A DNA stretch of 64,000 nucleotides, taken from contig QCMD01000001.1 of assembly GCA_003214055.1 (NCBI GenBank), positions 1-64,000 on the forward strand. Direction: 5' to 3'. The notes under the pieces are model-generated. The model ran no database searches and was not told the origin of the DNA. It saw nothing but the letters and a program-made list of their open reading frames with translations. Below are positions 1-64,000 of the stretch, piece by piece; the stretch's first letter is position 1, and the number at the start of each line of letters is the position of its first letter. Origin of the DNA: Prochlorococcus sp. AG-418-K17. Its GTDB lineage: Bacteria; Cyanobacteriota; Cyanobacteriia; PCC-6307; Cyanobiaceae. The translations under genes and the position numbers were made by a program.

Positions 1-175
1 CAATGAAAGAGAACAAAAAATTATGAGGCTTAGGTTTGGACTTGATGGAGAAGAACCTTTAACTCTTGCAGAAATAGGAAGGCAAATTAATGTATCTCGA
101 GAAAGAGTAAGGCAATTAGAAGCTAAAGCTATATTAAAGCTCAGAGTAATGACTACTCATCAAAAAGCAGCATAA
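1..175 (+). CDS. RNA polymerase sigma factor (sigma-70 family), C-terminal fragment, truncated by window start
   Basis: Frame from position 2 reads [48 protein letters not shown]...*, the region 4.2 helix-turn-helix of sigma-70 proteins. Confidence 0.93.
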
Positions 176-180
176 TCAAA

Positions 181-819
181 TTGTTAGAATTTGTACTAAT
201 AGCTTGCTACATATTTGCAGTATTTTTAATATCAGTAATTTATAAGAAATTTAATCAAGAGAATAAAGAGGTTCTAAGAAAAATAATACATATCGGAATA
301 GGGCCTTTAATACCTATTGCAAAATATTTGAATATTGAACAAAATTCAGCTCTAATATTTACTGGATTTATTTCTTTATTAGTATTCTTAAATTATTTAT
401 ATAAAATCTTTCCAACAATTGAAGATGTTGAAAGAAAAAGTTTTGGAACAATATTTTATTGTATTAGTCTATTCATCTTGATATTCCTTTTCTGGGACAA
501 AAATCCCTTAGCATTGATAGCGGGATTTTTTACAATGAGTTTTGGGGATGGATTAGCTGGGTTAATAGGGAAAAACTTGAATTCGAAAAAGTGGTTTTTT
601 TTAAATCAAAAAAAATCTTTGCTTGGCACTCTTACTATGTTTATTACTAGTTTTATCGTAGTTTTTTGTTTAGGTTATATCCAAAACCATAGTTTTAATA
701 TAAATTTTTTTACAATTGCTTTAACTGCTACAGCATTAGAACAATTTAGTTGGATTGGAATAGATAATTTTATTGTTCCAATTATGACGGCAATTTGTTT
801 CAATATTCTTATTACTTAA
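181..819 (+). CDS. Phytol/dolichol kinase family membrane protein (VTE5-like)
   Basis: 212 aa multi-TM ORF, TTG start, with RKIIHIGIGP and GDGLAGLIGKN motifs typical of the phytol/dolichol kinase family. Confidence 0.75.
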   Translation: MLEFVLIACYIFAVFLISVIYKKFNQENKEVLRKIIHIGIGPLIPIAKYLNIEQNSALIFTGFISLLVFLNYLYKIFPTIEDVERKSFGTIFYCISLFILIFLFWDKNPLALIAGFFTMSFGDGLAGLIGKNLNSKKWFFLNQKKSLLGTLTMFITSFIVVFCLGYIQNHSFNINFFTIALTATALEQFSWIGIDNFIVPIMTAICFNILIT

Positions 820-826
820 ATAGAAA

Positions 827-1894
827 TTAAGGAATAGAATTATATAAAATGGCGAGTAATTCTTTTGTAGTTTCTATATCAATACATGCATCTGTGATGC
901 TTTTACCAAATTCAAGATCTTTTGGTTGTAAAAGTTTTTGATTACCCTCTTTTAAATGGCTTTCTAGCATGACGCCTAAAATATTTTTTTCGCCATTACT
1001 TATTTGATTAGCTACGTTTTTAAGAACTATAGATTGTTTTCTAAAGTCTTTATTAGAATTTCCATGACTACAATCAATCATGACTTTATGGGGAAGATTA
1101 CACTGACTCAATTCTGCTGAAATTCTTCGTACATGACCATTTTCGAAATTTGGGCCTTTTGAACCGCCCCTTAAAACTATATGTCCATCTGGATTTCCTG
1201 TAGTATTAACTATAGAAGCCATTCCATGTTCATTTACACCTAAGAAGTGATGGGATTTTGAAGCTGACTGCATTGCATTAATTGCAGTAGTAAAAGAACC
1301 ATCCGTTCCATTTTTAAAGCCTATAGGCATTGATAATCCTGATGCCATTTCTCTATGAGTTTGACTTTCTGTAGTCCGCGCACCTATGGCTGTCCAACTT
1401 ATTAAATCGGCAATGTATTGAGGAACAATTGGATCTAGTAATTCTGTAGCAGAAGGTATGCCACGAGTTGCTAAATATGAAAGCAGACTTCTTGCCCTTC
1501 TTAAACCAGTATTGATATCATAAGAATCATCTAGATGAGGATCATTTATCAATCCCTTCCAACCAATAGTTGTTCTTGGTTTTTCAAAATATACTCTCAT
1601 AATTATTTCTAATTTATCTTTATACATTTCTCGAAATTTTTGAATATATTTTGAATATTCCTTTGCCGCCTCAAGATCATGAATTGAACATGGACCTACA
1701 ATGACTAAAAGCTTCTGATCATTATGATGCAAAATATTTTGTATCGATCTTCTTGTTTTAGATACTGTATTAGCAGAGTCGTGATCTAAAGGTATATCAT
1801 TATGTAATCTGCTTGGAGGTATTAATGGACGAGTTTCAAGAACATGTAAATCTGATGTCTTTTCTAAAGCTGAATTATTTGATGATGTCGTCAT
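827..1894 (-). CDS. 3-deoxy-7-phosphoheptulonate (DAHP) synthase, class I
   Basis: VGPCSIHD, RVYFEKPRTTIGWKGLINDP, GARTTESQTHREMASGLSMPIGFKNGTDG motifs. Confidence 0.93.
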   Translation of the reverse strand: MTTSSNNSALEKTSDLHVLETRPLIPPSRLHNDIPLDHDSANTVSKTRRSIQNILHHNDQKLLVIVGPCSIHDLEAAKEYSKYIQKFREMYKDKLEIIMRVYFEKPRTTIGWKGLINDPHLDDSYDINTGLRRARSLLSYLATRGIPSATELLDPIVPQYIADLISWTAIGARTTESQTHREMASGLSMPIGFKNGTDGSFTTAINAMQSASKSHHFLGVNEHGMASIVNTTGNPDGHIVLRGGSKGPNFENGHVRRISAELSQCNLPHKVMIDCSHGNSNKDFRKQSIVLKNVANQISNGEKNILGVMLESHLKEGNQKLLQPKDLEFGKSITDACIDIETTKELLAILYNSIP

Positions 1895-1991
1895 TGATTA
1901 ATTAAGAAGTTTGAATATTTAAAAAAGCATTTATGAATACTCTCCTTTTCAATATTAAAAATAACAATAGATTAGGCATTAAACCTTACTA

Positions 1992-4565
1992 ATGAAGAAT
2001 TTGGAAACATTGCTAAAAGATTATGCAGATCATGTAGCTGAAAGAGCTGCCAAAGGTATACCTCCTTTACCTTTAAATGCTGAACAAACAAATTGTATTA
2101 CAAAATTATTAGAACAAGATAGTAATTACGATTCATCTTATTTACTTGATTTACTAATAAATAGAGTACCCCCAGGAGTTGATGAGGCTGCTTACATAAA
2201 AGCAAGCTGGCTTACGGCTATTGTTAATTCCGAAAAATATTGCAAATCAATTAATCCCGAAAAAGCAATTGAAATACTAGGAACAATGATAGGCGGATAC
2301 AATGTAAATTCTTTGGTTGAAATACTTAAAGGAAAAAACAGTTTACTCGCAAAAAAAGCTGCAGAAGTTTTAAAAAATATTATTCTTGTTTACGACTCGG
2401 CTAATGAAATTTATGAATTATCTCAAAATAATATTTATGCAAAAGAAGTTGTAAATAGTTGGGCAAATGCAGAATGGTTCATAAATAAAAAAGTTTTGGA
2501 GAAAGAGATTACTTGTTTAGTATTTAAAGTTGACGGTGAGACAAACACAGACGACTTATCTCCAGCTGTACATGCAACAACACGCCCGGATATTCCAATG
2601 CATGCATTAGCTATGTTGGAATTTAAAAAACCTGATGGACTAAAGATTCTTGATAATTTAAAAAAACAAAATTTACCAATAGCTTATGTTGGAGATGTTG
2701 TTGGAACAGGGAGTTCTAGAAAATCTGCTATTAATTCACTTATTTGGCATATAGGAGAAGATATCGCTTTTGTTCCCAACAAAAAAACAGGTGGAATAAT
2801 AATTGGCAGCAAAATAGCCCCAATTTTCTTCAATACTGCACAAGATTCAGGAGCTTTACCTATAGAAGCTGACGTATCTCAAATGAAAACAGGGGATGTC
2901 ATTAAAATATATCCCTATAAAGGCATTATTAAAAAAATTGAAAAAGATTCAAATACTGAAGAATTAATAAGCAAATTCGAATTGTATCCATCAACTCTTA
3001 CTGATGAAATTCAAGCTGGCGGAAGAATTAATCTAATGATTGGAAGATCTCTTACGGACAAAATTAGAAACAAATTAGATTATCAACCAAGTGAAATATT
3101 TACTAGACCACAAAATCCAACCGAAAGTAGTGCCGGATTTACTCAAGCTCAAAAAATAGTAGGCAAAGCATGCGGTTTAGATGGAGTTAGGCCAGGAATG
3201 ACCTGTGAGCCAATTATGACCACAGTTGGTAGTCAAGATACTACTGGGCCAATGACTAGAGATGAATTAAAAGAACTAGCTTGTTTAGGATTTACTGCAG
3301 ATTTAGTGATGCAAAGTTTTTGTCATACAGCTGCATATCCTAAACCAGTAGATCTACTTACCCATAAAGAATTGCCTGATTTTATATCTCAAAGAGGTGG
3401 AGTAGCTCTTAAGCCTGGAGACGGCATCATTCATAGCTGGCTTAACAGAATGCTTCTCCCTGATACTGTTGGCACAGGTGGAGATAGTCATACAAGATTT
3501 CCTCTTGGCATTTCATTTCCAGGAGGCTCAGGCATTGTTGCATTTGCCGCTGCAATAGGATCAATGCCATTAAATATGCCGGAATCTGTGCTTGTTAAAT
3601 TCAAGGGAGAATTATTACCAGGAATTACTCTAAGAGATTTAGTTAATGCAATCCCTCTTTTCGCAATTAAAAAAGGACTCTTAACTGTTGAAAAAGAAAA
3701 TAAGAAAAATATATTCAACGGGAAAATTATGGAAATTGAGGGATTACCAAACCTAAAACTGGAACAAGCTTTTGAACTTACTGATGCTACTGCAGAACGC
3801 TCATGCGCTGGTAGCACAATACTTTTATCCCAAGAAACTGTTCAAGAATATTTAAAAAGCAATATTTGCCTGCTAGAAAAAATGATCGAGAGCAATTATG
3901 AAGATTCAAAATCGATTTCAAGAAGAATAAATGATATGAAAAATTGGTTAAAAAAACCATCATTAATTCAACCAGATTCAAACGCTCAGTATGAAGAAAT
4001 CATTGAAATTGATCTATCACAAGTTATGCAACCTATAGTTGCTTGTCCAAATGACCCAGACAATGTGAAGGAAATTGCTGATGTTGCAAATACAAATATT
4101 GATGAAGTTTTTATAGGTTCTTGTATGACAAATATTGGTCACTATAGGGCAGCTGCAAAAGTTCTTGAAGGTGTTAAAAATTTAAAGGCAAAACTATGGA
4201 TTTGTCCACCTACAAAAATGGATGAGGAAACTCTAAAAAATGAAGGTTACTATAAGATATTTGAAAATTGTGGCGCAAGATTAGAGTTGCCGGGCTGTTC
4301 TTTATGTATGGGTAATCAAGCAAGAGTAGATGAAGGATCAGTAGTATTTTCTACCAGTACGCGAAACTTTGATAATAGGCTTGGTAAAAATGCTCAAGTA
4401 TTTCTTGGAAGTGCTGAACTAGCAGCGGTTTGTGCACTTCTTGGGAAGATTCCTGAAGTAGAAGAATATCAAGATATTACTAAAAATAAAATAAATCCAT
4501 ATTCAGATGAACTTTATCGCTATCTTCAGTTCGATGAAATAAGTGATTTCAGTTTATCTAAGTGA
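1992..4565 (+). CDS. acnB: Aconitate hydratase B
   Basis: 857 aa; HEAT-like N-terminus, TGTGGDSHTRFP, GSCMTNIGHYRAAA, GCSLCMGNQARV. Confidence 0.95.
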   Translation: MKNLETLLKDYADHVAERAAKGIPPLPLNAEQTNCITKLLEQDSNYDSSYLLDLLINRVPPGVDEAAYIKASWLTAIVNSEKYCKSINPEKAIEILGTMIGGYNVNSLVEILKGKNSLLAKKAAEVLKNIILVYDSANEIYELSQNNIYAKEVVNSWANAEWFINKKVLEKEITCLVFKVDGETNTDDLSPAVHATTRPDIPMHALAMLEFKKPDGLKILDNLKKQNLPIAYVGDVVGTGSSRKSAINSLIWHIGEDIAFVPNKKTGGIIIGSKIAPIFFNTAQDSGALPIEADVSQMKTGDVIKIYPYKGIIKKIEKDSNTEELISKFELYPSTLTDEIQAGGRINLMIGRSLTDKIRNKLDYQPSEIFTRPQNPTESSAGFTQAQKIVGKACGLDGVRPGMTCEPIMTTVGSQDTTGPMTRDELKELACLGFTADLVMQSFCHTAAYPKPVDLLTHKELPDFISQRGGVALKPGDGIIHSWLNRMLLPDTVGTGGDSHTRFPLGISFPGGSGIVAFAAAIGSMPLNMPESVLVKFKGELLPGITLRDLVNAIPLFAIKKGLLTVEKENKKNIFNGKIMEIEGLPNLKLEQAFELTDATAERSCAGSTILLSQETVQEYLKSNICLLEKMIESNYEDSKSISRRINDMKNWLKKPSLIQPDSNAQYEEIIEIDLSQVMQPIVACPNDPDNVKEIADVANTNIDEVFIGSCMTNIGHYRAAAKVLEGVKNLKAKLWICPPTKMDEETLKNEGYYKIFENCGARLELPGCSLCMGNQARVDEGSVVFSTSTRNFDNRLGKNAQVFLGSAELAAVCALLGKIPEVEEYQDITKNKINPYSDELYRYLQFDEISDFSLSK

Positions 4566-4574
4566 TTATGGACT

Positions 4575-5933
4575 ATGCAAAACCTTATAAAGGAAAATAT
4601 TCAAAAAACTAGTAATAACTCCTCGCGTAGTATAAAAAAATTACTCAAACAAAGATCTTTTGTTGTATTCATATCACTTTTATTGACAGGGCTGGGAGCC
4701 TCAATAACAAGCATATCTTTTAAAACTGGGATTTATTTTATTAATAATTGGAGATTAGCCCTATTAGAACAATTTCCATCTTTTGTGGTCTTACCCATTT
4801 TTGGTGTTATTGGAGGAGCATTAGCAGGATTTCTAATTAAAAATATTGCTCCTGCTGCAAAAGGTTCAGGTGTCAGTCAAATAATGGGTTTCTTGAGGCA
4901 TAAAAAAGTTCCAATGAATTTGAAAGTAGGATTAGTAAAACTCGTATCTGGCATTATTGCCATTGGAGGCGGGTTCCCTTTAGGTCCAGAAGGCCCATCT
5001 GTACAAATGGGGGGATCTGTTGCTTGGCAAATGGCAAAATGGCTAAAAGCACCATTAGCTTTTAGAAGGGTAATTGTTGCTGCTGGAGGTGGAGCTGGAA
5101 TAGCAGCTGTTTTTAGCGCTCCACTAGGAGGATTTGTTTATGCAATCGAAGAATTATTAAACTCAGCCAGACCTGTAGTTTTATTATTAGTAGTAATTAC
5201 AACCTTTATAGCTGATTCTTCTGCTGATATTATTCAGGCCTTAGGCTTAGATCCTAAGGCAGGAGGATTTGATTTCAATTTAGGATTTCTAATACAAAAA
5301 GAATATGATCCATCAGTATTTTTCTTACCAATTGATTTTCTTTATCTAGTTCTGCTTGGTGCAATTGTTGGGATTTTTGCAGAGCTTTATAGTAGATATG
5401 TTCTAGTAATGCAAAATCTTGGAAAACGATGGTATAGAAATAAATTTGTTTTAAAAATGAGCATTTGTGGTCTTATTTTAGGAACTATTTATTCATTCTT
5501 ACCAAGCACATTTCATAATCTAGATGAGTTACAAAAGGTAATTGCTGAACAAAATACAAGTATTGGGATTGCTCTTTTGGCTGTATTAGTACTATTTATT
5601 ACAACAGGTTTAGCTGCATCATCTGGTGCCCCAGGTGGGCTGTTCTATCCAATGCTCACTTTAGGAGGGGCTATTGGTCTAATAATGGGAAACTGGGTAG
5701 AAATAGCAACAGGACATGCACCTAGTACCTACATATTTGCAGGAATGGGTGCTTTCGTAGCAGGCTGTTCTAGAACACCAATTACGGCAATGTTTTTAGC
5801 TTTTGCATTAACAAAAAATTTATTAATTATGAAACCAGTACTCATTAGCTGCATTACAAGTTTCCTAATAGCAAGATTATTTAATGAAGAATCAATTTAT
5901 GAAAGACAAATACAAATAGAATTAGAAGACTAA
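4575..5933 (+). CDS. clcA: CLC-family chloride channel/transporter
   Basis: GSGVSQ, GGFPLGPEGPSVQMGG (GxEGP), GAPGGLFYP motifs, multi-TM. Confidence 0.88.
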   Translation: MQNLIKENIQKTSNNSSRSIKKLLKQRSFVVFISLLLTGLGASITSISFKTGIYFINNWRLALLEQFPSFVVLPIFGVIGGALAGFLIKNIAPAAKGSGVSQIMGFLRHKKVPMNLKVGLVKLVSGIIAIGGGFPLGPEGPSVQMGGSVAWQMAKWLKAPLAFRRVIVAAGGGAGIAAVFSAPLGGFVYAIEELLNSARPVVLLLVVITTFIADSSADIIQALGLDPKAGGFDFNLGFLIQKEYDPSVFFLPIDFLYLVLLGAIVGIFAELYSRYVLVMQNLGKRWYRNKFVLKMSICGLILGTIYSFLPSTFHNLDELQKVIAEQNTSIGIALLAVLVLFITTGLAASSGAPGGLFYPMLTLGGAIGLIMGNWVEIATGHAPSTYIFAGMGAFVAGCSRTPITAMFLAFALTKNLLIMKPVLISCITSFLIARLFNEESIYERQIQIELED

Positions 5934-5943
5934 GAAACTAACT

Positions 5944-6798
5944 TCAATCAAAAACAGCAGTTTTGCTGTTATAGACAAATACTTGATGATTTAGATGTAA
6001 TCTAACTGCTCTTGCTAAAGCTATTCTTTCAATATCTCTTCCTTTTCTAATCAAATCATCAACTTCATCCCTATGACTTACATTAACTGTACATTGCTCT
6101 ATTATCGGGCCTTCATCAAGATCTTCAGTAACATAGTGAGCAGTAGCACCTATTAATTTAACACCTCTCTTCCATGCTCTATGGTATGGTTGCCCACCTT
6201 TAAATGCAGGTAAGAAAGAATGATGAATATTTATTATTGAAGAAAACTTTTTTAAAAAAGAGTCACTCAAAATTTGCATATATTTAGCTAATACAACAAG
6301 ATCAATGTCATATTCTTTTAGTAAATTTAAAAATTGATCTTCAACAATAGTTTTATCAGTTTTAAAGGTATCAATATGGACAAATTTTGCATTAAAGTCA
6401 TTTGCAATATTTTCAAGATGAGAATGATTTGAAATTATTAAAGGAACTTTCATTTTGAGTTCTCCATTTCTTACTCGCCAAAGTAAATCAATCAAACAAT
6501 GATTTTGTTTACTTACGAAAATAGCAACATTTGGGATTTCATCAGAATAATTTACATTAAATTGTCCATTTACTTCATCTGCAATTTTTTCGAATTCTTT
6601 ATTAATTTCATCCCTATTAAAAGATTCGTTGTTACTATTCCATTCAATTCGACTTAGAAACAAACCTGCATCATGATCTGTATGATGATCAGAATGTTTT
6701 ATGTTGCCACCGTAATTTGAAATCCAACTTGTAAGTAAACTTACTAGGCCAGGACGATCGGGACAAACAATTTTGAATATAATTGAAGGATGTTCCAA
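5944..6798 (-). CDS. purU: Formyltetrahydrofolate deformylase
   Basis: N-terminal ACT-like domain plus formyltransferase domain with INIHHSFLPAFKGGQPYHRAWKRGVKLIGATAHYVTEDLDEGPIIEQ. Confidence 0.93.
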   Translation of the reverse strand: MEHPSIIFKIVCPDRPGLVSLLTSWISNYGGNIKHSDHHTDHDAGLFLSRIEWNSNNESFNRDEINKEFEKIADEVNGQFNVNYSDEIPNVAIFVSKQNHCLIDLLWRVRNGELKMKVPLIISNHSHLENIANDFNAKFVHIDTFKTDKTIVEDQFLNLLKEYDIDLVVLAKYMQILSDSFLKKFSSIINIHHSFLPAFKGGQPYHRAWKRGVKLIGATAHYVTEDLDEGPIIEQCTVNVSHRDEVDDLIRKGRDIERIALARAVRLHLNHQVFVYNSKTAVFD

Positions 6799-6846
6799 AA
6801 AATCTTTAACTATTAAGTCAAATAAGCAATTATATCTAATATATCA

Positions 6847-7929
6847 ATGAAAAGCTTAAAAGAAAATTTTCAAAAACCAAACATAATTATTATTGGATCA
6901 GGGATTATTGGAAAATTTAACGCCTTAGAATTATCAGAATTAGGTTTCCAGGTAACGATAATAGATCCAAATCAACTGCAAAATAGTAGCAATGCAGCTT
7001 TAGGCTTACTAATGGGTAATATGTATCAAAAAAGAAGAGGTAGAAGCTGGGATCTCAGGAAACAAAGCATTGAATTATGGCCACAATGGATTAAGTTCCT
7101 ACAAAAATTTAATTATGAATTAAATATCGAAAAACCATTAATACAACTAACTACTAATGAAGAAAAGTTTAAAAAATTAGAGAAATTTGTTTATGAAAAT
7201 AATGATCCAACGTTACACATTTTAGAAAGAGACTCAAAATTAATCAATAATATAAACAAAGCCTTCCAAACAAAAAATATAAAAGGAATGATCTCCTTCA
7301 AAGATGGAAGAATAAATGCTTTATCGTTACTTCAAACATTAGATAAATATCTAAAACATAAAAAAGTAAATTATTTACAAGGAGAAATAATAAAAATAAG
7401 AAAATCAAACAATCAATGGATTTCTACAACAAGGAATCATGAAAATATCAAATCTGACATAGTTATTTTATGTAATTCACTAAAAGCGATTGATTTAATA
7501 GATAGCAGATCTCACAACATCAAATTAAAGCCTGTTTTAGGTCAAGCCATGGAAATTGAGATTAAGGATGCAGAAGTTGATTTGTTATCGCTGCCAAAAC
7601 AATTCAATATAAATGGTAAAAATATAATTCCAAAATCAAAAAATAAACTAATTGTTGGATCAACTGACGAATATAGTACTAAGCCAGAAGAAAATACATT
7701 CGAAAAACTCACCAATTTTCTCGATAAAAAACCAAATTGGCTGGAAAAAGGGAAAATTTCTAAAAAGTGGTACGGAATTAGATCAAGACCAGATGGTGAG
7801 CCTTCGCCAATAATGAAAAATCTTGAAGAGGGACTAATTATATGTACAGGTTTTTATAAAAATGGGATTTTACTGGCTCCCGCTTGTTCTAAATGGGTTG
7901 CTAATGAAATTAAAAATTATCTTTTCTAA
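6847..7929 (+). CDS. FAD-dependent oxidoreductase (DadA/ThiO-like)
   Basis: N-terminal Rossmann [21 protein letters not shown]-terminal [14 protein letters not shown]...[11 protein letters not shown]. Confidence 0.8.
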
Positions 7930-9833
7930 TCTTTTGTTTCAGTAAAGTCTGCATCAATTACATCATCTCCACCTTTTTCATTTGAATCACTCTGATCAGG
8001 ACCACCTGCTGCGCCAGGTGTTGGTGGCTGATTACCTGGTTGCTGATAAACAGATGAGCCAACTGCATAGAGTTCTTGCTGGAGTTCTTCAAGGAGTTTT
8101 TTCATTGATTCATAATCTTCTTTTGAAGTTGCTTCTTTTAAAGCATTACTTTTTTCTTCAACTTTAGACTTTGCTGCAGCATCAATTTTGTCTCCTAACT
8201 CACCAAGTTGCTTTTCTGTCTGGTAGACGAGTGTTTCAGCTTGATTTTTTAAATCAATTTTTTCTCTTTTTTCTTTATCTGCTGATGCATTTGATTCAGC
8301 ATCTTTTACCATTTTGTCTACTTCATTATCAGATAGAGTAGAAGCACCAGTGATAGAAATACTTTGCTCTTTACCACTTCCTTTATCTTTAGCAGTAACA
8401 CTAAGAATTCCATTTGCATCAATATCGAATGTTACCTCAATTTGTGGAACTCCTCTTGGCGCTGAAGGAATACCATCTAATCTAAAGGTTCCTAAACTTT
8501 TATTATCAGAAGCCATTTCTCTTTCACCCTGCAAAACATGAATTTCAACATTTGTTTGACCGTCAACTGCCGTTGAATAAGTTTCGGATTTTTTTGTAGG
8601 GACTGTTGTATTTCGATTTATCATTTTTGTCATAACGCCACCCAAAGTTTCAACACCAAGAGAAAGCGGCGTAACGTCAAGTAATAATATATCCTTTACT
8701 TCTCCTGCTAGAACTCCACCTTGGATAGCCGCTCCCACTGCAACAACTTCATCTGGATTAACAGTTTGATTAGGTTCTTTACCTATAATTGTTTTAACCA
8801 AGTCTAAGACAGCTGGGATTCTTGATGAACCACCAACCATTACTACCTCGTCGATTTCAGTTGTAGAGATTTTTGCGTCTTTGATAGCTTGTTCAACAGG
8901 AGTCTTACATCTATCTATTAAGGATGCGGCTAATTCCTCAAATTTGGCACGAGTAAGATTTAAATCAAGGTGTTTCGGTCCCTCGGGTGTTGCAGTAATA
9001 AAAGGTAAATTTATCTCACTTTGCGTAGCATTTGAGAGCTCTATCTTTGCTTTTTCTGCAGCTTCAGTCAATCTTTGCAAAGCTTGCTTATCTTGTCTTA
9101 AGTCAATACCTTCATTTGATTTAAAAGAACTTGCAAGATGGTCAACTATACATCTATCAAAATCGTCACCACCTAAATGAGTATCTCCTGATGTTGAAAG
9201 TACCTCAGTAACTCCGTCACCAGCCTCTATCACAGAAACATCAAAAGTTCCTCCACCTAGATCAAAAACGAGAATTTTTTCATTTTCTTTATCCAAACCA
9301 TAAGCTAAAGCAGCAGCAGTTGGTTCATTAACAATCCTAAGGACTTCTAAACCTGCAATTTTTCCTGCGTCTTTTGTAGCTTGTCTTTGAGAATCATTAA
9401 AATAAGCAGGAACAGTTATTACGGCTTGAGTTACTTTTTCTCCGAGATATTTTCCTGCATCATCTGCTAATTTTCTTAAAACTTGAGAACTTACTTCTTC
9501 AGGAGAAAATTGCTTATCTAAAATGGGACATTTTAATTTAACACTTGAACCAGACTTCTCAACTGAATAGCTAACTTCCTTAGATTCTTCATTCACTTCG
9601 TCAACTCTTCTGCCTACAAAACGCTTTGCGGAATAGAAGGTATTTTCAGGATTCATTACAGCTTGTCGCTTTGCGATTTGACCTACAAGCTGGTCTTGAT
9701 TCTTTGTATATGCAACAACTGATGGGGTTGTTCTGAAACCCTCAGCATTTGCTATTACAGTAGGCTTACCACCTTCCATTACCGCAACACAACTATTAGT
9801 TGTACCTAAATCAATTCCAACAACCTTACCCAT
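7926..9833 (-). CDS. dnaK: Hsp70 chaperone DnaK
   Basis: 635 aa; [46 protein letters not shown]. Confidence 0.98.
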
Positions 9834-9947
9834 GGGCGAATACTATTATTTGATATTCTCCATAATCGTTCATCAATGTCATAATTGTTACTCAAGGACG
9901 GGGAGTGGTTCCCGAACAGATAACAATTTTTTTTTAAATTTCCGAAA

Positions 9948-10808
9948 ATGATTACTAGTAAAACATCGTTTCTTGCATTACTAGGTGACCCTGTATATCA
10001 CTCATTATCACCAATTATGCAAAATGCGGCAATAAAGTATCTTAATCTTGATCTAGTGTACATTGCAATTCCATGTCAGTCTAAAGATCTGAGCTTGGTT
10101 TTAAACTCTTTTAAAAAAATTAATTGCAAAGGATTAAATATAACTATTCCATATAAACAAAAGGTATTTGAACACTGTAGCAATATTTCTTCCATAGCTC
10201 ATAAAGTAAAAGCTATTAACACCTTAAAACTAAATTCAGATAAGGAATGGAGTGCTACGAATACGGATGTTGAAGGATTCATGTACCCTTTAAGATCTGT
10301 AAATTTTGAAAAAAAAGAGTCTCTAGTTTTAGGCTCTGGAGGCGCGGCAAGATCTGTAATTCAAGGGCTTTTGAATTTAAATTTTTCAAAAATTACGGTA
10401 GTTTCACGTAATAAAACTTCTTTAAATGATTTAGTTAATAATTTTAAAACACAAAATGAAATTCAAGGTTTAATAGATAGTCATAGCCAGATAAGTAGCA
10501 TAATTGAAGAAGCGAATTTAATTGTTAATACAACTCCAGTAGGAATGAAAAAGCAGGAAAAAGTTGAAAATTTGTTACCTTTTGGTGATGATTTTTGGAA
10601 ATCTCTTGGTTCCAAATCAATTGTTTACGATCTTATTTACAACCCAACGCCAACCCCACTCTTGGAACTTGCCGAAAAAAAAGGGTGTAGAACAATAGAT
10701 GGAACTCAAATGCTTATTGCTCAAGGAGCAAAATCACTATCATTCTGGACAGATGGTTTAGAAATTCCATTTAACGTAATGCATGATGCAATAAAAAACT
10801 ATCTTTAA
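9948..10808 (+). CDS. aroE: Shikimate dehydrogenase
   Basis: LLGDPVYHSLSPIMQNAA, GLNITIPYK, VLGSGGAARSV, NTTPVGM. Confidence 0.93.
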   Translation: MITSKTSFLALLGDPVYHSLSPIMQNAAIKYLNLDLVYIAIPCQSKDLSLVLNSFKKINCKGLNITIPYKQKVFEHCSNISSIAHKVKAINTLKLNSDKEWSATNTDVEGFMYPLRSVNFEKKESLVLGSGGAARSVIQGLLNLNFSKITVVSRNKTSLNDLVNNFKTQNEIQGLIDSHSQISSIIEEANLIVNTTPVGMKKQEKVENLLPFGDDFWKSLGSKSIVYDLIYNPTPTPLLELAEKKGCRTIDGTQMLIAQGAKSLSFWTDGLEIPFNVMHDAIKNYL

Positions 10809-10899
10809 ACAAATTCTTTTTTTTATTTTAAAAAATTGACCATCGTAATGTATCTTAAAGAATGAACAGACGCTCATTATTTTTTATGAGCCAAAGACC

Positions 10900-11379
10900 T
10901 TGTCTGAAAACATGACTGATCAACAATCCTATTACGAAACCATGTATATCCTCCGCCCGGACATAGCGGAAGATGATGTTAATAATCATATTGAGAAATA
11001 CAACAAGCTTCTAAAGGAGTTTGGAGGAAAGATTCTTGACAGTCAAATGAGAGGCAAAAGAAGGCTCGCTTATCAAATAGCAAAACATAGAGAGGGTATT
11101 TACGTCCAATTAAGTCATATAGGTGATGGACAACATATTTTTAAAATTGAAAAAGCCATGAGGTTAGGTGAAGATGTTATAAGGTATATGACTGTAAAAC
11201 AGGAGGGTCCGCTTCCAACTCCAAAAATAACTAATAAAAATTCCGGAGAAGCAGAAAAGAAAGCAAGTGAAAAAGATGATTTAGAGAAAAGCAAAGAAAA
11301 TGAAAGTAAACTTTCCGATCAAAAAGCAAACCAAATAAGTAAAGAAGAAACGTCCAAAAAAGAAGATTCTGAAAACTAA
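10900..11379 (+). CDS. rpsF: 30S ribosomal protein S6 with charged C-terminal extension (start may be a nearby TTG or ATG)
   Basis: [28 protein letters not shown]... [21 protein letters not shown]. Confidence 0.93.
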
Positions 11380-11403
11380 AATAATTTAAATAATTCCCTG
11401 TAA

Positions 11404-12615
11404 TTATTTATTTTTTAAGTTTATTTCAGCCCAAGTTTTATTTGACATTCCCCACATATAAATAAACCCTTCTGCATATTCATGATTAAAGATATCATCA
11501 TGACTATAAGTGGCTAAATCTTCTCTATAAAGAGAATTGTTTTCAGAAACTCTACCTATTATAGTTGCATTTCCCTTATGTAATCTCACTTTAACTTTAC
11601 CATTAACAGACGTTTGAGTTGATGAAATAAAAGCATCTAAAGCTTGTTTTAAGGGGCCAAACCAAAATCCCTGATAAACAAGTTGAGCCCATTTTTTCTC
11701 AACTGTTCCTTTAAAGTCAATTACATCTGCATTTAAAGTTAAACTTTCTAATTCTTTATGAGCCTGTATTAGGAGCAAGAGACCTGGCACTTCATAAATC
11801 TCTCTACTTTTAATACCAACAACTCTATCTTCAATCATATCTATTCTCCCAAAACCATGCTTACCCGCTAGATCATTAAGTGTTTTTATAATTTCTACTG
11901 GAGTCAAAAAATCATTGCCAATTCCAACTGGGACTCCATTTTTAAAAGTTATCTCAATATCCTGTGATGCATTTGGGGCATTTTCAATTGATGAAGTCAT
12001 TGAGAAAACATCATCAGGAGGTTCTTGCATAGGATCTTCTAAAATGCCAGCTTCAATACTTCGACCAAGAAGATTTACGTCTATTGAATATGGTGATTTT
12101 TTAGATACAGGAGCTGGAATTCCAAATTTTTCTCCATATGCAATAGCCTCTTCCCTACTCATATTCCATTCTCTAGCTGGTGTGATGATTTTTAAATCAG
12201 GTCCTAAAGCATTAATAGCTAAATCAAATCTAAGTTGATCATTCCCCTTACCTGTGCATCCGTGAGCGACAGCATCAGCATTCATTTCTCTAGCAATATT
12301 TACAAGGTTTTGTGCAATTAAAGGCCGAGCCAACGCAGTCGATAAAGGATATTTTTCAGAATATAAAGCATTTGCTTTTATAGCTGGAAAAGCATACCTT
12401 TCAACAAATTTATCTACTAGATTACCAACCACTGCTTCAGATGCACCGGAATTCAATGCTTTCTGCTTAATAGCTTTTAAATCTTCACCTTGTCCAAGAT
12501 CAGCAACAAAAGTGATAACTTCTTGGATTCCATATTCATTCTTAAGGTAAGGAATACAAACGCTAGTATCAACACCTCCTGAATAAGCAAGAACTACTTT
12601 TTTTACCTTCTCCAT
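11404..12615 (-). CDS. argG: Argininosuccinate synthase
   Basis: [37 protein letters not shown]. Confidence 0.97.
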
Positions 12616-12660
12616 TTACTTTGCCTCCATAAAAATTAGAAATGTTGCTTTTTCAAGAAT

Positions 12661-12846
12661 CTATAATCTTTTCAATACTATTATGATTGTAACTAAAAGA
12701 CCAGGACCAAAGACTAGCAGGAAAACAAGATAGTTATTAATTAATAAAGCTTCAGGACTCAAATAACCAAATACCTTAAATAAGATAGTCATGGTTAAAG
12801 ATAATGGCCAAATTAAAAAATACTTTAAATTTGCTTTATCAAACAA
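12661..12846 (-). CDS. Small membrane protein of unknown function
   Basis: 61 aa ORF with two hydrophobic segments, fills the argG-DUF3134 gap. Confidence 0.55.
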   Translation of the reverse strand: MFDKANLKYFLIWPLSLTMTILFKVFGYLSPEALLINNYLVFLLVFGPGLLVTIIIVLKRL

Positions 12847-12900
12847 TATTTTTAGGTGTATGATTGTTATGTATTATTATATAGAAAAAGAATATTCAAA

Positions 12901-13179
12901 ATGGATTCAAATAAATTGCAAATAAGATTAGATGAAATATCTGAAGTCAATCCTGCTTTAACTTGTTATCACAGAGATGATCCTGCTCCAGTATTGCCTT
13001 TAAGAGAAGAACCTGACCTGTTATCTTGGCTTGAAAATACAGGCAGACTTGTGGCTGAAAAAGATGGCGAATCTCAAGAAATTAGTACAATTGAAGAAGA
13101 AGAACTATCTGCTCTTATGGGAGAAAAAGAAGATTATAAAACTGAAGAGGATCCTTCAGAAGATGATTGGGAAGATTAA
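12901..13179 (+). CDS. DUF3134-like conserved cyanobacterial protein
   Basis: Likely start is the internal ATG (MDSNKLQIRLDEISEVNPALTCYHRDDPAPVLPLREEPDLLSWLE...). Confidence 0.7.
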   Translation: MDSNKLQIRLDEISEVNPALTCYHRDDPAPVLPLREEPDLLSWLENTGRLVAEKDGESQEISTIEEEELSALMGEKEDYKTEEDPSEDDWED

Positions 13180-14239
13180 AAGATTTAACTTCAACGCTTT
13201 ATTTTTAGTAAATATTTTTGTTTTTATACTAACCTCTTACATTTTTAAAAATCCTTTTTTAATTGCAACTTATATTTCCTTTTTTTTTATTTCTTTACTT
13301 TCAACAAAATTTGGTTTAAGCAAAATTTACGATTTGGGTTTATTCCAAAATATTAGGGAAGATGGTCCATCTTTTCATTTAACAAAAATAAATATTCCAA
13401 CAGCAGGAGGTATTTTCATAATAGCCCCTTTTTTAATATTACTAGTATTTATAAGCATAAAATTTAATTCTATAAAAATATTACTTTTGTTTTTTTGCAC
13501 TTTAGGTTTTTTTCTCATTGGATTTTTAGATGATTATTTAAGCTTTAAAAACAAGAAAAATACTGGTTTAAAATCTAAAGACAAATTTATTTTACAGTCA
13601 ATAATTTCTATAATTTTTATATTGTTAGCCTATAGAGCAAATTTTATAAATCCATTAATTATGATTTCTGATAACTTTGGAATACAAACCTATCTGTTTA
13701 TCATACCAATATCATTTCTTACTTTAGTTGGTCTTAGCAATTCAGTGAATTTAAGTGATGGTCTTGATGGATTAGCTGCTGGATGCAGTTCAATAACCTT
13801 TTATGGACTTGGAACAGAAATTTTACTCAAAGGAGAAAAAGAATTAATTATATTTAGTTTTTTGTGTTATTCAATGTCGGGCTTATGTATGGGTTTTCTT
13901 AAATTCAACAAATTCCCTGCAAAAATATTTATGGGTGATACGGGATCACTAAGCATCGGAGCAATTTTAGGCTCTATTTCAATACTAACTAACAGTTTTT
14001 TCACTGTATTTATTATCTCAGGATTATTCATTATCGAATCAATATCAGTAATTATTCAAGTTAGTTTTTTTAAAATTTCAAAAAGATTTTTTCAACAAGG
14101 AAAACGTATTTTTTTAATGACACCCATACATCATCATTTTGAACTTAAAGGGATTAAAGAAGATAAAATAGTAGAAAATTTTTGGAAAATTAACATATTG
14201 CTTGTATTTTTAAGTATAGTCTTAGAAGTTTATCTATAA
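13163..14239 (+). CDS. mraY: Phospho-N-acetylmuramoyl-pentapeptide-transferase
   Basis: Motifs NLSDGLDGLAAG, KIFMGDTGSLSIGA, MTPIHHHFELKG; likely start ATG at 13163 (ORF track extends further upstream). Confidence 0.9.
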   Translation: MIGKIKRFNFNALFLVNIFVFILTSYIFKNPFLIATYISFFFISLLSTKFGLSKIYDLGLFQNIREDGPSFHLTKINIPTAGGIFIIAPFLILLVFISIKFNSIKILLLFFCTLGFFLIGFLDDYLSFKNKKNTGLKSKDKFILQSIISIIFILLAYRANFINPLIMISDNFGIQTYLFIIPISFLTLVGLSNSVNLSDGLDGLAAGCSSITFYGLGTEILLKGEKELIIFSFLCYSMSGLCMGFLKFNKFPAKIFMGDTGSLSIGAILGSISILTNSFFTVFIISGLFIIESISVIIQVSFFKISKRFFQQGKRIFLMTPIHHHFELKGIKEDKIVENFWKINILLVFLSIVLEVYL

Positions 14240-14250
14240 AAAAATTTACT

Positions 14251-14511
14251 ATGAGTTTTTTTACATGGGAAGATAATGGCTTAACTAATGACTGTTCAAG
14301 TCTTGATGCAATGGCATCCAGATTCGAAGAAACTGCAAAATTAATGAAAAAATTATCTGAAAAAGGGTTCAGATTAAAAAAAACAGAAAAAAACAAACTA
14401 ATAACTCATTCTGATCCGGAAGTATTTGATCAGTGGGGCTTCATAAGTGAAGAAGTTCCTTTTAGACAACTATGTTTGATGCCTGACGATGAATCGGTAG
14501 TCGATATATAA
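14251..14511 (+). CDS. Conserved hypothetical protein (86 aa)
   Basis: ORF MSFFTWEDNGLTNDCSSLDAMASRFEETAKLMKKLSEKGF..., immediately follows mraY. Confidence 0.6.
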   Translation: MSFFTWEDNGLTNDCSSLDAMASRFEETAKLMKKLSEKGFRLKKTEKNKLITHSDPEVFDQWGFISEEVPFRQLCLMPDDESVVDI

Positions 14512-15842
14512 TTTCTATTTGAAAGTATTGATAAATAATTACTCACATGCTTGCTCCAACTAAAGTGTCGATGTACCCCTTCTATACCATTTCTACTCCA
14601 TAATTTCCACAGAGAATTATTTGATATACCTTTTTCAAGAATAGCTTTTAAATTATTATTATCGTTTACATTAACAAGTAAACCATTTTCACATTTCGAG
14701 ATAATTTCTTTTGGACCTCCATCATCTGTCGAAATTATAGGTAAGCCACACGCAGAAGCTTCTAACAATGTTAAACCGAATGGCTCAGTTAAAGCTGGAT
14801 TAACAAAAAAGCCCCCTCTACTAGCTGCCCATCGATATAAAGCAGGAATTTGCTCAGGATGATGTTTTTTTGGATAAGCTACTTTTCCATATAAATTGTA
14901 TTTATCAATCGTTTCAAAAATTTCGTGAAAAACATCTTTTTGTTGAGAATCCAGTTTAGAAGTACTATCTCTACAACCTAATACCAAAATCAAATTTGTT
15001 TTTCTTTTTAACTTCTCAGATCTTCCATAAGCCTCAACCAAAGATGGAATATTCTTTCTTCTAACAGCTCTTGAAATTGCTAGCAGAGGGGGCTTTGTTA
15101 AATCCTTTAAAAAGGGATTCATCATATTATCAATTTCTGAAGTCTCGGTTGTTGAATGAATATGATGAAATTTATTATGATCGACTCCGGGTGGGATTAC
15201 ATTAGCTTTTTGAGGTTCAAAAGAAGAATAAGGTGAATATTGGTGAACAGACTCTTGTTTAGTGCTAGTCACTACAATATCTGCAAATTTTAAAGATTCT
15301 TCTTCTGCCCGAATTCTCTTACTAATAAAATAAGTTTTCTCTATTTGATTTATTTTTAAACCTGCATCAAGTAATTTTCTTCTTTTTTCTCTTCCTAATG
15401 AATGACCAGTAAAAATAAAGGGAATATTGAGATATTGACTTAATCTAACTCCTACATAACCAGCATCAGCATAATGTGCGTGAATCCAATTAGGCCTATT
15501 ATTTTGTCTTTTATAAAAATCAATAAGACTATATGTTAATTCGTCTAGATAAGGCCATAATAACTCTTTCCTTAAATATTTATTTGGGCCAAATTTAAAT
15601 CTTAAAATTTTTACTCCTGGTTCAACAAATTCTTCTTCTTTTGAATAATCACTATTTACTTTATTATCTTTAATTAGGCGGGTTACCAAATCAACTTGAT
15701 GAACCTCTGAGGTATTTGCCAGACTTTTAATTAATTCTAATACGTATTTAGTTTGGCCCCCAGTATCAGAATCTCTACCTAACTCAAGATTTTTAGAACG
15801 GATTAATCCATGGAGGTGTAAATGTAAAAATTTTAAACTCAT
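14430..15842 (-). CDS. GT4-family glycosyltransferase, sucrose-phosphate-synthase-like, no HAD phosphatase domain
   Basis: HLHGLIRSKNLELGRDSDTGGQTKYVLEL, HAHYADAGYVGVRLSQ, PPGVDHNKFH, NPALTEPFGLTLLEASACGLPIISTDDGGPKEI. Confidence 0.85.
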   Translation of the reverse strand: MSLKFLHLHLHGLIRSKNLELGRDSDTGGQTKYVLELIKSLANTSEVHQVDLVTRLIKDNKVNSDYSKEEEFVEPGVKILRFKFGPNKYLRKELLWPYLDELTYSLIDFYKRQNNRPNWIHAHYADAGYVGVRLSQYLNIPFIFTGHSLGREKRRKLLDAGLKINQIEKTYFISKRIRAEEESLKFADIVVTSTKQESVHQYSPYSSFEPQKANVIPPGVDHNKFHHIHSTTETSEIDNMMNPFLKDLTKPPLLAISRAVRRKNIPSLVEAYGRSEKLKRKTNLILVLGCRDSTSKLDSQQKDVFHEIFETIDKYNLYGKVAYPKKHHPEQIPALYRWAASRGGFFVNPALTEPFGLTLLEASACGLPIISTDDGGPKEIISKCENGLLVNVNDNNNLKAILEKGISNNSLWKLWSRNGIEGVHRHFSWSKHVSNYLSILSNRNYISTTDSSSGIKHSCLKGTSSLMKPH

Positions 15843-16042
15843 TTTGAACCCCTTCTAAATCAATCTTCTCTAATACAAATAAGCTGAATTTCATAGTGAA
15901 ATCTTAAGAAAGCATAATGATTTAACAGATTTCATAAAGTAAACTGAGAGAAAAGTAATTCACCACTATAAATTTTAGAATTTAGAAAAAAAAATTTTTT
16001 AATTTTTTTCTAGCAAATACGAAGAAATACAACAGAATATGT

Positions 16043-18946
16043 CTATATAAGGGCTTTTTTAAGATATTTAGCAGTAAAACTTTTCTGATGTTTAGCAACA
16101 TCCTCAGGTGTACCTTCTACTATAATTTCTCCACCTTTATCCCCCCCCTCTGGACCTAAATCAATTATCCAATCTGAACATCTAATAACGTCTAAATTAT
16201 GCTCAATAACAATAACTGAATTACCTTTATCTACAAGTCGTTGTATTACATCCATCAATTTATGAACATCATAAAAGCTTAAACCAGTGGTTGGTTCATC
16301 AATAAGATATAAAGTTTTACCAGTTGCTCTTTTGGATAACTCAGTTGCTAATTTTACTCTCTGCGCCTCTCCACCAGAAAGTGTAGGAGCTGGTTGACCT
16401 AATTTGACATATCCAAGACCAACGTCTACTAAAGTTGATAACCTATCGTAAGCTTGCGGAATAGCGGAAAAAGTTTCAGCAGCTTGCTCAACTGTCATCT
16501 CTAAAACATCGGAAATATTGAATCCCTTGTACTTAACTTGAAGAGTTTCCCTATTAAAACGTGCTCCTTTACAAACCTCGCATTGGACATAAACATCCGG
16601 CAAAAAATTCATTTCAATTACATTAACTCCTTGCCCACGGCATGCTTCGCATCTTCCTCCTTTAACATTAAAACTAAACTGCCCAGCCTGATAGCCTCTT
16701 GCTTTTGCTTCAACTGTAGCAGTAAAAATTTGTCTAATAGGATCAAAAGCACCCGTATATGTTGCAGGGTTAGACCTTGGTGTTCTTCCAATAGGGGATT
16801 GATCAATAACTATTACTTTATCTATTGCTTTGATACCTTTTAACTCTTGAACACCTTTTGGGAAAGGAACTTTTAACCCTAAAGAATGACAAAGTGCTGG
16901 ATGAAGTAGCTCATTAACCAATGTGCTTTTACCACTTCCGCTTACACCAGTAACAGATACTAATCTGCCTAAAGGAAATTCTACTGAAATATTTTTTAAA
17001 TTATTTTTGACACAATTATTTAAAATAATACTTTTTTTAACAGAAGATCTCCTTTCTTTTGGAGTGGGTATTGATTTACGTCCACTCAGGTAGGCTCCTG
17101 TTACAGATTTCTTTGATTTCAATACATCATCAAATGATCCTTTAGCAATTATTTCTCCACCATAAACACCAGCACCTGGACCAATATCAACTAGATAATC
17201 TGCAGACCTCATAGTATCTTCATCATGTTCAACAACAACCAAAGTATTTCCTAAATCCCTCAAGCTTTTTAATGTTTCAAGCAATCTATCATTATCTCTC
17301 TGATGCAGGCCAATGCTAGGTTCATCCAAGACGTATAAAACTCCAGTAAGACCAGCACCTATTTGTGTAGCTAATCTAATACGTTGAGCTTCGCCACCCG
17401 ACAAAGTCATAGCGGGTCTATCGAGTGTAAGATAATCTAACCCTACATTTATAAGAAACTTTAAACGTAAATGAATCTCCTTTAAGACAAGTTCGCCAAT
17501 TTGTTTTTGCTTCTCTGATAGCAAAATATTGTCCTTTGCTTCGCTATTTATTCCCATAATTCTTTCTACATGTACTAAGGTTTCCGAAACGCTAATAGAA
17601 GTTAAATCAGTTATGTTATAAGGGCCAATTTTAACTGCAAGTGCTTCTGGCCTTAATCTTTTACCCGAACAAGTCCTACACGGAACTAGTTCTAAATACT
17701 TTTCCAACTTTTGTTTAACAGATTCTCCATTAGCTTCTTTTAGTTGTCTCTCCAAAATTGGCAAAATTCCTTCAAAGGGTCTCTCAAAACCACTAGAAGA
17801 CTTGAAACGACTATCTGCTTGAATCAAAATAGGTTTTTCAGATCCTAAAAGTAATACACTTCTTTGTAATTCAGTTAAATCCTTCCAAGGCGTTTTCAAT
17901 TCAAAACCATAAGCTTGCCCTACAGAATATAGTAATGAAAAATAATATGTATTATCTTTTTCACTCCATGGAGCAATTGCTGCATATACAGGCAAAGATT
18001 TATCTGGAACAACTCTATCAGCAGTAAACTTTTTTAAATAACCTATACCATGGCAATCTGGACAAGCTCCATAGGGACTATTAAAAGAAAATAAACGAGG
18101 TGACAACTCTTCTACAATAGAGCCATGGATTGGACAAGCATAGTTTTCTGAATATAATTTTTCTCTATCTAAACCTTGCGGTAGGCTTTCACCTTTTTTT
18201 GGTACGACCTCAACTATTGATAAACCATCGCCTCGCTTAAGACATGTTTGTAGAGAATCATTTAATCGTTCTTGTATACCCTCTCTTGCAATTAGTCTGT
18301 CAACTACAACTTCAATATTATGGGTTTGATTTTTATCTAATTCAATGCTATCCGCTAGCTCTCTAACTTCATTATTAATTCTTACTCGAGCAAAACCCTC
18401 AGCAGCTAAACCACTTAATAATTTTGCGTGTGTTCCCTTTTTACCTCTAACAACAGGGGCTAATAATTGATATCTTGTACCTTCTGGCAATAAAAGTATT
18501 TGGTCAACCATTTCATCAATTGTTTGAGGAGCAATTGGCGTTCCACAATGGTGACAATGTGGTTCTCCGGCGCGTCCAAACAATAATCTTAGATAATCTT
18601 GTATCTCAGTGACGGTCCCTACAGTTGATCGAGGATTATGACTTGTAGATTTCTGATCTATTGATATAGCAGGTGATAAACCTTCGATGTTATCAACATC
18701 TGGCTTGTCAACTTGGCCAAGAAATTGTCTCGCATAAGCGGAAAGACTTTCTACATATCTTCTTTGCCCTTCAGCAAAAATGGTATCAAAAGCTAAAGAA
18801 CTTTTGCCGCTTCCACTCACACCTGTAAAAACTATAAATTTATTTCTTGGGAGAGTGAGATCAATATTTTTTAAATTATGCTGTCGAGCACCTCTAATAT
18901 GAATAATATTATCTTTTTCAAAACTAGTAGTAGTTTTTTTAACCAT
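16043..18946 (-). CDS. uvrA: Excinuclease ABC subunit A
   Basis: 967 aa; two ABC ATPase cassettes (GVSGSGKSSLAFDT, GVSGSGKSTLVNE), TLSGGEAQR twice, zinc-finger CHHCG/CEACRGQG. Confidence 0.98.
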   Translation of the reverse strand: MVKKTTTSFEKDNIIHIRGARQHNLKNIDLTLPRNKFIVFTGVSGSGKSSLAFDTIFAEGQRRYVESLSAYARQFLGQVDKPDVDNIEGLSPAISIDQKSTSHNPRSTVGTVTEIQDYLRLLFGRAGEPHCHHCGTPIAPQTIDEMVDQILLLPEGTRYQLLAPVVRGKKGTHAKLLSGLAAEGFARVRINNEVRELADSIELDKNQTHNIEVVVDRLIAREGIQERLNDSLQTCLKRGDGLSIVEVVPKKGESLPQGLDREKLYSENYACPIHGSIVEELSPRLFSFNSPYGACPDCHGIGYLKKFTADRVVPDKSLPVYAAIAPWSEKDNTYYFSLLYSVGQAYGFELKTPWKDLTELQRSVLLLGSEKPILIQADSRFKSSSGFERPFEGILPILERQLKEANGESVKQKLEKYLELVPCRTCSGKRLRPEALAVKIGPYNITDLTSISVSETLVHVERIMGINSEAKDNILLSEKQKQIGELVLKEIHLRLKFLINVGLDYLTLDRPAMTLSGGEAQRIRLATQIGAGLTGVLYVLDEPSIGLHQRDNDRLLETLKSLRDLGNTLVVVEHDEDTMRSADYLVDIGPGAGVYGGEIIAKGSFDDVLKSKKSVTGAYLSGRKSIPTPKERRSSVKKSIILNNCVKNNLKNISVEFPLGRLVSVTGVSGSGKSTLVNELLHPALCHSLGLKVPFPKGVQELKGIKAIDKVIVIDQSPIGRTPRSNPATYTGAFDPIRQIFTATVEAKARGYQAGQFSFNVKGGRCEACRGQGVNVIEMNFLPDVYVQCEVCKGARFNRETLQVKYKGFNISDVLEMTVEQAAETFSAIPQAYDRLSTLVDVGLGYVKLGQPAPTLSGGEAQRVKLATELSKRATGKTLYLIDEPTTGLSFYDVHKLMDVIQRLVDKGNSVIVIEHNLDVIRCSDWIIDLGPEGGDKGGEIIVEGTPEDVAKHQKSFTAKYLKKALI

Positions 18947-19000
18947 GTTTAAATCTTCTTATGATTTAAAAAAACCTATTATAGTGTAATTTTTTTTCTT

Positions 19001-20680
19001 TTATGCAGCTCCTATATCAAGAAGTGTAGAAGCGTAATCATTTGCCTCAGAAAACCCTGAACCTATTAACTCTATGATTTCTTTTTGTCTTTCTTTTTTT
19101 GTTCTTAACTTTGCAATAGAAGTATAAGTTAATCCGTTAATTACATTTTTCTTAACTTTAAAATGAGCCTTACCAGCAGCAGCTAAAAAAGGTTGATGAG
19201 TAATACACAAAACTTGCTTTCTTTGAGACATTGATTGAATTAGTTTGACTAATGAGGACAATGATTTACCGCTTAAACCATTATCAATTTCGTCTAAAAA
19301 AAAAGTATTTGGTTGTTTACAAATAATTGATTTAATGGCTAATAAAAATCTAGACATCTCTCCACCAGAAATAATTTTAGATAAAGGGGCAAGCTTTTGA
19401 TCTGGATTTGCTGAAAAAAAGAATTTTATTTTTTCAATCCCTTCCGCAGTAGGTTTTACTTCCTCGAATTGAATTGAAAAGAAAGCATTTTCTAATCCTA
19501 AATTTTTTAAAATAGCCATCACTGAATTTTGTAAATTATGAGCAATTTGTTTCCTTTCAGAACTCTGCAAGATAAAAAGTGAATCTAAAATATTTTGAAG
19601 ACTCTTTATTTCTCGTTCTAAGACTTTTATATCATCATCACAGTTTTGATTTGAAAAATAATCGTGTAATTGTTTTCTTTTGAGTATTAACTCAGGAAGT
19701 TCTAAAGAAAAAGTTTTTTCTAAATTTTTTAAGAAAAATAATCTTTTTTGTATTTCATCTAAACTTACTTCACTTTTTTCAAAATTTTGGATGTATGACT
19801 TAAAGTCGCAGGTTAGAGTCTCTACTTGATCTTGAATAATTAACAACTTATCTCTAAAGTCCTCAATTTTAGTATCAAATTCAACAACTTTATTTAATTT
19901 TTTTATTGACTTACTGATCAAAAAACCTATTGATTGTTCCTCATGAATGCAATTATTTAAATGATTTAATGATTCTTGTATGGAATTAATTATTTCAAAG
20001 TTATTAGCGAGTTTATCTTCTTGCTTTTCTAAGTCAATAATTTCACCAGAAGAGCTTAAATTGGCTTGATCTAAAATATTTAACATTTCTTTTACAGCTA
20101 AATTATTTTCTTTTTGCTTATTTAAATTATCAATTTTTTCTTTCATAAGTCCTTTTAGCATCTGATATTTTTTCCAAGTATTTTTTACTTTCAAATTAAT
20201 TTCTCTTAATTCATTTGATCCTAAATCATCAATGATTAGTCTTCTATATTCATAGGAATCAAACAAAATACCATCAGATTGACCAGCGAAATCAATTAAA
20301 AGTAACCCGAGTTCTTCTAAAAGTTGTTTACTTGCAGGGATATCATTTAAAGTGAATCTTGAAATAATCTTATTATTTTTCTTGTAAGATCTCCTTAAGA
20401 TATTTAGCTCTGAGCTTAAATTTTTAAAACCCTTTTGATGTAACCAAGATTTAACTTGAGATGAAATTGAGAATTTAGCCTCTATTGAGCAATCTTCTTT
20501 CCCTGGACGAATTAAGTGTTTTAAGGGTATATTAGTGCCACCAAATAAAACATTCAAAGAATCTAAAATTAGTGATTTACCTGATCCAGAATCTCCAGTA
20601 AAAATATTCAAACCTTTTTCGAAATTAATTTCTATAATCTCTATTAAGGCAATGTTTTCTAATTTTAATTTTATTAACAT
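19001..20680 (-). CDS. recN: DNA repair protein RecN
   Basis: SMC-like: LKLENIALIEIIEINFEKGLNIFTGDSGSGKSLILDSL, coiled coil, ISGGEMSRFLLAIKSI, LDEIDNGLSG, ITHQPFLAA. Confidence 0.9.
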   Translation of the reverse strand: MLIKLKLENIALIEIIEINFEKGLNIFTGDSGSGKSLILDSLNVLFGGTNIPLKHLIRPGKEDCSIEAKFSISSQVKSWLHQKGFKNLSSELNILRRSYKKNNKIISRFTLNDIPASKQLLEELGLLLIDFAGQSDGILFDSYEYRRLIIDDLGSNELREINLKVKNTWKKYQMLKGLMKEKIDNLNKQKENNLAVKEMLNILDQANLSSSGEIIDLEKQEDKLANNFEIINSIQESLNHLNNCIHEEQSIGFLISKSIKKLNKVVEFDTKIEDFRDKLLIIQDQVETLTCDFKSYIQNFEKSEVSLDEIQKRLFFLKNLEKTFSLELPELILKRKQLHDYFSNQNCDDDIKVLEREIKSLQNILDSLFILQSSERKQIAHNLQNSVMAILKNLGLENAFFSIQFEEVKPTAEGIEKIKFFFSANPDQKLAPLSKIISGGEMSRFLLAIKSIICKQPNTFFLDEIDNGLSGKSLSSLVKLIQSMSQRKQVLCITHQPFLAAAGKAHFKVKKNVINGLTYTSIAKLRTKKERQKEIIELIGSGFSEANDYASTLLDIGAA

Positions 20681-20748
20681 GATAAACAATTCATATAAAA
20701 AAATTAACTTCTTTTTGAAAAAAATAAAGGGTTTAAAAATATAAAGTT

Positions 20749-22605
20749 ATGAATGAAGATTTTACTGACTTTATTGAAGCCTCTGGATTGTTAAATTATG
20801 ATCCGGATACAATTTCAAAAATTTATAGAAAAAATCCAAATAGATTACTAAAAAGATTATGGCAAACTCTAATTCCTATATTTGCTTATCTCTTCTCTAT
20901 TGGTTGGGATAAGATTACAGGCAGATTAAAGAAAAAAACGCAAATCAGATTTAGAGCAAAACAATTAACAAATTTATTAGTTGAACTTGGTCCTGCCTTT
21001 GTTAAGGCTGGTCAAGCTTTATCAACAAGACCAGATATTATTCCCGCTATCCTTTTAGAAGAATTATCCGAATTACAGGATCAATTACCCGGCTTTGATG
21101 GCAATAAAGCAATGGAATTAATAGAGGAAGATCTTAATTCAAAAATTAGCGATATATTCCAATCAATAGATAAAGAACCTATTTCTGCAGCTTCTTTAGG
21201 ACAAGTTCATAAAGCTTTACTTAAAAGCGGAGAAGTTGTAGCTGTAAAAGTTCAAAGACCAGGATTAAGAGAACAAATTACTTTAGATCTTTATATTGTG
21301 AGAAATATTGCTTTCTGGTTAAAAAACAATATCAGGCTAATAAGAAGTGATCTAGTTGCTTTAATTGATGAATTAGGGAAAAGAGTTTTTGAAGAAATGG
21401 ATTACCTAAACGAAGCTGAAAATGCCGAAAGATTTAGAAGTATGCATAAACACAACAAAAATATCGCTGTCCCAAAAATTTTTAAAGAAACAACATCAAG
21501 AAGAGTATTAACAATGGAATGGATTAATGGTACTAAATTAACTAATTTAGAGGATGTTAAGAATCTAGGTATTGACCCCGATGAAATGATTGATATTGGA
21601 GTGCAATGCAGTTTAGAACAACTTTTAGAGCATGGTTTTTTTCATGCTGATCCTCATCCGGGAAATTTATTAGCTTTGGAAGATGGAAGATTATGCTATC
21701 TAGATTTTGGAATGATGAGCGAAGTATCAAGGGAATCGAGATCTGGATTAATTCAAGCTGTTGTTCATTTAGTTAACAAGAATTTTGATAAGTTATCCAA
21801 AGATTTTGTAAAATTAGGTTTTTTATCAGAAGAAGTTAATCTTGAACCAATTGTTCCAGCTTTTCAAGATGTTTTCACCAACGCTGTAGAACAAGGGGTT
21901 TCTAAAATGGATTTTAAAAGCGTAACTGATGACATGTCTGGAGTTATGTATAAATTTCCTTTTAAATTACCTCCTTATTATGCACTAATTATTAGATCTC
22001 TTTTAACTTTAGAGGGTATTGCTTTGAGTGTGGACCCAAATTTTAAAATACTTGGAGCAGCTTATCCATATTTTGCCAAAAGATTAATGGAAGATCCTGA
22101 TCCACAACTAAGGGAAAGCTTAAAGGAAATGCTCTTTGATAATAAAAAATTTAAATGGGATCGTCTAGAAGATCTATTATCTAACGCGGCAAAACAAACA
22201 AATCTTGACCTAGAAAAGCTTCTTGATGAAGTAATTAATCTCCTTTTTTCACCAAAAGGTGGTTTTTTAAGAAACGAAATTGTAGAAAGTATTACAAATC
22301 AAATAGATTTTCTAGGTTTAAGCTTTTTAAAAAACGTAAACAATTTCTTACCAAAATCAATAAAACTGAACCTTTCTTATAGAAATAACAATCTGAATGA
22401 TTTAATTAATTATATAGAGCCTTTAAGAAATTTTCTAAATATTTTGCAGAAAGTTCCTGGATATTCAAGTGATATTTTTATTAAAAAGGTTCCAAGACTT
22501 TTAAACGAACCTTACACAAAAGAAATGGGTTTTAATATAGCAAAAAAAGTTACAGAAAAAGGGGTAGTTAGACTTGTAAAAATTGCAGCTGGTTCCAATA
22601 TATAA
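20749..22605 (+). CDS. ABC1/UbiB/AarF-family protein kinase-like protein
   Basis: LGPAFVKAGQALSTRPDIIP, PISAASLGQVHKALLKSGEVVAVKVQRPG, HGFFHADPHPGNLL, LDFGMMSE. Confidence 0.93.
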   Translation: MNEDFTDFIEASGLLNYDPDTISKIYRKNPNRLLKRLWQTLIPIFAYLFSIGWDKITGRLKKKTQIRFRAKQLTNLLVELGPAFVKAGQALSTRPDIIPAILLEELSELQDQLPGFDGNKAMELIEEDLNSKISDIFQSIDKEPISAASLGQVHKALLKSGEVVAVKVQRPGLREQITLDLYIVRNIAFWLKNNIRLIRSDLVALIDELGKRVFEEMDYLNEAENAERFRSMHKHNKNIAVPKIFKETTSRRVLTMEWINGTKLTNLEDVKNLGIDPDEMIDIGVQCSLEQLLEHGFFHADPHPGNLLALEDGRLCYLDFGMMSEVSRESRSGLIQAVVHLVNKNFDKLSKDFVKLGFLSEEVNLEPIVPAFQDVFTNAVEQGVSKMDFKSVTDDMSGVMYKFPFKLPPYYALIIRSLLTLEGIALSVDPNFKILGAAYPYFAKRLMEDPDPQLRESLKEMLFDNKKFKWDRLEDLLSNAAKQTNLDLEKLLDEVINLLFSPKGGFLRNEIVESITNQIDFLGLSFLKNVNNFLPKSIKLNLSYRNNNLNDLINYIEPLRNFLNILQKVPGYSSDIFIKKVPRLLNEPYTKEMGFNIAKKVTEKGVVRLVKIAAGSNI

Positions 22606-22606
22606 A

Positions 22607-23179
22607 ATGAAATCTTTCAATTTTTTTATTTCAAAAATACTACTTCTTTTGATTAGTAATCAAATTTTATTTAATACTCCACCTGTGAAATCTGCAGAAA
22701 ATATCAAAATAATTTATAGTGTTTTCTCAAGAACTATTAAATTAGATTCATTAAAAAAGTTTTCTGAAGAAGGTTATTCAACAAAAAAATTAAGAAGAAT
22801 TTTGAAAGCAACCGGTTCACCGGATAATGAAATTCAATCAATATTAAAGAAAGATTTTGAGCTTCCGATAACTATTGCAAGTAAATTGGTTTATTCCGAA
22901 ATCGGAAGTGTAGTCTTAAAGAGACTTTCAACAGTAATACATCCGCCAAAAGCAAAAGATGAAAGAACAGGAATGTTAGCTCTTCGGGCAAGTGTAGTAA
23001 AAGGTATCGATTTGGGACAAGGAAAAATAAATTTGATCAATTTCTTTGAAGGTTATCCAACTAAAACTGTTATTCTGGATGTTAACGCTTTAAGCAAGGT
23101 GATGAATAAAGTAGAATCAATTTCTGAATTATTAGATTTTTTCACGAGCTCTCCTTTAGATAAAATTAAATCAAATTAA
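22607..23179 (+). CDS. Secreted DUF1400-like (alpha/beta-hydrolase-associated) protein
   Basis: Start likely at internal ATG; signal-like N-terminus MKSFNFFISKILLLLISNQ then AENIKIIYSVFSRTIKLDSLKKFSEEG. Confidence 0.65.
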   Translation: MKSFNFFISKILLLLISNQILFNTPPVKSAENIKIIYSVFSRTIKLDSLKKFSEEGYSTKKLRRILKATGSPDNEIQSILKKDFELPITIASKLVYSEIGSVVLKRLSTVIHPPKAKDERTGMLALRASVVKGIDLGQGKINLINFFEGYPTKTVILDVNALSKVMNKVESISELLDFFTSSPLDKIKSN

Positions 23180-23185
23180 ATCATT

Positions 23186-24289
23186 ATGTTGTTATTAGAT
23201 AAAATCAAAAATAAATTTCGTTTGAAATATAGAAAGAAAAGATGGCCTGGTTTAATTAATGCTTATAAACAACATCTACCAGTAAGTTCTAAAACTCCTA
23301 TCATCACACTTAATGAAGGAAATACTCCCTTAATTTTAAGTGAGTCATTAAGTAAGTTAATTGGAAATGGAACTAGTGTTTATTTAAAATATGATGGCCT
23401 TAATCCGACTGGATCGTTTAAAGATCGAGGAATGACTATGGCAATCAGCAAAGCAAAAGAAGAAGGTAGCGAGGCAGTGATTTGCGCAAGTACTGGAAAC
23501 ACCTCTGCTGCTGCTGCTGCGTATGCTTCAAGAGGAGGCTTAAAATCCTATGTACTAATACCAGATGGATTTGTTGCGCAAGGAAAACTAGCTCAAGCAT
23601 TAATGTATGGAGCGGAAATAATTTCTATTAAAGGAAACTTTGATAGAGCTCTAGAGATTGTTAGGGAATTATCTTCAAAATACCCAATAGATCTTGTAAA
23701 TTCTGTAAATCCTTATCGAATACAAGGTCAAAAAACTGCAGCCTTTGAAATAATTGATGATTTAGGAAAATCACCAGATTGGCTTTGTATTCCAATGGGC
23801 AATGCTGGAAATATAACTGCATACTGGTTAGGTTTTAATGAATACAAAAAATTAAAAAAGAATTTAAAATTGCCATTAATGATGGGTTTTCAATCTGAAG
23901 GGTCTGCTCCATTAGTGAAAAATATAGTTGTTAAAAATCCAGAGACAATAGCAACAGCAATCAGAATAGGAAATCCAGTTAATCGAGAAAAAGCAAAAAT
24001 TGTAAAAAAAGAAAGTAAAGGAGACTTTCAATCCGTAACAGATGAAGAAATAATCTATGCTTACAAAATACTTGCTAACGAAGGTGTTTTTTGCGAACCA
24101 GCTAGTGCTGCATCTGTTGCTGGATTGATAAAAAATAAAAATAGGATACAAAAAGAATCAACTATAGTTTGTGTTTTAACAGGAAATGGTTTAAAAGATC
24201 CCGATTGCGCAATTAAAAATAATGATGCAATTTTTAGAAAAAATATTGAACCATCTTTAAAAGATATATCAACCATTTTAGGATATTAA
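23186..24289 (+). CDS. thrC: Threonine synthase
   Basis: [40 protein letters not shown]. Confidence 0.95.
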
Positions 24290-24628
24290 AAAAACCAAAT
24301 TTATTAGTGTCTGTGGAAATGCACTAAAAATTGTTTTTTCTTGTGAAAAATTCTGGGAAAATAAATTAAATTTGTTGAATTGATTATTGAATAATTTGCA
24401 ATAGCAAAATATTTTCACATTTTAAAAATTTTTTCCACTTATTAAATTTTGAAGATCTCTCTATATAATTATTATTTTACGACTATTCCACATTTCCCCA
24501 GGAACTACTAATACTATTTATTTTTTTTAATATATTAATTAATTAAATAGATATATATAGATAAATAAGGTTTATTGAATTTCATAAACGAAAAAAGTAT
24601 ATTTAATGTAGAAAAGTTTTAAAGCCCG
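24290..24628. other. Candidate chromosomal replication origin (oriC) upstream of dnaN
   Basis: Intergenic with several near-TTTTCCACA 9-mers (24312-24320 rc, 24342-24350 rc, 24431-24439, 24484-24492) followed by an extended A/T tract around 24519-24600. Confidence 0.6.
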
Positions 24629-25786
24629 ATGGAGATTATTTGCAATCAAATTGAATTAAATAACTCAATTCAACTTGTTAGTAAAGCAGTTGCTTCAAGA
24701 CCAACTCATCCTATACTTGCAAATATTCTTTTAACTGCTGATCAAGGAACCAATAAAGTAAGCTTAACAGGATTTGATTTGAATTTAGGTATACAAACTT
24801 CTTTTGATGCAACTGTAAAAAAAAGTGGAGCGATTACAATTCCTTCAAAACTTTTATCAGAAATAGTTAATAAATTACCGAGTGAAACCCCTGTTTTGTT
24901 AGATGTTGATGAAAATTCCGATAATATTTTGATTAAAAGTGACAGAGGTTCATTTAATTTAAAGGGAATCCCTTCTGATGATTATCCTAATTTACCATTT
25001 GTTGAAAGTGGTACTTCCTTAAATATTGATCCAAGTGCTTTTTTGAAAGCTTTAAAATTGACCACTTTTGCAAGTAGTAATGATGAGTCTAAACAGTTAC
25101 TTACAGGAGTTAATTTTACGTTTAAACAAAAGTATTTAGAATCAGCTTCAACTGATGGTCATAGATTAGCGGTAGTTTTAATTGGTAAAGAAGAAAATTC
25201 TTTGCAAACGGAAAATTCAGCAGCTAACGAAGATAACTTATCTGTTACTATTCCAACAAGATCACTAAGAGAAATTGAAAAACTTGTTAGTTTAAAAAGC
25301 TCAGAAAGTTCTATTAAATTATTTTATGATAAAGGACAAGTGGTTTTTATTTCTTCTAATCAGATCATTACAACAAGAACTCTAGAAGGTACTTACCCCA
25401 ATTACTCCCAATTAATACCAGATACATTTTCTAAACTTTTTACTTTTAATACTAAAAAACTTATTGAATCATTAGAGAGAATAGCAGTTTTAGCTGATCA
25501 ACAAAGTAGTGTTGTGAAGATCAAGTTGGACGAAAATGACTTAGCTTTAATAAGTGCTGATGCTCAAGATATAGGAAGTGGAAGTGAATCTCTTCCTGTT
25601 TCTTATTCAGGAGAAACATTTAATATTGCATTTAATGTTAGATATTTATTGGAAGGTTTAAAAGTGATTTCATGTGAAAATGTAGTTTTAAAATGTAATC
25701 TTTCAACAACTCCAGCTGTTTTTGTTCCAGAGGATAATCTTAATTCTTTTACTTATTTAGTTATGCCTGTTCAAGTACGTTCTTAA
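24629..25786 (+). CDS. dnaN: DNA polymerase III beta clamp
   Basis: MEIICNQIELNNSIQLVSKAVASRPTHPILANILL ... C-terminus TYLVMPVQVRS. Confidence 0.97.
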   Translation: MEIICNQIELNNSIQLVSKAVASRPTHPILANILLTADQGTNKVSLTGFDLNLGIQTSFDATVKKSGAITIPSKLLSEIVNKLPSETPVLLDVDENSDNILIKSDRGSFNLKGIPSDDYPNLPFVESGTSLNIDPSAFLKALKLTTFASSNDESKQLLTGVNFTFKQKYLESASTDGHRLAVVLIGKEENSLQTENSAANEDNLSVTIPTRSLREIEKLVSLKSSESSIKLFYDKGQVVFISSNQIITTRTLEGTYPNYSQLIPDTFSKLFTFNTKKLIESLERIAVLADQQSSVVKIKLDENDLALISADAQDIGSGSESLPVSYSGETFNIAFNVRYLLEGLKVISCENVVLKCNLSTTPAVFVPEDNLNSFTYLVMPVQVRS

Positions 25787-25787
25787 T

Positions 25788-26495
25788 TTGAAATTACCAA
25801 AAGAGTTTTTATTCAGTGAATTAGTGAAGCATAATGTAAAGGGTAATATGGCCCTTAATTATGGTATTGGAGAAAATGTCTGGATGCATCCTCCTGTACA
25901 TAGGATTTTAGGGTGGTATTCTCGACCCTCAAATTTCGAATTAAAAAGAAATGTTTGGAGATTAAATCAAATTAGTCAAATTATAGAAAACGAAATTTAT
26001 GTAAAAGGTGATCCAGCTATTTCTGATTTAGCAACTCTAAAAAGGTTTCCAACTTTAATGGAGGCGAGCTTAATAAATTCCCAAGGTTCAAAAATAGGAG
26101 TTATTGCAGATTTTTTATTTGAAATGAAAACAGGTAAAATAAAATATTATCTAGTATCACGTTCTAATCCTAAAATACCTGGTTCAAGTAGATGGAAATT
26201 AAATATTTCAGATATAAACGATCAACAACCAGGATTAGTATTTTGTTCTTTGCCTTCTTTAGATGACTTGTTTCTGATTAAATCAAGCATAAAGCACGAA
26301 TTTTTCAAAAAAGGAAAAAAAATTATTGATAGATTTGATGATATGAAAAACTTAGCTTCTAATAAACTGGAAAATTGGCTTGAGGAAGATGAAGATATAA
26401 ACCAAAATTTTAAATTTGAACAAGACAGTTTTTATAATGATAATGACAAATTAAGATCTTACAGTGATAAAAGTGAAGAAGACCCTTGGATCTGA
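25788..26495 (+). CDS. PRC-barrel domain protein
   Basis: SKIGVIADFLFEMKTGKIKYYLVSRSNP; conserved position between dnaN and purL; TTG start. Confidence 0.7.
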   Translation: MKLPKEFLFSELVKHNVKGNMALNYGIGENVWMHPPVHRILGWYSRPSNFELKRNVWRLNQISQIIENEIYVKGDPAISDLATLKRFPTLMEASLINSQGSKIGVIADFLFEMKTGKIKYYLVSRSNPKIPGSSRWKLNISDINDQQPGLVFCSLPSLDDLFLIKSSIKHEFFKKGKKIIDRFDDMKNLASNKLENWLEEDEDINQNFKFEQDSFYNDNDKLRSYSDKSEEDPWI

Positions 26496-26498
26496 CAT

Positions 26499-28838
26499 AT
26501 GAGTAATCCTACAAATCCAAAGCTTTATAATTTATTTGAAGCACTTAAAATTGAAAACTTAACCGAAAATGATTACAAAGAAATTTGTAAAAGATTAGGA
26601 AGAGAACCTAATAGAACTGAATTAGGAATGTTTGGCGTAATGTGGTCTGAACACTGTTGTTATAGAAATTCAAAACCACTTTTAGGAAATTTTCCAACTA
26701 AAGGAAAATATGTCTTAGTTGGACCAGGAGAGAACGCAGGGGTGATTGATTTTGGAAAGAATCAAAAGCTTGTATTTAAAATAGAAAGTCATAATCATCC
26801 TTCTGCAATTGAGCCTTTTCAAGGAGCTGCAACTGGTGTTGGAGGCATATTAAGAGATATTTTTACTATGGGCGCAAGACCAATTGCTGTTTTGAATTCA
26901 TTAAGGTTTGGTAATATCGAAAATTCATCAAATGTTTCTTTGCTTCGTGGTGTTGTTGCAGGTATTTCTCATTACGGAAATTGTGTAGGAGTGCCAACCG
27001 TAGGTGGCGAAATTGATTTTGATAATAGTTATTCAGGAAATCCACTAGTCAATGTGATGGCGCTAGGTTTGTTGGAAACTGAAGAGATTGTTTGTTCTGG
27101 TGCTGATAAAGTTGGTAGTCCAGTATTATATGTAGGAAATACAACTGGTAGGGATGGAGTTGGTGGAGCAAGTTTTGCTAGTTCAGAATTGACTACAAGT
27201 TCTTTAGATAACCGACCTGCTGTACAAGTAGGTGATCCATTTATTGAAAAAAGTCTTATCGAAGCCTGTTTAGATGCTTTTAAAACCGGAGATGTTATTG
27301 CAGCTCAAGATATGGGAGCCGCAGGATTGACATGCAGTAGTGCTGAGATGGCTTCCAATGGAGGTTTAGGAATATCAATTGATTTGGATCTAGTACCAGC
27401 AAGAGAGGAAAATATGACACCTTATCAATATTTGTTATCTGAATCTCAAGAGAGAATGTTACTTGTCGTAAAAAAAGAAAAAGTAACTAATCTGATTAAT
27501 CAATATGAAAAATGGGGACTATTTGCGAAAGTAATTGGAGAAGTTATTCCAACTAAAGAGGTTATTATTTCGCATAAAGGTAAAATCGCTGCTCAAATTC
27601 CAACTTCTGCTTTGTCTGATGATACTCCTATTAATATTCATAAGGCAATGAAAAGCCCCCCTAATTCTTTATTAAAAAAATGGGAATGGACAGAAGAGAA
27701 ATTACCTCAAATTAAAGATAATAAAATATTATCAATAAAAGAAAATAATGATTTTTCGCTTTCTCAAATTATTTTAAAACTTCTTTCTAATCCCTCAATA
27801 GCATCTAAGAGGTGGATATACAATCAATATGACTATCAGGTACAAGCAAATACAATTTTTAAACCAGGAGAATCAGATGCTGCTTTAATTAGATTAAGAG
27901 AACAAAATGAAAAAAATAAAAAAAAGAATTTTTCGGGTGTCGCTGTTTCTGTAGATTGTAATAGTAGATGGGTTTCTCTTGACCCCTTTAGAGGCAGCAT
28001 AGCTGCGGTAGCTGAATCTGCTCGAAATGTAAGTTGTGTTGGAGCTGAACCATTAGCAATTACAAATAATTTAAATTTTTCTTCACCCGAAACTGATATC
28101 GGTTATTGGCAGCTTTCATCTTCTTGTGATGGAATCTCTAAAGCATGTATAGATTTAGGAACTCCAGTTACTGGAGGTAACGTTTCTCTTTACAATGAAT
28201 CAAAAAATCAAAATAATGAAATTACTCCTATAAATCCTACTCCAGTTATTGGTATGGTTGGGAAAATAGATAATGTGGAAAAAGCTATTAGTAGTGGATG
28301 GAAAAATATTAATGATCAAATATGGTTAATAGGTTCTACTGCTTCAGAATCGACAATAGCTGCCAGTTCTTATTTGGAATATTTTCATGGAGAAATTACT
28401 GGCAGACCTCCCAAAATTGATCTGCATGACGAAAAATATTGTCAGACTTTTCTGAGATCTTTGATTTTAAAAGATTTTCTTGAATCTTCTCATGATATAA
28501 GTGATGGAGGATTAGCTGTAGCTTTATCAGAATGTTGTATTTTGTCATCTAAGGGTGCAGTAATTGATTTAGAAAATAATAACAACCGTTTAGATAATGT
28601 TCTTTTTTCTGAGGGAGGATCAAGGATAGTTTTTTCTGTGAATAAAAAAAATGAATTGAATTGGTTAAATTATCTTAATGCGATTCAACACGATTTACCT
28701 AAAACTATTTACGTTAAAAAAATAGGATATGTTTCTCAAGAGAGCTTAAAAATAAATGTTGAAAATATGGAAATTTGCAATATTGAGGTTGAGAAATTAA
28801 CCGAAAAATTTAATAATAGTATTTCAAGCTACCTTTAG
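26499..28838 (+). CDS. purL: Phosphoribosylformylglycinamidine synthase subunit PurL
   Basis: MFGVMWSEHCCYRNSKPLL, KIESHNHPSAIEPFQGAATGVGGI. Confidence 0.96.
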   Translation: MSNPTNPKLYNLFEALKIENLTENDYKEICKRLGREPNRTELGMFGVMWSEHCCYRNSKPLLGNFPTKGKYVLVGPGENAGVIDFGKNQKLVFKIESHNHPSAIEPFQGAATGVGGILRDIFTMGARPIAVLNSLRFGNIENSSNVSLLRGVVAGISHYGNCVGVPTVGGEIDFDNSYSGNPLVNVMALGLLETEEIVCSGADKVGSPVLYVGNTTGRDGVGGASFASSELTTSSLDNRPAVQVGDPFIEKSLIEACLDAFKTGDVIAAQDMGAAGLTCSSAEMASNGGLGISIDLDLVPAREENMTPYQYLLSESQERMLLVVKKEKVTNLINQYEKWGLFAKVIGEVIPTKEVIISHKGKIAAQIPTSALSDDTPINIHKAMKSPPNSLLKKWEWTEEKLPQIKDNKILSIKENNDFSLSQIILKLLSNPSIASKRWIYNQYDYQVQANTIFKPGESDAALIRLREQNEKNKKKNFSGVAVSVDCNSRWVSLDPFRGSIAAVAESARNVSCVGAEPLAITNNLNFSSPETDIGYWQLSSSCDGISKACIDLGTPVTGGNVSLYNESKNQNNEITPINPTPVIGMVGKIDNVEKAISSGWKNINDQIWLIGSTASESTIAASSYLEYFHGEITGRPPKIDLHDEKYCQTFLRSLILKDFLESSHDISDGGLAVALSECCILSSKGAVIDLENNNNRLDNVLFSEGGSRIVFSVNKKNELNWLNYLNAIQHDLPKTIYVKKIGYVSQESLKINVENMEICNIEVEKLTEKFNNSISSYL

Positions 28839-28884
28839 TATGAATATATTTTTTCAATTGATCGAATTTTTTAGAAATTAAATT

Positions 28885-30345
28885 ATGTGCGGAATAGTTG
28901 GAATTGTATCCTCAGATGATGTAAATCAGCAAATTTACGACAGCTTATTGCTTTTGCAGCATAGAGGTCAAGATTCAACAGGTATTGCTACGATGGAGAG
29001 CACTGTTTTTCATATACATAAAGCGAAAGGCCAAGTTAATACTGCATATAGAACTCGAGATATGAGGAATTTGATAGGAAGAATTGGATTAGGACATGTT
29101 AGATATGCAACAAAAGGATCAGCAGAAAGTGTTGAGGAAGCTCAACCGTTTTATGTCAATGCACCATACGGTATAGTTCTAATTCATAATGGAAATCTTA
29201 CTAATACAAGAGAGTTAGAAAAACAGTTATTTAATATTGATAAGCGACACACAAACTCTTCTAGTGATACAGAAATGCTTTTAAATGTTTTAGCTACTGA
29301 GTTACAAGAACAAATTCATAATAAGGAGTTAGAGCCAGATATTATTTTTAATGCAGTTAAGTCTTTACATAAAAGAATTCAAGGTTCATATGCATCAATT
29401 GCATTAATTTCAGGGCATGGTTTATTGGCTTTTAGAGATCCCTTTGGTATTCGACCCCTTGTAATCGGTAGACGAATTTCTTTATTAACCCAAAAAGAGG
29501 AATGGATGGTTGCAAGTGAGTCATTAGTTCTGGAGAATAATGATTATCAAGTTGTGAGAGATGTAAAACCTGGAGAGGCTATCTTCATAAATAATCAAGG
29601 TGAGTTTTTTTCAAAGCAATGTTCAGAAAATCCAAGGTTATTTCCCTGTGCTTTTGAATATGTTTATTTAGCTAGGCCAGATTCAATCATGAATGGGATT
29701 TCTGTTTATAAAGCCCGTTTAAAAATGGGCGATTATTTAGCAGAAACAATTAAGCAAAAAATCAGGTCAGGGGACGTAGATGTTGTTATGCCTATTCCTG
29801 ATTCATCTCGACCAGCGGCTATGCAAGTAGCAAGGAAGTTGGGTATTGAGTATCGAGAAGGTTTTTTTAAAAATAGATATGTTGGAAGAACATTTATAAT
29901 GCCAGGGCAGCAAAAACGTAAGAAATCAGTAAGACAAAAGTTAAATGCTATGAGTGCAGAATTTAAAAATAAGAATGTTTTAATAGTAGATGACTCGATT
30001 GTTAGAGGAACTACTTCAAAAGAAATTGTTCAAATGGCAAAAGACGCTGGAGCAAATAAAGTATTTTTTACTTCAGCGGCGCCTCCTGTTCGTTATCCAC
30101 ATGTTTACGGAATTAATATGCCTAATAGAGATGAACTGATAGCTCATGATAGAACAATAACTGAAATAGCTCAAAAATTAGAAATTGATAATCTTGTTTA
30201 TCAAAGTATTGAAAATTTAAGAAAATCTATAATATGTGATACTAATATTCAAGATCTTGAAATGAGTTGCTTTACTGGTTCTTATGTAACAGGAACGATT
30301 AATCAAGAGTATCTTGATTGGGTTGAAAATGAATATAAATCTTAA
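28885..30345 (+). CDS. purF: Amidophosphoribosyltransferase
   Basis: [13 protein letters not shown]-terminal Cys nucleophile; [22 protein letters not shown] motif. Confidence 0.97.
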
Positions 30346-32783
30346 TCGAGACAGTTATCAAATCTAATACAACTTTTAATGAAATCATCTTTTTCAAACT
30401 TGAGGATATCTCTCAAAAAAATACTTTTATTATTACTGAAATTTAATTTATCGAAATTTAATCTAGAAGATTTATTTTTATTTGTTTCAATCTCAAGTAA
30501 TTGATTGCTTGTTATTATTTTAATAAAATAATCGTTTTTTAGTCTAGTCTTTTCACTTAAATAACCTAAATATGAATTATTGGCATAATAAATTTCATTA
30601 TTATTAAGACAAAGAACTGTTCCTTTTTGGGAAATTAAATAAATATTTTTTCCTGTATTGCTTTTACAGGCAGAAACTATCTTTTCAGTTGGCAATGTTT
30701 TTATAAATAATAAACCCTGGGAATTTCTATTACTTGCAGCTATATTTCTATCAGACAAATCAAATTTAAATATTCTTCCTAAGGAAGTTAATATTATTAG
30801 AGATTCATTACCATTAGTAAAAAAAGAATCAATTATTTTTACATTATTTTTTAATTTAGTTATCGTAAAACTTCTATTGCTTTTGACCATATCATCATCA
30901 AAAAGAACCTTCTTAAATCGCCCATCTGAATTTAGTGTACATAAATAATTTTTTTCTTCTTCATCAATAGAATGGAAATTTATTATTTCATTTGGATCTA
31001 TTGTACCGATGGCTTTATAGTCTAATTTAAAATCAACATTAATATTCGATTTCCAATCAATTTGGAAAACTTTTCCAGTAAATGTAATTCCAATAATTCT
31101 TAAATTTTTATTGATATTACAAATAAAATTTTGAAGACTTTTATTATCGATAATTTTATTTTCATTTTCAAAAGATTTTTTATAATTGCTAAAAATTATT
31201 TTTTTTAAATAAAGTCTGTTGTCAATACATAATTTCGTCTTTTTATTTATTAAATCATTTAGTATTTGATCATTAATCGTTTGTATTTCGTTATCTTGAT
31301 TAATATTTTTTAGAATTTTTGTTTTACGTTTTACATTATATTTCTTTTTTAATATTGTTAATTCTTCAATTAATAATTCAAGTAATAACTTTCTATCTTT
31401 TAAAAGTTGAGTTAGATATTTCTTTTTTTCTTCTAACTTCCTAATATCAATTTCTATAGCTTGCCTTTCAAGATTCGTTAATTTTTTAAGTGGCATGTCT
31501 AAAACAGCATTTCCCTGTTTTTCACTAAAATTAAGTTTATTAATTAACTTCAATTTCGCTTCTGCACTATTTTCTGAAGTCTGAATAATTTCAATTATAT
31601 TTTTTATATTTTTCGTTGCTAAAGATAAGCCTTCAAGTATTTCTAGCTTATCTGATGTATTTCTTAGAAAATATGTTGTCCTTTTTCTAATTGTTTCTTC
31701 TCTAAATTCGAGAAAATAAGCCAGATATTTTTTTAATGTAAGTTGAACTGGTTTTCCTTTGATAAGTGCTAAAAAAATAGCCCCAAAGTTTGATTGGAGT
31801 GCTGTTTTTTTAAATAAATTTGAAATTACAATCTCACTGTTTGAATCTTTTTTTAATTCAATTACGATTCTCATTCCGTCTCGATCACTTTCATCTCTAA
31901 TATCAGAAATGCCATATATTTTGCCTGTATTTACAAGATCTGCAAGCTTTTCAATCCAACCGGCTTTACTTATCTGATAGGGAAGTTCAGATATTATTAG
32001 AGCATTTTTTTTATGTTTTCCTTTACCAAAATTTAGTTCTTCTTTTGCAATTACTCCTCTAATTGTAATTGACCCTTTTCCATTTTTATAAACCTCTTTA
32101 AGAGATTGATTGTAAATTAATTCTCCACCCGTTGGAAAGTCTGGACCTTTAATAATATTTGATAGTTTTTCATCACTTAAATCTTTGTTTTTAATTAAAG
32201 AAATCAGTCCATCTACAATTTCTCCTAGATTATGAGGTGGAATATTTGTTGCCATCCCAACTGCAATTCCTGAAGACCCATTTAGTAACAAAAATGGCAA
32301 TTGTGCAGGTAGAACCTCTGGTTCTTCTTGTGAACCGTCAAAGTTTTTATAATAATTTACTGTCTCTGAACCAATTTCCGCGAGAAATCCTTCGTCAGCA
32401 ATAGGCGCTAGACGAGTTTCTGTGTATCGCATAGCTGCGGGTGGATCATTATCAACTGATCCAAAATTCCCATGTCCATCTAGTATTGGGTATTTCGTTG
32501 AAAAATTTTGTACTAACCTTACTAAAGCATCATATACTGCCTGGTCTCCATGAGGATGATATTTGCCAAGTACATCTCCCACTACTCTGGCACATTTCCT
32601 GAATGGCCTGTCAGGCGTTAGACCTAATTCATGCATCGCAAAAAGAATCCTTCTTTGTACAGGTTTAAGTCCATCTCTTGCATCAGGCAAAGCACGTCCA
32701 ACTATTACGCTCATTGCGTACTCCAGATAAGAACGTTGCATTTCTTCTTGGAGCGAAATAGAGGTGAATTTTCCTTTATTCAT
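30342..32783 (-). CDS. Type IIA topoisomerase A subunit (GyrA/ParC paralog)
   Basis: [47 protein letters not shown]-terminal domain lacks an obvious GyrA box. Confidence 0.9.
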
Positions 32784-32867
32784 TAATATGCAAATCGATT
32801 TGCTTTGTTTAACTAAATTAAGACTAATAGGTAAAAAAATAATTTCCAGTCTTGAAAATTAGGAAGT

Positions 32868-33725
32868 TTATTTATTTATTTTTGATTTTGCTATTTTGAT
32901 ATCGTCTAAAAGTTCTTCATTTTGAAAAAGGATTTCAGTTGCTTTTTGCAGTTTTTCACCCCATAACTGTTCTTTTCTATAGTCGTATTCAACATATTTA
33001 GGATTTTTCTTCAAAGCTTTTTTTGCTAATACCAAAGCTTTATTAATGTCTCGTTTGCTTAAACATGATGCAAGTCCAAGTAATGGTTCTGCATTTTCAT
33101 TAATTAAAATTGCTTTCTCAAAAGAATTAATAGATTTGTTTATTTTATTTTGCTCAAAATAAGCCAAGCCAACATTGTTAATTGCCTGCCAAAAATCAGG
33201 ATTTATTTTAGTTACTTTTTCGAAAAAATTAATAGACGAGCTATATTTGTTTTGCATTAAGTAGATATTTCCTAATTGAAAAATAGCCCTATAGTTATCT
33301 GGTTCTATTTTTAATCCAGTTTTTAAAGCTATTTTTGCATTTTCTTTATCTGATTGCTTTAAATAAATATTACTCTTAGCAAAATGTATTTCACTGATCG
33401 TTGAATTAATTTTTTCTGCTTTTTCTAATGATATTAATGCATCTTTGTATAAGTCATTTGCTAATTGTGTATCAGATAAAATCATCCATAGTTTTTCGTC
33501 GGATTTATTTATTTTTATAGCTAATTTGGCTAAATTAAGGCTTTCTTTAATTTGCCCAAAATATAAAAGTTGATATGCGTTGTTACCAATTGACAAACTT
33601 TCTTTTTTTAGATTTTTAACTTGAGGAAAATAATAATAAGGTACAAGAGCTTTTGCTTTTTCTGTTTGTGTAAAGCAGTTTGCTAAAACAAATAGAAATA
33701 ATATTTTTGATAATAACTTTTTCAT
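32868..33725 (-). CDS. TPR-repeat protein, secreted/periplasmic
   Basis: Signal-like N-terminus, several TPR motifs (YRAIFQLGNIYLMQNKYSSSINFFEKVTKINP...). Confidence 0.85.
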   Translation of the reverse strand: MKKLLSKILFLFVLANCFTQTEKAKALVPYYYFPQVKNLKKESLSIGNNAYQLLYFGQIKESLNLAKLAIKINKSDEKLWMILSDTQLANDLYKDALISLEKAEKINSTISEIHFAKSNIYLKQSDKENAKIALKTGLKIEPDNYRAIFQLGNIYLMQNKYSSSINFFEKVTKINPDFWQAINNVGLAYFEQNKINKSINSFEKAILINENAEPLLGLASCLSKRDINKALVLAKKALKKNPKYVEYDYRKEQLWGEKLQKATEILFQNEELLDDIKIAKSKINK

Positions 33726-33727
33726 AA

Positions 33728-34711
33728 CTAATATTTATTTTTGAGTATTGCTTTCATATTTCTTTTCCACATCCAAGGTTTTATTCTTTTAAATGTCGAT
33801 TCTCTAAGATTGTCCTCCCATTTTTTATCATCCCAATTTAAAGAATTAATATCAAGTTTTGTAATCCATTCTTTAGGCCTTGTTTCCAGACTATTGTTGT
33901 AAGGAATATTTTTATTCCAAGGGCATATATCTTGACATATATCGCACCCTGCAATCCATCCATTTAAATTTTTTTCAATTTTTTTTGGTATTTTTTCACT
34001 CCTATTTTCAATGGTGTGATAAGCGATACATAAGTCTGACTTTATTACAAAAGGTTCCACGATTGCATTTGTAGGACACATCACAATACACTTATCACAT
34101 TTACCGCAAAGGGATTCTTGAGGCTTATCTGGAATTAAATCTTTTGTAAGAATTATGAAGCCTAAAGTAAACCATGAACCGTGATTTCTATTAATTAAAT
34201 TACTATTTTTTCCTATCCATCCTAGACCTGACTCTTCAGCCCATGCTTTCTCTAAAAGAGGAGATGTATCAACACAGATTTTCCATTTGCAGTCAGGAAC
34301 TTCATCATTTAGCCATTTACCAATATTTTTTAGTTTTTTCCGAATCACTTTATGATAATCTTCTCCTTGGCCAAATTTACCTACTTTAAATTTTTTATTA
34401 TTTTTATTTTGCTCATTCAAGTATGAAAATCCCACACTAAAAACACTTTTTGCACCTTCTAGAAGAGATTCTATATTCTTTCTTTTTTCTGACTCCATCC
34501 ATTTCATATCACCATGGTAGTTTTGAGATAACCATCTCTCGAGAGCATCATTTCTTAGTTTAAGACGAGAACTTCCTGGTATTGAGGCAATTCCGTAGAT
34601 TGTAAAGCCTTCTAATAATGCTCTTTCTTTAAGTTTTTTGCTTAGTTCTATTTTGTTTTTATTTGGGCTTATCATCTCTATATTATGGATAAATTTTTGT
34701 AAAAGTTTCAT
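33728..34711 (-). CDS. queG: Epoxyqueuosine reductase
   Basis: Two 4Fe-4S motifs CGKCDKCIVMCP and CDICQDICPWN; GLGWIGKN. Confidence 0.9.
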   Translation of the reverse strand: MKLLQKFIHNIEMISPNKNKIELSKKLKERALLEGFTIYGIASIPGSSRLKLRNDALERWLSQNYHGDMKWMESEKRKNIESLLEGAKSVFSVGFSYLNEQNKNNKKFKVGKFGQGEDYHKVIRKKLKNIGKWLNDEVPDCKWKICVDTSPLLEKAWAEESGLGWIGKNSNLINRNHGSWFTLGFIILTKDLIPDKPQESLCGKCDKCIVMCPTNAIVEPFVIKSDLCIAYHTIENRSEKIPKKIEKNLNGWIAGCDICQDICPWNKNIPYNNSLETRPKEWITKLDINSLNWDDKKWEDNLRESTFKRIKPWMWKRNMKAILKNKY

Positions 34712-34807
34712 ATTTTAAAAAGAAACTAATAAATAATTTAAATTTATTAAAAGAAAACATATCTTTACTCGTTAAAAACAGGTAAATTATTATTAAAGTT
34801 TATATTA

Positions 34808-35560
34808 GTGAGAAAAGTTAATTTGGTTGAATCTAATCAAAATCAAGGTTCTAACCTAGGATCTAGGCTCCAACAGGATCTAAAAAATGACCTTATAGCC
34901 GGTTTGTTAGTGGTTATACCTCTAGCAACGACTATTTGGTTGTCATCTCTTGTAAGCAAATTTGTTTTAACTTTAGTAACGTCTGTTCCAAAACAATTAA
35001 ACCCTTTTATTACTCTTAACCCTTTATTACAAGATTTAATAAATTTAACATTAGGTTTAACAGTCCCACTCCTCGCGATCTTGCTAATAGGATTGATGGC
35101 TCGGAATTTTGTTGGAAGATGGCTTTTAGAATTTGGAGAAGGCACTTTATCAAAAATCCCAGTTGCAGGAGCTGTTTATAAAACTCTCAAACAATTGCTT
35201 GAAACTTTTCTTAGTAATAAATCGAATCGATTTAGAAGAGTTGTTTTAGTAGAGTACCCACGTGAAGGATTATTTAGCATTGGATTTGTTACTGGAGATG
35301 TTGGCTCGTCTCTTCAACCTGAGTCGGAAGAACATTTGTTAAGTGTCTTCATACCTACAGCACCTAATCCAACAACCGGTTGGTACACTTTGGTTCCTGA
35401 GTCTTCTGTTAAAGATCTAAATATATCTGTAGAGGATGCATTCAAAACTATAATTTCAGCTGGTATTGTTAATCCAGATGATAAAAATAATAATAGTAAT
35501 CCAACTTTTTCAAAATTATTTTCTCAACTAAGAGCTTCAACAAATACCTCTTCTACTTAA
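34808..35560 (+). CDS. DUF502 membrane protein
   Basis: DLIAGLLVVIPLATTIWL, PVAGAVYKTLKQLLETF, RVVLVEYPREG...GFVTG. Confidence 0.85.
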   Translation: MRKVNLVESNQNQGSNLGSRLQQDLKNDLIAGLLVVIPLATTIWLSSLVSKFVLTLVTSVPKQLNPFITLNPLLQDLINLTLGLTVPLLAILLIGLMARNFVGRWLLEFGEGTLSKIPVAGAVYKTLKQLLETFLSNKSNRFRRVVLVEYPREGLFSIGFVTGDVGSSLQPESEEHLLSVFIPTAPNPTTGWYTLVPESSVKDLNISVEDAFKTIISAGIVNPDDKNNNSNPTFSKLFSQLRASTNTSST

Positions 35561-35569
35561 TTTCAATAA

Positions 35570-36199
35570 ATGAATAGTAATAGAACTCTTTCTAGAGAAT
35601 TATCATTACTTTCACTGGGTCTTATTAAAGACAAAAGTGATTTGATATTGACTAAATCTCAAATAGAAGAGATTTATGATTCAGCTTTAGATTCTCTAAT
35701 TAACCATTGCAGAGATGAATTAGATAATTGTGAATCTGATTTAGAAAATGCATCTCAGCATATATTGGATAGTGAGTTACAAGAAGGTTCAAGCTTTACT
35801 TATGCAAATGTCAGAGAAGAGATCAAGAAATCACTCCAAAAAATTGAGGGAGTTATGAATATACTTTCATATACATTAGATTTTCCACAATTAATACTTT
35901 CCAGTAATCAGCAAAATATTCGCGAAGAAGTTAATCAAAGAATTTTAAATGTCATAAACAATATAAAAATTATTGATAATGAAATTGATCAGGTAATGGA
36001 AGGTTGGAGGCTTAAAAGATTACCGAGGGTTGATCGCGATATTTTACGCTTGGCTTACGTAGATATCCATTTTTTGAAAACTCCGATAGCAGTTGCTTGT
36101 GATGAGGCGGTAAATTTAGCTAATAAATATAGTGATTCACAAGGAAGAAAATTTATTAATGGTGTTTTGAGAAGATTGCAAACAGTTAAAGTCAAATAA
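35570..36199 (+). CDS. nusB: Transcription antitermination protein NusB
   Basis: SRELSLLSLGLI; C-terminal RLPRVDRDILRLAYVDIHFLKTPIAVACDEAVNLANKYSDSQGRKFINGVLRRL. Confidence 0.92.
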   Translation: MNSNRTLSRELSLLSLGLIKDKSDLILTKSQIEEIYDSALDSLINHCRDELDNCESDLENASQHILDSELQEGSSFTYANVREEIKKSLQKIEGVMNILSYTLDFPQLILSSNQQNIREEVNQRILNVINNIKIIDNEIDQVMEGWRLKRLPRVDRDILRLAYVDIHFLKTPIAVACDEAVNLANKYSDSQGRKFINGVLRRLQTVKVK

Positions 36200-36259
36200 A
36201 AAATTTGTAAATAATAAATAATAATTTACAATTTAATTAAATTCGACTTAAAAATATTA

Positions 36260-37519
36260 ATGATTAATACTGATTCAGATAGTTCTAAAGAATGGGCTGC
36301 ACAAGCTTATGCCCTTTTAAAACAAAAGCAAGAGGATAAGAAAGCAGAATTAAAAAAAGAAGAGGATAAGAAAGCAGAATTAAAAAAAGAAGAGGATAAG
36401 AAAGCAGAATTAAAAAAAGAAGAGGATAAAGAAAAAGACTTTGTTGAAAGTTCAAATTTTCAAATAAAATCTCCATTTCTGAAAAATGATGTTGAATCGG
36501 AATTAGGAGAATTTAATGATGAATTTACTTGGTCAGCCATGGTCTTAGCTGCCCAAGGTAAAAAAATAAATCAAATATCAATAGATGAAATTGACTGGTT
36601 AACAAAATTAAGAAGAGGTTTAGAAGAGACTAGAAAAGGATTTGTTACAGAATTATTAGATAAATTAGGTGATGATCCTCTTACTCCAGAGTCTCTTGAT
36701 GATTTGGAAACCTTGTTAATAAGAGCTGATGTAGGTACTTTTTCTACAGATAAAGTAATTAACTCTCTTAGGAAGAAATTAAATGAAGAAGTTGTAGGAG
36801 GGGAGGAAGGTATTAAATTTCTGAAAGAGGAATTAAGATCAATTATTAATAAACCAATTAAAGATTCAGGTATAGATCTTTTGGTTCCTCAACAAGGAAT
36901 ATTAAATGTTTGGTTATTAGTTGGTGTCAACGGAGTTGGAAAAACTACAACTTTAGGAAAACTTGCATATTTATCTTCAAGAAGTAACTATAAAACCTTG
37001 ATAGCTGCTGCAGATACTTTTAGGGCTGCAGCAGTTGAGCAATTAAAGGTATGGGGTGAAAGAAGTAATGTTGATGTGATTTTTAATAAATCAAAAAATG
37101 CTGATCCAGCTGCCGTGGTTTTTGATGCAATTAATTCAGCAAAAAAAAGAAATAGTGATTTATTGCTAGTTGATACTGCAGGCAGATTACAAACAAAAAA
37201 TAATTTAATGGAGGAACTTTCAAAAATAAAAAAAATTATTGATAAAAAAGTTCCAAATGCAAAAGTTGAATCTTTATTAGTTCTAGATGCAAGTCAAGGA
37301 CAAAACGGATTAAATCAAGCAAAAAGTTTTGCAAAATCTGCAAATTTAAGTGGTGCAATACTTACTAAGTTGGATGGTTCGTCTAGGGGAGGAGTTTCTT
37401 TAGCTGTCTCATCTGAAGTTAATTTGCCAATACGATTTATTGGAGCTGGTGAGGGAATAAAAGATTTAAGGCCTTTTAATAGTTTCGAATTTATTGAAGC
37501 TTTGCTTTCCGATAAATAA
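36260..37519 (+). CDS. ftsY: Signal recognition particle receptor FtsY
   Basis: VGVNGVGKTTTLGKLA, DTFRAAAVEQLKVW, LVDTAGRLQTKNNLMEEL, TKLDGSSRGG. Confidence 0.96.
   Translation: MINTDSDSSKEWAAQAYALLKQKQEDKKAELKKEEDKKAELKKEEDKKAELKKEEDKEKDFVESSNFQIKSPFLKNDVESELGEFNDEFTWSAMVLAAQGKKINQISIDEIDWLTKLRRGLEETRKGFVTELLDKLGDDPLTPESLDDLETLLIRADVGTFSTDKVINSLRKKLNEEVVGGEEGIKFLKEELRSIINKPIKDSGIDLLVPQQGILNVWLLVGVNGVGKTTTLGKLAYLSSRSNYKTLIAAADTFRAAAVEQLKVWGERSNVDVIFNKSKNADPAAVVFDAINSAKKRNSDLLLVDTAGRLQTKNNLMEELSKIKKIIDKKVPNAKVESLLVLDASQGQNGLNQAKSFAKSANLSGAILTKLDGSSRGGVSLAVSSEVNLPIRFIGAGEGIKDLRPFNSFEFIEALLSDK
36331..36429 (+). repeat. Perfect 30-bp tandem repeat (3.3 copies) inside ftsY
   Basis: agaggataagaaagcagaattaaaaaaaga at 36331, 36361 and 36391, partial copy at 36421; encodes repeated EEDKKAELKK. 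Confidence 0.97.
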
Positions 37520-37583
37520 ATATTTAATTAATTTTTAAAATCTTATTTTTAATGTTAAAACATACTTATACATTTATTTTGTC

Positions 37584-38921
37584 TTGATCAATTATCAAAA
37601 AGAAAAATTTTATTCTAATAAAGTGATTAAAAATTTTTTAGAAAATGCAAATAATTCTTCCATAAATAACGAACAATTTTCTGAGATAGCATCTTCATTA
37701 AGTTATTATTTAAGATCTTTTTCAAATATTAATAAATTTCTTGATTATATTTCTTTGTTGTTTAAACATATGTTTGGTAAACAACTAGTGTTAATAATTC
37801 CTCTTACAGATAAAGGTGAATTATGGTTTGAAAATATTAGGATTTCAGCAAATATTAAATATTTTAAAATTAAAGAGGATTTAGATAATTTCTTAAAATT
37901 TAGTTTTTCTAAAAATTCTAAATTAAAGGATGTTATTAATTTTGAGGTTACTTTAAAAAATAACTTTAAAAATTACAAAGTTGAAACACATAAGTTGGTA
38001 TCTAGGGGAAAGAGCAGAGGATTTATATATGTTTTTCATAATGAAATTTCAAATCAATCAATTATTCAAGATGCTAATTTTAATTTCATTGTTAATTGTC
38101 TTACTCTTGGATTAGAAAATTATTTATTAATAAAGGCTAAAAAAAACCATGAAAATGTTGATAGAGAGATCTCTATAGGAGCTGAAATACAATCGCAGCT
38201 TTTGCCAGATTTTTGTCCAACTATATATGGTGTTGATCTTGCAGCTCATTGCAGACCTGCACTCCAGTTGGGAGGTGATTACTATGATTTTATGTCTTTG
38301 AAAACTAATATTTCTGAAAAGAAAAAAGAAAAGGCAAGGTGGGCTTTAGTTGTTGGAGACGTTATGGGTAAAGGAATTCCTGCTGGTCTTTTGATGACAA
38401 TGCTACGAGGAATGCTTCGTGCGGAGGTTTTGACAGGTCTACCTCCAGATAGGATTTTGCACGATTTAAATCAATTGGCTATTAACGATTTAGATCAATC
38501 TCATAGATTCGTAACTTTATTTTATTCAGATTATGATCCAAGAACAAAAAGATTGAGGTATGCAAATGCTGCTCATAATCCACCTTTATTGTGGAAAAGT
38601 TCTGAACAAAAAATTATAAAATTAGATACAGAAGGACTTGTTCTTGGATTACAAAAAGATGCTCAGTATAATTGTGGCGAGGTTAAGTTAGAACAAAATG
38701 ATTTGATACTTTATTACACAGATGGCGTAACAGATACTTCTAATGTATTAGGTGAAAGGTTTGATGAAGAAAGGTTGATTAAAATATTAGAAAAATTTTG
38801 TAAGCAATGTTATTCATCTCAAGAAATTTTGAATAAGATTTTCAAATCATTAGATGATTTTACAGGAAGAAATAGGCATTTAGAGGATGATGCATCTATC
38901 GTAGTATTTAAATTGAAATAG
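37584..38921 (+). CDS. SpoIIE/RsbU-type PP2C serine phosphatase
   Basis: EISIGAEIQSQLLPD, GGDYYDFM, VVGDVMGKGIPAGLLMTMLRGMLRAE, DLILYYTDGVTD. Confidence 0.9.
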   Translation: MINYQKEKFYSNKVIKNFLENANNSSINNEQFSEIASSLSYYLRSFSNINKFLDYISLLFKHMFGKQLVLIIPLTDKGELWFENIRISANIKYFKIKEDLDNFLKFSFSKNSKLKDVINFEVTLKNNFKNYKVETHKLVSRGKSRGFIYVFHNEISNQSIIQDANFNFIVNCLTLGLENYLLIKAKKNHENVDREISIGAEIQSQLLPDFCPTIYGVDLAAHCRPALQLGGDYYDFMSLKTNISEKKKEKARWALVVGDVMGKGIPAGLLMTMLRGMLRAEVLTGLPPDRILHDLNQLAINDLDQSHRFVTLFYSDYDPRTKRLRYANAAHNPPLLWKSSEQKIIKLDTEGLVLGLQKDAQYNCGEVKLEQNDLILYYTDGVTDTSNVLGERFDEERLIKILEKFCKQCYSSQEILNKIFKSLDDFTGRNRHLEDDASIVVFKLK

Positions 38922-38981
38922 ATATTTTGTCACATATACAAAAAAATGCTTTATTAGAAATAACTAGAGTATATTTTTCAT

Positions 38982-40361
38982 ATGGCAAAAGTTTGGAGTA
39001 ATAGATTTGATAACAGTCTTAATCCTTTTATTGAAAAATTTAATGCTTCAATTTCTTTTGATAACACATTAATAATTGAAGATATAGAGTGTTCTATTGC
39101 TCATGCAAAAATGCTTGGCAAAACAAAAGTTTTATCTGCAGAAGATACTACAAAAATAATTACTGGCTTAGAGACTATTAAAATTGAATTTTTGGAGGGT
39201 AAATTTTTTCCTGGCCCTCCTGCGGAAGATATTCATTATTGTATTGAAGAAAAGCTTATAAATTTAATTGGAGAAACTGGCAAAAAATTACATACTGGTA
39301 GAAGTAGGAATGATCAGGTTGCTACTGATATCAGACTATGGTTGAGGAAAGAGATTGATAAAATTGAATATTTAATAACTGATTTACAAAAATCTTTATT
39401 TCATGTGGCAAAAAAAAATGTTTACACGTTAATTCCTGGTTATACCCATATGCAGAGAGCGCAACCTTTATCCCTTGCACATCATATGTTGGCATACTTA
39501 GAGATGTTTCAAAGAGATCGCGAAAGATTTAAAGAGGTTAGATCTAGAGTGAATACATCTCCTTTAGGTGCGGCAGCATTGGCGGGCACAAAAATTAAAA
39601 TAGATAGAAGCTTTACGGCACAAGAATTGGGGTTTGAAAAAATTTATCAAAATAGTATTGATGCAGTTAGCGATAGAGACTTTTCTATTGAATTCGTTTC
39701 TGCTTCTGCATTAGTTATGTCTCATTTAAGTAAAATTTCCGAGGAAATTATATTATGGGTTACTGATGAATTTTCTTTTGCGAAATTAACGGATAAATGT
39801 GCAACAGGAAGTAGTTTAATGCCACAGAAAAAAAATCCTGATGTTCCAGAATTAATCAGAGGTAAAACAGGCAGAGTTTATGGTCATCTACAAGCCTTAT
39901 TAACTATGGTTAAGGCCGTTCCACTCGCTTATAATAAGGATTTTCAAGAAGATAAAGAGCCGATATTTGATACTGTGAAGACTATATCTTCCTGCTTGAA
40001 AGCAATGACTATTTTGATAAATGAGGGCATTGAATTTAATATTAATAACTTAACTAATTCTGTAGAAAAAGATTTTTCAAATGCAACTGATTTAGCAGAT
40101 TATTTAGTTGGAAAAAATGTTCCTTTTAGGAGTGCATATCAGATAGTTGGTGAAATCGTAAAAAATTGCTTGGAAAGAAAAATTTTATTTAAAGATCTTG
40201 AATTAGATGAATTTAAAAAATTTCATCCAAAATTTGAAAAAAACATTTACGAAAATCTCAAGCCAATAAATGTTGTCAAGTCAAGAATTAGCAAAGGGGG
40301 TACGGGTTTTGATCAAGTCGAAATAGAATTAAATAATTGGAAGAAAAAATTATTACTTTGA
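38982..40361 (+). CDS. argH: Argininosuccinate lyase
   Basis: [37 protein letters not shown]. Confidence 0.97.
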
Positions 40362-40422
40362 ATCTCTTTCAACTTTTTACATTAATGGTGTTCATTGGAG
40401 TAGAATAATAAGGCAATGCTAT

Positions 40423-40446
40423 AAAACTACTTCTAGTAGTTTTTTT
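40423..40446 (+). terminator. Probable Rho-independent terminator after argH / upstream of the RNA-binding protein gene
   Basis: aaaactac-ttcta-gtagttttttt: short stem-loop followed by T-run. Confidence 0.6.
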
Positions 40447-40474
40447 AATTAGGTAATTTTAAGTTGAGTTTCAA

Positions 40475-41065
40475 GTGAGTATTTTTGTTGGTAACCTGCC
40501 TTTCCGTGCAGAACGTGAAGATGTTCTACAATTGTTTGCACCTTTTGGCGAGGTTTTAAATTGTTCTCTCCCTTTGGAAAGGGATACAGGAAGAAAAAGA
40601 GGTTTCGCATTTGTTGAAATGACAGATGAAGAAATTGAAGCCACAGCTATTGAAGGTCTGCAAGGTACAGAATTAATGGGAAGGCCTTTAAGAATCAATA
40701 AGGCTGAGCCAAGAGGTGGTGGTGGTCCCCGACGAGGTGGAAGAGGAGGCTATAACGGTGGCGGTAATAATGCCAGTTACGGTGGGGGTTATAACAGTAG
40801 AGGTAATAATGGCGGTTATGGTGGTGGTGGAGGTAATAATAGCGGTTATGGTGGAGGTAACAATGCTAGTTATGGCGGAGGTTATAACGGTGGAGGTAAT
40901 AATGCTAGTTATGGCGGGGGTTATTCAGACTCAAATAAACCTTCTGGTGCAGAAGGTTGGGAAGATAGGAGTTACGGAAACTCTTCTGAAAATGCTGAGT
41001 ACGAAAGTGGTAGAAGTAGAAGAAGAAGAGGGGTTTCAAATGAGGAAGGTTCTCCTAGTTTGTAA
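40475..41065 (+). CDS. RRM RNA-binding protein with glycine-rich C-terminus (cyanobacterial Rbp type)
   Basis: IFVGNLPFRAEREDVLQLFAPFG (RNP2), RKRGFAFVEM (RNP1), then YGGGYN/GGGNNAS repeats; GTG start. Confidence 0.92.
   Translation: MSIFVGNLPFRAEREDVLQLFAPFGEVLNCSLPLERDTGRKRGFAFVEMTDEEIEATAIEGLQGTELMGRPLRINKAEPRGGGGPRRGGRGGYNGGGNNASYGGGYNSRGNNGGYGGGGGNNSGYGGGNNASYGGGYNGGGNNASYGGGYSDSNKPSGAEGWEDRSYGNSSENAEYESGRSRRRRGVSNEEGSPSL
40757..40927 (+). repeat. 39-bp degenerate repeat (3 recognisable copies) in the RNA-binding protein gene
   Basis: Units at 40757-40795, 40850-40888, 40889-40927, each encoding about GGGNNASYGGGYN. Confidence 0.85.
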
Positions 41066-41067
41066 AG

Positions 41068-42072
41068 CTAGAAATCCATATTCTCAAGTTTAGAAGTTAA
41101 ATCTACAAGATAATCGATTTCTAATTCTCTTTTGATAGATTTTGTTGAGATCTCATTTCTCCAAATTTTTGCTTTTGGGATGCTTTCAACTAAGTTAACT
41201 AGATGTTTGCAAATATCCCAAGTATTTCCTCCTTTCTTTAAATGTGTTTCTATGTAAGGTATTAAAGATAATATTATTTGCGATCTGGTCTTGGATTTTT
41301 TATTAATTCCATAAATTTTTTGATCAATATCCGCCCATCTTAGTGGATATTTATATATTGATCTGCCAACCATAACCCCATCAAAATCATTTAAAAGCTC
41401 TAAACATTGATCCGTATCAGAAATACCTCCATTTATTTCAATGTTTAATTCAGGATTTAAGTTCTTCAATTCTCTGACTAGATCATATTTAAGAGGTGGT
41501 ATATTTCTATTTTGTTTTGGATTCAATCCACTTAAAATCGCTTTTCTTGCATGAACTGTAAATCTATCAGCGCCAGCGTTTGCTATTCTTTGAACAAAAT
41601 TATTTAAGCTATTTATACTATCATTCTCATCTACACCAATTCTGTGTTTTATTGTTACGGGTAAATTACAGTTATTTTTTAAAGATTCAATACATTTAGC
41701 AACCTTTTCTGGGTTTTTCATAAGTGAGGCGCCAAAGTTACCAGAACATACTCTTTGACTAGGGCAACCGACATTAAAGTTAATTTCGTCATAACCCCAA
41801 TCTTCTGCCATTTTCGCGGCTTCTTTTAGTATTGCAGGATTATCTCCACCAAATTGAATTGATATAGGGTGTTCTTCATGATTAAAATCTAAGAATCTTT
41901 TTTTTTGGTCCGAATAAACCAAACTTTGCGCAACAATCATTTCGGTATATAAAAGAGCTTTTGAACTGATTTTTCGCATTATCATTCTGAAGTGCTTATC
42001 AGTACAATCCATCATTGGAGCAACACTTAATTTATGAAAATTATTTGTAGTATTAGATAGATTATCTCTCAT
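41068..42072 (-). CDS. tRNA-dihydrouridine synthase (DusA-like)
   Basis: VAPMMDCTDKHFRMIMRKIS, NFNVGCPSQRVCSGNFGASLMKNP, TVHARKAIL. Confidence 0.92.
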   Translation of the reverse strand: MRDNLSNTTNNFHKLSVAPMMDCTDKHFRMIMRKISSKALLYTEMIVAQSLVYSDQKKRFLDFNHEEHPISIQFGGDNPAILKEAAKMAEDWGYDEINFNVGCPSQRVCSGNFGASLMKNPEKVAKCIESLKNNCNLPVTIKHRIGVDENDSINSLNNFVQRIANAGADRFTVHARKAILSGLNPKQNRNIPPLKYDLVRELKNLNPELNIEINGGISDTDQCLELLNDFDGVMVGRSIYKYPLRWADIDQKIYGINKKSKTRSQIILSLIPYIETHLKKGGNTWDICKHLVNLVESIPKAKIWRNEISTKSIKRELEIDYLVDLTSKLENMDF

Positions 42073-42097
42073 AAAATTTCTTAGGATATTTAATTAT

Positions 42098-42592
42098 ATG
42101 AATCAATTTTTAACTAGACGAATTTTTATTTTAATTCCTATTATGTCAATCTTAAAAGTTATTTTTAAACCTTTAAAGGTATTTGCATCATCTTTTGCTT
42201 CAGATGAAGAGTGGAAGTTATCTCAAGAGGAATGGAAAAATAGATTAAGTCCAGAGGTTTATTACATATTACGTGAAGAGGGAACAGAGAGAGCCTTTAG
42301 TAGTAATTTAAATAATGAAAAAAGGAAAGGCACCTTTCATTGTGCTGGTTGTGATTTGCCACTTTTTTCATCTGATGCAAAGTTTGATAGTGGAACTGGT
42401 TGGCCTAGTTTTTGGGAACCAATTCAAGGATCCGTGGCAACGAAAGTTGATTTTAAATTAATTGTCCCAAGAACTGAATATCATTGTTCTAGATGTGGTG
42501 GCCATCAAGGTCATGTATTCAATGATGGCCCGAGGCCAACAGGAAAAAGATATTGTAACAATGGTCTTGCTTTGAAATTTGTACTTGAATAA
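42098..42592 (+). CDS. msrB: Peptide-methionine (R)-S-oxide reductase with N-terminal export/anchor sequence
   Basis: CAGCDLPLF, FDSGTGWPSFWEP, CSRCGGHQGHVFNDGP, RYCNNGLAL. Confidence 0.93.
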   Translation: MNQFLTRRIFILIPIMSILKVIFKPLKVFASSFASDEEWKLSQEEWKNRLSPEVYYILREEGTERAFSSNLNNEKRKGTFHCAGCDLPLFSSDAKFDSGTGWPSFWEPIQGSVATKVDFKLIVPRTEYHCSRCGGHQGHVFNDGPRPTGKRYCNNGLALKFVLE

Positions 42593-42600
42593 ATTATTTG

Positions 42601-42625
42601 TGCGGCCTTCCGCAACTTGTTTTGT
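42601..42625 (+). terminator. Probable terminator after msrB
   Basis: tgcgg-cctt-ccgca stem-loop followed by acttgttttgtttt. Confidence 0.5.
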
Positions 42626-42668
42626 TTTCTTATTTAATAGAGAATAGTATCAACAAACTTTTAAGATA

Positions 42669-43382
42669 ATGGTTGAAACTCAATCAGGCAATATTGATAA
42701 TAAAGACGAAAATGTTTCTGAACAGGTTAATAATCCTGAAGCTGCCATAACTGAAGATCAAACTAATCAAGAAAATGAATCTATTAAAAAAGCTGATTCT
42801 ATTGATACCGAGGATTTAAAAAATACTATTTCTAACAATGATGCTAGATTAGAACAATTAGAAAAAGAGCATGAAACATTAAAAAATCAATATGTAAGAA
42901 TTTCTGCAGATTTTGACAACTTTAGAAAAAGACAATCTAGAGATCAAGACGATTTAAAAATTCAACTTGTATCAAAAGCATTAACGGCAATATTACCTAT
43001 TGTCGACAATTTCGAGAGAGCAAGACAACAACTTAAACCTGAAAGTGAAGAAGCACAATCTCTTCATAGAAGTTATCAAGGATTGTATAAACAACTAGTA
43101 GAGGTTTTAAAACAACAAGGTGTAGCACCAATGAGAGTTATGAATCAGCAATTCGATCCAAATCTACATGAGGCCGTTTTAAGAGAGCCTAGTGAGGAGT
43201 TTAATGAAGACATAATTATTGAAGAATTGCAGCGAGGATATCATTTAGAGGGTAAGGTTTTGAGACATGCATTAGTTAAAGTTTCGATGGGCCCTGGCAA
43301 ACAAAATTCACAACAGGAAGTAGAAAAGGATACAGTTGAAGGAGATATTGATTCAGAGGCAATTCCCTCTGAGGATGTTTAA
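42669..43382 (+). CDS. grpE: Nucleotide exchange factor GrpE
   Basis: [22 protein letters not shown] ... [17 protein letters not shown]. Confidence 0.93.
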
Positions 43383-43412
43383 GTTTCCAAATCTTTTGTT
43401 GAGCATTATCTC

Positions 43413-44537
43413 ATGGCTGATTTTTACCAGATATTAGGAGTTTCTAGAGATGCAGATGCTGATACTTTAAAAAGGGCTTATAGAAAGTTAGCCAGACAAT
43501 ACCACCCAGATATTAACAAAGAGCCAGGGGCTGAAGACAAGTTTAAAGAGATTGGTAAGGCTTATGAAGCATTAGCGGATCCAGAAACTAGAGCTAGATA
43601 TGATCAATTTGGAGAAGCTGGACTTGGAGGTGCTGCAGGTATGCCCGATATGGGAGATATGGGTGGCTTTGCAGATTTATTTGAAACTTTTTTTAATGGT
43701 TTTGGAGGGCAAGGCACACAAGGAGCTAGAACGCAAAGAAGGGGCCCTCAGCAAGGAGATGATTTAAGATATGATCTAAATGTAGATTTTAAAGACGCAA
43801 TATTTGGTCAACAAAAAGAAATCAAAATACCTCATTTAGAGACATGTGAAGTTTGCAGGGGAACAGGGGCTAAACCAGGAACTGGCCCAAAAACCTGTAC
43901 AACATGTGGAGGAAGTGGACAAGTAAGGAGAGCCACAAGAACACCTTTTGGCAATTTTACTCAAGTAGCAGAGTGTCCTGCTTGTAATGCAACAGGCCAG
44001 ATAATCTCAGATCCATGTTTGACCTGTGGAGGTCAAGGAGTGAAACAAGTACGAAAAAAATTACGTATTAATATTCCTGCAGGAGTTGATACTGGAACTA
44101 AATTAAGAGTTTCTGGAGAAGGTAATGTTGGATTGAAGGGAGGGCCACCAGGGGATCTTTATGTTTTTATAAAGGTTAAAAACGATTCAAGGTTAAAAAG
44201 AGATGGTCTAACTATTTATTCTGAAATAACAGTCAGCTATCTTCAAGCTATTCTTGGAGATACTGTAGAAATCATCACTGTTGATGGTAAGGTAAATTTA
44301 AAAATTCCAAGTGGTACTCAACCAAATACGACTCTATCTTTAGAAGGCAAAGGTGTTCCTAGACTAGGAAATCCAGTTGCAAGAGGAAATCATGAAGTAT
44401 TAGTTAAGGTTAAATTGCCTACGCGATTAACAGATGAAGAAAGAAATTTGTTAGAGAGTTTGGCTTCTCAATATTCAGATAAGAATATTAATTCGAGCAG
44501 TGGACTATTTAGTAAATTATTTGGTAAAGAATCCTAA
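43413..44537 (+). CDS. dnaJ: Chaperone DnaJ
   Basis: J domain with HPD; four CxxCxGxG-type zinc motifs. Confidence 0.97.
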
Positions 44538-44767
44538 TGCCTTCTTTAAAGTATTTGGACCTTAAATCTGTTCCATGTCCTTTAAATGTCGTAAAAATTA
44601 AATTAGCTTTAGAGAAGTTATCAAAAAATGAACAACTTATAGTAGAACTCGATAAAGGCGAACCAGAGGAAATGGTATTAAATAATTTAAAAGAGATGGG
44701 ATGTTTGTTTTTACAAATCAAAGAAAATAATAATTATTTAAAAATAAAAATATTCAATGAAAACTAA
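44537..44767 (+). CDS. TusA/SirA-family sulfur-carrier-like protein
   Basis: LDLKSVPCPLNVVKIKLALEKL; start overlaps the dnaJ stop (TAATG). Confidence 0.75.
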   Translation: MPSLKYLDLKSVPCPLNVVKIKLALEKLSKNEQLIVELDKGEPEEMVLNNLKEMGCLFLQIKENNNYLKIKIFNEN

Positions 44768-45674
44768 TATTAAACATTTAGGTTTGGTCACGAAAAAATT
44801 CAATGATTTTTTTTTAGTTGACTTAAAAAATAAAGAAAACTATGGAAATACTGAAAAATTTTTATGTAAGGTGAGGAAGTCTATAAATTTCAAAGATCAA
44901 TTGATTTATGTTGGAGACGAAGTGGTAATTGATAATATTGATTTGAAGGGAAAACGCGCATTAATAACAAGTCTAAAAAAAAGAAAAAATTTATTAACTA
45001 GACCATCAGTTGCAAATATTTCTAATATATATGTTACTTTTTCTGTGGAAGAGCCAGAGTTAAATTTATCTCAAGTTAATAGATTTTTGATATCAGCAGA
45101 GTCGATGGGAGTTGAAGTCTCATTAGTTTTGACAAAGTGTGATTTAATATCAGACCAAAAAAAATCTTATCTACTTGATAAATTTAGGAAATGGGGTTAC
45201 GAAGCAATTACTTTAAATTTACATAAATCTGATTACTTTAAAAATTTATTGGCTGACTTAAAGCAAAAAAAATGTTCGATTTTTATGGGTCCATCTGGTG
45301 TTGGTAAAACTACTTTGCTAAACATGATAATTCCTGGTCTTCATAATAGTACTGCTCCAGTTTCCAATAAAATTAAGAGAGGGAAAAACACTACTCGAAA
45401 TGTTGAGTTATTTTCTATATCAAATCAAAATTATATTGTAGATACTCCTGGTTTTAATATGCAACCTCCAGAGATTGATATTAGGTTGTTACCAAATCTT
45501 TATTCGGAAATAACTAAACAAGTAATCGATGAAGGTATCAGGTGTAAATTTCGTAACTGTTTACATTTAAATGATGAGGGCTGTAATTTAAACAAATCAT
45601 TTGAAAGATATTCTTTTTATAAAGAAACAATTGAGTCTTCTAAGAGTCACTATTATCAAAACCGGGAAGATTAA
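44757..45674 (+). CDS. rsgA: Ribosome small-subunit-dependent GTPase A
   Basis: Circularly permuted GTPase: TKCDLI before [19 protein letters not shown]-terminal zinc motif. Confidence 0.93.
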
Positions 45675-45990
45675 GATTTAATCCACCAGTCAAATCATTC
45701 ATCCTTTCTTTCATAGTTGTCGTTGATAATTCATGAGCGTTTTGAATAGCTTGTAGAATATTTTGCTCTATTTGTTCTTTATTGGCATTAAAGATATTTT
45801 CTTGTACTTCTACCTTTAAAGGAAGTTGGTTTCCACTTATCCAGACTTTTATCATTTCATCATCACTTTTGCCTTCAATCTCCATATTTTCAAGTTCATC
45901 TTGTAATTTTTGAGCATCTTGCTGAATTTGTTTAGCTTTTTTAAAAGCTTCTGTAAGTTGTCCAAAGTTAGGAAGTCCAAAACCCGCCAT
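45640..45990 (-). CDS. YbaB/EbfC nucleoid-associated protein family
   Basis: [38 protein letters not shown]. Confidence 0.88.
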
Positions 45991-46007
45991 TTTGTAAAAA
46001 AGTTTCT

Positions 46008-46901
46008 TTAGTTAGGATAGTCAAAACCAATCATTCTTACTTCCGGTTGCAAATAAATCCCTTTGTTTTGTAGTACTTTTTGTTGAATTACTGTTATTAA
46101 TTCATAAATATCATTTGAACTTGCCGTAGAATTGTTAATTATAAAATTTGAATGCATTGTTGAAATTTCCGCACCACCAATTTTAAATCCCTTTAAACCC
46201 ATATCATCAATTAATTTTGCTGCATAATTATTTTCAGGATTTTTAAAAACACTACCAAAACTTGGTTGATGATATGGTTGTGTTTCTGTTTTTAATTTAA
46301 GGTTATTTTTGGTTGTTTGAATTAATTGTTCTAGATTTCCATTAGGTTCAAAATGTAATTTTGCACTAATAATTGTTAAATCATTTCTTTGAAAAGAGCT
46401 AAATCTATACTCAAAATTGATATCTTTTTTTTCAATATCAAGTTTTTCATGAGTTTTATTATTTATAACTTTTACGGAAATAAGATTTTTTGCTAGCGAT
46501 AAATGACCTGTGCCAGCATTCATATAAATAGCTCCTCCTAATGTTCCTGGGATTCCTACAGCCCATTCTCCTCCTTGTAATCCATTTTTAGCAAGAGAAT
46601 TAGATAATGTTGGGAGCATTACACCTGCTTCCGCTTCAACAATTCCTGTATATGGCTCTATCTTTAGTGATTTCAACTTTTTTGTACAAATAACTAAGCC
46701 TTTTATGAAAATATTATTTATTAAAAGATTTGAACCTGCGCCAATTATTTGACATCTGTGTTTGTTTAAATTAGCCCATTTTATTAGATATGAAAATTCT
46801 TCAATGCTTCTTGGCTCAGCAAAATATTCAGCTACTCCTCCCACTTTTATAGTTGTATAACTACTTAAATTACAGTTTTCAGAAAAATTTTTTTTATTCA
46901 T
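46008..46901 (-). CDS. murB: UDP-N-acetylenolpyruvoylglucosamine reductase
   Basis: [35 protein letters not shown]. Confidence 0.94.
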
Positions 46902-46912
46902 AAATTTGTTGT

Positions 46913-48325
46913 CTATTTTGATTTTTTTTCATTTAAAATTGACCATAAATTATGACAATCACCAGCTCCCATATTCAAAATTAAATCCCCTTTTTGAGTT
47001 AATTCGAAAAAATTCTTTTTAACTTCATAATAATTATTTATGAAACTAACATTTTTATTTTTTTTATAAATCAGATCAGTGATAATTTTCGAAGTAATTT
47101 TATCTTCATTCACTTCTCCTGTTCCATAAATACTGGTTACATAAATAATATCTGCCTTTGATAATTCTTCAGCGAATTCTTTGGTAAATTGCTTAACTCG
47201 AGAGTATCTATGAGGTTGAAATATGGCTATTAATCTAATTTTTTGACATTCATTATTATGTTTTTGCTGGATCAATAATCTTCCTAATTTAATCGTCTCT
47301 TTTATTTCGTTTGGGTGGTGTGCATAATCATCATATAAACTTCTTCCATCTATTTGGCCTCTGAACTCAAATCTCTTTTTTGGAAGCTTAAGATATTTAA
47401 TATTTTTCTTAATTTCTATAAAATCTACTCCTATCATTCTTGAAGCTGCTATTGCTGCGGTGATATTAGATAGGTTATGTAATCCCGGAATTGGTATATT
47501 TAAACTACTAATAAAATTTCCATTTTCATAATATTTTCCAATTGTATACTTTGAATTAATTTCAGTAGGAATTATTGCATAAGCTACGTTTTTAGACGTA
47601 GTATTTGACCACTTAAAATTAGAGTCAAAATTATTTCTTGTGGTTTCACAATCAAAATTAAGTAGTAATTTTTTAGAGTTTTTAGCGAAACTTTTAAAAG
47701 AAGATATGACCTCACTTAAATTAGAAAAGTGATCGCAATGATCAAAATCAATGTTATTGATTATTCCGATATCAGACTCATATTTGTTAATTGTCCCATC
47801 AGATTCATCAACTTCAGCTACTAAGTATTTTGTATTTTCTAAATGACAATTAGAGTTGTAAATAGGAATTATTCCTCCAGTTATTGAAGAAGAATTCCTT
47901 GTACATAATTCAAGTATTGTAGATAGAAATGTACTGGTTGATGTTTTTCCGTGGCTGCCGGCTACCGCCATTGCAGTATAAGTGCGCATTAGCATTGCAA
48001 GTATCTCTGAACGATGTTTTATTGATAAATTTTTTTCTCTGCAGTACGAAAACTCTTCATTTTCTGGCTTGATCGCGGAGCTTACAACAAAATTAATCAA
48101 TTTGTTGGTAAATTTTGAAATAACAATTTCTATATTTTGTCGAATTTGAGAAGTAAAGATTACGGCACCTAATTTCTCCAATTTTTTAGTTTCATCGTTC
48201 TTAACTAAATCAGACCCTGAAACTGAACAACCTTTTTTAAGTAAACCTATTGCTAATGCTGACATTCCAATACCTCCAATCCCAATAAAATGAAAATGAC
48301 TTTTCAATAGTAATTTTTTATCCAA
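46913..48325 (-). CDS. murC: UDP-N-acetylmuramate-L-alanine ligase
   Basis: HFIGIGGIGMSALA, VAGSHGKTSTS, DDYAHHPNEI. Confidence 0.95.
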   Translation of the reverse strand: MDKKLLLKSHFHFIGIGGIGMSALAIGLLKKGCSVSGSDLVKNDETKKLEKLGAVIFTSQIRQNIEIVISKFTNKLINFVVSSAIKPENEEFSYCREKNLSIKHRSEILAMLMRTYTAMAVAGSHGKTSTSTFLSTILELCTRNSSSITGGIIPIYNSNCHLENTKYLVAEVDESDGTINKYESDIGIINNIDFDHCDHFSNLSEVISSFKSFAKNSKKLLLNFDCETTRNNFDSNFKWSNTTSKNVAYAIIPTEINSKYTIGKYYENGNFISSLNIPIPGLHNLSNITAAIAASRMIGVDFIEIKKNIKYLKLPKKRFEFRGQIDGRSLYDDYAHHPNEIKETIKLGRLLIQQKHNNECQKIRLIAIFQPHRYSRVKQFTKEFAEELSKADIIYVTSIYGTGEVNEDKITSKIITDLIYKKNKNVSFINNYYEVKKNFFELTQKGDLILNMGAGDCHNLWSILNEKKSK

Positions 48326-48517
48326 TGTTTATCGTTTCCTAAAATCAAAATAACTTCTAAGTAAAATTTTGCTATTTTTTCTTAAAAAAAAATGTTTTTT
48401 TTCTTGAATTAATACAAAACTAGACTTATTTGCTTAATAAATTAAAAAAACCTTACGTTATTGCACAAAATTCAGTATGATCAGCAACTTAGGTTAATCA
48501 TTTAGAAATTTTTAGTT

Positions 48518-49540
48518 ATGACTTTGCGTGTTGCAATTAACGGCTTTGGAAGAATTGGTCGAAACTTTATGCGTTGCTGGCTTAGTAGAGGAGCTTACAC
48601 CAATATTGAAGTAGTTGGGATTAATGTTACCTCAGATCCTAAGACTAATGCTCATTTACTAAAGTATGACTCAGTTCTTGGTCAACTTGATGGTGTTGAT
48701 ATTCAATATACAGATGATACTTTTGTAATTAATAACAAGACAATTAAATGTTTCTCTGATAGAAACCCAATGAATCTCCCTTGGAAAGACTGGGGTGTAG
48801 ATTTGGTTATTGAATCTACTGGTGTATTTAATACAGATGTAGGCGCAAGTAAGCACTTAGAGGTAGGAGCAAAAAAAGTTATCTTAACTGCTCCTGGAAA
48901 AGGTGATGGTGTTGGTACTTATGTAGTTGGAGTAAATGCTGATACATATAAACATAAAGATTATGATATTTTGAGTAATGCTAGTTGTACAACGAACTGT
49001 TTAGCTCCAGTAGTTAAAGTTTTAGATCAAACTTTTGGGATTAACAAAGGTTTGATGACTACAATTCATAGTTATACAGGGGATCAAAGAATCTTAGATA
49101 ATAGCCATAGAGATCTACGAAGGGCTAGAGCCGCTGCTACAAACATCGTTCCTACTTCTACAGGAGCTGCAAAAGCAGTAGCTCTTGTATACCCAGAAAT
49201 GAAAGGAAAATTAACAGGAATTGCAATGAGAGTTCCAACCCCTAACGTTTCAGCAGTAGATTTCGTTTTTGAATCTTCTAAATCTGTTACAGCTGAAGAT
49301 GTCAATAAGGCTCTCAAGGAAGCATCTCTAAACTCAATGAAAGGCATTATTAAATATGGAGATGAACCATTAGTGTCAAGCGATTATGCAGGTACCAACG
49401 AATCATCAATTGTCGATAGCGACCTTACTATGTGTATAGGAGATAACCTTGTAAAGGTGCTTGCATGGTATGACAATGAGTGGGGTTATAGTCAAAGAGT
49501 TGTAGATTTAGCGGAGATTGTTGCAAAAAATTGGGAATAA
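48518..49540 (+). CDS. gap2: Glyceraldehyde-3-phosphate dehydrogenase
   Basis: [30 protein letters not shown]. Confidence 0.95.
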
Positions 49541-50527
49541 TTAAAAGTGCTTGAAAGGTTTGTTATTTAATAATTTGTTTTTGTTATTATTTTTAAATTC
49601 TATTGATGGTTTACCATCAGCAAAAGAACCAATTTCGTTAATATTTTTATCAAGTTTAGATAAATTCTTTGCCCATTTTTTTGGCAAGGAGAAAACTAAT
49701 TCGTAATCTTCACCTCCAAAAAAATAATATTCGTCCCATTTATCTCCTCTTGGCCAATCCTTATCTTTGGGTATTTTTTCATAATTGATAATTGCTTTAC
49801 ATTTGCTAGCACTTGCTAAATCTTGTAAAGCTTGAAAAAGACCATCACTGCTATCAGTACATCCTATTCTCTTGATTTTTTTATTGGAGCGAGTTTTTAT
49901 AAGATTTTTTAGAAAATTTGGGTAAACTTTAGGGCGACAAAAATGTTCAATGGATTTACTTATTAATCTTTTATTAAGAGAAATATCATTATCTAAATTA
50001 ATTTTATTTTTAATTAAAAATCCTAGTTTGCTAAGACCATGAATTCCTGTAGTTAAGATGACATCTCCTGGTTTACATGCGTTTCTTCTTAATTCAAGTT
50101 CACCTTGAATCCCAAAGGCAGTAATTGATATGGCTTTTTGATTCCCTTTTGAGCAATCTCCTCCAAGAATTATGCCGCCATATTCTTTTAAAGCTTTATT
50201 TATTCCTCTATATAACTCTTCAACCCAAATCCACTCAGTTCTAGCAGGTAGAACTAGGCTTATTGTAATACCTATAGTTTTCTTGCTTCCACTGGATAAT
50301 AAGTCAGAGATGTTGCTTACAACTGCTTTCCACCCAAGGTCGACAGGACAAATAGTAATGTCATTGAAATGAACATTTTCCACTAACGAATCAGTATTAA
50401 TAAGTAAATTTTCATTTTTAGTTTTGATTAAAGCGCAATCATCTGAAATTTGGTCTTTAGGCATAAATTTTCCTAGCCTACTTATTAATTCTTTTTCCCC
50501 TATGTCTCCTAACGTTTCTTTATGCAT
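49541..50527 (-). CDS. thiL: Thiamine-monophosphate kinase
   Basis: GEKELISRLGK, DDCALIKT, GGDCSKGNQKAISITAFG, GGEDYELVFS. Confidence 0.92.
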   Translation of the reverse strand: MHKETLGDIGEKELISRLGKFMPKDQISDDCALIKTKNENLLINTDSLVENVHFNDITICPVDLGWKAVVSNISDLLSSGSKKTIGITISLVLPARTEWIWVEELYRGINKALKEYGGIILGGDCSKGNQKAISITAFGIQGELELRRNACKPGDVILTTGIHGLSKLGFLIKNKINLDNDISLNKRLISKSIEHFCRPKVYPNFLKNLIKTRSNKKIKRIGCTDSSDGLFQALQDLASASKCKAIINYEKIPKDKDWPRGDKWDEYYFFGGEDYELVFSLPKKWAKNLSKLDKNINEIGSFADGKPSIEFKNNNKNKLLNNKPFKHF

Positions 50528-51611
50528 TTAATTTGAGATTTTCAATTCCTTCTAAAACATCTATTGAAATTATTGTGTCATCTTTAGTTAGCTCTTCTAG
50601 TACATCAAATCCATCTACAACGTAACCAAAGGCAGCATTCCGACCGTCAATCAAATTGCGACCTGCCGGATTTAATTCTGCTTCATATAAAAAGAAGAAA
50701 AATTGCGATGAGCCATCATCAACTGCGGTATTTGAATGAGACCATCCTAGAGTTCCAAGTGTTGCAAAAGGTAATGTTGGGGTTTCTGTATAAAAACCTA
50801 AATCTTCAAATGTTTGATTATAAAAAGTTTCTTTTTCATCAGGAATTCTAATTTCTAGGGGAACATGACGTTCTTCGTTTGTTTCAGGATCTATATAACC
50901 AATAGCTTCACCAACTGGATCACCAGTTTGCAGTACAAAAAATTCTTCGGCTCTATTAATAGGTAAATCTTTGTAGAAGTTTTTTGAAGATAAATCTACA
51001 AATGCTCCTGCAGTAAGTGGGGCGTTAAATCCATCAATAATAGCTTTCATGTCTCCTTTGGTTGTTTTTATATTTACTTTTGCTCGGCCTAGTAATCTTG
51101 GTAGATTATCAAACTCTTTTGGAATATCGTAAGGAAATTTATTTGGTAGGAAATACTCTTCCAAGCCCCCTATTTTATCCAAAGCTTCTTTTCGGGTTGT
51201 TACAAATGCGTACTTATCTTTTAATTTAGAATGCTCTTGAAGGCTATCAAAATTTTCTTTGAGCTCTAAAAATGTTTTTTCAGCAATCTTCTTTTTATCG
51301 TTTGGTAATTCTTGAATAATTCGATTTTGGTATTTTTTGAGTAAAGATTGACATTTTGTAACAGTTTTTGTTAGCGCTGGCCATCTTCCTCCTCTTACAA
51401 GGTCACTAGTTTCCTCCAATTTGTGTTGAATTTCTCGCAACTCAACTTGCTTGATAGGGAGTGCGTTTCTGAGGATTGCATTAGGGTCTTTTACAGCATT
51501 TCCAGTAGGTAAATCAGCTAGAACTTGAGTTGGTTTAAAGAGAAAAACCTGTAAAATTATGATTGATATAATTAAAAAAAGTTTGTTCTGATTTGATAAG
51601 AATTTTTGCAT
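50520..51611 (-). CDS. Secreted cyclophilin-type peptidyl-prolyl isomerase (CYP38/TLP40-like)
   Basis: Signal peptide, helical N-domain, C-terminal cyclophilin-like [26 protein letters not shown]. Confidence 0.87.
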
Positions 51612-51654
51612 AGCACTCTTTCAGGTTTATGATCCTTGGGGATGTAATACAGGA

Positions 51655-52215
51655 ATGATTTCCAGTAACGATTTTCGCACAGGTACAACCATTGAATTGG
51701 ATGGTCAAGTTTGGCGTGTTGTAGAATTTCTACATGTCAAGCCTGGTAAGGGTTCTGCCTTCGTGAGAACAAAATTAAAATCAGTTCAAAGCGGCAACGT
51801 GGTTGAAAAAACTTTTCGAGCCGGAGAATCAGTACAGCAGGCTATCCTTGAGAAGTCTAACCTGCAACATACTTATGTGGAGTCAGGAGATTTCGTTTTT
51901 ATGGATATGAGCAGTTTTGAAGAAACAAGACTTTCTCGTGAACAAATTGGAAGGGGAGCAAAATACTTAAAAGAAGGAATGGAAGTTAATGTAGTTTTTC
52001 ATAATGGTAAAGTTTTAGAAGTAGAACTTCCTATAGCAATTACTTTAAAAGTAACAGAAACTGATCCAGGAGTTAAAGGTGATACTGCGAGTGGCGGTAC
52101 TAAACCAGCTATTCTTGAAACAGGTGCTCAAGTTATGGTTCCCTTGTTTATTTCTGTTGGAGAAATGATTAAGATTGATACACGTAACGATAGTTATCTT
52201 GGACGTGAAAATTAA
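51655..52215 (+). CDS. efp: Elongation factor P
   Basis: [42 protein letters not shown]. Confidence 0.97.
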
Positions 52216-52724
52216 TGATTATGAAACTAGATCATGATGACTTAAATCGTTTGATAGATAAAATTTCATCAAGCGACATTCAAGAATTCTCTTTAGAAGG
52301 AGAAGATTTTAAACTTGAAATTAAAAGGAATTTGTTGGATGAGAGACAATTAGTTAATACTTCTGCAACGAATAATTCAGTTGACAAGCAAATATCTCCC
52401 ATTTCAAAATCTGCAACTGATAACATCGCACTTGTCAGTACACCCTCAGAAGTTACTCAAGTGCCACCTCCTGGACGCTCTGACCTAACAGAAATTACTT
52501 CTCCTATGGTTGGTACATTTTATAGGGCAGCAGCTCCTGGGGAGGAGCCTTTCGTTGAAATTGGTAGTCAAATTAATGTTGGACAGACGATTTGCATATT
52601 AGAAGCAATGAAGTTAATGAATGAAATTGAATCAGAATTTAATGCTGAAATAGTAGAAATACTTGTTGAAAATGGTACTCCTGTTGAGTTTGGACAAGTC
52701 TTAATGAGAATTAAGCAAGTTTGA
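52215..52724 (+). CDS. accB: Biotin carboxyl carrier protein of acetyl-CoA carboxylase
   Basis: ITSPMVGTFYRAAAPGEEPFVEIG, ILEAMKLMNEIE biotinylation motif. Confidence 0.96.
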   Translation: MIMKLDHDDLNRLIDKISSSDIQEFSLEGEDFKLEIKRNLLDERQLVNTSATNNSVDKQISPISKSATDNIALVSTPSEVTQVPPPGRSDLTEITSPMVGTFYRAAAPGEEPFVEIGSQINVGQTICILEAMKLMNEIESEFNAEIVEILVENGTPVEFGQVLMRIKQV

Positions 52725-53753
52725 TTTTTTTCGTAACCTCGTTAACTCTATTGCATTTTTTATTGCTTCAACCATACTCTGAGATTGAGCAATTCCTTGA
52801 CCTGCGATATCAAATCCAGTCCCATGATCTGGTGATGTTCTAACAAAGGGCAATCCTAATGTTGTGTTGACTGAATAATTAAGAGCTATTGATTTCATAG
52901 GTATTAAACCTTGATCATGGTACATAGCTAAAATCCCATCGTGTTTTTCTGCTTCTTGTTCTCTCCATGCTTTAGAAGATGAATTCCAACAAGTATCAGG
53001 AGAAATGGGACCTATAATGTTGATTCCTTTGTGTTTTGCTTTCCAAGTAAAAATTGCCTCATTAAGCCAATCTTTTTCATCAGTACCTAAAAGTCCTTCT
53101 TCTCCTGCATGAGGATTTATGCCAGCAATTTTAAAAGTTGGTTTAGATATGTAATTATTTGAAAACTCATAAAGAAGATCTAATTTTGAATGGATTAAAG
53201 ATTTATTTAACTGCTTTGGTACATCAGAAAGTGCAATATGTGTTGTTGCTAATAAGGTATTGAATCTCCAATCTGTAAAAGGAGATTTAGCAGTGAATAA
53301 CATTCCAACATGCTTTGCATTGCAACATTCTGCTAAAACCTCTGTTTGACCAGAAAATTTATGTCCTGCAGTTGACCAAGATTTTTTGCAAATAGGTCCA
53401 GTTACTAACGCTGAATTTGGACAATTTTTAACGATTTCAATTGCTTTAGTAAGGTAATGAAAGCTTGAATCTCCATAATTTAGTTTTGAGTTATTTGATT
53501 CAAAAGGAATTTCTAAATTATAAATTTGAAAGTTGTCGGGATCTTTGATGTTTTTTATTCCTAGGGATTTAAGGTTTTTGTATTCTTTTTGTAAAATTTT
53601 TTTTGATCCAACCACTAATATTTCAATTTCCTCTGCTATTTCTTGAGATGATAGAGCTTTCAAAATTATTTCCGGTCCAATACCAGATTCATCACCAATG
53701 CTAAGAACTATTTTGAGTTTGCCATCGTCGTTTTTTTGGAACTTCATAATCAA
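52701..53753 (-). CDS. pdxA: 4-hydroxythreonine-4-phosphate dehydrogenase
   Basis: IGDESGIGPEIILKAL, AGINPHAGEEGLLG, MYHDQGLIPMK, RTSPDHGTGFDIAG. Confidence 0.94.
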   Translation of the reverse strand: MIMKFQKNDDGKLKIVLSIGDESGIGPEIILKALSSQEIAEEIEILVVGSKKILQKEYKNLKSLGIKNIKDPDNFQIYNLEIPFESNNSKLNYGDSSFHYLTKAIEIVKNCPNSALVTGPICKKSWSTAGHKFSGQTEVLAECCNAKHVGMLFTAKSPFTDWRFNTLLATTHIALSDVPKQLNKSLIHSKLDLLYEFSNNYISKPTFKIAGINPHAGEEGLLGTDEKDWLNEAIFTWKAKHKGINIIGPISPDTCWNSSSKAWREQEAEKHDGILAMYHDQGLIPMKSIALNYSVNTTLGLPFVRTSPDHGTGFDIAGQGIAQSQSMVEAIKNAIELTRLRKKSNLLNSH

Positions 53754-53815
53754 ATTTTAATTATTCATGAGAAAAAGAAATAATCTTAAAAATTTTAGAG
53801 TAAATCTGATAAAAG

Positions 53816-54698
53816 TTATTTGTTATGCATAAGACAATTTTTTAATCCTAATTTATAGTTTGGGTAAATTAGTTTATATCCTAGTTCTTTGCATAGTAAT
53901 CTATTAGAAACTCTTCTATTTTCCATCCAAAAAGATTTTGCAATCGAAGAGAGCTCTTTCTTTGCTTCATCAAAGAGGATTGGTTTTGGCATTTGTAATT
54001 TAAGTAAATCGTGACAATATTGCATAACTTCTATCTGAGAGCATGGTTCATCATCAGCGATGTTAATTATAGGGTGAAATTTTAAAGTATCTTTATTCAA
54101 TAATAAATAGATTATTGCATTTGAAATATCTTCAACATGAATCCTAGAAAATACTTGGTCTTTTTTTGAGATTACTTTTACTTTTTGATTTTTAATTGCT
54201 TGAAATGTAGACCTGCCAGGGCCATATATTCCTGGTAATCTAAAAATTTGGATTGGTAAGTCTGAATCAATCCATTTTTTTTCGCAATTAAATCTTTTTT
54301 TTACTTCTTTCTTGAAAAGGCTTTGGTTTATCTTTTTCAGAAACCCAATGACCATCACTATTCCCATAAACACCAGTTGTTGATAAATATCCAACCCATT
54401 CAAGAGACAAATTTTGCATTTTTTCTTTGAAAAAATTTAAAACAGGATCTTTTCCATTTTTGTCAGGAGGTATACAGCTGAGAACATGAGTGACACCATC
54501 AAAAATTGTTTCATCAGGGATAATTTGCTTTTCGCTATCAAAAACAAAATTATTTGGATCATTTTTTTTGGAACGAGAACTTGTTAAAACTTTGCATCCA
54601 AATTTTTTGATAGTTTTTGCAAAAAAAGAGCCACTAAAACCACATCCGAATATCAAAAATTTCTTATTTTTTCCTAGTGAACTTGCCAAATCTTTCAT
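53816..54698 (-). pseudogene. NAD(P)-dependent epimerase/nucleotide-sugar-epimerase-like gene split by a frameshift in an A8 tract
   Basis: ORF 54288..54698 (GCGFSGSFFAKT...STTGVYGNSDGHWVSE...ERSKKKI*) continues in another frame as ...KKRFNCEKKWIDSDLPIQIFRLPGIYGPGRS... (53816..54403); a 1-nt change in the 8-T run at 54295-54302 (plus strand) joins them. Confidence 0.85.
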
Positions 54699-54733
54699 AA
54701 ATTATTATATTAGTACATATGTATTATTTAAAA

Positions 54734-54970
54734 ATGCAAACAGTAATCAAGTCTGAAACAAGATACAAATTTCTATTCGTGAAAAATAGATTTAGTCCCG
54801 TAACAGAAACAGATAAGTTTTCTACTCCTATTATAGATCTAAGACTTTGTCAAAAGCTAATTGTTTGTTCAATTTCAATTTCTGCGATTTTAATATTTCC
54901 AGAATCACCAAAAGAATTAGAAGCTGTATGTAATAATTACCATTCGCAGCACATTTGTAATGTTTGGTAG
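54734..54970 (+). CDS. Small conserved hypothetical protein
   Basis: 78 aa from internal ATG: MQTVIKSETRYKFLFVKNRFSPVTETDKFSTPIIDLRLCQ... Confidence 0.55.
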   Translation: MQTVIKSETRYKFLFVKNRFSPVTETDKFSTPIIDLRLCQKLIVCSISISAILIFPESPKELEAVCNNYHSQHICNVW

Positions 54971-55372
54971 TTAAGCAGCTTTGTAATCGTTTTCATCGTC
55001 ACTATAACTCCTTTTATTTCGATTTAATTTAGGATTAGCCCATTGCAATAATCTTATTGCTAATCTTAAATCTCCCTCTAACCAAGCTCTAATTGCCATC
55101 GCTCTTCTTGGATCGTAAAATTTTTGTCTCCTGTACCACTGCAAAGCATTTTCATCTGATTTATCTCCATTGCAAGAAAGGCATGCTGGCACGCAATTTT
55201 CTGTAGTATTTAATCCTCCTTGGCTTTGAGGTAATACGTGATCAATAGATTCAGAAGGTTTTCCACAATATATACAACTTTTTCCTGTAAATTTATGTAT
55301 TGACTTACGCCATTGTCTTAATCTGAATTTAGGACATAAATCTTCAAGAAATACCGCATCACTTATATGCAT
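54971..55372 (-). CDS. HNH endonuclease domain protein
   Basis: CIYCGKPSESIDHVLPQSQGGLNTTENCVPACLSCNGDKSD. Confidence 0.92.
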   Translation of the reverse strand: MHISDAVFLEDLCPKFRLRQWRKSIHKFTGKSCIYCGKPSESIDHVLPQSQGGLNTTENCVPACLSCNGDKSDENALQWYRRQKFYDPRRAMAIRAWLEGDLRLAIRLLQWANPKLNRNKRSYSDDENDYKAA

Positions 55373-55500
55373 TCAGATTATTTAATTAAATAAATAATGA
55401 CCTGAAAAACTTAAAAGTCAATATATATTTTTGACTAAATAAATACATTTTTTTTCATAAATTTAGTTTAAGTATCAATAAATACTAAAAGAAATCAAAA

Positions 55501-55917
55501 TCAATAACTATATCTATCAAAAGAGTCTTCCGATAAATCTTGATTAGAAGAATTCATATCGTTGTCTAATTTTTTTCTCTTTTCTTCTTTCTCTAATTCT
55601 CTTTTTAATTTTCTATTTGGATAGAGATTATCTAAATACTCAATGCAAAAACTAAATTCTTCTCTTTCTCTTACAACTGTCTCAATAATTTGTGCTGCAG
55701 CTTGTTTTGGAGAAACTTTAAAAATTCCCCCTTTTTGTTTTTTGATATATGAATAAGCAGCTTCCCAGCTACTTTCATGGTCATTTCCGCCATCTCTCAT
55801 AGTGCAAAATATTTCTGCACCAAATGAACCTGCTTTAACTTCAGAGGAAATTAATGTCCAAGGAATAAATATCCCAAACACTAAAAGCAGTAACTTTCTG
55901 TTTTTGATTACTTTCAT
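55501..55917 (-). CDS. Secreted conserved cyanobacterial hypothetical protein
   Basis: Signal-like N-terminus, then GAEIFCTMRDGGNDHESSWEAAYSYIKKQ. Confidence 0.65.
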   Translation of the reverse strand: MKVIKNRKLLLLVFGIFIPWTLISSEVKAGSFGAEIFCTMRDGGNDHESSWEAAYSYIKKQKGGIFKVSPKQAAAQIIETVVREREEFSFCIEYLDNLYPNRKLKRELEKEEKRKKLDNDMNSSNQDLSEDSFDRYSY

Positions 55918-55974
55918 ACCTTTTAACTTATATATATAAAAATTATCTTTTATTCTGATTATGTCTAGAGAAAT

Positions 55975-56487
55975 TTAAGATTTTATTACTCCAAATAGCG
56001 TTAGTAACTTAACGATTAATGGCAGAATTAATAATACAGTAATCAATCTAACAGCATGTAGTGTGGCTACTGCAGCTCCTACTCCATATTCAGAACCTAC
56101 TAGACTCATACCACTGATTCCGCCAGGTGCAGCTCCAAGGATGGTTGTTATGACATCAACTTTCAGTAGCCTACTTGTCCAAAGCCCAATTGCTAAACCC
56201 GTAATTATTAAAGTAAAAGTTATTAATATTGCAGGTCGCCACAAAATTTGTAGGTCAACTAATGAATCTTTTGTCAGTGTTGTTCCAATAACAGTTCCGA
56301 TTCCAATTTCCAATAATGTTCTAGTACCATTTGGCCATTCTGCAATTGCGAGTTTTCCACTTATGCTAAGGATACTTGCTCCAATTATTGCGCCTGCTAA
56401 TGGAGCAGCTGGTATACCCGTCTTAAGAGCTAAAGCTCCAAAAACTCCACCAGCAATTAGGTAATAGATAAGATTTATATTTGGCAT
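55975..56487 (-). CDS. AbrB-family membrane transporter-like protein, single (half) repeat
   Basis: 170 aa hydrophobic; LGAAPGGISGMSLVGSEYGVGAAVATLHAVRLI. Confidence 0.78.
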   Translation of the reverse strand: MPNINLIYYLIAGGVFGALALKTGIPAAPLAGAIIGASILSISGKLAIAEWPNGTRTLLEIGIGTVIGTTLTKDSLVDLQILWRPAILITFTLIITGLAIGLWTSRLLKVDVITTILGAAPGGISGMSLVGSEYGVGAAVATLHAVRLITVLLILPLIVKLLTLFGVIKS

Positions 56488-56738
56488 AGTTTGTGGTGAT
56501 GTTTAGTATTAATTTAGAAAATATACCCATTACTGGAATGTTTAGGGTAGATATATTCTTATTTATCTTTTAATTTAACTAAGAACTTTTTAGTTAGGCT
56601 AGTTGAGAATAAAAAAATGATTTTTAAAGTATGAAATCCAAAAAAGCAATAAATAAACCAAAATTTAAAAATTAATCAAAAAATTTCCTCAGAATGTCCC
56701 CTTGAGTTGGCATAATATTAAGTAAAGCTTAAAACATT

Positions 56739-56936
56739 ATGGCTTCACAAATTTCCTATAAAAGTAATAAAAACCCTATTAAGAAAAAATTATCTTTCTT
56801 TGAAGGTGGACATCAGCTCGAAAAGTTAGAGTTTGCACTTGCTATAGCTCAAACTAATGGAGACGAAAAAAAATCTTTAATCTTAAGAAAAAAGATTGTT
56901 GAATTAGGTGGTAATGTTGAAGAACCAGGAACTTGA
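56739..56936 (+). CDS. Small conserved hypothetical protein (65 aa)
   Basis: MASQISYKSNKNPIKKKLSFFEGGHQLEKLEFALAIAQTNGDEKKSLILRKKIVELGGNVEEPGT; fills the intergenic gap. Confidence 0.6.
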   Translation: MASQISYKSNKNPIKKKLSFFEGGHQLEKLEFALAIAQTNGDEKKSLILRKKIVELGGNVEEPGT

Positions 56937-58100
56937 TTAATTGATATTTAAATGTTTTGAAGCAGCGAACAAAGCCTCTCCGACTTCTTGAGTTGATATT
57001 TTATTTTGCTCAAGAAGAGCATTACTGATTGCTGTTATTACCGTTATTATGTCTCTATCGTTAATGTAACCTAGATGACCAACTCTAAAGATTTTCCCTT
57101 TTAAGTGGTCTTGTCCTCCAGCAAGAAGAATATCAAATTTATTTTTAATTGTTTTTCTAAATTCTTCTGCATCAATCTCCCCTGTTTCTATTGCAGTAAT
57201 AGAGGGGCTTAAATGTTCTTCATCGGCAAATAATTTTAAATTTAAAGCCTTTATGGCACTACTCACTGCTAATTTGTGTCTATTATGTCTGGCAAAAATA
57301 TTTTCTAAGCCTTCTTCTTTCATCATTTTTAGAGATTCATCTAAAGCAAAAACTAAATTAACAGCGGGCGTGTATGGATTACTATTACTGGCTAAACTTT
57401 TTTTATAGGATTTTAAATTTAAATAAAACTTTGGTAAACAAGATTTTTTTGCAGCTTCCCATGCTTTCTCACTTACTGATACAAAGCTAAGACCTGGGGG
57501 TATCATATAACCTTTTTGAGAGCCAGAAGCCACAATATCTAATCCCCAATCATCTACTGGAACATTACAGGCTCCTAAACTAGTTACACAGTCAACAATA
57601 GATAAAGCTTTTGAGTGTTCTTGAATATGAGAACTTATTGTTTTTAGATCGTTTATAACACCTGTTGAAGTTTCAGAATGCGTTAAAATTACCGCTTTGA
57701 TTTGTTTTTGTTTATCTTCCTCAAGTATTTTTTTGAAATTTTTAGGATTTAGTGGACTGCCCCACTCAGCTTTAATAGTTATTACTTCTAATCCATATTC
57801 TCTAGCAATTTTTACCCATCTCTCACCAAATTTTCCATTTTCCCCACAAACAACTTTGTCCCCCTTACTTAGAGTACTGATAATTCCAGCTTCCATTGCT
57901 GCAGTTCCGCTGCCAGTAATTGTTATTACGTCATTCTTTGTCTGATGAAGCCATTTTAGATTTTTAGTAGTAACTTCTACAAGATCTTGAAAGTCTTTGC
58001 TCCTATGGCCAATAGGATGTTTACTTAATGCTTGTAAAACTTTTTCAGGAACTGGTGTAGGACCAGGAATCATCAATGATAATTTTTGTTGTATGGCCAC
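56937..58100 (-). CDS. Class V aminotransferase (serine/alanine-glyoxylate aminotransferase family)
   Basis: MIPGPTPVPEKVLQALSKHPIGHRSKDF, TGSGTAAMEAGI, ASGSQKGYMIPPGLSFVS. Confidence 0.92.
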   Translation of the reverse strand: MAIQQKLSLMIPGPTPVPEKVLQALSKHPIGHRSKDFQDLVEVTTKNLKWLHQTKNDVITITGSGTAAMEAGIISTLSKGDKVVCGENGKFGERWVKIAREYGLEVITIKAEWGSPLNPKNFKKILEEDKQKQIKAVILTHSETSTGVINDLKTISSHIQEHSKALSIVDCVTSLGACNVPVDDWGLDIVASGSQKGYMIPPGLSFVSVSEKAWEAAKKSCLPKFYLNLKSYKKSLASNSNPYTPAVNLVFALDESLKMMKEEGLENIFARHNRHKLAVSSAIKALNLKLFADEEHLSPSITAIETGEIDAEEFRKTIKNKFDILLAGGQDHLKGKIFRVGHLGYINDRDIITVITAISNALLEQNKISTQEVGEALFAASKHLNIN

Positions 58101-58160
58101 TTTTTATTTAATAAGTCATTCTTAGATTAGTAGTCATTAAATATTTTTCAATTACTTGAT

Positions 58161-59279
58161 TTGAAAAAAGGATTTTCTTTACCTTTGTGGGTTGCGGGAG
58201 CTGCTAAATCAGCAGTAAAAAAATTAATAGGATTTTCGTTTGAAAATTTTGAATCAATTAAAATTCCTAATAAAAATAACCAGGTTAAAATAGAGGTTCA
58301 TTCTGCTGGTTTAATTAATGGGGGAACTCATGCACTTGGTATCTCTTTTGCAAATTCTAATTTAGAACTGGACATAACAAATAATTTAGAAATTTGGACT
58401 ATTGTCACTTTTCAAAAGAGTCAAGAGCAATATCATAATCAAAACAATCGAATAAATATTATTGCGGGATATGGAGTTGGTATTGAAAAAAAGACATCGC
58501 AAATATGTATTTCGAATTTTGCTAAAGAAATTTTATATGAAAATATCCTTGATCTTATTCCAAATGGTTTTGTTTTGAATCTTGAAATTATTTTCCCTAA
58601 TGGAAAGTTTTTAGCAGAGAGAACTAGTAATAAAGCTTTTGGGATTGTAGAAGGCTTATCAATTATTGGCACTAGTGCGGAAACTTATTCAAGTGCTTCC
58701 CCAGATCAATTAAATAATGCCAAAACTAAGCTTGAGAATTTAATTAACAATGACTTTAACGGGAAAATAGTTTTTGTAATTGGTGAAAATGGTTTGGATC
58801 TTGCAATGAGTAGTAAAATTAATATTCCTATAATCAAAGTAGGAAACTGGATTGGACCATTATTAGTTGATGCTGCGATTAAAAATGTTAAAACAGTAAT
58901 TATTTTTGGATATCATGGAAAATTAATTAAATTAGCGGGAGGTATTTTTCATACTCACAACCATTTAGCTGATGCCAGAATTGAAATTCTTATATCTTTA
59001 GCTGTAAAAGAAAAACTGCCCTACGAAATAATTTTGCAAATTTCTCATTCAAATAGTGTAGAAGATGCTTGGTTAATAATGCAGCAATTTAGTAAATCTA
59101 AAGCTAATAATTTATGGAATAAATTATCTCTCACTATTGAGGAACGTTCTTTTGAATATGTTAATAGATATAAAAAAACGAATATGAAAATTGCAGCTGT
59201 TATTTTTGATAGGCAGAGAAAAATTAGATGGTCTGGCATTAATGGCAATGAATTTATTGATTCTTTTAAAAGAGATTAA
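58161..59279 (+). CDS. cbiD: Cobalt-precorrin-5B C1-methyltransferase
   Basis: FSLPLWVAGAAKSAVKKL, GYGVGIEKK, GHAGKLIKLAGG-like GYHGKLIKLAGGIFHTHNHLAD. Confidence 0.9.
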   Translation: MKKGFSLPLWVAGAAKSAVKKLIGFSFENFESIKIPNKNNQVKIEVHSAGLINGGTHALGISFANSNLELDITNNLEIWTIVTFQKSQEQYHNQNNRINIIAGYGVGIEKKTSQICISNFAKEILYENILDLIPNGFVLNLEIIFPNGKFLAERTSNKAFGIVEGLSIIGTSAETYSSASPDQLNNAKTKLENLINNDFNGKIVFVIGENGLDLAMSSKINIPIIKVGNWIGPLLVDAAIKNVKTVIIFGYHGKLIKLAGGIFHTHNHLADARIEILISLAVKEKLPYEIILQISHSNSVEDAWLIMQQFSKSKANNLWNKLSLTIEERSFEYVNRYKKTNMKIAAVIFDRQRKIRWSGINGNEFIDSFKRD

Positions 59280-59327
59280 GTTTTTATTTATTATGCTTTT
59301 GAATGCAAATTGAGCTAACTTTTATAC

Positions 59328-60914
59328 ATGAGTCAAAAATCTTTAAAAAAAGAAAGAGGTCCTGCAATACTAATACTAGACTTCGGATCTCAATATTCAG
59401 AATTGATAGCTAGAAGAATAAGAGAAACGAATGTTTTTTCTCTTGTTGTAAGTAATTGTATTTCAATTGATGAAATCGCCGATATCAATCCAAAAGGGAT
59501 TATTTTGAGTGGAGGTCCAAACTCTGTATATGATCAAGCTTCACCTAAATGTGATGTAGAAATTTTTAATTTAGGTATTCCAATTCTCGGAATATGTTAT
59601 GGCATGCAACTTATGGTTAAAGAACTAGGAGGTTCTGTTACTCCAGCTATTAAAAAAGCTGAATATGGCAGAGCACCTATAAATATTGATTTAGAAAGTG
59701 ATTTACTTTGTGATGTAAAAGATAAATCGATAATGTGGATGAGCCATGGAGATTCTATTAATTCTTTACCTCAAGGATTTAATAAAATTGCTCATACTGA
59801 AAATACACTTCATGCAGCCATTTCAAATAATTCAAATAAATTATTTGGTGTGCAATTTCATCCTGAAGTAATTCATTCAGAGTTTGGTATGCAAGTTATA
59901 AAAAACTTTGTTCACTCAATTTCTAATTGCGCTGCGGACTGGACTACTAATACTTTTTTGGAAGAGACGATACCGCAAATCAGGGAACAAGTTGGAAATA
60001 AAAAAGTTTTGCTTGCTTTATCTGGTGGGGTTGATTCATCTACTCTTGCTTTTCTTCTTTCTAAAGCTATTGGAGAAAATCTTACCTGCATGTTTATTGA
60101 TCAAGGTTTCATGAGGAAAGGTGAACCAGAATTTCTGATGGAATTTTTTGATAAAAAATTTCATATTAAGGTGGAATATATAAATGCCAGGGAAAGATTT
60201 ATTAAAAAATTAAAAGGAATAATCGATCCAGAAGAAAAAAGGAAAATTATTGGTCGAGAATTTATTAGAGTTTTTGAAGAGGAGAGTAATAGATTAGGAC
60301 CTTTTGAATATTTAGCACAAGGTACTCTTTATCCTGATGTTATCGAAAGTGCTGGTACAAATATAGATCCTAAAACCGGAGATCGAATTGCTGTAAAAAT
60401 CAAAAGTCATCATAATGTTGGAGGTTTACCAAAAGATTTACAGTTTAAATTGGTTGAGCCTTTGAGAAAACTTTTTAAGGATGAAGTGCGAAAACTGGGC
60501 AGTGCCTTAGGTTTACCTGATGAAATTATAAAAAGACATCCATTCCCAGGACCAGGATTAGCTATAAGAATTTTAGGGGAGGTAACGGATGAAAAACTAA
60601 ATTGTTTAAGGGATGCAGATTGGATTGTGAGAGATGAAATTAAAAAAGCAGGACTCTATAATGATATTTGGCAAGCTTTTGCTGTGTTGTTACCTGTTAA
60701 AACTGTTGGGGTAATGGGAGATAAAAGAACATATGCTTGGCCTTTAGTTATACGGTGCGTATCTAGTGAAGATGGTATGACAGCAGATTGGTCAAAAATT
60801 CCATTTGAGATTTTAACAAGAATTTCTAATAGAATAGTAAATGAAGTGGTTCAAGTTAATAGGGTCGTTTATGATATAACTAGCAAGCCTCCAGGTACAA
60901 TTGAGTGGGAATAG
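59328..60914 (+). CDS. guaA: GMP synthase (glutamine-hydrolysing)
   Basis: [45 protein letters not shown]-terminal KPPGTIEWE. Confidence 0.98.
60894..60914 (+). repeat. att-like core copy 1 (native guaA 3' tail)
   Basis: ggtacaattgagtgggaatag = GTIEWE*. Confidence 0.85.
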
Positions 60915-61034
60915 TTCATATATCAAGAACCTAGTTATAACTTAAAAAATCTTTTTTTCTAATTAAGAAATTTCTTTTTTCTTTTTTCGAAGATTAAGTC
61001 TATAACTGGGTTTATAAAGTTCCAAATTTTGCTT

Positions 61035-61055
61035 AGTTTGTCGCGAGTTTGTCGC
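61035..61055 (+). repeat. Arm-site-like tandem pair, left end
   Basis: AGTTTGTCGC at 61035-61044 and 61046-61055, 11-bp pitch. Confidence 0.7.
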
Positions 61056-61115
61056 AATCATTTTTTGTATTACGAAAACTCTTTATTATTGGATTGAATT
61101 TAACTTTGATATCTG

Positions 61116-61940
61116 ATGGAAACTGTTGTATCTATCTATGAATATCTCATTTCCTTAGTTAAAGATAATTCTAAAATTCCAATTTCTCTAAGAAATAAAT
61201 CAATTATTGGGACGACTCAAGATGATCCTTTTGATAATTGGGTAGAGGATGAACTTAGAAATGGTTTAGGCGCTAAATTTAAAATATTTCATTCTGGTAA
61301 ATTGCAAACACCAGATTTGGTAATTCACTCCACAGATTTAAATCAGTTTATTGGTATTGAGGTAAAAAAATTAAGTCAGCAAGATAATGGTTCAGATGGA
61401 AGAGGTTTAACTCTTGATTACAATAGTTGCTTACCTTGTGGCACAACTTTAATTAAATATCAGTCTGAAATAATAAAGATTCCCTGTTATTACCTTTTCG
61501 CTTTATTAGATAAGAAAAATGAAAATATTCTTACGATGTTGATAATGAATGGTGATTTTTTAAACTATGATTTTCAAATTCATAAAGAATCAAAGATCTC
61601 CAATTTTTCAGAATATGATCATGGACCTTATGGTGAAGGATCAGTCAGGCATCGAAAAATGTATACTTATCCCAATCCATTGAATTCAAAAATTAAATAT
61701 TTTTATCATAAATTTTTATTAGTCGATAAGGATTCAAATTTTAAATTGAGCAAAGATCAAAAAAATATAACTTCAAAAATAATTAGAACAGATCAATCTT
61801 CTCAAAATTTTAATTTTTTAGTCAGAGATGATTTAAGTCAAAATAATGCTTCTGAGATTGAATGTATTGAGGATATATTTGAAAATTGTAAAAAAAGATC
61901 GAAAAAAATAAGAACCGCTCCTATTTTTGAAATAGGTTGA
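61116..61940 (+). CDS. Putative Type II restriction endonuclease (PD-(D/E)xK-like)
   Basis: TPDLVIHSTDLNQFIGIEVKKL fits PD...ExK; immediately upstream of and co-oriented with a C5 methyltransferase (17-bp gap). Confidence 0.8.
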   Translation: METVVSIYEYLISLVKDNSKIPISLRNKSIIGTTQDDPFDNWVEDELRNGLGAKFKIFHSGKLQTPDLVIHSTDLNQFIGIEVKKLSQQDNGSDGRGLTLDYNSCLPCGTTLIKYQSEIIKIPCYYLFALLDKKNENILTMLIMNGDFLNYDFQIHKESKISNFSEYDHGPYGEGSVRHRKMYTYPNPLNSKIKYFYHKFLLVDKDSNFKLSKDQKNITSKIIRTDQSSQNFNFLVRDDLSQNNASEIECIEDIFENCKKRSKKIRTAPIFEIG

Positions 61941-61957
61941 AATTTTAACGGATATAT

Positions 61958-63082
61958 ATGTCCTCTTATTCTTTTCTAGGATTATTTTCAGGTGCTGGAG
62001 GTCTAGATTTAGGATTTGAGAATGCTGGTTTTCACCATATTCTTTCTAATGATATTTTGAAATGTGCAGTAGATACTATTAAGTTCAATAGACCATCATG
62101 GGATGTAGTCCATGAAGATGTAAAGAATTTCCATCCTAATAAAAAATTAAAACCTGATATTCTCCTTGCTGGATTTCCTTGTCAAGGATTTTCATTAGGA
62201 GGTCACAGAAAGTCTACCGACCAAAGAAATGAACTTTATAGAGAGGTAATTAGGATTGCTGATTCTTTGAAACCAAGAGTGATCGTTATGGAAAATGTTC
62301 TTAATCTAAGAACAATGATTCATCCTTTATCTTCGCAACCATTTGAAAAGCAAATAAAAGATGAACTTCAAAGTATTGGATATCAAGTAAGGTCAGATTA
62401 TTTGAAAGTTGCTAATTATGGAGTCCCACAAACGAGAAGAAGATTTATTTTGATTGCTTTCAGGGAAGAGGCATTTGGAGTGTTTGGTTTTCCTAAGCAA
62501 TCTTCATTAATGCCTGCTGAACCATTTTTAAAGGATTTTATAAATACAAATCAACCAGATCTTCCAAATCATTCTCCAGAATGGGGATTCAATTCCAGAG
62601 TTCATATACAAACTAATAATCCTATTAATGATTCTGATCCAATAATCCCAGTAAGATTAAGCAGAACCGCATCTGATGGTAATCCTATTAGAAATTTAAA
62701 GAATCCTTTTCCTGCTATAGATACTGGAACAATTTGGGGATGGGCGCAAGGAAATGTTGAGTGTAAAAGAGTTCAGAGAAAAGCAAGTGATCACAAGTAT
62801 CAAAGATCATTAGGTTCTCAAGTAAAACTTTGGAGACTAACTGCTAGTAGAATTAGAAGTTTCACTCCAAGAGAGTATGCGAGACTGCAAACTTTCCCAG
62901 ATACTTGGCAATTTCAAGGATCTAGTAAGAGAGATTTACAAATACAAATAGGCAATGCAGTTCCAGTTAATTTTGCAGAATCGATAGCGCGTCAAATTAT
63001 GCAGACTCTTGAATTTATTGATGGAAAAACCAAGTCTCTAGTAGTTCCAATAAAAGAAAGACAGATTCCTCTTGCTATGTAG
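61958..63082 (+). CDS. DNA (cytosine-5)-methyltransferase
   Basis: LFSGAGGLDLGFENAGF (I), AGFPCQGFSLGG (IV), VMENV (VI), QTRRRFILIAF (VIII), REYARLQTFPD (IX), QIGNAVPVNFAESIARQI (X). Confidence 0.97.
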   Translation: MSSYSFLGLFSGAGGLDLGFENAGFHHILSNDILKCAVDTIKFNRPSWDVVHEDVKNFHPNKKLKPDILLAGFPCQGFSLGGHRKSTDQRNELYREVIRIADSLKPRVIVMENVLNLRTMIHPLSSQPFEKQIKDELQSIGYQVRSDYLKVANYGVPQTRRRFILIAFREEAFGVFGFPKQSSLMPAEPFLKDFINTNQPDLPNHSPEWGFNSRVHIQTNNPINDSDPIIPVRLSRTASDGNPIRNLKNPFPAIDTGTIWGWAQGNVECKRVQRKASDHKYQRSLGSQVKLWRLTASRIRSFTPREYARLQTFPDTWQFQGSSKRDLQIQIGNAVPVNFAESIARQIMQTLEFIDGKTKSLVVPIKERQIPLAM

Positions 63083-63182
63083 TGCTAATAAATAAAAAAC
63101 TTATAATGATTGATATTAAATTTTATTTCTCTACAATTAGTTCAACAACATATGAAATTAAGTATAAAGGAATAACCTTATG

Positions 63183-63203
63183 AGTTTATCGTCAGTTTGT
63201 CGC
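63183..63203 (+). repeat. Arm-site-like tandem pair, right end
   Basis: AGTTTATCG at 63183 and AGTTTGTCGC at 63194-63203, same 11-bp pitch and orientation as the left pair. Confidence 0.65.
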
Positions 63204-63251
63204 ACTAAAATCATCCTCCAAACCTGTTGCTATGACAGGGTTTATTATGTT

Positions 63252-63272
63252 GGAACTATCGAGTGGGAGTGA
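63252..63272 (+). repeat. att-like core copy 2
   Basis: ggaactatcgagtgggagtga = GTIEWE*, synonymous variant of the guaA tail. Confidence 0.75.
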
Positions 63273-63310
63273 AAAGTAGGGTATAAACACATTCATAGTC
63301 TAGAAAAATT

Positions 63311-63331
63311 GGTTTCACACGGGTTTCACAC
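63311..63331 (+). repeat. Second arm-site-like tandem pair
   Basis: GGTTTCACAC at 63311-63320 and 63322-63331, again 11-bp pitch. Confidence 0.65.
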
Positions 63332-63391
63332 GAAATTTATGTCTTTATAAAACTCAATGATACCAATGGGTTTCAAGGGTCAAAATTGGGC

Positions 63392-63412
63392 GGTACTATT
63401 GAGTGGGAATAG
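63392..63412 (+). repeat. att-like core copy 3
   Basis: ggtactattgagtgggaatag = GTIEWE*, 20/21 identical to the native guaA tail. Confidence 0.85.
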
Positions 63413-63841
63413 TCCAAGAGTAAAAACCTAGTTGCAGCCTTAAGAATCTAGTCTCACCCAAAGATAAAAAAATTTTTTCAACCTATTTGCAATGGATTTT
63501 AGCGGGTCATGCTCAACTAAGTTTCACCAAAAGCATTGGAACTTTCTCTATAGAGAAATCGTATTAAAATAAATTTCTTTACGCTTTTATTTTGTATGGA
63601 TTTAGTTTTTATAAATGACTAACTTAAGATAATATCAATAGTTTAAGAAAGGTAGTTTTTATAAAAGAAGTGATGTTTATAATTTAAATTTTGTTTAACT
63701 TCAAAATTTATTATCACTAGCTTAAATAGTATTTATTTAAAATAAAAAATTTAATTTTTAAATCAAATGATTAATGTTTGCAAATATTAAATTGTGAATG
63801 TTTAATCTTTTGACTTAGATTGAGTCAAAACTAATATTTAT

Positions 63842-64000
63842 ATGAATACAAGTTGGGATATTTTACTGTCTGAGTTTCGTAAACTTGGTGGAATAGCAGA
63901 TAATGTATTTCAAAAAGAGGGCGAAAATGGTCGTGGTATTTTTCCAGTTAATCCAAGCCTAAAGGCAAGAATTTTTACTCCATCTAAATTAATGATTAAA
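63842..64000 (+). CDS. Partial ORF of unknown function, truncated by window end
   Basis: MNTSWDILLSEFRKLGGIADNVFQKEGENGRGIFPVNPSLKARIFTPSKLMIK... open to the window end. Confidence 0.55.
   Translation, partial: MNTSWDILLSEFRKLGGIADNVFQKEGENGRGIFPVNPSLKARIFTPSKLMIK

What the first reader, a model, noticed from the sequence alone, without database searches (positions are those of the whole stretch)
61035..63331. Three pairs of 10-bp direct repeats at identical 11-bp pitch around the guaA-tail cores
AGTTTGTCGC x2 (61035, 61046), AGTTTATCG/AGTTTGTCGC (63183, 63194) and GGTTTCACAC x2 (63311, 63322) are all in the same orientation, all spaced 11 bp start-to-start, and share a loose RGTTTNNCRC pattern. 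They lie about 40-120 bp from the nearest cores. This geometry resembles the tandem arm-type binding sites of tyrosine recombinases. The first two pairs bracket the R-M genes; the third has a different sequence, as if read by a related but distinct integrase.
Basis: partly seen in the sequence, partly recalled or inferred. Interest (0 to 1): 0.75.

Follow-up and report, generated by a model that had tools for sequence, protein, structure and literature searches.

The report
Integrase arm sites of guaA islands
Beside the guaA gene of this ocean cyanobacterium sit short paired DNA repeats that mark the two ends of small mobile gene cassettes; across related genomes each cassette carries its own version of the pair at both ends, like a lock for one particular integration enzyme, although most cassettes have lost or never had that enzyme.

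Summary
The window is Prochlorococcus. In 169 distinct guaA loci, 95 carry a direct repeat at exactly 11-bp pitch within 130 bp of the guaA stop, against at most 4 at any other lag. None of 42 empty guaA sites has one, whereas 57 of 72 occupied sites do. Pairs sit at fixed places: about +37 and/or +98-120 after the left guaA-tail core, and -60 to -102 (mostly -82 or -91) before the right core. The motif differs between elements but matches at the two ends of one element in 61 of 66 cases, against 18% by shuffling. All 11 complete guaA-linked integrases found, in Prochlorococcus and Synechococcus-like genomes, have such pairs; the arm motif tracks the integrase N-terminal region. These are best read as arm-type sites of a tyrosine-integrase family specific for the guaA 3' end. 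In the window, pairs 1 and 2 are the two ends of one 2.3-kb integrase-less restriction-modification element; pair 3 is a 'solo-arm' remnant joining ends of two classes. Only 5 of 266 Prochlorococcus genomes carry the integrase, so most elements are integrase-less. Tandem guaA islands and arm sites are known kinds; this element-specific arm code is a new variant. Binding is not shown.

The parts
59328..60914 (+). guaA (GMP synthase); its last ~21 bp are the attachment core
   Evidence: guaA homologues
60894..60914 (+). core 1 (guaA 3' end, GGTACAATTGAGTGGGAATAG), left boundary of element 1
60927..60940 (+). conserved box (GAACCTAGTTATAA; consensus AAACCCAGTYATAG) at fixed +12 from the core, shared across arm classes
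   Evidence: score >=10/14 in 80 of 107 elements, nearly all at position 11-12
61035..61056 (+). pair 1: left arm-type pair of element 1 (AGTTTGTCGC-G-AGTTTGTCGC)
61116..61940 (+). cargo: putative restriction endonuclease (274 aa, no Pfam match), element 1
   Evidence: role inferred from its place before the methylase gene
61958..63082 (+). cargo: C-5 cytosine DNA methylase (374 aa), element 1
   Evidence: PF00145 E=5e-65
63183..63204 (+). pair 2: right arm-type pair of element 1 (AGTTTATCGTC-AGTTTGTCGC), same motif as pair 1, -69 from core 2
63230..63243 (-). inverted copy of the conserved box (AAACCCTGTCATAG on the - strand) near the right core
63252..63272 (+). core 2 (GGAACTATCGAGTGGGAGTGA): right boundary of element 1, left boundary of mini-element 2
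63311..63332 (+). pair 3: single arm pair (GGTTTCACACG x2) of the 119-bp mini-element 2; chimeric, left half of the GTTTCAC class, right half of the -82 class
63392..63412 (+). core 3 (GGTACTATTGAGTGGGAATAG): right boundary of mini-element 2, left boundary of element 3
63413..63565 (+). left end of a third element, related to the integrase-bearing element of L171, with decayed arm pair (AGTCTCACCC at 63450 kept, second copy lost)
63842..64000 (+). start of a cargo gene of element 3 (331 aa, continues beyond the window); host synteny resumes about 2 kb past the window end

Best explanation
The paired 11-bp repeats are arm-type binding sites (P and P' arms) of tyrosine integrases that insert elements at the 3' end of guaA. 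Each element is bounded by copies of the guaA tail, whose GAGTGGGA centre is shared by all and is the likely crossover region. Its own motif is repeated in pairs just inside both ends, and the N-terminal region of its cognate integrase is inferred to read that motif while the catalytic part works on the shared core. Elements with different arm motifs therefore use one attachment site and pile up in tandem. Most carry only cargo (restriction-modification and other genes) and no integrase, so they are inferred to move, if at all, through an integrase supplied by another element with matching arms, or together with a neighbour. In the window, pairs 1 and 2 are the two arms of one such restriction-modification element; pair 3 is a leftover single arm from a deletion between arms of two elements; core 3 begins a third, decayed element. 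Shown by sequence: geometry, matching of the two ends, association with occupied sites and with integrases, covariation. Inferred: protein binding, present mobility, trans-action.
For: Lag specificity: 95/169 loci at lag 11 within 130 bp of the guaA stop, 0-4 at every other lag; upstream of distal cores 83/144 at lag 11, at most 3 at other lags. Occupancy: 0/42 empty, 9/12 mini, 57/72 occupied sites. Fixed positions and 61/66 left-right motif match at >=10/11, against 18% shuffled and 2/34 for neighbouring elements. 134 distal core copies, all in guaA orientation, none in the upstream control DNA. The integrase gene lies just 3' of guaA in all complete cases, in Prochlorococcus and Synechococcus-like genera, each with pairs at the same offsets. 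Arm motif against integrase N-terminal identity: Mantel r=0.70, p=1e-4; partial correlation controlling for the catalytic part 0.48-0.70, p<=0.0011. Catalytic residues and fold as in Tn1549 and lambda integrases.
Against: No binding or excision data. The N-terminal region is modelled with low confidence and matches no Pfam arm-binding domain; only a weak DUF6538 match in 4 of 10. With the arm register fixed, the catalytic part also correlates with the motif (partial r 0.45, p 0.004), and only 11 integrases are available. Several common motif classes (GTTTGTCAC, GTTTTACGTG, GTTTCCCTCA, GTTTGTCGC) have no cognate integrase in the genomes searched. About 40% of distal cores have no recognisable pair upstream, partly through decay.
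Confidence: 0.9

Rival explanations
1. The pairs are iterons or operator sites of the element's replication initiator (the full elements carry an HUH-type Rep-like protein and a helicase) rather than integrase arm sites.
For: Direct repeats near a replication module are typical of iterons; a REP_ORF2-G2P-like protein and a DUF5906 helicase are encoded in full elements.
Against: The same motif is paired at both ends, at fixed distances from the recombination cores, including in elements without any Rep gene; motif identity follows the integrase N-terminal region. The Rep gene lies kilobases away from the pairs in L161.
Confidence: 0.04
2. The pairs bind an excisionase, a host architectural protein or a regulator rather than the integrase.
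For: Direct-repeat pairs of about one helical turn also suit Xis-type proteins; a further conserved box (AAACCCAGTYATAG, inverted at the other end) shows that other factors may bind near the core.
Against: An excisionase is classically needed on one arm only, and a host factor would not change motif from element to element; here both ends change together and track the integrase.
Confidence: 0.05
3. The repeats are incidental low-complexity or slippage products in AT-rich intergenic DNA.
For: The genome is AT-rich and tandem repeats are cheap.
Against: Single lag, roughly 150-fold enrichment next to cores, absence from all 42 empty sites, matched ends.
Confidence: 0.005
4. The window's elements are purely fossil: the arms are real but nothing moves them now, and the resident single-copy tyrosine recombinase (387 aa, next to a gene whose product resembles cobO) is unrelated. 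This concerns present mobility and is compatible with the best explanation of what the repeats are.
For: No guaA-type integrase in this assembly; only a conserved 387-aa recombinase. Pair 2 has 2 of 10 mismatches, element 3's arms are decayed, mini-element 2 is a deletion chimera. Assembly is 81% complete.
Against: Pair 1 is perfect; tandem arrays differ between close relatives and empty sites are common, so the locus turns over.
Confidence: 0.4

Closest known systems
guaA 3'-end genomic islands/ICEs/IMEs (Song et al. 2012, as cited in PMC7775301; ATE-1, Brucella IncP island and Gisul2 listed in PMC5704250)
   Same: Insertion at the guaA 3' end, direct repeats containing GAGTGGGA, tyrosine integrase gene next to guaA.
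   Different: Those are reported with P4-type integrases plus AlpA (PMC7775301); here the integrase shows no Pfam domain besides PF00589, elements are 0.1-9 kb, mostly without integrase, and have diversified matched 11-bp arm pairs.
Arm-type sites of lambda, Tn916/Tn1549 and related integrases (arm-binding-domain tyrosine recombinases, PMC8138268)
   Same: N-terminal region plus catalytic domain; short repeats inside both element ends near the core; Tn1549 and lambda integrases are among the closest solved folds.
   Different: Here one attachment site is shared by many motif classes and the pair geometry is constant across a whole genus and beyond; the N-terminal fold is not established.
Cis-mobilizable elements (CIMEs) and tandem accretion; tandem ssrA islands of Dehalococcoides (PMC3146451, PMC5704250)
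   Same: Tandem integrase-less elements bounded by copies of one host-gene tail.
   Different: Dehalococcoides islands use serine recombinases; no element-specific arm code was seen described in the passages read. Mobilisation not shown here.
Tycheposons of Prochlorococcus (described in PMC10872708; original paper not held)
   Same: Same host genus, site-specific integration with a tyrosine recombinase, cargo turnover.
   Different: Described at tRNA genes; the 30 strongest Prochlorococcus PF00589 loci fetched show no comparable 11-bp pairs; the guaA integrase is a separate family.

Membership tests
Arm-binding-domain tyrosine integrase system | Integrase with the catalytic residues of the tyrosine recombinase family | tested here: met
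   PF00589 in 10 of 10; conserved R, K, HxxR and Y in the alignment
Arm-binding-domain tyrosine integrase system | N-terminal arm-binding domain (three strands and a helix) | tested here: inconclusive
   A ~110-aa N-terminal region with strand/helix pattern exists, but the AlphaFold model is below pLDDT 50 there; only weak DUF6538
Arm-binding-domain tyrosine integrase system | Repeated arm sites inside both ends of the element, distinct from the core | tested here: met
Arm-binding-domain tyrosine integrase system | Integrase binds the arm sites | not testable with these tools
   Only covariation between N-terminal region and motif
guaA 3'-end genomic island | Flanked by guaA-tail direct repeats containing GAGTGGGA in guaA orientation | tested here: met
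guaA 3'-end genomic island (P4-type) | P4-type integrase with AlpA regulator | tested here: not met
   No DUF4102 or other P4 arm domain in the integrases; AlpA was not among the listed Pfam hits of the cargo
CIME (cis-mobilizable element), for the window's element 1 | attL and attR kept, no integrase or transfer genes | tested here: met
CIME (cis-mobilizable element), for the window's element 1 | Can be mobilised by a related element | not testable with these tools
   No experiment
Tycheposon | Integration at a tRNA gene | tested here: not met
   No tRNA in the window; site is guaA

The most novel reading that the evidence does not exclude
A genus-wide 'arm code': many mutually distinct integrase specificities share one attachment core at guaA and differ only in an 11-bp arm word, so that a large population of integrase-less cargo cassettes is sorted into mobilisation groups by that word and moved in trans, with solo-arm mini-elements as deletion scars, much as solo LTRs mark lost retroelements.
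Probability: 0.5. Interest if true: 0.75.

Novelty: new variant of a known kind. Interest (0 to 1): 0.62.

Why it matters
Arm specificity of integrases has been worked out in a few model systems. Here a natural series of at least ten arm motifs with one fixed geometry and one shared core, plus eleven integrases whose N-terminal regions vary with them, offers material for learning how arm recognition is encoded. It also marks guaA as a busy cargo-exchange site in the most abundant photosynthetic genus, much of the recognisable cargo being restriction-modification, and gives a sequence signature by which integrase-less mobile cassettes can be delimited to the base.

Tried and rejected
Relatives of the window's restriction-modification genes by DNA in 60 genomes: nothing useful. 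guaA integrase in IMG/VR and in the phage collection: none. Own-genome integrase: only the conserved single-copy 387-aa recombinase. The idea that arrays avoid two elements of the same arm class was tested and dropped (16 of 71 pairs against 14.5 expected). The same pair geometry at other, non-guaA integrases: absent in 30 Prochlorococcus loci, present in some Synechococcus-like loci but not above the other lags.

Full report
WHAT WAS CLAIMED. Three pairs of 10-bp direct repeats at 11-bp pitch lie near guaA-tail cores at 61035-63331 and resemble arm-type sites of tyrosine recombinases.

OBSERVATION. The sequence is as described. Pairs 1 and 3 are exact; pair 2 has 2 mismatches in 10. In the whole 64-kb window only one other exact 10-mer repeat at lag 11 exists, and the joint pattern occurs in the 1.27-Mb assembly only here. 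The window is Prochlorococcus: guaA homologues of 88-91% identity come from Prochlorococcus single-cell genomes.

COMPARATIVE TEST. guaA loci were collected by protein search and by taking stretches from genomes; 169 distinct ones remained after removal of duplicates. In the 130 bp after the guaA stop, a repeat of at least 8/9 at lag 11 is present in 95; lags 6-10 and 12-20 give 0-4; about 2 are expected from other windows of the same loci. Positions cluster at +35-40 and +89-120. Upstream of distal cores the figure is 83 of 144 at lag 11 and at most 3 at any other lag. Where the host gene that normally follows guaA starts within 150 bp (empty site) no pair is found (0/42); mini-islands 9/12; larger islands 57/72. 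Density is 3.27 pairs per kb near cores and 0.022 elsewhere in the fetched loci. The extra pattern hits that were fetched with flanks all have guaA just upstream on the same strand (10 of 10; one further contig ends before guaA but has a core).

ANATOMY. Distal copies of the guaA tail (134 at up to 3 mismatches) all point the same way and none is seen in 469 kb of upstream control DNA. Between successive cores lies one element. Each has an arm pair about 37 bp after the left core and/or another at about +98-120, and a pair usually 82 or 91 bp before the right core. For 66 elements with both ends readable, the best 11-mer identity between left and right is at least 10/11 in 61; shuffling partners gives 18%; the right end of one element against the left end of the next gives 2 of 34. 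In L212 three tandem elements carry three motifs in turn (GTTTCACGTG, GTTTCCCGTA, GTTACACGTG), each matched left and right. A further box, AAACCCAGTYATAG, stands at +12 after the left core in most elements whatever the motif, and in inverted form near the right core in many; it may bind a shared factor. The core itself has imperfect inverted halves around the GAGTGGG centre (direct reading).

INTEGRASE. A 455-499-aa tyrosine integrase (PF00589) lies just 3' of guaA in L161, L162, L170, L171 and L096. The family is found in only 5 of 266 Prochlorococcus genomes, always at guaA, and in Synechococcus-like genera of the same family, again next to guaA, with pairs at the same offsets. Four of the full elements share a Rep-like protein and a 314-319-aa protein, and some a DUF5906 helicase. 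Across 11 integrases, similarity of the arm motif follows identity of the N-terminal ~110 residues (Mantel r 0.70, p 1e-4). Controlling for the catalytic part leaves 0.48 (strict register) or 0.70 (one-base shift allowed); the reverse partial is 0.45 or -0.05. The pair L350/L353 is telling: 65% identical in the catalytic part, 36% in the N-terminal part, different arm motifs; L170/L351: 54% and 65%, nearly the same motif. The catalytic fold matches Tn1549 and lambda integrases; the N-terminal fold is not established.

THE WINDOW READ AGAIN. Element 1, 60915-63251: left pair 61035, putative endonuclease and cytosine methylase, right pair 63183 with the same motif, -69 from core 2. Mini-element 2, 63273-63391: 119 bp, one pair (63311), left half like the GTTTCAC class (L113), right half like the mini-element of L089. 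Mini-elements of 117-119 and 126-127 bp recur in other genomes; in most their length equals the left offset plus the right offset of that class, which is what a deletion from the left to the right arm pair would leave. Element 3 from 63413: left end aligns with L171 and L094, second arm copy lost; host synteny resumes about 2 kb beyond the window. No guaA-type integrase is in this assembly (81% complete).

MECHANISM, SHOWN AND INFERRED. Shown by sequence: geometry, matched ends, occupied-site association, integrase association, covariation. Inferred: the integrase binds the pairs; the catalytic part acts in the shared GAGTGGGA centre; integrase-less elements move through a matching integrase in trans or with a neighbour; mini-elements are deletion scars.

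KNOWN AND NEW. guaA 3' ends as island sites with GAGTGGGA repeats are known (PMC7775301, citing Song et al. 2012; PMC5704250), as are CIMEs and tandem accretion (PMC5704250, PMC3146451) and arm-binding domains (PMC8138268). No paper in the held library was found that describes guaA islands in Prochlorococcus; the original tycheposon paper is not held, so a mention there cannot be excluded. The element-by-element arm code on one shared core is the new part, hence 'new variant of a known kind'.

Noticed in passing
L161-L313, elements listed: Recognisable cargo of guaA elements includes type I, II and III restriction-modification parts, HNH and resolvase-family proteins; a TPR/methyltransferase family is the most frequent (38 of 208 ORFs).
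   Followed up: partly
window 60927-60940 and 63230-63243; 107 elements: Arm-class-independent box AAACCCAGTYATAG at +12 from the left core, inverted near the right core; possible site of a shared accessory factor.
   Followed up: partly
window 63546-63566; L171, L170, L349, L350, L351, L352 about 140 bp after the core: Palindrome-like TCTCTATRGAGAAGTCG follows the second arm pair in many elements; function unknown, perhaps an operator or promoter element.
   Followed up: no
L330/L359 (11754, 11814, 833), L360 (1910, 7324): Other, non-guaA integrases of picocyanobacteria also have 11-bp-pitch repeat pairs nearby in some cases (GGGTAACG, AGTTGAAAATG), though the count is not above other lags.
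   Followed up: partly
G000:C2:31817-32233 (L001) and most genus members: A single-copy 387-389-aa tyrosine recombinase with an N-terminal extension is present in most Prochlorococcus genomes, next to a gene whose product resembles cobO; its role is unclear.
   Followed up: no
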